Shown here: positions 1 through 37,925 of the stretch, piece after piece
How the letters are laid out: each line of letters opens with the position of its first letter
How positions within the stretch are numbered: position 1 is the stretch's first letter
Assembly: GCA_022706235.1 (NCBI GenBank)
Contig: JAKJCY010000012.1
Span: 3,992 to 41,916 of the forward strand
Source of the DNA: Candidatus Hydrogenedentota bacterium
GTDB taxonomy: Bacteria; Hydrogenedentota; Hydrogenedentia; Hydrogenedentales; CAITNO01
Reading direction: 5' to 3'
Length of the DNA stretch: 37,925 nucleotides
Notes under the pieces: model-generated
Seen by the model: the letters and a program-made list of their open reading frames with translations, nothing else
Told to the model about the DNA's origin: nothing
Databases searched by the model: none
Program-made: the position numbers and the translations under genes

Positions 1-3
1 CAA

Positions 4-25
4 GGTCAATCAGGCCAATGAAGTC
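4..25. repeat. 9-bp tandem repeat (GGTCAATNN type), left flank
   Basis: Two and a half imperfect units of a 9-bp motif (AAGGTCAAT, CAGGCCAAT, GAAGTC) end just before the ribosome binding site of the four-helix-bundle gene. The same motif, on both strands, lies immediately downstream of that gene (797-876), and again as four tandem units at 32090-32125. The window starts at base 1, so the array may continue to the left. The function is unknown. Confidence 0.6.
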
Positions 26-39
26 CGGGAGGAGTGGCC

Positions 40-789
40 ATGTCTGAACTATTCGATAAACACGGTGGATTCCGCAATCTGCACACCTTCACGCTGGCCA
101 CCATCCTACAGTTGGAAACGCTGAAGTTCTGCCGCCGTTTTATCACCCAGGATCCCCGCGAGGCCGGCACCAAGTTTTATGACCCAAAAGGGCGTCAATA
201 CGACCAGATGACCCAGGCCGCACACAGTGGCCGGCAGAATATCATCGAAGGCTCAAAGCGTTCGGCCGCTTCGAAAGATACCGAAATGAAACTCACGGAC
301 GTGGCACGGGCCAGTCTGAGTGAACTTCGCGAGGACTATGAAATCTGGATTCTCGACCAGAGCCAACGGCCATGGTCACCCCATTCCCCCAAGTCACAAG
401 AACTAAACGCCATCTCCCTGGACCCGGCGATCTTCACCGATGATATGGTTCACGAGTCCGCCCGTCACGCGATCGAACAACGTAAGAAGTACCCGCGCTG
501 GCTTGATGCCTACGATGCCTTGACTGTCGCCAACACCATGCTGATTATCATCGGCCGCGCCGTGAACATGCTTAAAAGCCAGATTGAAGCGCAAGGAGCG
601 GCCCTTGAAGAAACCGGCGACTTCAGCGAACGGCTGACCACCAGGCGCATCGAGGCCCCCAGGAAAAACCGGGAACCTTCGCCCGAGTGCCTGCAGTGCG
701 GCAAGCCCATGTGTCGCAGGAAGTCTGCCAAAGGCGAATTCTGGGGATGCCCAGGGTTTCCCGACTGTAAAGAAATTCGCCCGATCTGA
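40..789 (+). CDS. Four helix bundle suffix-type protein with C-terminal topoisomerase-like zinc ribbon
   Basis: This 249-aa cytoplasmic protein has two parts. The first ~190 residues are helical and resemble the four-helix-bundle (23S intervening-sequence protein / Avd-like) superfamily, with the typical GRQNIIEGS stretch. The C-terminus is a zinc ribbon like those at the end of bacterial topoisomerase I: C217-x2-C220-x16-C237-x5-C243, with the characteristic FWGCPGFPDC. This arrangement matches what databases call the four helix bundle suffix domain. ATG 40 is chosen because GGGAGGAG (27-34) sits 5 nt upstream; an in-frame GTG at 34 overlaps that site. No experimentally defined role is known to me; nucleic-acid binding is inferred from the zinc ribbon and from basic residues. 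The gene is flanked on both sides by GGTCAATNN repeats, suggesting a mobile or repeat-associated cassette. No reverse transcriptase or transposase is visible beside it. Confidence 0.8.
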   Translation: MSELFDKHGGFRNLHTFTLATILQLETLKFCRRFITQDPREAGTKFYDPKGRQYDQMTQAAHSGRQNIIEGSKRSAASKDTEMKLTDVARASLSELREDYEIWILDQSQRPWSPHSPKSQELNAISLDPAIFTDDMVHESARHAIEQRKKYPRWLDAYDALTVANTMLIIIGRAVNMLKSQIEAQGAALEETGDFSERLTTRRIEAPRKNREPSPECLQCGKPMCRRKSAKGEFWGCPGFPDCKEIRPI

Positions 790-796
790 ACGCTGG

Positions 797-876
797 TGAC
801 TTTATTGACCCCATTGACCTTATTGACGCACCTACTGCCAGGTCGTCAACAAGGTCAATGGGTCAATGAGGTCATC
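797..876. repeat. Large imperfect hairpin built from 9-bp ATTGACCNN repeats
   Basis: The left arm (797-834) contains TTATTGACC, CCATTGACC and TTATTGACG in tandem. The right arm (841-876) carries the same motif in inverse orientation (GTCAACAAG, GTCAATGG, GTCAATGAG). The arms pair over about 35 bp with a few mismatches and an indel, leaving a loop of about 8 nt. It starts 8 nt after the stop of the four-helix-bundle gene, so it could act as a terminator, but there is no T-tract. The repeat architecture looks more like a repetitive element. Confidence 0.7.
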
Positions 877-1045
877 AGAAGGGGCGGCCCGTGGCAATAG
901 GCACCTGCCCGTTCTGAAAACATAAGGCCCCGGAGCCTTGAAAAACTTGCGTGTTCGCCCCTTCCTGGGATACGCTAAATGTTCAGGTTTACCTGTGATT
1001 AACCCCCTGCGTCCCCCGGGACCAACCCCGCATGGAGTCTGTTTC

Positions 1046-4000
1046 ATGAACGGTATTTTTCTTGGCGTAAGCGCAGTGTTGCTTTCTTCTTTTTGTGGCG
1101 CATCGGACCTATCCGAAGCGCGTGTCGTCAATCTCACCTGTGAATCCTTGACAAATCCCCTGGGCATGGATGTTGTCCAACCCCGCCTCGGGTGGATGCT
1201 CCAGGACACCACGCGCGGTCAAAAACAGACAGCCTGGCAGGTGCTGGTGTCGGTGTCCCGGGAAACGCTGGACGCTAACCAGGGCGTGTTGTGGGATTCG
1301 GGCAGGGTCGCATCGGACACGTCCATCCAGGTGCCTTACGGCGGCACGCCGCTCGCATCGTTCCAGACTTGTTTCTGGAAAGTGCGCGTCTGGGACAAGG
1401 ACGGCAAGCCAACCGCCTGGAGCGCCCCGGCGTTCTGGACCATGGGCGTGCTGACCCCGGAAGACTGGGCGGGCGCGCAGTGGGTCGGGATGGATGCATC
1501 AGAAACCCAAAACCCGCTGAATGAGACGCTCAAATCCGCCCTTTGGATATGGTATCCCGAAGAAAATCCGGCCGGCGCGGCCAAACCGGGTACAGCCTAT
1601 TTCCGTAAGTCCTTCGAAGTCGCGGGCCCCCCGGCGAAAAGCGTTTTGTTGCTCGCTGCGGACAACCAGGCTCGCGTGTTTCTGAATGGAGAAAAACTGG
1701 GCGACTGGACCAACTTTAAGAGTGCCACCACCTTTGACCTTACCCGGCGCCTGCGTCCCGGTACAAATGTGCTGGCGGTTTCAGTCAACAATATGGGCGA
1801 GAATCCGAATCCGGCGGGATTGTTGGCGTTGCTTCGTGTCACCCCGGCCGATGGCGAGGCTCAAGACTCCATGACCGATGCCTCGTGGAAAGCGGCCAAC
1901 ACCGAGCAAGACGGTTGGGAAACCCCGGATTTCGATGACAGCGGTTGGACACCAGCCAAGGAACTGGGGAACGCCGGGATGGACCCCTGGAAGGAAACAC
2001 GCGTGGAAGAGGACCGTGTGTTGCCGGCGCGGATGCTCCGCCGTGCGTTTACCGTGGACCGGCCGGTGCGCCGGGCATCGGTGTACCTTTCCGGGCTGGG
2101 CCTTTCCGAACTGTATCTGAACGGCGCCAAAGTCGGCGATGCCGTTCTCTCCCCCGGTTGCACGGAATACGACAAACGAGTCTTTTATGTCAGCCATCAA
2201 GTTGCGGAGCGGATACAGCAAGGAGAAAATGCGCTGGGCCTCTGGCTGGGCAACGGCCGTTATTACGCGCCCCGCCTTACGGAACCTACAACAACGCGTT
2301 CGTTCCATTATCCCAAGGCGTTGCTGCTGTTGCGCCTGGAACTTGAGGACGGCAGCATCCAGACGCTGGTCAGCGATGGGCAATGGAAAATCACGGACGA
2401 AGGGCCCATCCGCGCCAACAATGAATACGATGGCGAAACCTATGATGCGCGCCTGGAGTTCCCCGGCTGGACGGAACCCGGTTTCGATGACGCTGCCTGG
2501 GACACGGTACAAGCAGTGGAAGCGCCCGGCGGCGTGTTGTCCTCGGAGAAAATCAATCCGCTGCGCGTGGTGGAACACGTGAAGCCCGTTGCCCTTACAC
2601 AACCACAGCCGGGTGTGTATGTCTACGACATGGGCCAGAACATGGTGGGCTGGTGCCGCCTGACGGTGGAGGGGCCGCGCGGCGCCACGGTAACCCTGCG
2701 CCACGCGGAGACGATAAAGCCGGACGGCAGTTTGTACATGGACAATATCCGGGGCGCCAAGGTGACCAACGTCTACACCCTCAAGGGCACAGGGGTGGAA
2801 GTAAATGAGCCCCGCTTTACTTATTATGGTTTCCGGTACGTGGAGATGACCGGGTATCCCGGCGAGCCCACCCTGAATACGCTTCTCGGCTGCGTAGTCC
2901 ATGACGACATGACACGGGCGGGCTCTTTTGAATGTTCAAATCCGGTGCTGAACGACATTTACCACAATATCTATTGGGGTACCCGCGGCAATTACCGCAG
3001 CATGCCGACCGACTGCCCGCAGCGCGATGAGCGGCAGGGCTGGCTGGGCGACCGGTCCGAAGAGTCCCGGGGCGAAACCTACCTGTTCAACCTGGCCGCT
3101 CTTTACAGCAAATGGGTCTGCGACATGGAAGACGCCCAAAAGGAAAACGGCAGCGTGTCCGACGTGTGCCCGGCCTACTGGCCCCTCTACAACGACAATG
3201 TCACCTGGCCCAGCAGCTTCATCATCATCCCCAACATGCTGTATGAGCAATATGCCGACCTGAACACCCTGGCCAACCACTATGACGGCATGAAAAAGTG
3301 GATTGAACACATGCTTACCTATGAACAGGAAGGCATCATTCCCAGGGACAATTACGGGGACTGGTGCGTGCCGCCCGAAAAACAGGAACTCATCCACTCC
3401 CAGGATCCCGCGCGGAAGACGCCCGGCGATTTCATTGCCACAGCCTATTTCTGCCACGACTTGAACCTGATGGCGAAATACGCGCGGTTATTGAATCTGC
3501 CGCAGGATGAGGCGCGCTTCAGCGAGAAAGCCGCGGCTATGAAAGCCGCGTTCAACGAAAAGTTTTATAATGCCGCCGAGGCGAAATACGCCAACGGCAC
3601 CCAGACCTCGTGCGTGCTGCCCCTGGCTTTCGGCCTCACGCCCCAAGGTGATGAAGCACGGTTATTCCAGCGCCTTGTGGACAAGATCGAACGGGAGACC
3701 GCAGGCCACATCGGCACGGGCCTTGTCGGCGGTCAGTGGCTAATGCGGGTCCTGTCCGACCATGGACGCCCCGATCTGGCCTATGGCATGGCCACAAAAA
3801 CCACCTATCCCAGTTGGGGCTACATGATCGAGAACGGTGCCACCACTATTTGGGAACTATGGAACGGTAACACCGCTGACCCGGCTATGAACTCCCACAA
3901 CCATGTCATGCTGGTAGGTGACTTGAACCTCTGGTTCCACGAATACCTCGCAGGGATACGGCCGGAACAACCGGGATTTAAACAACTGGTCATGAAACCT

Positions 4001-4258
4001 TTGCCCGTCGGAGACCTGACCCACGTCAAGGCTTCCTGCCTTACAGCCCATGGCACCGTGTTCAGCGAATGGCATATCAAGGACAGCGCCTTCTCGTGGA
4101 GCCGCCAATACGGAAGCGACGGTACATGTGCCCACACTAAACCCGGATGCAGTCAGCGAAAGCGGAGAACCCGCAGCCAACGCCGAAGGCGTTACATTTT
4201 TACGCATGGAAAACGGGACGGCCGTCTATGCGGTGGTGGCAGGCCAGTACCAGTTTAA
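1046..4258 (+). CDS. Secreted GH78 alpha-L-rhamnosidase, C-terminus frameshifted
   Basis: A glycoside hydrolase that would release terminal alpha-L-rhamnose from polysaccharides or glycosides outside the cytoplasm. ATG 1046 follows GGAG (1034-1037) and opens a signal peptide (MNGIFLGVSAVLLSSFCGA). In order come a beta domain (~20-140), an inserted galactose-binding-like domain (~155-300), the Bac_rhamnosid_N/Rhamnosid beta domains (~315-620), the (alpha/alpha)6 catalytic barrel, and the start of the C-terminal beta domain. Catalytic landmarks are D656-C-P-Q-R-D-E662 followed by RQGWLGD, and E937 in IWELWNG; these correspond to the family's general acid and base. After FSWS at about 4107 the reading frame becomes basic and unrelated to the family. 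The expected C-terminal sequence continues in the next frame (4108-4307), so the 1070-aa product ends with ~50 abnormal residues. The catalytic core is intact, so activity may survive. It has no obvious operon partner. Confidence 0.9.
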   Translation: MNGIFLGVSAVLLSSFCGASDLSEARVVNLTCESLTNPLGMDVVQPRLGWMLQDTTRGQKQTAWQVLVSVSRETLDANQGVLWDSGRVASDTSIQVPYGGTPLASFQTCFWKVRVWDKDGKPTAWSAPAFWTMGVLTPEDWAGAQWVGMDASETQNPLNETLKSALWIWYPEENPAGAAKPGTAYFRKSFEVAGPPAKSVLLLAADNQARVFLNGEKLGDWTNFKSATTFDLTRRLRPGTNVLAVSVNNMGENPNPAGLLALLRVTPADGEAQDSMTDASWKAANTEQDGWETPDFDDSGWTPAKELGNAGMDPWKETRVEEDRVLPARMLRRAFTVDRPVRRASVYLSGLGLSELYLNGAKVGDAVLSPGCTEYDKRVFYVSHQVAERIQQGENALGLWLGNGRYYAPRLTEPTTTRSFHYPKALLLLRLELEDGSIQTLVSDGQWKITDEGPIRANNEYDGETYDARLEFPGWTEPGFDDAAWDTVQAVEAPGGVLSSEKINPLRVVEHVKPVALTQPQPGVYVYDMGQNMVGWCRLTVEGPRGATVTLRHAETIKPDGSLYMDNIRGAKVTNVYTLKGTGVEVNEPRFTYYGFRYVEMTGYPGEPTLNTLLGCVVHDDMTRAGSFECSNPVLNDIYHNIYWGTRGNYRSMPTDCPQRDERQGWLGDRSEESRGETYLFNLAALYSKWVCDMEDAQKENGSVSDVCPAYWPLYNDNVTWPSSFIIIPNMLYEQYADLNTLANHYDGMKKWIEHMLTYEQEGIIPRDNYGDWCVPPEKQELIHSQDPARKTPGDFIATAYFCHDLNLMAKYARLLNLPQDEARFSEKAAAMKAAFNEKFYNAAEAKYANGTQTSCVLPLAFGLTPQGDEARLFQRLVDKIERETAGHIGTGLVGGQWLMRVLSDHGRPDLAYGMATKTTYPSWGYMIENGATTIWELWNGNTADPAMNSHNHVMLVGDLNLWFHEYLAGIRPEQPGFKQLVMKPLPVGDLTHVKASCLTAHGTVFSEWHIKDSAFSWSRQYGSDGTCAHTKPGCSQRKRRTRSQRRRRYIFTHGKRDGRLCGGGRPVPV

Positions 4259-4307
4259 CGCAACGACCTTTGTCCGTCCAGGCTCCGAATCCGCAGGTGC
4301 ACTATGA
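4108..4307 (+). pseudogene. Displaced C-terminal segment of the rhamnosidase
   Basis: In the frame one base ahead of the main gene, the sequence reads ANTEATVHVP, then SGEPAANAEGVTFLRMENG and AVYAVVAGQYQF, which is the normal tail of the GH78 C-terminal domain. The main frame stops at 4256-4258; this one stops at 4305-4307. A few residues usually lying between the FSW and PANT positions are missing, which fits a deletion of about 11 bp rather than a single-base slip. There is no start codon or ribosome binding site of its own, so this is the tail of the upstream gene and not a separate gene. Confidence 0.75.
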
Positions 4308-4342
4308 ATGCTTTACTCTTTCTACCCTCATCAAGATATTAG

Positions 4343-4372
4343 TTGTAAAAATATACCCGAAGCGTTTATAAT
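4343..4372 (+). promoter_or_regulatory. sigma70-like promoter for the receiver-kinase gene
   Basis: TTGTAA (4343-4348) and a perfect TATAAT (4367-4372) are separated by 18 bp in an AT-rich gap. They precede the ATG at 4430 by a leader of about 50 nt. This is the best promoter match upstream of the phosphorelay cluster. Confidence 0.6.
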
Positions 4373-4429
4373 AACGAACTATGAAAAATGCTTTTGGCAA
4401 TACTCGCTTTCTAATAAGGACTCAGGGTA

Positions 4430-5563
4430 ATGAAAATTCTTGTCGCGGATGATGATTCAATGATTCGCATGTTAATTGAGCGCCAGTTGGTCGCCTGGGG
4501 CCACGAAGTACGCACTGCGGCTGATGGCGCGGAGGCCATGCGGGAAATTGAGAAGGACGATTCTCTTCAAGTGCTGCTGCTGGACTGGATGATGCCGGGA
4601 CTGGACGGCTTGGAAGTATGCCGACGGACGCGGCAACTGGAACGCAATCACTACATGTTTATTGTGCTCATCACCTCCCGTTCAGGCAAGGAAAACTTTC
4701 TGACAGGCATGTCGGCCGGTGCGGATGATTTCATGACCAAGCCCTTGGATGCCGATGAATTGCTGGTGCGGATGCATTCGGCGGAACGAGTCATTCACCT
4801 GCAAAGCGAGGCGCAAATCCAGGCGGCCATCGCCGCGGAGCTTCGCGAGATCGACCGCATGAAATCAACTTTTATTTCTCTGACTTCCCATGAGCTGCGC
4901 AGCCCCCTATCCCTCATCCTGCTGAACCTGGAATTGCTTTCCACGAACAAGGCGCTTCGCGGCACCGACTGCCAGAAGACCATCGTATCGCTTTCCGCGA
5001 ACGCGCAGCGTTTGTGGCGTATTGTGGAAGAAACGCTGAAGGCAAGCAAGAACGGGAAATATGTCAAGGGACTGAACCTCGAACCCGTGGACATCAACGT
5101 CCTGATTCGCGACACGGTCAACGGAGTGACACCTTTTGCCGCCTTGCGGTCTCAACACATCGAAGTGGAGACTGAGATGGATTTTCCGGAGATATGGCTG
5201 GATCCGGGCAAGATAAGCGATGCCCTGGCAAACCTGCTGATGAACGCCATCAAGTTCACTCCGGACAATATGACCATCCAGGTAAAGGCATGCCGGGAGG
5301 ACTCGGATGCCATCCGGATTTCCGTCATCGATCCGGGAATGGGCGTATCCGATATCGACAAGCCCCACATGTTCGAGCAGCTTTTTTCAACCCTGGACAT
5401 TACGCATCATTCATCGGGTTATTATGAATTCGGGAAACGCGGCATCGGCCTGGGCCTTGCCATAGTAAAGGATTTCGTGGAAATGCACGGAGGAACGGTG
5501 GGTTTTGAAAGTGAAGAAGGACATGGTTCCTGTTTCCACCTTACAATTCCCATCGCTCCCTGA
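4430..5563 (+). CDS. Response regulator receiver-histidine kinase (REC-HisKA-HATPase)
   Basis: A 377-aa soluble protein that joins an N-terminal receiver to a kinase. REC: acidic pair D8/D9, phosphoacceptor D52 in LLLDWMMPG, K104 in MTKPLD. HisKA: H154 in TSHELRSPLS. HATPase: N-box around N272 (LLMNAIKFTPD), DPGMGVS at 301 and GIGLGLAI at 338-345. No membrane or extra sensor domain is visible, so the input is probably phosphoryl transfer to its own receiver. AAGGA (4416-4420) lies 9 nt before the ATG. The gene is 94 nt upstream of the large membrane kinase. Receiver-first kinases often serve as relays inside multi-component phosphorelays. The specific signal cannot be told from sequence. Confidence 0.93.
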   Translation: MKILVADDDSMIRMLIERQLVAWGHEVRTAADGAEAMREIEKDDSLQVLLLDWMMPGLDGLEVCRRTRQLERNHYMFIVLITSRSGKENFLTGMSAGADDFMTKPLDADELLVRMHSAERVIHLQSEAQIQAAIAAELREIDRMKSTFISLTSHELRSPLSLILLNLELLSTNKALRGTDCQKTIVSLSANAQRLWRIVEETLKASKNGKYVKGLNLEPVDINVLIRDTVNGVTPFAALRSQHIEVETEMDFPEIWLDPGKISDALANLLMNAIKFTPDNMTIQVKACREDSDAIRISVIDPGMGVSDIDKPHMFEQLFSTLDITHHSSGYYEFGKRGIGLGLAIVKDFVEMHGGTVGFESEEGHGSCFHLTIPIAP

Positions 5564-5657
5564 GGCACTGACCGAAGGTGTTCCTGGAGGGAAGAGCAAG
5601 GCGGGGTTGTAACCTCCAAGAAAACGGCGGCAGATAAACCCCGCAGGAAGAGATGGG

Positions 5658-8600
5658 ATGGACACTGCGAGTCAGGAGAGACGCACACGCCAAGTACGCC
5701 GGTTATCCTTGGCGGCAGCCATGCTTACCCTCTTGTCAGGCGGGGCTGCCCTTGTTGTATGGGCCATCGACCTGGCGGCAACGGGGAACACCACGGCAAA
5801 GCTGCTCGCCTTGAACGCCCCGCCCGCTCCGGGCTTCCTGTTACTGGGCATTGGCATTATTCTCTTGTATACGAACGCCCCTTCCCCCATGGTTGCGATA
5901 GCGGCAGGCCGCGCGTGTGCCCTGCTGGTTCTGGTGCCGGCTGTGCTCCTCTTGGGGAAATACTGGCTCCCGGCGGAATTCGGGCTACAATCGTTCATTT
6001 TCAGCGCAGGCGACCTCGCCCCGCAGGGAGCCTTTCCGGCATACATGGAGGTAATGACCGCATTTACGTTTGTATTCCTGAGTTCATCCCTGCTTCTGTC
6101 CGGTATGCCCGCCTCCTGGCGGTTCCATCCATCGGAGTACCTTGCCTCAGCCGCGTTTCTGGCCGCCATGCTGCCCTTTACAGGTCATCTTTACGGCATT
6201 GACGGGGAACTCTTCTATCGGGGCGTGCCTATATCCATAAATCCCCTTACCGCTTTTACCCTGATGACGGCCGCCGCAGGCATTCTATTCCTGGGGTCCG
6301 ACCGTGGATGGGCGCGTCTTCTGACCGCCGGAGGCGCAGCCGGTTTCATGATGCGTCTATTGCTCCCCCTGACCCTCCTGACACTTCTGGCACTGGCCTG
6401 GGTTCGGCTGTTGGGAGAACAATCCGGCCTCTACACCTCCGCCTTCGGCGTTTCGCTTTTTGTGGTGGTCCGTGTTGCCATCATGGGTGCCATCATCATC
6501 GGTTCAGCCTGGATCGTCCACCGGTTGGAACGAATCCGTAGTGCCGCCCGGCGGGAACTGGAACAGGCCAACGCCACCCTGGAACAACACGTTGCCGAAC
6601 GCACTGCGGAAATCGAAGCGGCGAGGAGCGAGTTGAAAAAACAGCATGATTTCCTCTCCAAGATCATGGACAGCAGCGGCGCACCGATCCTGTTGATTGA
6701 CCGGCGGGGAAAAATCATGGAATTCAACCGCGCCTGTGAACAGATTACCGGTTACGCCGCTGATGAAGCCCGGCGCCTCATTTTCTGGGACGCGTTCCTG
6801 TCGCGCGAACACGGCTTGAACCCCAGTGAACGCTTCCGTTCCCTGTTTGAAATGGGCACACCTATTGAAGAGGAAACACTGTGGTATACCAAGGCGGGAA
6901 GTGTGCGCTGGGTACACTGGCACGGCACCGCCCTGGAAACATTACAGGGACAGATCAATCACTGCATTATCGCGGGCGTGGATGTAACAGAGCGACGCCG
7001 CGCCGAGGACCGGGTACGCCAGGAGGAAGAACAGTTCGAGTTCATTATGACCCACCTTCCGGTGGGTGTAATACTCTCCAGGGGCCTTGAGCAGGTAATG
7101 CTCTATCAAAACCCGCGCTTTGTGGAAATGTTTGGATATACCATTAGAGACTTTCCGGATGTGTCCGCCTGGTGGCCTTTGGCATATCCTGATCCTTCGT
7201 ATCGCGACAAAGTCGCCGCCCAGTGGAACAGCCGTGTCGCCGAGGCCAGCCTGCTGCAGACAAACATCACGCCCATGGAAGTATCCATCACGGCGCGCGA
7301 TGGTTCAATAAAACAGGTGAATGTGCATGCCGCCGTATTCGGCGACTTGAATGTCATCACCTTTGTGGACCTGACGGAACGCCAGCAAGCGGAAAAGGCC
7401 CGCCACCTTAACGAAATGCGCCTTGAGGCGCTGCTGAAACTCGGCCAGATGACCAAGGCATCCACGAAGGAACTCACCGATTTCGCGCTTGAGGAAGCGG
7501 TGCGGCTGACAGACAGCACCATTGGCTATTTTGCCTTCATGAATGAGGACGAATCGGTGTTGAGCATGTACGCCTGGTCGCGCACCGCGATGCAGGAATG
7601 CGCTATTCAAGACAAACCCATACTGTATCCCGTCAAAGACACAGGGCTTTGGGGCGAAGCCGTTCGGCAGCGCGCACCCGTGATTACCAACGACTATGAA
7701 GCGCCGAACCAGCAGAAAAAAGGATACCCCGAAGGACACGTCCGCATTCGCCGACACATGAATATCCCTGTTTTTGACGAGGGGCGCATTGTTATTGTAG
7801 CGGGTGTCGGCAATAAAAAAACCCCCTACGACGAAGCCGATGTGCGCCAGCTGACGCTTCTTATGGAAGGCATGTGGCGCATACTCAAGCGGCGTGAAGA
7901 TGAAAACACCCTGAAGCGCATGCGTTCGTACTTGCAAAACATTGTGGATTCGATGCCTTCCGTGCTGGTGGCGGTAAACCTGGACGGCACCGTGACCCAC
8001 TGGAACCTTGAGGCGGCGCACCTGACCGGACTGACCGAAGAGCAGACCCGCGGCCGCGACTTGGGCGATGTTCTCCCACTGTTGAAAGATCGCCTTGACC
8101 GGGTACGCCGCGCCATCCAGGAAGGGAAGACAGTCGAAAACGAACGCTTCATGGTGCGGGACGGGGAAGAATCAGTACAATATTACGACCTGCGGGTATT
8201 CCCCCTTGTCGCCAATGGCGCGCAGGGCGCCGTGGTGCGGCTTGACGATGTTACCAGCCGTGTGCAGATCGAGGATATGATGGTGCAAACAGAGAAGATG
8301 ATGTCGGTCGGCGGGCTGGCGGCGGGCATGGCCCACGAAATCAACAATCCACTGGGGGGCATCCTACAAGCCTGCCAGAACATCGAGCGCCGCACTTCGC
8401 AGAACTTGCCCAAGAATGTGGAAACGGCCCAGACTCTTGGAGTCGACCTGGAACTCGTACGCCGTTACCTGCAGGAACGGGGGATTCTGGACTTCGTTTC
8501 AGGCATCCGGTCGGACGGCATGCGCGCGGCCCAAATTGTCACCGACATGCTTTCTTTCAGCAGGCGGAGCGGCTCGGAATTTTTCCCCGTGAATCTGCCC

Positions 8601-9071
8601 GAACTTGTGGAGACGGTCCTGCGCCTGGCAGGGAACGACTATGACCTCAAAAAACAATATGATTTCCGGAACATCAATATCCATCGTGATTTCCAGGCGG
8701 ACCTGCCGGCCGTTCCCTGCGACAAGACCAAAATCGAGCAGGTACTCCTGAATCTGGTGAAAAATGCAGCCCAGGCCATGGTGGGACACAACACTACGGA
8801 CCCGCCCGCCATCACAATCAGCATACGAAAAGAACATCATCACATGCGCATCGAAATCAGCGACAACGGTCCAGGCATGGAAGAAGCCGTGCGTCGGCGC
8901 GTATTTGAGCCTTTTTTCACTACGAAAGACGTTGGCGTCGGCACGGGGCTGGGGCTGTCGGTTTCCTATTTTATAATCACACGCCTGCACAAGGGAACCC
9001 TGAATGTGGAGTCAACCCCGGGAAAGGGCAGCAAGTTTATCATCCAGTTGCCCCTCCAGGTGGAGGGATAA
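5658..9071 (+). CDS. Membrane-bound PAS/GAF sensor histidine kinase
   Basis: A 1137-aa inner-membrane sensor kinase. The first ~290 residues contain about eight hydrophobic membrane segments, followed by a coiled coil (about 295-330, with HVAERTAEIE). PAS domains begin near 331 (IMDSSGAPILLIDRRG) and 458 (IMTHLPVGVIL). A GAF domain follows at about 590-740, then a third PAS near 758 (IVDSMPSVLVAVNLDG). The HisKA box has H893 in AAGMAHEINNPLGG, of the NtrB-like class. The HATPase domain has NLVKNAAQAM (~1031), DNGPGMEE and GTGLGLSV. It has no receiver of its own. AGGAAGAG (5645-5652) supports ATG 5658. A single receiver gene starts 7 nt after its stop and is the obvious partner. The ligand of the PAS/GAF array is unknown. 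Confidence 0.93.
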   Translation: MDTASQERRTRQVRRLSLAAAMLTLLSGGAALVVWAIDLAATGNTTAKLLALNAPPAPGFLLLGIGIILLYTNAPSPMVAIAAGRACALLVLVPAVLLLGKYWLPAEFGLQSFIFSAGDLAPQGAFPAYMEVMTAFTFVFLSSSLLLSGMPASWRFHPSEYLASAAFLAAMLPFTGHLYGIDGELFYRGVPISINPLTAFTLMTAAAGILFLGSDRGWARLLTAGGAAGFMMRLLLPLTLLTLLALAWVRLLGEQSGLYTSAFGVSLFVVVRVAIMGAIIIGSAWIVHRLERIRSAARRELEQANATLEQHVAERTAEIEAARSELKKQHDFLSKIMDSSGAPILLIDRRGKIMEFNRACEQITGYAADEARRLIFWDAFLSREHGLNPSERFRSLFEMGTPIEEETLWYTKAGSVRWVHWHGTALETLQGQINHCIIAGVDVTERRRAEDRVRQEEEQFEFIMTHLPVGVILSRGLEQVMLYQNPRFVEMFGYTIRDFPDVSAWWPLAYPDPSYRDKVAAQWNSRVAEASLLQTNITPMEVSITARDGSIKQVNVHAAVFGDLNVITFVDLTERQQAEKARHLNEMRLEALLKLGQMTKASTKELTDFALEEAVRLTDSTIGYFAFMNEDESVLSMYAWSRTAMQECAIQDKPILYPVKDTGLWGEAVRQRAPVITNDYEAPNQQKKGYPEGHVRIRRHMNIPVFDEGRIVIVAGVGNKKTPYDEADVRQLTLLMEGMWRILKRREDENTLKRMRSYLQNIVDSMPSVLVAVNLDGTVTHWNLEAAHLTGLTEEQTRGRDLGDVLPLLKDRLDRVRRAIQEGKTVENERFMVRDGEESVQYYDLRVFPLVANGAQGAVVRLDDVTSRVQIEDMMVQTEKMMSVGGLAAGMAHEINNPLGGILQACQNIERRTSQNLPKNVETAQTLGVDLELVRRYLQERGILDFVSGIRSDGMRAAQIVTDMLSFSRRSGSEFFPVNLPELVETVLRLAGNDYDLKKQYDFRNINIHRDFQADLPAVPCDKTKIEQVLLNLVKNAAQAMVGHNTTDPPAITISIRKEHHHMRIEISDNGPGMEEAVRRRVFEPFFTTKDVGVGTGLGLSVSYFIITRLHKGTLNVESTPGKGSKFIIQLPLQVEG

Positions 9072-9078
9072 TCACGCT

Positions 9079-9456
9079 ATGGAAAAGGTATTGCTCGTAG
9101 ACGACGAATCCACCGTGCGCACCACGCTGGCGGCCTACCTGGAAGATGAAGGGCTGGAAGTGGTCCCGGCGGAAAGCGCCGAGGACGCCCTGCGCATCGT
9201 GGAGCGGGACGGACCTTTCGGCGTGTGTATCATGGATATGCGCCTGCCCGGCATGGACGGCCACGACGCCATAATCGCCCTGCATATGCGCCTGCCGCAA
9301 TTGTGCTTCCTGATTCACACCGGGTCGCTCAGTTACGGGCTTACGGACGACCTTCTCGCCCTCGGAATAACGGAGGAACGCCTTTTCCGAAAGCCCTTGC
9401 AGGATATGGCCGCCCTGGCAGCCACTGTACGTTCCCTGCTGGGGGGCGGTCAGTAA
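9079..9456 (+). CDS. Single-domain response regulator
   Basis: A 125-aa CheY-like receiver with no output domain. The acidic residues D8/D9, the phosphoacceptor D53 in CIMDMRLPG, T81 in HTGS and K104 in FRKPL are all present. ATG 9079 lies 7 nt after the stop of the membrane kinase, with GGAGGG at 9062-9067; upstream in-frame starts would run inside the kinase gene. It is followed after 12 nt by the multi-receiver hybrid kinase, so the three genes are probably co-transcribed. It most likely shuttles phosphate between the neighbouring kinases and the HPt domain, or acts by binding a target protein. Confidence 0.9.
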   Translation: MEKVLLVDDESTVRTTLAAYLEDEGLEVVPAESAEDALRIVERDGPFGVCIMDMRLPGMDGHDAIIALHMRLPQLCFLIHTGSLSYGLTDDLLALGITEERLFRKPLQDMAALAATVRSLLGGGQ

Positions 9457-9468
9457 AAAGGAGTACCT

Positions 9469-11946
9469 ATGCATAACCCACCCAGGATTTTAACCATTGA
9501 AGACATGGAATCCGTCCGCCGCAGTATCGTCACCTACCTTACCGACAGCGGGTACGAGGTGGTCGAAGCGGAGAACGGCCGGGTCGGCCTGCAACGAATC
9601 CTGGCCGACAAGCCGGATGTCGTCCTTTGCGATTTGAGAATGCCCGAGTTGGACGGCCTCTATGTCATGGCCGAGATCGCAAAATTCCTTCCGGACACCC
9701 CGGTGATAGTCGTCTCTGGAACGGGTGAAATTCAAGACGCGGTAAAGTCGTTACGCCTGGGCGCCTGGGACTATATTATGAAGCCGATCCAGGACATGGC
9801 CCTCCTGGAGGACTCGGTCAAAAAAGCGCTGGAACGGGCAAAATTGCTCGATCAAAATCGGGAATACCGGGAGCATCTGCTTAAAACGAACCATGAACTC
9901 CAGAAAAGCCTGGAAAAACTGGAAGAGGCCAAGGCGGCCGCTGAAGAGGCCAACCGCGCCAAGAGCACCTTCCTCGCCAACATGTCCCACGAAATCCGCA
10001 CCCCCATGAATGCCATAATCGGTATGGCCGATCTGCTCAGCGACACCGACATGACCGCGGAACAACGGGATTTTCTGGAAACCATCCGCCATTCGAGCGA
10101 AGCTTTGCTGGAAATACTAAACGATATCCTCGATTTCTCAAAAATCGAATCCGGAAAAATGGACCTGGAAGCCATCCCCTTCGACCTCAGAAAACACGTG
10201 GAGCGCGTCGTGGATACGGTGGCGCAACAGGCGGATACCAAACACATCGAACTGGGACTGCTGATTGCGCCGGAAACACCGGAGCGGGTTATCGGCGACC
10301 CGGGCCGCCTACGGCAAATCCTCCTGAATCTGGTGAACAATGCCATCAAATTTACCAGCCAAGGGGAGGTGACCGTCCAGGTGCTTCCCCAACCACCCGG
10401 CGAACCCGCAGCGCCCGGCGCCATCCGCTTCGAGGTTAGCGACACCGGGATAGGCGTATCCGAAGACCGGGTCCACCAGTTGTTTCAGCCCTTCACCCAG
10501 GCGGATGTTTCCATGACGCGAAAATTCGGGGGAACCGGGCTGGGCCTTGCCATCTGCCGAAGACTGGTGGAATTGATGGGGGGGACTATCGAAATGAAAA
10601 GCAGGGAAGGTGAAGGAACCACGGTATTTTTCCACGTGCCGCTGCCGGCTACCGAGGCGGAGAACATTGAAGAGGCCGAAATTGAACCGGTGGAATTGGG
10701 CGGCGTACGCGTGTTGATTGTGGACGACAACCACACGAACCGGCGTATACTACGCACCTATCTTGAACGTTGGGGCTGTCTGGTCAGCGAGGCGGCTTCA
10801 GGCACCGAGGCCCTTCACCTCATGAGGGAAATGGAAAAGGCGGGACGCCATACGCGTGTCGTTTTGGTGGACTGCCAGATGCCGGAGATGGACGGGGAAA
10901 TGTTCACGAAGCACCTCAAGGAAGATCCCGCCCTGGCTTCCTCTTCCGTGGTATTGCTGACTTCTGTGGGCACGAGGAGAAACATGGAGGCACTCGCTCA
11001 CATGGGGTTCGACGGCGCCTTGTGCAAACCGCTTAAGCAATCGGTCCTGCTGGACTGCCTCACCATGGTCCTGTCGCACAGACAACACCCCAAGGTAGCG
11101 GGCCCGTCCGAATTCGTCACGGAAGCCACCATGGACCGGTCCGCCCGGGGACGGTTCCGGATTCTGGCGGCGGAAGACGTGGCCGCGAACCAGAAAGTCA
11201 TTCAACAGTTGCTCATGCACGCAGGTTATCGCTGTGTTGTCGTCGGCAACGGTCGTGAGGCGCTGGAAAAACTTTCCCACGACGATTTCGACCTGGTGCT
11301 GATGGATTGCCAGATGCCGGATATGGACGGCTATGAGGCCACCCGCGCCCTGCGCGATTTGGAAGGAGACAACAGGCATACCCCGGTCATCGCCATGACA
11401 GCGTCGGTCATGAAAGGCGACCGCGAACGCTGCCTGGAATCGGGCATGGATGACTATCTGTCCAAGCCCATTACCCGGACGGACCTCCACGCGTTACTGC
11501 AGCGTTGGCTGGAACCCCACGCTGCCCCCCGTTCCGCACCCATCCAGAACACGGCCGACCAGGCGGTCCCTGAACCGGGCCTGGAACCGCCTCCCGTACA
11601 GCTGGATTACCTGCACGAATATGCGGGCAACGACGCCACATTTCTCCACACTTTGATGCGCGCCTTTCTCGAGGAAAATGACCGGCATTGCGCCAGATTG
11701 ATTGAAGCCATCGGCAAGGCCGATACTACGCAAATCGCTTTTGAAGCCCATGCGCTGAAAAATGGGGCGCTGACCTTAAAAGCCGACACGCTCTCCGCCC
11801 TTGCGCTTAAACTGGAGGAGATGGCGAACAAAAAGGAAGTCGCCGGCGCGGAAAGCCTGGTACAACCGCTTCGCGAGGCTTATGACAGCGTCTCCAGATT
11901 CCTGTTGCGGTATTTCTCCGAAAACCCTCTGGAAGAGGAACACTAG
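9469..11946 (+). CDS. Multi-receiver hybrid histidine kinase (REC-HisKA-HATPase-REC-REC-HPt)
   Basis: An 825-aa soluble hybrid kinase. Domains in order: REC1 with D55 in LCDLRMPE; a coiled linker (~130-165); HisKA with H174 in [13 protein letters not shown]; HATPase with [18 protein letters not shown] and [11 protein letters not shown]2 with D468 in [14 protein letters not shown]3 with D613 in [11 protein letters not shown]; and a C-terminal HPt with H761 in [15 protein letters not shown] (9458-9463) is 5 nt before the ATG. The presence of both REC and HPt means a full intramolecular His-Asp-His relay is possible. The final acceptor would be another receiver such as the upstream CheY-like protein or one encoded elsewhere. 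No DNA-binding domain is attached. Confidence 0.94.
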
Positions 11947-12003
11947 ATGTTTCTCCGTTATTGCTCCGGTTAATCCGAAATCGCTTCCGAACTTCGACGG
12001 GCA

Positions 12004-13371
12004 TCAGAAAACGAGGATATCCACCCGCCTGGCGTTATCACCGCCGGGGCGGAACAGCACCATATCCCTGGCTTTGTTATGGTTCAGGTCATAGGCGCGC
12101 GCGGTTCCGAAAGCGGGCATCTTGAATTCCTGCCATGGCCGGGAGCCGATAAACCGTTCGGGGTCCCCCGTATACACGGCCAGGGTATCGCTTTTACTGC
12201 CATAGGCGACATCCAGCCGCCCGTCGCCGCTGAAATCGCCGAAAGTATAAGCCACCCGTTCTCGGCCTTCCGGCGCATCCATGCTCATGCTGGTGTGATA
12301 ATCCGCCTCCTGATTGAATTTTTCGCCGTCAAACAGGTGTACTTCCGCCTGGACCGCGAGTTTGCCGCGTACGAAAAAGTTGACCAGGTTTTTCACACCG
12401 AAGGGTATGCGGATAAAAATCAGGTCCAGCCGTTCATCCCCGTTGACGTCCATCACCAAGGGACTGGAAACTGCGCCGCTGGCGGAAAACACGGCATCGG
12501 GCTTCTCCGGATAGACAAAGGGTTCCCGGGCAAGGTAAACGTGCGTCTCCGCATACATGCGCACCGTGCCCCGGGTCTGGGTAATCACAATGTCGGGAAA
12601 GCCGTTGCCGTTGATATCCTTCATGGAGGCGGAAGCGTCCCACTTCTCCTCAAGATTCATCGGCAGCCGCACACGTTTTTGTTGTGACCAGGCGTCTCCG
12701 TAGGCGAAATCGGCAAATTCATCACTGAGAAAGGCCAGACCGAGCGCCTGGCGGCCTTCAAGCGTAAAGGAGACAAAATCAGGCAGCCGGTGTATGATGT
12801 ACAGACTGTCACCGGAACGCATCTCGCTGACAACATCACAGGACAAAAACGCCACTTCCCGGGTTAACGTACGCACCTGGACCCCCCCGGCCACCGGGAG
12901 CAGCCACTCCTCTATACCATCCCCCTGCAGGTCCACGGCGCCCCATTTGGCGAAACAAGGCTCCCGGCTGTTTGTAGGATAGAGAGCGTTGAACCGGACC
13001 GTCTCAAGCACCGAAAATCGGCCCCCGGCAAATTGATATACGGTGGCGCCGGTGCCGTGGGCCGCCACGATTTCCCGCGGCGACTGGCCATCCACTTCGG
13101 CAGCAAAGACCACACCGGTCTCCACGGGCAGATCCAGCAGCGGTGCCGGTTCGCGGCCGTACGCGCCGGATACTTCCGCCATGCAAACCGCCAGCTGTTT
13201 GCGCGGTGGAAACGCCGTTTCATCATTGGTCAACAGGAGAACATCCCCGAGCCCATCCCCGTTCATGTCCGTTACGGACACATCCCATACCGGCTGCCCG
13301 GTTCCCACGGTATAGACGCCCGCCTCCACTTGAGCCCACAAGGCGACTGCAAGCACGAAATACCCATTCAT
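12004..13371 (-). CDS. Secreted FG-GAP/VCBS-like beta-propeller protein
   Basis: A 455-aa protein with a short signal peptide (cleavage likely after AQVEA, residue 17). It contains at least five calcium-loop-like FG-GAP/VCBS motifs: DMNGDGLGDVLLL (35-47), DINGNGFPDIVIT (~250), DVNGDERLDLIFI (~307), DFSGDGRLDVAYG (~379) and DLNHNKARDMVLF (~427). These repeats build integrin-like beta-propellers found in exported proteins of many uncultivated bacteria. No enzymatic motif is recognised. AAGGA lies about 9 nt before the ATG. The gene converges with the hybrid kinase (57-nt gap) and diverges from clpC. Its function is unknown; extracellular or periplasmic binding is inferred. Confidence 0.85.
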   Translation of the reverse strand: MNGYFVLAVALWAQVEAGVYTVGTGQPVWDVSVTDMNGDGLGDVLLLTNDETAFPPRKQLAVCMAEVSGAYGREPAPLLDLPVETGVVFAAEVDGQSPREIVAAHGTGATVYQFAGGRFSVLETVRFNALYPTNSREPCFAKWGAVDLQGDGIEEWLLPVAGGVQVRTLTREVAFLSCDVVSEMRSGDSLYIIHRLPDFVSFTLEGRQALGLAFLSDEFADFAYGDAWSQQKRVRLPMNLEEKWDASASMKDINGNGFPDIVITQTRGTVRMYAETHVYLAREPFVYPEKPDAVFSASGAVSSPLVMDVNGDERLDLIFIRIPFGVKNLVNFFVRGKLAVQAEVHLFDGEKFNQEADYHTSMSMDAPEGRERVAYTFGDFSGDGRLDVAYGSKSDTLAVYTGDPERFIGSRPWQEFKMPAFGTARAYDLNHNKARDMVLFRPGGDNARRVDILVF

Positions 13372-13391
13372 GGTGTTTTATCCTTAATTAC

Positions 13392-13413
13392 GGTGCCGCC
13401 CGCGGGCGGCACC
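13392..13413. repeat. 22-bp perfect GC palindrome in the divergent intergenic region
   Basis: GGTGCCGCCCG is followed directly by its exact reverse complement, giving a 22-bp palindrome next to an A8 tract (13419-13426). It lies in the leader of the minus-strand propeller gene, just upstream of its AAGGA, and about 80 bp before the clpC promoter. There is no T-tract in the right place for an intrinsic terminator on either strand, so an operator or 5'-UTR hairpin is more likely. Confidence 0.55.
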
Positions 13414-13494
13414 ACTTTAAAAAAAAGGGCGACCGCAGCTCCGCAGAAAGCGCATATTCTCAGCAACGGGCCGCCTCCGGTTCGCCGTTTGTTT

Positions 13495-13523
13495 TTGGGA
13501 TTCGGCAGCCTTCGTGTTATAAT
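13495..13523 (+). promoter_or_regulatory. sigma70-like promoter for clpC
   Basis: TTGGGA (13495-13500) and a perfect TATAAT (13518-13523) are separated by 17 bp. The predicted transcript would begin near 13530, about 55 nt before the clpC ATG. This supports the internal ATG at 13584 over upstream in-frame starts. Confidence 0.6.
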
Positions 13524-13583
13524 CTGCACGATTTCAGGATGCAGAGTCAACAGACACAACTTTTCAGGGTAAGCGGTTCATAT

Positions 13584-16046
13584 ATGTGGGATAGGTTTAC
13601 AGAGAGAGCCAAACATGTAGTAAGCACAGCGCGCGAGGAGGCTGTTCGCCTGAACAGCGAATATGTCCGCACGGAACACATTTTGCTGGGCCTGTGCAAG
13701 GAGTCGGAAGGTATTGCCGCACATGCTCTGGAGAACCTGGGCATTGAGGCGGAAAAACTAATCGCTGAAATTGAGGAACATGTGCAGCCGGAAGCGCCCG
13801 CCATGACCGGGGGCGAAATTTCCTTTACGCCGCGCGCCAAAAAAGTGCTGGAATTGGCCGTTGAAGAGGCGCGCCACTTCAACCACAATTACATCGGCAC
13901 CGAGCATATTCTGCTCGGCCTGATCAAAGAAGGGGAGGGGAAAGCGGCCAAAGTGCTGCGGGACATGGATGTTGACATCGGCCGGTTGCACGCGGAGGTG
14001 GTCCGGTTGCTGGGCGGCCAGCACCACCAAAGCACAAATGAAGCCGCCGGCAGCCGCAAGTCACAGACGCCCGCACTGGATACCTTCGGCCGCGACCTGA
14101 CTCAGATGGCCCGGGAGCACAAACTCGACCCGGTCATCGGGCGTCAATCGGAAATTGAACGCGTCATCCAGATACTCAGCCGGCGGACCAAAAATAATCC
14201 CGTCCTGATCGGCGAAGCCGGCGTCGGCAAGACCGCGATTGTGGAAGGTCTGGCACAGGCGATTACCAGCGGCGATGTGCCGGATTTGCTCCTGAACCGA
14301 AGAGTACTCACCCTGGACCTTGCCGGCGTGGTGGCGGGCACCAAGTACCGGGGCCAGTTTGAGGAACGGCTCAAGGCGGTCATGAAAGAAATCCGCCGCG
14401 CGGATAACAGTATCATTCTCTTCATCGACGAGCTGCACACCATTGTGGGCGCGGGCGCCGCGGAAGGGGCCGTTGACGCCGCGAATATTCTCAAACCGGC
14501 GCTTTCCCGGGGCGAACTGCAGTGCATAGGCGCCACCACAATGGACGAATACCGCAAGTACATCGAAAAAGATTCCGCCCTTGCGCGGCGTTTTCAGACT
14601 ATCCTGGTGAACGCCCCCACGGTCGACCAGACCATCGATATTATCAAGGGTTTAAGCGACAAATACGAAGCCCATCATCGGGTAAAATTTTCCGAAGAAG
14701 CGATCGTGGCTGCGGCAAGGCTGTCGGACCAGTACATCACGGACCGATTTCTCCCCGACAAGGCGGTGGACGTCATTGACGAGGCGGGCAGCCGCGCGCG
14801 ATTGTTGATCACGACACGCCCCCCGGTTCTCAAGCAACTCGCCCAGGATATCGCGGAAGCCACGAAGGAAAAAGAATGCGCCATCAGCAATCAGGAATAT
14901 GAGAAAGCGGCTGCCCTGCGCGACCGCGAACGCACCCTGATCGCCGCCCTGGAAGATGCCAAACACGAGTGGGAACACAAGCGCAACTCCTCGGAAACAG
15001 TCATCTCCGAGGAAGATATCGCCTACATCGTCTCCAAATGGACCGGTGTTCCGCTGACGAAACTGGAGGAGAAGGAATCCTCACGGCTGCTCCGCATGCG
15101 CGATGAGTTACATAAGGTGGTGGTAGGCCAGGACCAGGCTATTGATGCCATCACACGCGCCATCCAGCGTTCCCGGTCGGGCCTGCGCGGCCATAGCCGC
15201 CCAGTGGGCTCATTTCTGCTCCTCGGGCCGACAGGCGTGGGCAAAACTTTGCTGGCCAAAGCGTTGGCCGAATTTCTGTTTGGCAACCAGGAAGCCCTGG
15301 TCACCATTGACATGTCGGAGTTTATGGAAAAGTTCGCGGTGTCCAGGCTCATCGGCGCACCGCCCGGATACATCGGGTTTGACCAGGGGGGCCAGCTGAC
15401 CGAGATGGTGCGGCGGCGGCCGTATTCGGTCGTTCTCTTCGATGAAATCGAAAAAGCCCATCCCGACGTCTTCAACACGCTGTTACAGGTCCTGGAGGAA
15501 GGACACCTGACCGACAGCACTGGGCGCAAGGTGGACTTCCGGAACACGGTCATCATGATGACCTCCAACGTGGGCGCCCGGCGCATCGGTAAAAACACCT
15601 CGCTGGGCTTTTATCGCGACGCCGAAGAAGAGAACTACGGCCGCATGAAAGACCGCGTCACGGAAGAGGCCAAAAAGATATTCAACCCCGAGTTTATGAA
15701 CCGCATCGACGAGATTCTCGTCTTCCACCGGCTCACGACGGCCGACGTGATGAAAATAGTTGAAATTCAGGTGCAAGAAGTGGTAGATAGAGTGGCGGAA
15801 AAGCACATTCACCTGGAACTGACCGAACAGGCAAAAGAATTTCTGGTGCGTATTGGGAGCAGTGAGGAGTACGGGGCGCGTCCTCTGCGGCGCGCCGTTC
15901 AGCAATACGTGGAAGATCCTTTGGCTGAAATCTTGTTAAAGAGCGAGATGATCGCTGAAACAACCATTACCGTGCAGCCCTCGGACATCGGCGACAGGCT
16001 GATGTTCACTGTGGGCGCACCGACCGCGGAAGGTTTACTCTCGTGA
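13584..16046 (+). CDS. clpC: ATP-dependent Clp protease ATPase subunit ClpC
   Basis: An 820-aa Hsp100 unfoldase that would feed substrates to ClpP. It opens with the classic [10 protein letters not shown] start and carries two Clp_N repeats in the first ~145 residues. AAA module 1 has Walker A GEAGVGKT (210-217). The middle region contains a UVR-like motif ([14 protein letters not shown], ~434) that marks ClpC rather than ClpA or ClpB. AAA module 2 has Walker A GPTGVGKT (548-555), [12 protein letters not shown] as Walker B, and an LGF tripeptide in the ClpP-docking loop position. The frame is open back to 13143, but that part is antisense to the propeller gene and lacks Clp homology. The length fits the family. 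Its stop overlaps the bamA start by 4 nt (GTGA), suggesting translational coupling. No adaptor gene (mcsA/mcsB) is adjacent. Confidence 0.95.
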
Positions 16047-18361
16047 AAAAAAATTACGGAAAAGGCTGGTATGTTCTGACACTTACGGTGGCATTGGCAT
16101 GGGCTGCGTTTCCGGCGGGAGCGCAGGAAAACGCGGCACCCACCATACGGGAAGTGCGCATTGAAGGGCTGCAGCACATCAGCGAAGCCGCCGCGCGCGC
16201 GCGCATTGAGGCGCAGCCCGGCGCCGTGTATGATGCCGCAGTGGCGGCCCGGGACATTAAACGCCTGTATGAGAGCGAATTCTTTGACACGGTCAATTCC
16301 GAAGTGCGCGAGGCCGGCGCCCAGGTCGACCTGGTCTATATCGTCACGGAAAAACGCATGATCGACGAGGTGCGTATCATCGGCAACCGCAAAGTGCGCA
16401 CGCCCCATCTCCGCGCCGTGTTGAAAATGCGCGAGGGCTCGTCCTTTGAGCCGAACCTCTTCGAAGAAGAGCGCAAGGCCATCCTGGATCTCTACCAGGG
16501 CAAAGGGTACGCCAACACGTCCGTGGAAGTCGTTGCCGAGAACATCGGCCCCTCCCAGGTCCGTTTGGTTTACAACATCAACGAGGGACGCAAGGTGCGC
16601 ATTCGCAGCATCAATTTCGCGGGCAATGAAAACCTGCGTTCACGTACGTTGAAAAAAGCCATAAAAACAAAACCCGGCTGGTGGTTTATCGGCGGGCGCT
16701 ACGATGAAGCCAAGTTCAGCGCGGACCTGGACACCATCCTCAACGAATACGGAAATCGCGGTTATCTCGAATCCAACATCACGGGCACGGATATGGCCTT
16801 TTCCGAAAACGGGAAACGCGTGGACATCACCGTTCATCTCGAAGAGGGGCCCCAGTACAGCGTCGACACGCTGGACATCGCCCAGAATGTGGTATTTGAT
16901 GACGAAGAACTGCAGTCCTCCATTGAAGTGATACCCGGCGAAATCCATGACAAAGGGCAGGTTACGGCGGACGCGGAAGCCGTTGAAAAAGCCTATCAGG
17001 ACAGCGGCTATGTGGACGCCGTGGTAACGCCCCAGATCACGCTAGACAAGGAAAAGAAAACCACCCATGTGGTCTATGACATCAGCGAGGGCGATCTGAA
17101 GTATTTGCGCGAGATACGTATCACGGGCAATGACGTCACCAAGGACGAAATCATTCGCCGGCAGATGCTGCTGATTCCAGGCGAGCGCTATGACGGCTCA
17201 GCCGTGGATGAAAGCGAAAAACGCATCAACAATACGCGCTTCTTCGAAAAGGTGCGCATCACGCTGGACGAAACGGACGACGAACTGTTTACTGATTTGC
17301 TGGTCAACGTTGAGGAAGGCAAAACGGGCACCTTCAACTTTGGCGCGGGCTACAGCACGGAAGACCGGCTGGGCGTATACTCCGAGGTTCGCCTCAACAA
17401 TTTTGACCTGCTCAATTTTCCGACGTTCTCCGGCGGCGGGCAGCAACTGCGCCTGCGTGTGCAGGTCGGCGACCGGCGCGACGAATACAACCTCAGTTTC
17501 ACGGAACCGGAGTTTCTGGGCTATCCCCTCTCCTTCGGATTCGACCTGTTTGACGAATCCTACCGGGTACGGGGCGCCGCCCGCTACCGCGAAGATACCC
17601 GCGGCGGCCAAATCCGTTTCGGTAAGGCATTGTCCCCTTACGTGACGGTTCAAACGGCCCTTCGCGTCCAGGAAACGGACCTGAGCGAACTGGACTGGTA
17701 TGTCCACCCGGAACTCAGGCGGCAAGCGCGCGAATCCACCACCGTCGCGAACAGCTGGCAGATCGAGCGCAATACGTTGGACGCGCGGTTCGACCCGAAC
17801 TACGGATCCCTGCACATTCTTGCGGCGGAGGTCGCGGGCTTCGGCGGCGACCACGAGTTTCTGCGGTTCGAACACGACTCCTCCTGGTTCCGCTCCCTGG
17901 GCGATGCCAAGAAACTGGTACTCTCCCTGCGTGCCAGGCACGGTGTTATCACCGAGTACGGCAGTTCCGACTTCATCCCGCTGCAGGAGCGGTATTATGC
18001 CGGCGGCACGAACACGGTACGCGGTTATCGCAACCGCGACATCGGCCCCAAGATTCGTGAATACTGGTTCTGGGGAGACCGTTTCGCCATCGGCGGCAAC
18101 GCCCGCAGTATTTACAACCTGGAACTCAAGTACCGGGTTACCGATATCTTCAGGGTTTACACCTTCGCCGATGCCGGCGGGGTCTGGGAAGACGTCGGCG
18201 ATTTCAGCCCGGGCGACATCAACTACAGTGTCGGCGCCGGTATCGGATTCAATGTGCCCATGTTCGGGCCCATCCGCGTGGACTATGGCTATCCGCTCAA
18301 TCCCGGAAGGCACCAGAGCAGTTCCGGGAGACTGCACATGTCCACCGGCTTCCGCTTCTAA
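16043..18361 (+). CDS. bamA: Outer membrane protein assembly factor BamA
   Basis: The central component of the BAM complex, which folds and inserts beta-barrel proteins into the outer membrane. The 772-aa precursor has a signal peptide (cleavage near AFPAGAQ, residue ~28). Five POTRA domains follow up to ~425 (for example TIREVRIEGLQHIS and LREIRITGNDVTKDE), then an Omp85 barrel to the C-terminus. The conserved barrel loop motif V659-R-G-Y is present, and the chain ends in an aromatic residue (MSTGFRF), as expected for an outer-membrane barrel. The start is a GTG sharing 4 nt with the clpC stop, with GGAAGG 9 nt upstream. Skp follows after 210 nt with its own promoter. Confidence 0.95.
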   Translation: MKKNYGKGWYVLTLTVALAWAAFPAGAQENAAPTIREVRIEGLQHISEAAARARIEAQPGAVYDAAVAARDIKRLYESEFFDTVNSEVREAGAQVDLVYIVTEKRMIDEVRIIGNRKVRTPHLRAVLKMREGSSFEPNLFEEERKAILDLYQGKGYANTSVEVVAENIGPSQVRLVYNINEGRKVRIRSINFAGNENLRSRTLKKAIKTKPGWWFIGGRYDEAKFSADLDTILNEYGNRGYLESNITGTDMAFSENGKRVDITVHLEEGPQYSVDTLDIAQNVVFDDEELQSSIEVIPGEIHDKGQVTADAEAVEKAYQDSGYVDAVVTPQITLDKEKKTTHVVYDISEGDLKYLREIRITGNDVTKDEIIRRQMLLIPGERYDGSAVDESEKRINNTRFFEKVRITLDETDDELFTDLLVNVEEGKTGTFNFGAGYSTEDRLGVYSEVRLNNFDLLNFPTFSGGGQQLRLRVQVGDRRDEYNLSFTEPEFLGYPLSFGFDLFDESYRVRGAARYREDTRGGQIRFGKALSPYVTVQTALRVQETDLSELDWYVHPELRRQARESTTVANSWQIERNTLDARFDPNYGSLHILAAEVAGFGGDHEFLRFEHDSSWFRSLGDAKKLVLSLRARHGVITEYGSSDFIPLQERYYAGGTNTVRGYRNRDIGPKIREYWFWGDRFAIGGNARSIYNLELKYRVTDIFRVYTFADAGGVWEDVGDFSPGDINYSVGAGIGFNVPMFGPIRVDYGYPLNPGRHQSSSGRLHMSTGFRF

Positions 18362-18434
18362 AAAAAGGGTCCGTTTCGCGGGCATGATACAGGTCGTATA
18401 AGGTACAGGCATCCTACCCTGTCTCCGGTCGTGA

Positions 18435-18464
18435 TTGCATCATTTCCGGCATACATGGTATACT
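18435..18464 (+). promoter_or_regulatory. sigma70-like promoter for skp
   Basis: TTGCAT (18435-18440) and TATACT (18459-18464) have an 18-bp spacer. They lie in the 210-nt gap after bamA, about 100 nt ahead of the skp GTG. skp is therefore probably transcribed independently as well as by read-through. Confidence 0.5.
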
Positions 18465-18571
18465 GCCCCGCGTTGGTTCATATGCATGCAACAACCTACC
18501 CCGCGCGCATCGGGTGTTTGTAAACGTACATCCAGCCGAACAGCGTGCGCAACGATTGAAGGAAACCTATT

Positions 18572-19132
18572 GTGAGTATTCAAGCAGGCTTTTCAAGATG
18601 CTGTTTAACCTTGGCTTTAACCGCAGCGATGGCGCTTACCCTGTTTCCGAGCGGGGCATTTTCCCAGGCGAACGAAGGCGGCCAGTACCGTATCGCCGTG
18701 GTGGATATGTCTCTGCTGATGGCGGAATATAACAAGCGCAAGGAAAAATACGACGAACTGCAGAAGGAAGTCGACCGGTTGCAGGTCGAAATCGATGCGA
18801 TGTCGCAGCGCATTGAAAAGGCCAAGGAAGAATATGAAGCGAACCGGGCGAACATGACGGATGATGAACGGTTTGACAAACGCGCCCAGATAGAATCCGA
18901 CTTCGGGCAGTACCGCAGCGAACTCGAGCGGCGTCAACGCCTCATTGACACGCAGGAGGAGCGCGTGTTGAAAGAAGTGGTGACCGATATCGAGAAAGTG
19001 CTTACGGGCATTGCGGAAAAAGAAGGGTACCACCTGGTACTGAACGCCTCGAAAGGCCCCCGGGCCAGCGTGCTCTATCACAGTGCCACCATTGACATCA
19101 CCCCCCGTATCCTCGAGGAACTGAATAAGTAG
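18572..19132 (+). CDS. skp: OmpH/Skp family periplasmic chaperone
   Basis: A 186-aa protein with a signal peptide (hydrophobic core LTLALTAAMALTLF, cleavage near AFSQA). The mature protein starts with a beta strand (YRIAVVDMSLLMAEY), followed by a long charged coiled coil (~50-130, EKYDELQKEVDRLQVEID) and a C-terminal strand. This is the Skp/OmpH tentacle arrangement. It would hold unfolded outer-membrane proteins in the periplasm before delivery to BamA, whose gene is directly upstream. The start is GTG 18572 with AAGGAA (18558-18563). The bamA-skp-lpxD order is widely conserved in Gram-negative bacteria and supports the call. Confidence 0.9.
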   Translation: MSIQAGFSRCCLTLALTAAMALTLFPSGAFSQANEGGQYRIAVVDMSLLMAEYNKRKEKYDELQKEVDRLQVEIDAMSQRIEKAKEEYEANRANMTDDERFDKRAQIESDFGQYRSELERRQRLIDTQEERVLKEVVTDIEKVLTGIAEKEGYHLVLNASKGPRASVLYHSATIDITPRILEELNK

Positions 19133-19290
19133 TATGCCGGCTGCTGCCGGAATGCGCTTTCGGAAGACGTCACATTGGGTCTTTCACTCTGCGGCTTGGA
19201 TGACCGTGCCATCCTATGGGCCCATGGTTTTTTCCTTCGAATTGCGATAGTGTCTCCGGCTACCTGCATGGATACGCATTCAAGAATAAG

Positions 19291-19320
19291 ACGCGTTCCA
19301 AATTAAATTTTGGAACGCGT
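19291..19320. promoter_or_regulatory. 12-bp perfect inverted repeat over the lpxD promoter
   Basis: ACGCGTTCCAAA (19291-19302), a 6-nt loop TTAAAT, then TTTGGAACGCGT (19309-19320). The right arm contains the -35 hexamer of the putative lpxD promoter. There is no T-tract after the stem, so an operator for a dimeric regulator is more plausible than a terminator. It lies about 160 nt after the skp stop. A DNA/RNA hairpin role cannot be excluded. Confidence 0.6.
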
Positions 19321-19338
19321 TCATCATTACCCTACAAT
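19310..19338 (+). promoter_or_regulatory. sigma70-like promoter for lpxD
   Basis: TTGGAA (19310-19315) and TACAAT (19333-19338) have an optimal 17-bp spacer. Transcription would start about 65 nt before the lpxD ATG. The -35 element sits inside the right arm of a perfect inverted repeat. Confidence 0.5.
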
Positions 19339-19409
19339 AGTTACCGTATACACACGCCAGCAGCCATAGCCGGTTTACACGGTTGTTACAGCAGGAGAAT
19401 ACTCCCAGT

Positions 19410-20462
19410 ATGGAGATCAAGGTCCGGCAAATCGCGGAACTTGTGGGCGGCACGGTGCAAGGTGATCCGGAAACCGTGATTCACGGGGTAAATGGATTAC
19501 AGGAAGCCCGGCCGGGCGAAATCACGTTCGCGCGCAGCCCCCGTTATTTTGACCAGCTCCGCCTATCCAAAGCATCCGCCGCCCTCGTACCCTCCCCGGT
19601 TCCCGACGCCCCGATGGTAACGATCTGTGTGAAATATCCTGATATGGCCTTCCTGATGACGCTGAATCAACTGGCGCCTCCGCCTTCCCGCCCCCCTGCG
19701 GGTGTCCACCCCGGCGCCTGTATCGCGCCAGGGGTTCTCCTCGGAGCAGATGTCACGGTAAGTGCCTTTGTATACATTGATTCCGGGGCTGTCATCGGGG
19801 ACCGCACCGTGCTGTACCCTGGCGTGTACATCGGCCCTCGTTGCCGTATTGGCACCGATACCGTCCTCTACCCCAATGTCGTGGTCCGTGAGGACACGGA
19901 AATCGGTGCCCGGTGTGTCATTCATGCCGGCGCGTGCATCGGCAGTGACGGTTTCGGTTTTGCGGACCTGAGCGGACACTGGCACAAAATTCCCCAAACA
20001 GGAATAGTTGTAATAGGGGATGATGTTGAAATAGGAAGCAATACCGCCATAGATCGCGCAACCTTCGGTGAAACGCGGGTCGGTTCGGGTACGAAGATTG
20101 ACAATTTAGTTCAAATTGGGCACAATGTACAAGTAGGTGAACATTGTGCCATCGCCGGCAAAGCGGGTATCGCGGGCAGCGCCCGAATCGGCAATCATGT
20201 GCGCATCGGCGCGGATGCCGGAATAGCGGGCCATATTTCCATCGGCGACGGCGTGAGTGTAGGCGCCCGGGCCGGCGTGATGCGTTCCATACCGGAAAAT
20301 AAGACGGTATCAGGATTTCCCGCCATTGACCACAGTAGGCAGCGCCGGGTGATGGTGGCGCAACAGCGCACCCCCGAAATGCTGCATCAACTGGCCAGGA
20401 TCGAGCGGGATATCAAGGAGTTGAAAGACGATTTACACCATGAAACAACGGACAATCAGTGA
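19410..20462 (+). CDS. lpxD: UDP-3-O-acylglucosamine N-acyltransferase LpxD
   Basis: The third enzyme of lipid A synthesis: it transfers an acyl chain from ACP to the 2-amino group of UDP-3-O-acylglucosamine in the cytoplasm. The 350-aa protein has the N-terminal LpxD uridine-binding domain (~1-100, with PGEITFARSPRYFD). A left-handed beta-helix of hexapeptide repeats follows (~105-310), then a C-terminal helix. The catalytic histidine is H238 in VQIGHNVQVG. ATG 19410 is preferred because the family homology begins there (MEIKVRQIAELVGG) and AGGAG lies upstream at 19393-19397; a TTG at 19383 has no ribosome binding site. The next gene starts inside its last codons. Confidence 0.95.
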   Translation: MEIKVRQIAELVGGTVQGDPETVIHGVNGLQEARPGEITFARSPRYFDQLRLSKASAALVPSPVPDAPMVTICVKYPDMAFLMTLNQLAPPPSRPPAGVHPGACIAPGVLLGADVTVSAFVYIDSGAVIGDRTVLYPGVYIGPRCRIGTDTVLYPNVVVREDTEIGARCVIHAGACIGSDGFGFADLSGHWHKIPQTGIVVIGDDVEIGSNTAIDRATFGETRVGSGTKIDNLVQIGHNVQVGEHCAIAGKAGIAGSARIGNHVRIGADAGIAGHISIGDGVSVGARAGVMRSIPENKTVSGFPAIDHSRQRRVMVAQQRTPEMLHQLARIERDIKELKDDLHHETTDNQ

Positions 20463-21762
20463 AACGGTTTCCTATAACGGCGTGGGCCTGCATACGGGCA
20501 GCCTTACCACGGTGACCTTCAAGCCCGCTCCGGCGGACACGGGCATTGTGTTTTACAGGACGGACCTGGATGCGGCGCCGGCCATACCGGCGCTTGTGGA
20601 CAATGTTGTGGACGTGTCCCGGGGTACCACCATCGGCATCGGCGATGTCAAGATCCACACCATTGAACATGCCATGTCCAGTCTGGCGGGCCTGGGCATT
20701 GACAATCTCATCGTGGAAGTGGACGCGGACGAGATCCCCGTGGGAGACGGCAGCGCCCTTCCGGTCATGAATACGCTTCTCAAGGCAGGTATCGTCGAAT
20801 TGGAATCGGAAAAGCAATATATCCGCGTCGACCACCCGGTTTACTACCGCAAAGATGATGTGACGCTGAGCATTCTACCCTCCGACGACCTGCGCATTAC
20901 CATGACGATCGCCTATGACCATCCGACGGTAGGTACCCAGTACGCCTCTTTCACCATAACGGAGGACGCCTTTCGAAAGGAGCTCGCCCCGGCGCGCACG
21001 TTTTGCTTTCTCCGGGAAGTGAAGATGTTGCAGGAAGCGGGGCTCATCCGGGGCGGCAGCCTGGAAAGCGCCGTCGTTATCGGCGACAACGGCATTCTCA
21101 ATGACACGCTGCGTTTCCCGGACGAATTTGTGCGTCACAAGATATTGGACCTTCTGGGGGACACCTATCTGCTCGGCCATCCGCTCAAAGGCCATATCAT
21201 CGGCGCCAAGTGCGGCCACGAGAAGAACGTGAACTTTTCCAAGCAGATTCAAAAGGTTTTCGCCGGCACAAGACCGGAATTCCTGCTGCGCCCTTACAAG
21301 CAGAAGGTGCGTCGCACCCCGCCCGCGCTGGATGTGAACAAGATCATGAAAATCCTCCCCCACCGTTATCCTTTCCTTTTGGTGGACCGGATTTTAAGTT
21401 ACGAGCCCTTCAAAACCGTCACGGGCATTAAGAACGTCACGGTGAACGAGCCCTTTTTCCAGGGGCACTGGCCGCATATTCCTGTAATGCCCGGCGTCCT
21501 CATCATCGAGGCCATGGCGCAAGTGGCCGCCGTGCTGGTTTTCGGCGACAACGGGGAAACGAACGGCCGGCTGGCGTTTCTCATGGGCCTTGAAAAGGCG
21601 CGTTTCCGTGATACCGTGGTCCCGGGCGACCAACTGGTGCTGAAAGCGGAAATGATGCATTACCGGCATAATGCCTGCAAAATAAGGGCTTATGCGCTGG
21701 TGGACGACGCCATCGCCGCTGAGGCGGTGATGTCCTTCGGCATCATGCAACTGGAAGAATAG
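20440..21762 (+). CDS. lpxC/fabZ: Bifunctional LpxC deacetylase / FabZ dehydratase fusion
   Basis: A 440-aa fusion. Residues 1-~290 are LpxC, the zinc-dependent UDP-3-O-acyl-GlcNAc deacetylase that commits the cell to lipid A synthesis. Zinc ligands H77 (in TIEHAMSSLAGL), H233 and D237 (VRHKILDLLGD) and catalytic E76 are present, with H260 in KCGHEKN. Residues ~298-440 are FabZ, the (3R)-hydroxyacyl-ACP dehydratase, with H308 in LPHRYPFLLVDR and E357 in IIEAMAQ. Both active sites look intact. Such fusions are known in Bacteroidota, Chlorobi and several PVC lineages and balance lipid A with fatty-acid synthesis. The ATG overlaps lpxD by 23 nt. lpxA, often next in this order, does not follow here. 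Confidence 0.96.
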   Translation: MKQRTISETVSYNGVGLHTGSLTTVTFKPAPADTGIVFYRTDLDAAPAIPALVDNVVDVSRGTTIGIGDVKIHTIEHAMSSLAGLGIDNLIVEVDADEIPVGDGSALPVMNTLLKAGIVELESEKQYIRVDHPVYYRKDDVTLSILPSDDLRITMTIAYDHPTVGTQYASFTITEDAFRKELAPARTFCFLREVKMLQEAGLIRGGSLESAVVIGDNGILNDTLRFPDEFVRHKILDLLGDTYLLGHPLKGHIIGAKCGHEKNVNFSKQIQKVFAGTRPEFLLRPYKQKVRRTPPALDVNKIMKILPHRYPFLLVDRILSYEPFKTVTGIKNVTVNEPFFQGHWPHIPVMPGVLIIEAMAQVAAVLVFGDNGETNGRLAFLMGLEKARFRDTVVPGDQLVLKAEMMHYRHNACKIRAYALVDDAIAAEAVMSFGIMQLEE

Positions 21763-21789
21763 CCGTTCGCATCGGCAAAGGAAGACCTT

Positions 21790-22041
21790 TTGGCAAACAT
21801 CATCTTATACAGCGCGGACTTCTGCGGCGACTGCCGCACGTTACGCGCATGGATGGACCGGGAAGGTATCCCCTATGAACACCGGGATATCCGCAAACAC
21901 CCGGAGTATGCCGCGGAACTGGAGGAAAAGACCGGAAAACAGGGGGTACCCTATCTGATTATTGACGGGGAGTGGAAGCGCGGCTACGAACCGGGACGCG
22001 CCTTTACAGAGACCTTTGCCCGGTCCTTGTTCGGCCTCTAG
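21790..22041 (+). CDS. Glutaredoxin-like protein
   Basis: A small 83-aa thioredoxin-fold protein. It starts with the glutaredoxin strand (ANIILYSADFC) and carries a CGDC active-site motif (C12, C15), followed by KQGVPYLIIDG with the cis-proline loop typical of glutaredoxin, NrdH and UXX-star proteins. The start codon is TTG 21790; AAGGAAGA lies about 5 nt upstream and no in-frame ATG is available. It lies 27 nt after lpxC-fabZ on the same strand, so it is probably the last gene of that transcript. The substrate is unknown; thiol-disulfide exchange is inferred from the motif. Confidence 0.85.
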   Translation: MANIILYSADFCGDCRTLRAWMDREGIPYEHRDIRKHPEYAAELEEKTGKQGVPYLIIDGEWKRGYEPGRAFTETFARSLFGL

Positions 22042-22057
22042 CCTTCGTGCCGCCAGG

Positions 22058-23161
22058 TCAGTCCGCGGCGATGGCGTCCAGTTCCAATTCGAAGAGCAAA
22101 TCGTCCCGGCAAATATCCGTATGGGCGAGAATGCCGGGGAGGCGCGGCATGCCGCGTTCGCGCATGCAGGCCGCCAATTCACCGGTATCTTCAGCGTGTT
22201 TAAAGTAGGCAATGGACCGTGAAACACTGTTCCAGTCCATGCCGCGGGATTCCAGAATGGCCTGAATAACATCCAGCGTCAGTTGAACCTGTGCGCGGAT
22301 ATCACCGATATGTACGCTCGCTCCGGAAGGTTCAATACTTGCGGTGCCGGACACAAACAGGCGGTGTACCCCGCCCGTGGCGAATTCCACGGCGCGGCTG
22401 AAGGCGCTTCCATATTCAAAGGAAGGCCGCTGCAGGGGCGAAGGCACTTCCACAAGGGCGGCCTTGTTTTCCGGATACGCCATCGCTATCAGTCCGCCCG
22501 TGAGCGCGGCCCCGCCGCCGTTCCAGCAGCCGATGCCCGTACTTGCCGGCACAAGCCGGTCTAACAAGTTGCGCTCCATAAAGAACGCCGTGCGCACCGC
22601 GTTAAAAACATCGTACCATTCCAGCATATCCCGGTTATAAAACCAGGTGCGCGCGACATGCGTGAAATCCATGCCCACTTCGCCCAGGGCGCGCTCCATG
22701 AGATGAAACACTTCCCGCGTCTGCTCTTTGCGGGATGCGGAACAATCTTGCGGCACGATGCCGCCCAGGCGGCAGTATTGAACGCCGTTCACACGGTAGG
22801 AAACGCCTGCCAATGTGCTGCCAAGGCGCAGCGGAACGACTTCGGGCCCTGCGATAGCCCGCGCAAGAACGCCATAGAAAGACGCGGCATGGGCCTTGCG
22901 GCCTTCCAGCCAGGTGACGGGACACGGTAATGGGCCAAAAGCATCCTGCACTACGGGCAGGGCGTCACCGGGAACGCCGAACACATCCAGCGAAAGGGGA
23001 ATCGCCCCTTTCTCTTGTATGACCCGCGCCAGGCGCTGACAGTCCGCCTGAAACGCTTCCGTAGCCTGCCCCTGCACGGCCAAATAATAGTGAACACTTC
23101 CGGGGCGCTCCATGGAAACGACTTGCACATCATCATCCAGATTTTTGGTAAGCACATTCAT
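22058..23161 (-). CDS. Chorismatase (FkbO/Hyg5)-like protein with RidA-fold C-terminal domain
   Basis: A 367-aa cytoplasmic protein. The C-terminal half resembles the RidA/YjgF-fold domain of chorismatases and related proteins: THVARTWFYNRDMLEWYDVFN, SGTASIEPSG and HIGDIRAQVQLTLD. The N-terminal ~160 residues resemble the chorismatase N-terminal domain. Chorismatases hydrolyse chorismate for secondary metabolism. The catalytic residues are not fully assignable by eye, so a different small-molecule hydrolase or deaminase is possible. ATG 23161 is used; an adjacent in-frame TTG at 23164 would give a better spacing (9 nt) from AAGGAA. It converges with the glutaredoxin-like gene (16-nt gap). No biosynthetic cluster surrounds it. 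Confidence 0.7.
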   Translation of the reverse strand: MNVLTKNLDDDVQVVSMERPGSVHYYLAVQGQATEAFQADCQRLARVIQEKGAIPLSLDVFGVPGDALPVVQDAFGPLPCPVTWLEGRKAHAASFYGVLARAIAGPEVVPLRLGSTLAGVSYRVNGVQYCRLGGIVPQDCSASRKEQTREVFHLMERALGEVGMDFTHVARTWFYNRDMLEWYDVFNAVRTAFFMERNLLDRLVPASTGIGCWNGGGAALTGGLIAMAYPENKAALVEVPSPLQRPSFEYGSAFSRAVEFATGGVHRLFVSGTASIEPSGASVHIGDIRAQVQLTLDVIQAILESRGMDWNSVSRSIAYFKHAEDTGELAACMRERGMPRLPGILAHTDICRDDLLFELELDAIAAD

Positions 23162-23212
23162 CAATAAACTATATTCCTTAACCCCCTGGTTCTGTTGTTA
23201 AACACCGCCCCC

Positions 23213-23450
23213 ACGGGGAAGTTCCCCAAAAACCTCAATCTCCGAAAACGCGCGACCCGACTTGAGACAAGGCTCCAGCGTTCCGTTAACACAAGATGCC
23301 ACCCGGATACGCACACGGCGCAAAGGCGGCGCTTGGCCCGAAGGCAATGCGCCCCGGACCGGAACGGTCACCACAAAGCGTCCTGCGTTCTTTTCCGGAC
23401 AAAGGCCGCCCTGTGCATCGCCGAACCTTTTACAGGGAAAGCACGTAGGC
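23213..23450 (-). pseudogene. Possible stranded C-terminal fragment of a discoidin-like domain
   Basis: Between the cytochrome gene and the chorismatase-like gene, one minus-strand frame reads GRFVVTVPVRG, then RRVRIRVASCVNG and SGRAFSEIEVFGE before a TAA. The ending AFSEIEVFG is typical of F5/8-type C (galactose-binding) domains. The segment has no convincing start and overlaps the last ~20 nt of the cytochrome gene in another frame. It may be the frameshifted tail of that gene or what is left of a deleted one. It could also be an open frame without meaning. Confidence 0.35.
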
Positions 23451-25274
23451 GACCAGGTCGTCCAACGGCTCCGCACTCAACCCGGAGGTCTTTCCATGAC
23501 GGTCTTCCGTGTTGCAGGTGGTGAGCAGATCATGGAGGGTGGCGGCGCGGCCGTCATGGAGATAAGGCGCGGTGCGCCAGACCTCAACCAGTGTGGGGGT
23601 GTCCACCGGCTTGCCTTCATCCAGGCCTTTCGTAAATCCCAAATTGTGGAGTTTCAAATCGGTAAATAAGGGCTCCGGATGGCATACGGCGCATCCTGCC
23701 TGTGAAAAGACTTCTTTGCCGCGTGTCGCGGCTTCGCTCAGCGCCCCGCCTTCCAGTTGCGGGCTGGGCACCGGCTTCATAGACTTAAGATACCTATCAA
23801 TGGCAACAGCGTCTTCTTCGGGCCGGACCGCGAACTGTATGTATTTGATGCCGGCACGCACGGCAAGTTCCGCCTGGTCGCGAACGCCCAGCGCCATAAC
23901 CGGCGGTGTCTGATGCGACAACAGCATGCTGCGGCTGTTTTTAGGATTACCAATGCCGTCATTCATGAGATCCCAGTTCAGACCATCAACCCGGGCATCG
24001 GGATGGCAGCTGGCGCAGCTTTGCCAGTGTTGAAAACACAGGGCGGCATCGTTGAAATAGATCTCACCCTGCCGTTCGGGCGTTATTGCCTGAGCCTCGC
24101 TCAACGCGGTCTGAATAATATCACGCTTGCCCTGGGATTCCAAGGGGACTTCGGTGATGCTGTCGGAGAAATAGAGCGGCACATAGGCTTTTGTATTGTC
24201 CAGCCAGAGCGCCCGGGGCCCGATGCCGGGCAACTTAACACGCGTGCGCAGCCCCACAAGAAAGGCCAGGTTGTTCGGCACGGCGGCGGCGTCTTTTTCG
24301 TTCAGTTGCGCCAGGCGGTCGTGCAAGGATGCCCGGTCCAGAATGCTCAGTTCATGGGTGCCCGCATGGGTAACGCACAGGAAGCGCCCGTCGGGGGTAC
24401 AGGCCACGGCGCTGGGGTTGGCGGCGCCCAAATCCACATCATCCAGAAGGACCGTGTTGATGAGGCGCTTCTCTTTGGCGTCCAGAATACTCAGGGCGTT
24501 GGTATTCATCCAGCCCCGTTCCAACTGCGTGGTAGGCAGGTGATACCGTCCCAAAATATGGGCCACATACACATATTCACCGCCGGGAGACGGGCAGATA
24601 CCGCGCAGGGCGGTGCTCCCGTTCGGCAGCGGTACCGGCGGCGCGGCTTCCAGCGTCACCGTATCGATTACGGTTACACCCGCCGAGGTATAGTCGCCGT
24701 CGGAGGCGCCCGCCGGCAAATGGTTCGCCACGAAAAGCAGCGCACCGCCGGCGGCAAGCGTCATGGCTACCGGTTCCCGGGGAACGGGAATCTTAGAAAG
24801 GACACTATTCGTTGCGGGGTCCACTACCGCAACGGTGTTATCGAAACGGTTCGCCACGAACACACGGTCGCCCGCCGGGCTGACAACAACGGCCACCGGC
24901 GTATGACCGGTCGGCACCCGGGCAGTCACGGCCCCCGTCGCCACGTCCGCCACCAGCAGAGCGCCGTCGGACGACGCTCCGGCAATGTACAAGGTTTTCC
25001 CATCCGGAGACAGGGCCAACCCTTCAGGAGCGAGGGGCAATTCGATGCGGCGCGCCACCGTTTTCGAAGCGCCATCGAAGACGGCCACCGTATTGGAACC
25101 GTATTCCGAGACATACAAGGTGGTTCCGGCGGTATCTCCCGCCACGGCCGAAGGGGAACGGTACTGTTGCGCCATTGCGGAACAAGAAAGAACCAGCAAT
25201 AAGGCCGTAAGCAACAATTCTCCGCACAAGAATTGTCGCACCATGTTATTTGGCATGAGTGTCCTGCTTTTCAT
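23430..25274 (-). CDS. Secreted YVTN beta-propeller / di-haem cytochrome c (cytochrome c peroxidase-like)
   Basis: A 614-aa exported protein. After a signal peptide (LLLTALLLVLSCSAMA), residues ~30-375 form a YVTN/lactonase-type beta-propeller (TLYVSEYGSNTVAVFDG, LALSPDGKTLYIAG, VVVSPAGDRVFVANRFDN). The C-terminal ~230 residues carry two haem c sites, C420-A-S-C-H424 and C528-A-V-C-H532. The downstream sequence TPTLVEVWRTAPYLHDGR is typical of the cytochrome c peroxidase/MauG family. It probably acts in periplasmic electron transfer or peroxide/oxidative chemistry. ATG 25274 is chosen for GGAAAGG just upstream; ATG 25256 with its own AGGA is a close alternative. It diverges from the NHL/HZS-like di-haem gene, suggesting related roles. 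The substrate is unknown. Confidence 0.85.
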   Translation of the reverse strand: MKSRTLMPNNMVRQFLCGELLLTALLLVLSCSAMAQQYRSPSAVAGDTAGTTLYVSEYGSNTVAVFDGASKTVARRIELPLAPEGLALSPDGKTLYIAGASSDGALLVADVATGAVTARVPTGHTPVAVVVSPAGDRVFVANRFDNTVAVVDPATNSVLSKIPVPREPVAMTLAAGGALLFVANHLPAGASDGDYTSAGVTVIDTVTLEAAPPVPLPNGSTALRGICPSPGGEYVYVAHILGRYHLPTTQLERGWMNTNALSILDAKEKRLINTVLLDDVDLGAANPSAVACTPDGRFLCVTHAGTHELSILDRASLHDRLAQLNEKDAAAVPNNLAFLVGLRTRVKLPGIGPRALWLDNTKAYVPLYFSDSITEVPLESQGKRDIIQTALSEAQAITPERQGEIYFNDAALCFQHWQSCASCHPDARVDGLNWDLMNDGIGNPKNSRSMLLSHQTPPVMALGVRDQAELAVRAGIKYIQFAVRPEEDAVAIDRYLKSMKPVPSPQLEGGALSEAATRGKEVFSQAGCAVCHPEPLFTDLKLHNLGFTKGLDEGKPVDTPTLVEVWRTAPYLHDGRAATLHDLLTTCNTEDRHGKTSGLSAEPLDDLVAYVLSL

Positions 25275-25459
25275 CGTTACCCTTTCCAAGATTATGACTG
25301 GTCCCAGCCTGATTATGTTTCACATCCCCGAATCTGCCATCACAAGACGGGCAAATTGCGCCAAAACAGGACATCAGTATGCCATAAACAGGGCGCTCCA
25401 TCAAAAAGTCTTTTCGGAGAACTCTTCCGTAAAACAGGGCGCTGTCGACAGGAAAAATC

Positions 25460-25486
25460 TTGCACAAGGACCGCTTATGGTACACT
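25460..25486 (+). promoter_or_regulatory. Weak sigma70-like promoter for the NHL/HZS-like gene
   Basis: TTGCAC (25460-25465) and TACACT (25481-25486), with a short 15-bp spacer (16 bp if the -35 is read as CTTGCA), lie 55 nt before the ATG at 25542. The match is modest, but it is the best in the 267-nt divergent gap. Confidence 0.35.
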
Positions 25487-25541
25487 AGAAGAGCACGCTG
25501 TATTCTTAAATTTCATCCCCAAACCGAGAGGTCTAGTCAGA

Positions 25542-28500
25542 ATGATGAAACTGACCAATAAAATCCCGTGCATTATCGTATGCGTGTGCGTCACAGCATC
25601 CATCGGCGCCTCGGCTGCGGACGCCCCGGACCGACTGATGACCCTGGAAGGCTTTGCCCAGCCGGAGTGCGTCGTTGTTGATCCGGAAAGCGGTGCCGCC
25701 TACGTCTCTAACATAAATTCCAAGGAAGAAACATATTGGCAGGACACGGAAGCGGGCTTTCTGTCACGGTTGAAAGCCGACGGCTCCCTGGACACACTCA
25801 AATGGCAGGAAAGTACGGTGGAATTCCCCATCCATCAGCCCAAAGGCATGTGTATTTTAAACGGCACTCTGTATGTGGCCGACAATACGCGGGTCCTTTC
25901 CTTTTCCCTGCCCGATGGCAGGGACAAGGCCGTATACCCCGTTCTCGATGCGCAACGTCTCAATGACATGGCGGCGGGTGAAGGCAAGGTTTACGTAACC
26001 GATGTCGCCTCCGGCAAAATAGTACGCCTGGACACGAGCGGCCGGGGCAATCATGACGTTGTGGCTCGCATTGAGGGGGTAAACGGCATCACGCTTCGGG
26101 ATGGCGCCATGTATGCCGTGTCGTGGACCCGGCATGAGGTATACGGGCCTCCCACGGACGGTTCACTCCCCCCTGTGCCGTTCGGGCTGGCCGGGCATTT
26201 CACCAACCTGGACGGCATAGAAACCCTTCCGGACGGCCGTTTTATTGTCTCGGATTTTACAGGCAATAAAGTCGCAATCATTTCCGCCGACCGACGCACC
26301 GTCAACACGCTTTGCACCCTCCCCACACCCGCCGATATCGGTCTTGACCCGGGCGGCAACCGCCTGTATATACCACAGATGAACAGCGGCACCGTCGTTC
26401 TCCTCGCCTTGCACCCGGAAGGTGAAGCAACGCCCCTTTCTTCCGTGCGAGACCGCGAATTTGAGGAACTTAAACGCCAGATTCAGGACCGTCCGAACTG
26501 GGATAACGCGCGTCTTGCCCGCGAGGCCCATCGTCCCGAGGCACTGGTGCTGGAATCGGACCGCACACCGGTGGACATTGTCTGGCGCCGCACAAAGGCC
26601 CTGCTGGAACACCTGCGTTCCCTGGAAAACGGCCCCGATTTGACCGAAGAGGCGACGGCTTTGGACCGGCTCCGTCTGTCCGTGACCGAAACCCGGGATG
26701 AAGCCGCCCGGCACGCCCTGTTTCACGAGATTTGCGCCCTGCGACGCCAAATCGCCTTTTCAAATCCCCTGCTGGATTTTGACCGTATCCTGTTCCTGAA
26801 ACGGCACAAGTCCATTTTTGAGCATATGTGCGACCAGTATTACGGCATCACGGCGCGCCCCGGCGGCGGCATGTATATTCTTGAAAACGCCTTTAGTGAC
26901 GCGCCCCGGGCGCGGGACCTGCTCGCCGATGCCGTGGTGGAAACGGGACGCCTGCAGGGGCAACACCTGCGGGGGGGTACGAGCCCGGCAACGCTTTCCT
27001 ATGACGGCGAAGGCGTACTGACCGAATCAGGCGACCCGGGCGGCGGCGCGTTTCTTTCGCCGGACCTGTCCTATGACGGAAAACAGGTCTTGTTTTGTTA
27101 TGTGGAGTGCCGGGGCGACCCCCGCCACCAGTACCGCCGGGAGGAACAAGGCAACTATTGGAGTGAGCACTGGGACCCGGGCCGGGCTTACCATATCTTC
27201 AAGGTGAACGCGGACGGCACCGGCCTGACCCAACTGACGGACGGCACGTGCAATGACATTCATCCCTGCTGGCTTCCCGACGGGCGCGTGGCGTTTGTAT
27301 CGGAGCGGCGAGGCGGATTTCTGCGTTGCGGGCGGGTGTGTCCCACCTATACCCTGTACCAGATGCACGCCGACGGTTCCTTCGTCCGCCCGCTCAGCTA
27401 CCACGAGACTCATGAATGGCTGCCCAGCGTGGACCACCACGGCATGATCGTGTACACGCGCTGGGACTATGTGGACCGGGACAGCGACATCGCGCACCAC
27501 TTGTGGCTAACCTATCCCGACGGGCGCGATCCGCGTGGCCCCCACGGCAATTATCCCCGCCTTCGCGAACTCCGGCCCTGGATGGAAATGTCCATCCGCG
27601 CCATTCCCGGCTCTTCCAAGTACATCGCCACGGCGGCGACCCACCACGGGCAGCATTTCGGCTCACTGATTACCATTGACCTGCGCCAGGAAGACGACGC
27701 TTCCACGGGCCAGATTCGGCGCATCACGCCGGAAGCCATGTTCCCCGAGGCGGAATCGGCGCCGGGAGTGCCCCACACCCCGCGCGGCAAAGGAAACAAC
27801 GGCCAGGTCTACGGCACGCCCTGGCCGCTCAACGAGGATTTTTACCTGGCCGTGTACGATCCGGGGCAACAGCACCATGACCTGTACCTCGTGGACAGTT
27901 TCGGCAACCGGGAACTCCTCTATCGCGACCCGGACATTGCGTGTTCCAATCCGGTCCCCCTGAGACCGCGATCTGTGCCGCCGGTCATTCCGGTGCAAAC
28001 GCGCTATGCCGACCCGCCGCAGGAACAACCGGACACGGGCACGATTGCCGTCATGAATGTCTATGATTCACTTCGTCCATTTCCGGAAGGCACCCGGCTC
28101 AAGGAATTGCGCCTGATACAGCTGTTCGCCAAATCCACCCCCCATCCCGATGACCCGTGGGTCGGCGCCGGCGACCAGTCCGTGGCCCGGGGCTCCCTGG
28201 GCACGGTTCCCATCGAAGAGGACGGCAGCGTGTATTTTGAAGCGCCCGCCGGCGTCAGTTTTTACTTTCAGGCCCTGGATGAACGGGGTCTCGCCGTGCA
28301 GACCATGCAATCGGACACCTATCTTCATCCCGGCGAACACCTGTCCTGCACGGGCTGCCATGAGCCCAAACAACAATCACCGGCGCTCCCGCCCCGGTCG
28401 CCGCTGGCCCTGCGGAAACCGCCCGCCAAACTGACACCCGAACCTGACGGGTCCTACCCCTTGCAGTTCTCCCGGCTGGTGCAACCCGTACTTGACGCGC

Positions 28501-28859
28501 ACTGCCTTTCCTGTCACGATACCGGCGGCGACGCGCCCTGCCTTGCCGGGGACGTCTTTGTAGAAAATGGATGGTCGCAGGCCTTTAGCGGGCTGAAACC
28601 TTTCGCCTGGGCGTTGCACGGCGGTAATTTTGTCGGGCTGCAGCGCAACAAGACCTCCTACAGCATTCCGGGCAAGGTGGGTGCGCGGGCCTCCAAACTG
28701 CTGGGCCTGTTGGAATCGGGACATCACGGCGTGGAACTCTCTCCGGAAGAATGGCGCAGGATTACCTTGTGGCTTGATGGCAACAGCATGTTTTACGGCG
28801 ACTATCACGATACAGTCGCGCAGGCCAGGGGCGAACGGGCGACCCCCAGACTGAAGTGA
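25542..28859 (+). CDS. Secreted NHL-propeller / hydrazine-synthase-alpha-like di-haem protein
   Basis: A 1105-aa exported protein. It has a signal peptide (IPCIIVCVCVTASIGASAADA) and an N-terminal NHL/SMP30-like propeller (~30-290; PECVVVDPESGAAYVSN, ADIGLDPGGNRLYIP). A linker (~295-400) joins this to a large region resembling the hydrazine synthase alpha middle domain (~405-900; FDRILFLKRH, GGGMYILENAF, CWLPDGRVAFVSERRGG, TLYQMHADGS), which includes TolB-like blades. The C-terminal section holds two haem c motifs, C936-T-G-C-H940 and C988-L-S-C-H992. Relatives are widespread in Planctomycetota and other PVC-type genomes and most are not hydrazine synthases. ATG 25542 follows GAGAGG; an open frame upstream lacks homology. 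The neighbouring divergent gene is also a propeller/di-haem protein. Periplasmic redox enzyme is inferred; substrate unknown. Confidence 0.8.
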   Translation: MMKLTNKIPCIIVCVCVTASIGASAADAPDRLMTLEGFAQPECVVVDPESGAAYVSNINSKEETYWQDTEAGFLSRLKADGSLDTLKWQESTVEFPIHQPKGMCILNGTLYVADNTRVLSFSLPDGRDKAVYPVLDAQRLNDMAAGEGKVYVTDVASGKIVRLDTSGRGNHDVVARIEGVNGITLRDGAMYAVSWTRHEVYGPPTDGSLPPVPFGLAGHFTNLDGIETLPDGRFIVSDFTGNKVAIISADRRTVNTLCTLPTPADIGLDPGGNRLYIPQMNSGTVVLLALHPEGEATPLSSVRDREFEELKRQIQDRPNWDNARLAREAHRPEALVLESDRTPVDIVWRRTKALLEHLRSLENGPDLTEEATALDRLRLSVTETRDEAARHALFHEICALRRQIAFSNPLLDFDRILFLKRHKSIFEHMCDQYYGITARPGGGMYILENAFSDAPRARDLLADAVVETGRLQGQHLRGGTSPATLSYDGEGVLTESGDPGGGAFLSPDLSYDGKQVLFCYVECRGDPRHQYRREEQGNYWSEHWDPGRAYHIFKVNADGTGLTQLTDGTCNDIHPCWLPDGRVAFVSERRGGFLRCGRVCPTYTLYQMHADGSFVRPLSYHETHEWLPSVDHHGMIVYTRWDYVDRDSDIAHHLWLTYPDGRDPRGPHGNYPRLRELRPWMEMSIRAIPGSSKYIATAATHHGQHFGSLITIDLRQEDDASTGQIRRITPEAMFPEAESAPGVPHTPRGKGNNGQVYGTPWPLNEDFYLAVYDPGQQHHDLYLVDSFGNRELLYRDPDIACSNPVPLRPRSVPPVIPVQTRYADPPQEQPDTGTIAVMNVYDSLRPFPEGTRLKELRLIQLFAKSTPHPDDPWVGAGDQSVARGSLGTVPIEEDGSVYFEAPAGVSFYFQALDERGLAVQTMQSDTYLHPGEHLSCTGCHEPKQQSPALPPRSPLALRKPPAKLTPEPDGSYPLQFSRLVQPVLDAHCLSCHDTGGDAPCLAGDVFVENGWSQAFSGLKPFAWALHGGNFVGLQRNKTSYSIPGKVGARASKLLGLLESGHHGVELSPEEWRRITLWLDGNSMFYGDYHDTVAQARGERATPRLK

Positions 28860-29014
28860 CTGTCTACAGCGCATGCACACCAGCATCCGCAGTACGACGC
28901 GCATGCGTCATCTCTATGCACAGTTTGTTCATGGCACAAAGATACTCCTGTGGCGCTTTGGGCATGCGCGAACAAATGCCATACTTACGTGCCTGGACAA
29001 TCGCCAAAATCAAG

Positions 29015-29057
29015 GTGGCGAGCAGGAAACCCCTCGCGGGGTGTCCCTGCTCACCAC
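29015..29057. terminator. Bidirectional hairpin terminator
   Basis: GTGGCGAGCAGG pairs with CCTGCTCACCAC (one mismatch), enclosing an inner ACCCC/GGGGT stem with a TCGC loop. It is followed on the plus strand by TTTCGTTTCT. It lies between the convergent HZS-like gene (ends 28859) and the methyltransferase (ends 29066), and so could stop transcription from both sides. It is 155 nt downstream of the HZS-like stop. Confidence 0.6.
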
Positions 29058-29065
29058 TTTCGTTT

Positions 29066-29623
29066 CTACGGCTTTTCCAGAATAGCGACTTGATTACAAA
29101 ATGCCTGAAAATAATGGTGGTGCGTTAGCGATAACCCTACTGCTTTGGCAAGATTTACAAAGCGTTTCCGATTATAAATCACAATATGTTGATCAAGGGC
29201 CGACTTGGCAAACAGCCGCATTGCCGCACCCAGAGGCAACACGATATCATTTCCTAAAATCGTTGGCGTTGTAATTGCAACGATACCTCCGGGTTTCAGG
29301 GCACGCACAACGCCTTCCATGACAAATTTCTGATTATACAGATGCTCAATTAATGCAAGCATAAGCACGCAGTCAAAAACCCCTTCCATAACGAGTTCGT
29401 CCTTATCTAAATCACATTGAACGAATCTGGCCTCGGGATATGTTTTAGATAGTCTTTTAACCAGTGAGGCCGATTTTTCAACACCACAATAGCCGGTGAT
29501 GTTGGAGCCGTAGTTTGTTAACACAGTCGCATTCTGACAGCCGAGTTCCAAGACATGTCCCTTTATATAAGGGGCAATTTCTCCATAACGTTTACCGGCC
29601 ATATATTTTGAGAGAAGTGCCAC
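29066..29623 (-). CDS. Class I SAM-dependent methyltransferase
   Basis: A 185-aa protein of the Methyltransf_11/23 type. Motif I is VLELGCQNA (residues 24-32), the acidic residue after strand 2 is in YCGVEKS, motif II/III is FDCVLMLALIEHL, and post-III is LKPGGIVAITTP. The start is GTG 29623 with a strong AGGAGG about 11 nt upstream. The acceptor substrate is unknown. The base composition is clearly AT-richer than the neighbours (many AAA, TTA and ATA codons), suggesting acquisition by transfer. Related small methyltransferases often occur in polysaccharide gene clusters, and a glycan locus lies a few kb to the right, but no direct linkage is visible. Confidence 0.85.
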   Translation of the reverse strand: MALLSKYMAGKRYGEIAPYIKGHVLELGCQNATVLTNYGSNITGYCGVEKSASLVKRLSKTYPEARFVQCDLDKDELVMEGVFDCVLMLALIEHLYNQKFVMEGVVRALKPGGIVAITTPTILGNDIVLPLGAAMRLFAKSALDQHIVIYNRKRFVNLAKAVGLSLTHHHYFQAFCNQVAILEKP

Positions 29624-30082
29624 GAAGATTGCATCCTCCTGATTGTTTATCCGCTGAGATGAAACTGATAATGGGATTTAGCCGTTTGTCGGTCTTAGTT
29701 CCGTGCATTTGTCATCACCGAGTTCTACCGACCGTTTTTTTAGTTTAGAGCCTGCGTCAAAAAGCCGCTTTTTGTCCGTACTTCGGTGCAATATTGCCAC
29801 ACACCTGCCGAGAATTTAAAATATATTGGGGCGGTCGCATCCTTATACGCACGATCTGAGTTATCTGTTGAACGCGTTGGAACAAGAGGGTGCCGAAGTG
29901 GCATCGTTTTGGAAATTTCCAGATAGGAGCAGCCATGCGGTTCGTTTTCGTTATGAAAGTTTTCCAGAAGGCGAGGAAAACTTGGAGGAAGTGATATTGG
30001 TAAAAGATAGCACGTTGTTAGTTGGACATGTATCCGGGCTCCTTGGATGCAAGTGACTGCTTCTCGTCTTTCCGGAATACTC
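29624..30082. other. AT-rich intergenic stretch with gene remnant
   Basis: This 459-nt gap between the methyltransferase and the DUF58 gene is AT-richer than the flanks. It contains a small perfect hairpin (CAAAAAGC-C-GCTTTTTG, 29758-29774), which could act as a terminator, and the HEPN-like remnant described separately. No intact gene is recognised. Confidence 0.6.
29786..30056 (+). pseudogene. Degraded HEPN-domain gene remnant
   Basis: From about 29828 one frame reads HPYTHDLSYLLNALEQEGAE, then KFPDRSSHAVRFRYESFPEG. This matches the C-terminal half of HEPN (PF05168-type) proteins, where the (H/R)THDL motif and a following RY(P/E) stretch are characteristic. Just upstream, in a different frame, VQYCHTPAENLKYI looks like a decayed version of the preceding HEPN helix (CQQAAEKYLKA). 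No start or ribosome binding site fits the joined frames, and the N-terminal third is missing. HEPN proteins commonly pair with MNT nucleotidyltransferases as toxin-antitoxin modules; no MNT gene is visible here. Confidence 0.5.
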
Positions 30083-31423
30083 CTATATTTTTTGCGGGGA
30101 GATTTCGTGCAGGTCCCGCTCCGACTTGATATGGAACACGTGGATTTCGTGGAATGCCAGGAGGGCTGCCGCTTCCTCGTAACCCTTTCCCGCGTCAATC
30201 AAAAACACGGTGACCTTGAAACCGGACTGTTTCATCATGGCGAGGGTAAGGGCGAGGCGGTCGGTCACCTGTCCGGTCACGGGCAGGAGCGTGGCATCGC
30301 GCGGAAGCGTGATGAATTGGGCCATAATCAGCTGGCACAGGTCAAGCCCGTGCCCCGGCAAGACCCTCGCCAGGTTCTCAATAATCTTCCGGCCCTGTTC
30401 AGTGGTCCGGCAGGTGCTTACGGTCAGGGGGCTGATACGGGAGGATTCGTCTTCGCCGCTCAACACGTCATTCATCGCGAAGCGGTTGCCGACCTGCACG
30501 CTGGCGGTTTCATACCGGGCAACTTCCGCGGCGTCGCGGGCATTGGTCAAGAGCCCCACCTGCTCCCCCGACATCTGAAGCAGGTAGGCAATGGACGCGG
30601 CCGTGGTTACGGCAAGTTCCATGCGGTATTCACGCTTTTCCATGACAAAACTGTCTTCATGGAAGTCGAGGATAAGGGTCCCGCCGGTAATGCTGGTGGG
30701 CTCGAAGGTTTTCACATGCAACTCGCCTGTGCGGGCGGTCGCCTTCCAATGAATGGTATTCAGGGGATCGCCGGGCACGTATTCCCGGATGTTATTGATG
30801 CGGGTGGGATCGGCATAGATGCGGTTGGTCAGGCGCACGGGGCCCTGGGGACGGCGCGCCGCCACGGTGAAGGTTTCTATATAGGCGATTGTGGGCAGCA
30901 CGGAGACATAGTCCCGGAACCTGCCGGTCCGGAACCGTTTGTGCAGGCCGAAGAAGTCCCCGGATTCATACAGCACCGGGCCGATGCGATGGTAGCCGCG
31001 CCGCGTGCAGGTAACCCGGTACTCCAGGCTGATGGAGCGGCCGGGCATCAGTATGGCCAGGCGTTTGTTGGGCCCTTTTCGCGGAAAATCCGAGGGATGG
31101 TAGTCTTCTATGAAAATCCAGGGTATGGGCCAGCCGCGCCGGTTGGTTATCCGAACGGTAACACCGACATCTTCCCCTTGCCAGACCTGGAGGCGGTCGG
31201 TCGTGCGCTCACAGTCCAACCCAGCGAGCCAGATGTAGGAAGTACCATGCGCCGCGATCAAGAGCAGCAGAAAGGCGTAGACGCTAAACGCCATGTAGGG
31301 GCTTTGAAGGAAGAAGGCGGCGCCGAGGGCCGCCAGGGACACGAGTATCACGGCCGCGCCGCGTTTCCAGGCGCGCCGTTCTTCCGACAGACAGCCGGCC
31401 TCCCGTGAACCTTCAGGCTTCAT
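30083..31423 (-). CDS. DUF58 domain membrane protein
   Basis: A 446-aa protein with two membrane segments near the N-terminus (about 21-40 and 44-65), a beta-rich region (~70-195), and the DUF58 core. The DUF58 signature is REYVPGDPLNTIHWKATAR (213-231), preceded by GDFFGL (155-160). The C-terminal part has a von Willebrand-A-like fold (TLILDFHED). Family members usually sit beside a MoxR AAA ATPase and transglutaminase-like proteins and are linked to envelope processes; neither partner is present here. ATG 31423 is preferred over 31453 because GAGG lies about 9 nt upstream. It overlaps the lipB stop by 11 nt, so translation is probably coupled. Confidence 0.88.
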   Translation of the reverse strand: MKPEGSREAGCLSEERRAWKRGAAVILVSLAALGAAFFLQSPYMAFSVYAFLLLLIAAHGTSYIWLAGLDCERTTDRLQVWQGEDVGVTVRITNRRGWPIPWIFIEDYHPSDFPRKGPNKRLAILMPGRSISLEYRVTCTRRGYHRIGPVLYESGDFFGLHKRFRTGRFRDYVSVLPTIAYIETFTVAARRPQGPVRLTNRIYADPTRINNIREYVPGDPLNTIHWKATARTGELHVKTFEPTSITGGTLILDFHEDSFVMEKREYRMELAVTTAASIAYLLQMSGEQVGLLTNARDAAEVARYETASVQVGNRFAMNDVLSGEDESSRISPLTVSTCRTTEQGRKIIENLARVLPGHGLDLCQLIMAQFITLPRDATLLPVTGQVTDRLALTLAMMKQSGFKVTVFLIDAGKGYEEAAALLAFHEIHVFHIKSERDLHEISPQKI

Positions 31424-32075
31424 GGCAGTCCGCCTCGCACTGAAAGACGTCACCGAAGGCCCGGATAAACCGCGCCATCACTTCTTCCATGTCCACCGCC
31501 CGGCCCAGCAAGCGCGCCAGGCTTGTCACCGGTTTGTCCTGAATGCCGCACGGAATGATGGTCGTCCAATGGGTTTCATCCGGACCGACATTCAGGGCCA
31601 GGCCGTGCCAGGTAATCCAATGGCGCACACCGATGCCGATGGCGGCCACCTTGGCCCCGTTTACCCACACGCCGGTATATCCTTCCATCCGCTTTCCGGA
31701 TACGCCATATTCATACAGCAGCTGTATCAGCGTCTCCTCCAACGCGCGCAGGTACCGGTCCACGGAAGGGCTCCATTGATTCAAATCAAGCACGGGATAG
31801 GCCACCATCTGCCCCGGGCCATGGTAGGTGACATCACCGCCCCGGTCCGTCTCCACGACCTGGATACCCATTCGCTCCAGCGTTTCCGCGTCGGCAAGAA
31901 TGTGTTCCGGCCGGGCACGCCTGCCCAGCGTGATGGTAGGCGTATGCTCCAGCAAAAAAACCGTATTCGGCGCGCCGCCCGCGGCCAGGGCATCGCGCGC
32001 CGCCTGCTGCCGTTGCAGCATGGCTGTGTATTTCACGGGGCCGCCGTATTTTATAAAACGAACCTGCCGGGACAT
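31413..32075 (-). CDS. lipB: Octanoyltransferase LipB
   Basis: Transfers octanoate from octanoyl-ACP to lipoyl domains of dehydrogenase complexes and the glycine cleavage system, in the cytoplasm. The 220-aa protein contains the family motifs: LLEHTPTITLGRRA (41-54), RGGDVTYHGPGQMVAYP (78-94, with H85), the catalytic lysine K142 in GAKVAAIGI, and the acyl-accepting cysteine C176 in IPCGI. The ATG at 32075 is where homology begins. The frame is open further upstream only because it reads through a 9-bp tandem repeat (Arg-Ser-Thr/Ile runs). lipA, its usual partner, is not in the window. It overlaps the DUF58 gene downstream. Confidence 0.95.
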   Translation of the reverse strand: MSRQVRFIKYGGPVKYTAMLQRQQAARDALAAGGAPNTVFLLEHTPTITLGRRARPEHILADAETLERMGIQVVETDRGGDVTYHGPGQMVAYPVLDLNQWSPSVDRYLRALEETLIQLLYEYGVSGKRMEGYTGVWVNGAKVAAIGIGVRHWITWHGLALNVGPDETHWTTIIPCGIQDKPVTSLARLLGRAVDMEEVMARFIRAFGDVFQCEADCHEA

Positions 32076-32089
32076 GGTGGGGATTTCCG

Positions 32090-32125
32090 TTGACCGTATT
32101 GACCTTATTGACCGAGTTGACCGGA
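32090..32125. repeat. Four tandem 9-bp repeats (TTGACCNNN)
   Basis: TTGACCGTA, TTGACCTTA, TTGACCGAG and TTGACCGGA lie head to tail and fill most of the 50-nt gap between the GHMP kinase stop (32126) and the lipB ATG. The unit is the same as that flanking the four-helix-bundle gene at the far left of the window, on either strand. TTGACC resembles a -35 hexamer, but the periodicity argues for a repeat element or binding array. Confidence 0.75.
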
Positions 32126-33175
32126 TTACGAAAGAGCGGTGCTTTCCCATTGCCGCAGTCCGAAGCGGGACAGGTAGATGGGCAGCACCTGGAAGTCCGG
32201 GTTCAGGGACGGCACCGCCTGGATGAAGGATCGCTTCTGTTCATTTTCGGGGCCGCACAATATGGTCACAGAGCCGCCTTCGCCGCCCGCGCCGTTCACT
32301 TTCCAACCGATGGCACCATATTCGCGGGCGAGGGCGAACACGGTCTCGGCGTCCGGGGAAACCAGCGCCGGATGCAACGCCCGCTGGCCGTCGGTGTTAT
32401 CGATCATGGCCCTCCCGAACGTCTCGAAGTCACCCCGGTACAGGGCGTTCTTGGCGTTTTGCGCGGCCTGCCGTAACGGTTCCAGGGCGGACTTGTCGGC
32501 GTTTTGCTTTTCAAAGTTCGCGATAACGCGGCCATGCACTTCGCTGGACGAATGGGACCGGCCCAGGTAGACCAGCACCAGGCGCCGCTCCAGTTCCCAC
32601 CAGACCCGGTTCGACAGCCAAATCTGTGAAACGGACGCGTGGGGATATTCGAACATGTCAATATAACAGATGCCGCCGTAGGCGGAGCAGAGCTGGTCCT
32701 GGATGCCGCATTGCAGCCCGAGTTTCTCGGTCTCGACGCGCTGCGCGAGCGCGGCAATTTCGTGGGGCGTCAGGCGTCCCGGCGTCAACAGGTCCAGCGC
32801 GCCCAGCAGCGCCACGCTGATGGCGGCCGACGTGCCCGTCGACCCGCCGGGCGGCGCGTGGGAATAGAGGTTCACCTCGAGGTCTACATCGTCCGGCACC
32901 TCCATGATATCGAGGCAGGCTTCGAGCAGCGGGTGCTTCTCGTATTCAATGGGCATCGGCACGGCATAGCGCTGCCCGAAGTTCTCCGCATTGATGATAA
33001 TCTCGCGCGTCCTGCCCCGCGCGCTGCGGACAAAAATCTGGGTCTCCGCGTAAGGGTAGACGCCGATATTCAGCACCGTGCCGCGGCCCGCGAACCAGGT
33101 GTCGGTCCAACCGCCAAGGTCGCAGACCCGGATGGGCGCGGTGGCGTTGATGATCCGTTCAGGCGCATTTGTCAT
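32126..33175 (-). CDS. GHMP-family sugar kinase
   Basis: A 349-aa cytoplasmic kinase. Motif 1 region ATAPIRVCDLGGWTDTW (11-27), the ATP-binding glycine/serine loop HAPPGGSTGTSAA (106-118), and motif 3 VNGAGGEGGSV near the C-terminus identify the GHMP superfamily. The closest recognisable groups are D-glycero-D-manno-heptose-7-phosphate kinase (HddA)-like and related sugar-1-kinases. It would phosphorylate a sugar for nucleotide activation, which fits the adjacent flippase and glycosyltransferases. GGAG lies about 9 nt upstream of the ATG. The start overlaps the flippase stop by 4 nt (ATGA), so the two are translationally coupled. The exact sugar cannot be assigned. Confidence 0.85.
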   Translation of the reverse strand: MTNAPERIINATAPIRVCDLGGWTDTWFAGRGTVLNIGVYPYAETQIFVRSARGRTREIIINAENFGQRYAVPMPIEYEKHPLLEACLDIMEVPDDVDLEVNLYSHAPPGGSTGTSAAISVALLGALDLLTPGRLTPHEIAALAQRVETEKLGLQCGIQDQLCSAYGGICYIDMFEYPHASVSQIWLSNRVWWELERRLVLVYLGRSHSSSEVHGRVIANFEKQNADKSALEPLRQAAQNAKNALYRGDFETFGRAMIDNTDGQRALHPALVSPDAETVFALAREYGAIGWKVNGAGGEGGSVTILCGPENEQKRSFIQAVPSLNPDFQVLPIYLSRFGLRQWESTALS

Positions 33176-34704
33176 AGCCGGTCACTCCCGTTTTCTGGCC
33201 GCGCGTCTTCCGAAACGCCTCGGCCTCCGGGCAGCATGGCCCGGGCAACCGCCTTCATCTGCCCCGGCGTCACCACGCCGAAGGCAAGGCACAGCAAGGT
33301 GAACAGCGCGGGCGCCGCCAGGCGCCCTACAAGGCTGTCATTACCATAGTACAGCGGCAGGGCCGATAGCAAGAGCAGCGCGGCGGGCTTGAGACAGTTC
33401 CAGGCGCGCACCGGAATACCGGCACGGTGGGTACACAATGCCAGGAGCAGGTAGCCACCGCCCTGCGCGGCCACCGCCACCCAGGCCGCGCCCGCCATGC
33501 CGAACCGGGGAATCACCGCGATGTCGGCCAGCACCGTGGCCGCCATGGCCGCCATGTTCACGAGGGGCACCGCGGTATTGCGCCCGAGGGCAATGAGCAT
33601 CTGCGCCATGAGCCCGGACTGCAGGGCGAGGCTCGCCGACACCAGCAGCAATCCCAGCACTTCCGTGCCGCTCAAATAGTCCCGATTGAACAAGAGCAGG
33701 ATAATCGGCTTCTGCACCGCCGTCATGAACAGGGCCGCGCCGTATCCGACGAAGGCGGACAGGCCCACGGCATGATGCAGAACGCGCCCCGCCCCGGCCG
33801 CATCGCGGATGCTTATCAGGCGGGAGATGTGGGGCAGGTAGGGCACCAGCAGGGCGTTCATCACCCGGTTGACGATGACGGGAAGCCGCTTAATCATTTC
33901 ATACACGGCGGCATGGGTCACCCCGGCGAAGGCGGAAACAAGCACCGTGTCAAAGCGCTGGTTGAAGAAGTTCATCACCTGGTTCAGATACAGGGGCGCA
34001 CTGAACCGGACGCTCTTTTTATAGGCCGCCCAATCGGGCACGGGACGGCCCGCCTCCCCCAGTCCGAACCATAACAGGAGCAGGGCCACCCCATAGGAGA
34101 CGGCCATGGCGAAGACCAGGACGTGCAGCCCCCCGCCCAGGCGCCAGACCGTCACGTATACCAGCGCCACCTGGGCGACGGACGCAAGGGCGATACCCCC
34201 GGCCCGCCAGGCGTAACGGTCCAGCCCGGCAAGCATGGCAAGAATGACATCGCGCAGGCCGCCGATAATGAACAGCAGCGGCAGCAAGTGCAGGCCGCCG
34301 TGCACGCCGAGCCAGGCGGGGTCCGACATGAAGTGTTCGGGATGCCGCACCGCCGCCTGGACAAGCACGGCGAGCGCTCCCAGAACAAGCAGCACCAGCG
34401 TTTGCCCCGCCAGCGCGCTGCCGATAATCCGCCTGCGCCCGGCGGAGTCCGCCTCGGCCACCAGCTTCGGCATGGACGCGGCAAGGCCCAGGCCGGACGC
34501 GTAAATGATGAAATCGGAAGCCACCAGCAGCAGGGAAAACACCCCGACCGTTTCCCGGTCCAGCGCGTTGGTGAACAGCTTGCTGGTGACCAGCAGGGCT
34601 GCCATGGAAATACATACGCTCAGCGCGGACAGGAACGCGCCCCTCACCAGGGTTCCCAACCCCGCCGGCCTGGTCGTATCCAGTAGTGGCCTGCCGCTAT
34701 TCAT
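33172..34704 (-). CDS. Wzx-like polysaccharide flippase (MVF/MATE-type)
   Basis: A 510-aa integral membrane protein with about 12-14 hydrophobic segments along its length. It begins GTLVRGAFLSALSVCISMAA and has the typical polysaccharide-biosynthesis pattern: VGVFSLLLVASDFIIYASGLG early and KSVRFSAPLYLNQVMNFFNQ at mid-protein. It would translocate lipid-linked oligosaccharide units across the inner membrane. The 3' end overlaps the GHMP kinase by 4 nt. The ribosome binding site before ATG 34704 is weak. The ligand is not predictable. Together with the upstream GT39-like genes it suggests a glycan assembly locus. Confidence 0.88.
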   Translation of the reverse strand: MNSGRPLLDTTRPAGLGTLVRGAFLSALSVCISMAALLVTSKLFTNALDRETVGVFSLLLVASDFIIYASGLGLAASMPKLVAEADSAGRRRIIGSALAGQTLVLLVLGALAVLVQAAVRHPEHFMSDPAWLGVHGGLHLLPLLFIIGGLRDVILAMLAGLDRYAWRAGGIALASVAQVALVYVTVWRLGGGLHVLVFAMAVSYGVALLLLWFGLGEAGRPVPDWAAYKKSVRFSAPLYLNQVMNFFNQRFDTVLVSAFAGVTHAAVYEMIKRLPVIVNRVMNALLVPYLPHISRLISIRDAAGAGRVLHHAVGLSAFVGYGAALFMTAVQKPIILLLFNRDYLSGTEVLGLLLVSASLALQSGLMAQMLIALGRNTAVPLVNMAAMAATVLADIAVIPRFGMAGAAWVAVAAQGGGYLLLALCTHRAGIPVRAWNCLKPAALLLLSALPLYYGNDSLVGRLAAPALFTLLCLAFGVVTPGQMKAVARAMLPGGRGVSEDARPENGSDRL

Positions 34705-34733
34705 GGCTCAGACTTTCATGCATCTTTACAATA

Positions 34734-34753
34734 AAGGCGCCGCTCCGCGCCTT
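34734..34753 (-). terminator. Hairpin after the GT39-like gene
   Basis: AAGGCGC (34734-34740) and GCGCCTT (34747-34753) pair over 7 bp with a 6-nt loop. On the minus strand the stem is followed by TTTATT. It lies 35 nt after the glycosyltransferase stop (34789) and 30 nt before the flippase start, so it is probably an intrinsic, perhaps leaky, terminator. Confidence 0.5.
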
Positions 34754-34788
34754 CACCGTAGAACAAGATAACAAGGCATGTCCCTTTA

Positions 34789-37293
34789 TTATTCTACCGT
34801 CCTGAAATCGATTTTGCCCAGGTCCACGGCATCCCCCCACACGCCGTCATCGGCGGTATAAAAGGCGAAACTCAGGTGATAGGGTATGGGCGGCACCTCC
34901 ATGGGAAAACGCAACAGGACGAAATCCTCTTCCGGCCAGTGCGTCGGCGCCGGCGTGGGATCAAAATTCCAGCGAAAGAGGCCGCTCCGGTCTTGCTGTG
35001 CCTGGAAATGGGTTTCCATAAACTGGGGCTCAACAATGCCGCGGAACAGCATGCGGTAGTTTTTATCGGGCCTGTTGCGAACGTACAGAATGAACTGCAG
35101 CACATAGCCTCCGTGGGGATTTTTAAACACCGCAGCCCCCCGGAACTCCACGTCATCGTTTATTTTGACGGGATGGCCTATTTTGTCAAAGAGCGCCCGC
35201 ATCCTCGCGGTGAGGGACTGGCGCAGGCCTTCTTCCATCCCTTGATATGCCGCCGAATAGCGGCATTGATAGAGCTGTTCCGGGCCCAGTTTCCAGATGT
35301 CCGCTTCCGTTTCCACGCGGGGCGGCGGGTTCTCCTCGTTGCGCGCCATCAACACATAGTCCATGGCAGGGACCATGCCGAAGCGTTTTTCATGAAACCG
35401 GTCTATGACCTCAAAACCCCTGCCGGCCAGGATGCGTTGCCATTCCCGGTCTTTCTCGGCGCTGATGCCTTCCGTGGTATAGGCCACGTAATCCACGAGG
35501 CTCAGGACGGGACGCACGCTTTCCATGTCCTTTCCCCAGCCGTAATGCCTGAAATTGCGGTAGGGCGCCAGTTCCGGGGGAATATCGTTCCTTCGGAAAG
35601 GGTTTCCGCCAGTGTCGTCCAGCCAGAAATGTTCCTCGTCCAGGATCATGCCGCGAATGTTCAGCCTCGCATAAGGGGCCTCGATGCCGGAGAAAGGGCG
35701 TTCCCGCTCGGCTTTGAGCATGGAGAAGAACAGACGGTCCTTGAAATTCTCCCGGGTCGGCGCTTTCATGCGGCCGTAGGCACTCGACGCATGCAGCACC
35801 GGCTTGTAGAAATACAAGCCCGGATCGTTATAGACCGCCTGATATTTCTTGTCAAGGATTACGGGGACTTTGGCCTCGGCAATCGTACCATAGGCATGGA
35901 CGGTGAGATTGCCGTACTGGAACACAAGCAGGGCGGTGTACAAGATCAGGGCGGCCAGGCGCCCCTTGCCTTTCGGCAGGGCGAACACCGGCAGCGCGGA
36001 AAGCACCGCCAGCGCGGGCAATGCCTGCATGGCATACCGGGGCGTCCCGAAGTTAAGCACCAGCGTAAGCAGGACGTAAGAGCCCAGTAACCAGCTGAGC
36101 AGTACCCATGCGGTAAACCGCCGCCGGAAACGGGGCACCACCGGCACAAGAACCATACCCAGCAGGCACAGGAGGAACATGGGCAGAAACACGGCGTTGT
36201 TGATGACAAACACAGGGTAACGAATCCAGCCCACCTTCCTGTTCAAGAGTAGTCGCCAGCCCCCGCCCCCCTGTTCCTTCGGGGCTGCGGACGGTGTTTC
36301 GGCTTCTTCCGGCGACGGTTCCTCGGATTTTGGGCGCCCGGTGGCATCGGTCACGCCGCCGTCCTCTTTTTTTTCCCCGCCGTCCGCACCGATGCCCGAT
36401 TCCTCCTCCTGCCCGGAAGCGGTATAGGCGAGTATGGCGAGGGGGGAGCCTGAACCGCCCTTATGAGGTTTCATCCAGTGCTGGTAGAACTGGCCGCCGT
36501 GGGCGATATACCAGGGGCTGCACACGGCAAAGGTGATGATCAGAATCAACAGCGTGTTGAGGGCAAGCTTTGCGAGTCCCAGTTGATTGAAACGCAGGGC
36601 GCCTTCGTTCCGTTCAACGAGGAACGCGGCCGCCATAATGAAGACCACGAGGCTGGGAATGAAATAATACAGGACGACCGTGGTGCGCGTCATCAGCGCG
36701 AGCCCGTTCAGCAGGCCGTAGACGGCCGACCAGCGCACACTGGAAAACCGGTCGGCTTTCAACAGGGCATACATGACCCAGACCACCAGCGCCATGGACA
36801 GGAAATCGGTCATGAAATACCGCGACGAGGCGTAAATCATGGGCGTCAGGCTGAACACCAGCGCGGCGAAAATCGCCTCCCGTTTTTCAAGAAAGCCGCA
36901 GGCAATCAAATAAACACCGCCGATGGCGGCCAGGAATGCCAGCGTGTTCACAAAAGCCAGGCGGTCGACGCCGTACCCGATGGCACGGGTCAGCACCGCG
37001 CCGGCGACATGCAGCAACGGCGGATGCACAGGGTTGCCCACATCCGCCTTGATGCGGGCGAGGGCCGACAGCCGCGCGCCCGGGCTGCGGTCGCCCGTGT
37101 GCGGAAACATGGCCTTGTAGTAGTCCCGCGCCATAATCATGTGCGTTTCTTCATCGGTGCTCACGGCATGGTTGTCCGCGGAGAGCCACCAGATATTGGC
37201 GCACAAATGGAAACACAACAGCAGGAGCAGCCAGCCCCGGGGTGCGGCAAAAAAAGAGCCCGCCCCGGCCGGCAATGTTTTGAAAAAATGCAT
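34789..37293 (-). CDS. GT39/ArnT-like membrane glycosyltransferase with C-terminal beta domain
   Basis: An 834-aa protein. The N-terminal half has about 11-12 membrane segments. The first periplasmic loop carries the acidic pair D47-E48 (STDEETH) expected of GT-C enzymes that use lipid-linked sugar donors, and GNPVHPPLLHVAG lies further on. Between two membrane segments there is a ~50-residue acidic, Pro/Gly/Glu-rich insert (~292-345; EEESGIGADGGEKKEDGG). Residues ~490-834 are soluble and probably periplasmic. The last ~130 resemble the C-terminus of the neighbouring truncated gene (for example ILYVRNRPDKN beside LFLYNRAPITEN). ATG 37293 has GGTGG 5 nt upstream; a GTG at 37305 has none. It would transfer a sugar onto a periplasmic acceptor. 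Confidence 0.82.
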   Translation of the reverse strand: MHFFKTLPAGAGSFFAAPRGWLLLLLCFHLCANIWWLSADNHAVSTDEETHMIMARDYYKAMFPHTGDRSPGARLSALARIKADVGNPVHPPLLHVAGAVLTRAIGYGVDRLAFVNTLAFLAAIGGVYLIACGFLEKREAIFAALVFSLTPMIYASSRYFMTDFLSMALVVWVMYALLKADRFSSVRWSAVYGLLNGLALMTRTTVVLYYFIPSLVVFIMAAAFLVERNEGALRFNQLGLAKLALNTLLILIITFAVCSPWYIAHGGQFYQHWMKPHKGGSGSPLAILAYTASGQEEESGIGADGGEKKEDGGVTDATGRPKSEEPSPEEAETPSAAPKEQGGGGWRLLLNRKVGWIRYPVFVINNAVFLPMFLLCLLGMVLVPVVPRFRRRFTAWVLLSWLLGSYVLLTLVLNFGTPRYAMQALPALAVLSALPVFALPKGKGRLAALILYTALLVFQYGNLTVHAYGTIAEAKVPVILDKKYQAVYNDPGLYFYKPVLHASSAYGRMKAPTRENFKDRLFFSMLKAERERPFSGIEAPYARLNIRGMILDEEHFWLDDTGGNPFRRNDIPPELAPYRNFRHYGWGKDMESVRPVLSLVDYVAYTTEGISAEKDREWQRILAGRGFEVIDRFHEKRFGMVPAMDYVLMARNEENPPPRVETEADIWKLGPEQLYQCRYSAAYQGMEEGLRQSLTARMRALFDKIGHPVKINDDVEFRGAAVFKNPHGGYVLQFILYVRNRPDKNYRMLFRGIVEPQFMETHFQAQQDRSGLFRWNFDPTPAPTHWPEEDFVLLRFPMEVPPIPYHLSFAFYTADDGVWGDAVDLGKIDFRTVE

Positions 37294-37313
37294 AACTTCC
37301 ACCACGAGCGCAA

Positions 37314-37401
37314 AAAAAGGGACAGACTACGAAATAGCCTATAGCGGCAAAAGACGTCCATGCTTCGTTACGGATGGCTATTTCGTCATCAGTCCCTTTT
37401 T
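37314..37401. repeat. 88-bp inverted-repeat element (REPIN/MITE-like)
   Basis: The left arm (37314-37339) and right arm (37376-37401) match as inverted repeats at about 22 of 26 positions, with a perfect 11-bp core (ACGAAATAGCC / GGCTATTTCGT) and perfect AAAAAGGGAC / GTCCCTTTTT ends. They enclose 36 bp. The A/T tracts at both ends could also let it act as a bidirectional terminator between the two glycosyltransferase genes. The GGGACAGAC start resembles repeats I associate with REP-type Y1 transposases; this link is inference. Confidence 0.65.
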
Positions 37402-37512
37402 GCTCCGTCTTTTTGTTTGTTTACCAGTGCCATGGGCCTTTTCGACGAGACCAGGGAGTCTGGACCTATTATACGCGCCGTTTTCAGGGGGTTCAACAGG
37501 CGGCGGAAAGAA

Positions 37513-37925
37513 TCATTCCTCAGCCGGCGTCATGGCGCCGAAATCCACCAGGCCGAGATTGATGATATTGCCCGTGATTCCTTCGCCGGGCACATAGAGG
37601 GCAAACCGGACCTGGCACGGAATGGGAAACATGCCGCTGAAGAAAGGCACAATGACCACCTCATCCACGGGCCAGAGACAGGTCGGGACCGCCGGTTCCA
37701 TTGTCATTTGGAATTCATGGGCCTGGCCGCTGTCATCGTTGAAGTGAAGCTTCATGTGTTCCGGCGATACGAGCCCCTGCACCAGAACACGGCAATTTTC
37801 CGTAATGGGCGCCCGGTTATACAGAAAGAGGGTATATTTATAAAAATCACCCTGCTGCCGTTCAATGCGGGCATGATAATAGTCCACCTGCTCTTTCAAC
37901 GGCACGGGAGCGCCCCACGCGCCGA
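37513..37925 (-). CDS. Partial gene: C-terminal domain of a second GT39-like protein
   Basis: The frame is open from the right edge to the stop at 37513, so the gene's 5' part lies outside the window; an internal GTG at 37905 is not needed as a start. The visible ~136 residues form a beta-rich domain (YKYTLFLYNRAPITEN, VQGLVSPEHMKLHF, CQVRFALYVPGEGITGNIINLGLVDFG). It aligns by eye with the last ~130 residues of the downstream glycosyltransferase: there LQFILYVRNRPDKN, RGIVEPQFMETHF, HLSFAFYTADDG and VDLGKIDF. A tandem paralogue is therefore likely. The stop lies about 220 nt upstream of the next gene's start, with the 88-bp inverted-repeat element in between. Confidence 0.7.
   Translation of the reverse strand, partial: GAWGAPVPLKEQVDYYHARIERQQGDFYKYTLFLYNRAPITENCRVLVQGLVSPEHMKLHFNDDSGQAHEFQMTMEPAVPTCLWPVDEVVIVPFFSGMFPIPCQVRFALYVPGEGITGNIINLGLVDFGAMTPAEE

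Follow-up and report, generated by a model that had tools for sequence, protein, structure and literature searches.

Do two divergently transcribed genes for secreted haem proteins, one of them resembling the alpha subunit of hydrazine synthase (HZS), encode a single enzyme, and would that enzyme make hydrazine? The pair lies in a stretch of 37,925 nucleotides (the window) from a Candidatus Hydrogenedentota genome of 5.0 Mb that is 88%-complete in 545 contigs; the named close relatives of one of the two genes, gene A, are also Candidatus Hydrogenedentota. To our knowledge, HZS was long held to be without relatives. A sequence-only reading of the window had credited both products with a propeller, two CXXCH motifs and a signal peptide, and had found no HZS beta or gamma counterpart beside them. 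The features considered here are as follows.

22058..23164, minus strand: chorismatase/Rid-like gene, 368 aa, directly downstream of gene A; no signal peptide (by eye)
23430..25274, minus strand: gene A, secreted HZS beta-gamma-like fusion, 614 aa (NF052342, 5c2v_B/5c2v_C profile and fold)
aa ~39-376 of gene A, minus strand: beta-like propeller, YVTN-type
aa ~400-614 of gene A, minus strand: gamma-like di-haem part
24036..24038, minus strand: extra Cys413 (CX6CXXCH), in 81/81 A sequences, absent from HZS gamma
24003..24017, minus strand: haem gamma-I motif CASCH, aa 420-424, invariant in 81/81, aligning to the HZS gamma-I CASCH
23679..23693, minus strand: haem gamma-II motif CAVCH, aa 528-532, invariant in 81/81
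23496..23498, minus strand: His593, equivalent of gamma His332, the gamma-II distal ligand, by alignment to 5c2v_C; 79/81
25275..25541: divergent A-B intergenic region, 267 nt, partly conserved in two relatives
25542..28859, plus strand: gene B, secreted fusion of an NHL propeller and an HZS-alpha-like protein, 1105 aa (PF18582 and fold)
25632..26405, plus strand: NHL/Cj1041c-like propeller of gene B, aa 31-288 (PDB 22gu by sequence, 22gw by fold)
28347..28361, plus strand: haem alpha-I motif CTGCH, aa 936-940; Tyr absent where HZS alpha has Tyr591
28503..28517, plus strand: haem alpha-II motif CLSCH, aa 988-992
28722..28727, plus strand: His1061-His1062, candidate alpha-II distal ligand (HZS alpha His772)

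Counterparts of the hydrazine synthase subunits

Sequence profiles and a predicted structure identify gene A as a homolog of fused HZS beta-gamma, contrary to the view that these subunits were absent. Its top family was the NCBIfam HZS beta-gamma fusion NF052342 (E 3.1e-46), single-subunit models for beta and gamma gave 1.9e-29 and 2.2e-24, and MauG gave 7.5e-10. A profile built from 29 orthologs was colinear with the beta and gamma chains of HZS (5c2v_B, 1.2e-47; 5c2v_C, 1.4e-32), and the predicted structure (pTM 0.82, with low confidence in the gamma-I pocket at aa 429-482) found HZS beta as its top PDB fold match (E 4.6e-29, TM 0.87 of target). The fusion model also matches in E. coli and Bacillus, the propeller alone being unspecific; it is the gamma part, together with the fold ranking, that makes the assignment specific. 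Two motifs are common to gene A and HZS gamma: FNDA..SCASCH..GLxWDL..DG.G..KNTK and, close to the C-terminal end, DxHGxTS. The His of the latter aligns with gamma His332, which serves haem gamma-II as its distal ligand.

Gene B joins, on sequence and modeled structure, an NHL propeller of the Cj1041c kind to an HZS-alpha homolog; for the larger gene the sequence-only reading had likewise proposed an NHL propeller with an HzsA-like region. The HZS_alpha family PF18582 matched at E 1.7e-19, and the best fold match in the PDB to the gene B model (pTM 0.66) was HZS alpha itself (5c2v_A; 841 columns, E 2.1e-23, TM 0.59 of target), which bears out the structural likeness that reading had called for. 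The N-terminal propeller resembles Campylobacter jejuni Cj1041c in fold (22gw, TM 0.82 of target) and at ~24% identity (22gu, 22gw); Cj1041c stands alone in Campylobacter, whereas in gene B the propeller is joined to the HZS-alpha-like protein. The literature searched gave no function for Cj1041c. Other genomes encode an NHL protein on its own within this cluster: after A and the chorismatase/Rid-like (hereafter Rid-like) gene in L119, an order also present in L100, L101 and L104, and ahead of alpha and A in L144. Gene B thus fuses parts that other genomes encode separately within one cluster. Close relatives of gene B, several with the NHL fusion, sit away from A in other Hydrogenedentota genomes.

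Together the two genes hold four c-type haem sites, and both His positions of gamma-II are kept. The two motifs of gene A do not vary among 81 A proteins, and each of the 103 alpha cores compared carries at least two CXXCH, so the haem sites are not chance occurrences. The distal His of alpha-II is probably kept in the alphas as well, a His lying 15-17 residues ahead of W[LIV]D in 92/103 of them, with the HZS alignment one residue out of register. Motifs and propellers were thereby confirmed in both products, and each begins with a hydrophobic leader, the signal peptides being judged by eye.

The mechanical open reading frame of gene B opens upstream at 25233; the leader and the orthologs favour a start at 25542, which gives the divergent gap of 267 nt (25275-25541) noted earlier from the sequence. 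Promoter and terminator scans did no better than shuffles. A conserved block within the A-B gap was considered as a regulon site and rejected, a second exact copy being absent from the genome.

Absence of the residues of hydrazine chemistry

PMC12758564 and PMC12607021 describe three features of HZS: an iron ligand supplied by alpha Tyr591, the residue gamma His144, and gamma Cys165, which provides a third thioether. None has a counterpart here. Gene B reads CTGCHEPKQ around alpha-I, and Tyr occupies the Tyr591 position in 0/103 alphas. Among 81 A sequences, the His144 position holds mostly Ser, Ile, Val or Ala, neither His nor Trp, and the Cys165 region has Ala, Ser or Lys and no Cys. Since all three residues are absent, hydrazine formation by genes A and B is unlikely on sequence grounds, in agreement with the sequence-only reading, which had expected a different chemistry.

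If the pair were a genuine hydrazine synthase outside anammox bacteria, the joint presence of alpha, beta and gamma homologs in genes A and B would be accounted for. We consider this extremely improbable, given the missing Tyr591, His144 and Cys165, and family scores far under the curated HZS cut-offs (158 of 1250 bits for A against the beta-gamma fusion model, 45.8 of 800 bits for B against the alpha model); PMC12758564 likewise rejects hydrazine synthesis for related homologs. An anammox pathway was rejected together with hydrazine synthesis on the missing key residues; a search for the HAO-like family PF13447 gave no match here and none in the control genomes either.

Around gamma-I, W417, W434 and R465 are strictly conserved in the 81 A sequences and Glu486 mostly so. 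In the beta-like part, a loop of the sixth blade carries Glu in most A sequences. Proteins of this kind might serve in electron transfer or sensing, in which case the propellers would bind a surface or ligand while the haems relay electrons to an extracellular acceptor. The many surface-type accessory domains described below would suit such a role, as would the unusual surroundings of gamma-I, where the key position is neither Trp nor His. We nonetheless think it unlikely: W417, W434, R465 and, mostly, Glu486 are conserved beyond what haem binding needs, the architecture is that of an HZS-like enzyme, and an enzyme-like gene lies downstream.

Gene neighbourhoods, a third gene and the number of alphas

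Loci holding relatives of A were compared as the best 80 of a longer list, which by record labels span at least Hydrogenedentota, Planctomycetota, Verrucomicrobia, Lentisphaerae/Victivallales, Kiritimatiellae, Latescibacterota and Armatimonadota. Among these best 80, 43/70 loci with flank have an alpha-like gene no more than ~1.5 kb upstream of A and 4/70 have one downstream; the upstream alphas are on the strand of A in 45/46 cases, often two in tandem. By our own estimate, ~14 alphas per 5 Mb would produce such proximity by chance in a few per cent of loci. Where both flanks were available in the same set, A adjoins some alpha paralog in 42/64 loci, from several phyla, and no alpha in 22/64. 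Divergent pairing of A with B itself was seen only in the source genus, in three genomes (G000, G002, G003). The linkage of the two genes suggested by their divergent arrangement thus holds between A and alphas in general (42/64 of the best 80 loci), but not for this particular pair beyond the genus.

Co-occurrence tells a similar story. Across 80 relatives, presence of A against at least three alphas per genome gave 35/5 vs 3/37 (Fisher p 1.3e-13), and within the order 35/5 vs 3/25 (p 1.7e-10), both figures being inflated by shared ancestry. Among the relatives, genomes bearing A have one copy of it and 0-21 alphas (median 8), those lacking it mostly zero alphas, and A and alphas are jointly absent in separate families (G006 and G011 of f1; G046 and G050 of f11). 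A few exceptions occur in both directions, although the assemblies are incomplete: alphas with no detected A in G017, G058 and G061, and A with at most one alpha in G032, G054, G056, G059 and G067. The constant partner of A is the Rid-like gene, not B.

That gene had been left unconnected to the A/B pair in the sequence-only reading. Of the 80 relatives, 34 have a strong copy and every one of these also has A; in 33/34 genomes where both were located the gene is directly 3' of A, and clustering places it in at least 24/80 named loci. Its product aligns to the chorismatases Hyg5 and FkbO, with the same tandem Rid-type fold and the catalytic Glu region kept, and it is closer to Hyg5 than to FkbO by its SGTAS and its CRDDLL end. 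FEIE, with a conservation of at least 90% in the Rid-like set A3, matches the region of Hyg5 Glu334, to which a catalytic role is ascribed in PMC7170507, with the exact register of the two Glus uncertain. Its score of 56.9 of 325 bits is far under the TIGR04444 cut-off, so chorismatase activity is only a prediction, made from sequence.

These neighbourhoods bear on a second alternative, in which A, alone or with the Rid-like protein, acts as a BCCP/MauG-type di-haem peroxidase; B and the other alphas would then be surface cytochromes in their own right that are merely often encoded nearby. The gamma part of A belongs to the CCP_MauG superfamily (PF03150) and has the two-haem fold of bacterial di-haem cytochrome c peroxidase and MauG, the link of A to the Rid-like gene (33/34) is tighter than that to alphas (42/64 of the best 80 loci), and alphas far outnumber A. 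Against this, alphas are nearly absent from relatives without A, and same-strand alphas recur just upstream of A across phyla. Gene A also differs from those peroxidases in lacking their Trp, in keeping the HZS-type gamma-II distal His (His332), in its fused propeller and in scoring far lower with them than with HZS gamma. We regard this alternative as a tentative possibility.

The imbalance in gene number is consistent with another arrangement. The source genome encodes one A and 14 PF18582 proteins, and 20 PVC genomes of other lineages, picked for holding A, included 19 with an alpha and totalled 279 alphas vs 38 A-like genes. The alphas adjoining A belong to several subfamilies that vary between genomes, and relatives of most of these are found on other contigs of the source genome. 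They are modular: 27 of 45 A-linked alphas carry an FGE-like domain and others F5/8C or LamG, and the types in the source genome comprise FGE-like (5), NPCBM (1), LamG with Mala_s_1-like (1) and NHL (gene B). From the gene numbers, the changing neighbours and the modular alphas, we infer that one beta-gamma protein may be a shared core. Active formylglycine-generating enzymes have Cys at the place of the RGGSWxDRP motif. The FGE-like domains examined have RGGSWxDRP there and are probably not formylglycine-generating.

In four Lentisphaerota/Kiritimatiellota-type loci (L106, L128, L134, L139), the operon continues into haem-synthesis-like genes of the siroheme-dependent kind. By family, L106 has AhbC above the cut-off, an AhbD-like protein below it and AhbA/B above it, and L134 has HemA/CysG-like, HemC with CobA and HemD, and HemB proteins. 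In the source genome AhbC had no clear match and one cytochrome c assembly gene was present; a haem-synthesis link was rejected there and holds only in loci of the Lentisphaerota/Kiritimatiellota type. Some alphas have a cupin-like Tat gene close by, for which no family matched beyond the TAT signal.

A proposed shared-core haem enzyme and its known relatives

The explanation we propose is that A and B form two halves of an HZS-like haem enzyme that acts outside the cytoplasm and makes no hydrazine, its beta-gamma core being shared; we judge the chances of this explanation to be about even. By analogy with HZS, electrons would enter at haem gamma-II and move on to gamma-I, where a small molecule would be converted, and the product or electrons would then travel past the beta loop to alpha-I for a second step. 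The alpha-I haem is probably His-ligated in the alphas considered here. One beta-gamma protein (A) would serve many interchangeable alphas, and the target would be chosen by the accessory domains of these alphas, which are NHL in B and NPCBM, LamG, F5/8C or FGE-like in others. The targets are perhaps glycans, a weaker suggestion drawn from the types of accessory domain only.

Compared with Kuenenia stuttgartiensis HZS (5C2V), A and B have the same subunit folds, four haem sites and bis-His gamma-II, and A has in common with it WDL..DG.G..KNTK, DxHGxTS and the sixth-blade beta loop; in Scalindua japonica HZS, beta and gamma are fused as in gene A. They differ from HZS in lacking Tyr591, His144 and Cys165, and in the extra Cys413, the NHL propeller on alpha and the many alphas per genome.

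The A/B pair belongs to a kind already published. Hagglund et al. (Genome Biol Evol, Dec 2025; PMC12758564) describe co-located, non-anammox pairs of an HZS-like alpha and a fused beta-gamma in clades I-IV that, like A and B, lack alpha Tyr591. In gene context as given there, A and B resemble clade IV, with a variable order and a pair lacking adjoining FG-GAP and ABC-transporter genes. They differ from the pairs as there described in having no extra N-terminal haems, and A lacks both the Trp reported at the gamma His144 position in clades I-III and the Cys165 reported for clade I. Neither a chorismatase/Rid-like gene nor a haem operon is mentioned in the main text of PMC12758564, which likewise does not describe an NHL fusion, the expansion of alphas with their accessory domains or an occurrence in Hydrogenedentota.

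A broader proposal, which we hold to be rather doubtful, is that an HZS-beta-gamma-like core common to many modular alphas with target-binding domains, together with a dedicated chorismatase-like gene, forms a widespread system of the PVC superphylum with undescribed chemistry, and that this system was the stock from which HZS was recruited. Common relatives of HZS that share its subunits but lack the hydrazine-making residues, and that have a fixed extra operon gene and many alternative alphas, offer concrete proteins in which to seek the ancestral activity. They would also help to assign a function to PF18582, a large family of which many PVC genomes carry 10-30 copies, misleadingly named "hydrazine synthase alpha."

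The FGE-like domain and a Tat-signal protein

An FGE-sulfatase-like domain lies at the C-terminal end of 27 of the 45 HZS-alpha-like proteins (PF18582) encoded near relatives of A, the secreted HZS beta-gamma-like fusion, and also on those of loci L168, L169, L170, L171 and L172. In these proteins the domain appears to be without the first Cys of its active motif.

A Tat-signal protein recurs near A or its alphas in L119, L088, L104, L111, L131 and L147:

L119:889-1575, Tat-signal protein, about 230 aa

It and its relatives, for which no Pfam family was found, look cupin-like by eye. The record of L119 (JAACEL010000142.1) is titled Nitrospiraceae, probably wrongly, because its match equals contig C256 of G057, a genome given as the window's order.

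Haem synthesis genes downstream of A

In Lentisphaerota/Kiritimatiellota-type loci (L106, L128, L134 and L139), A and the chorismatase/Rid-like gene are followed by a siroheme-dependent haem synthesis cluster comprising AhbC, AhbD-like, AhbA/B, HemA/CysG, HemC/CobA/HemD and HemB:

L106:13228-16594, cluster
L134:9133-17004, cluster

Immediately 3' of the Rid-like gene, a Candidatus Hydrogenedens genome encodes a radical SAM/SPASM protein (L089:13203-14363) with weak similarity to AhbD/NirJ.

Genes around A in the window

12004-13371, minus strand, FG-GAP repeat protein; its gene and A are separated by about 10 kb
13143-21762, all on one strand, Clp-type AAA ATPase, Omp85/BamA, a gene that we take to be LpxD-like, LpxC-FabZ fusion

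FG-GAP genes are reported to adjoin the HZS-like pairs of clades I-III (PMC12758564), whereas that of the window does not adjoin A. Between A and B, the NHL propeller/HZS-alpha-like gene, the block ATCAGTATGCCATAAA (25373-25388) is shared with two relatives whose proteins are about 70-91% identical, and no second exact copy was found elsewhere in the genome. The stretch at 13143-21762 is an outer-membrane assembly region, which shows a Gram-negative envelope.
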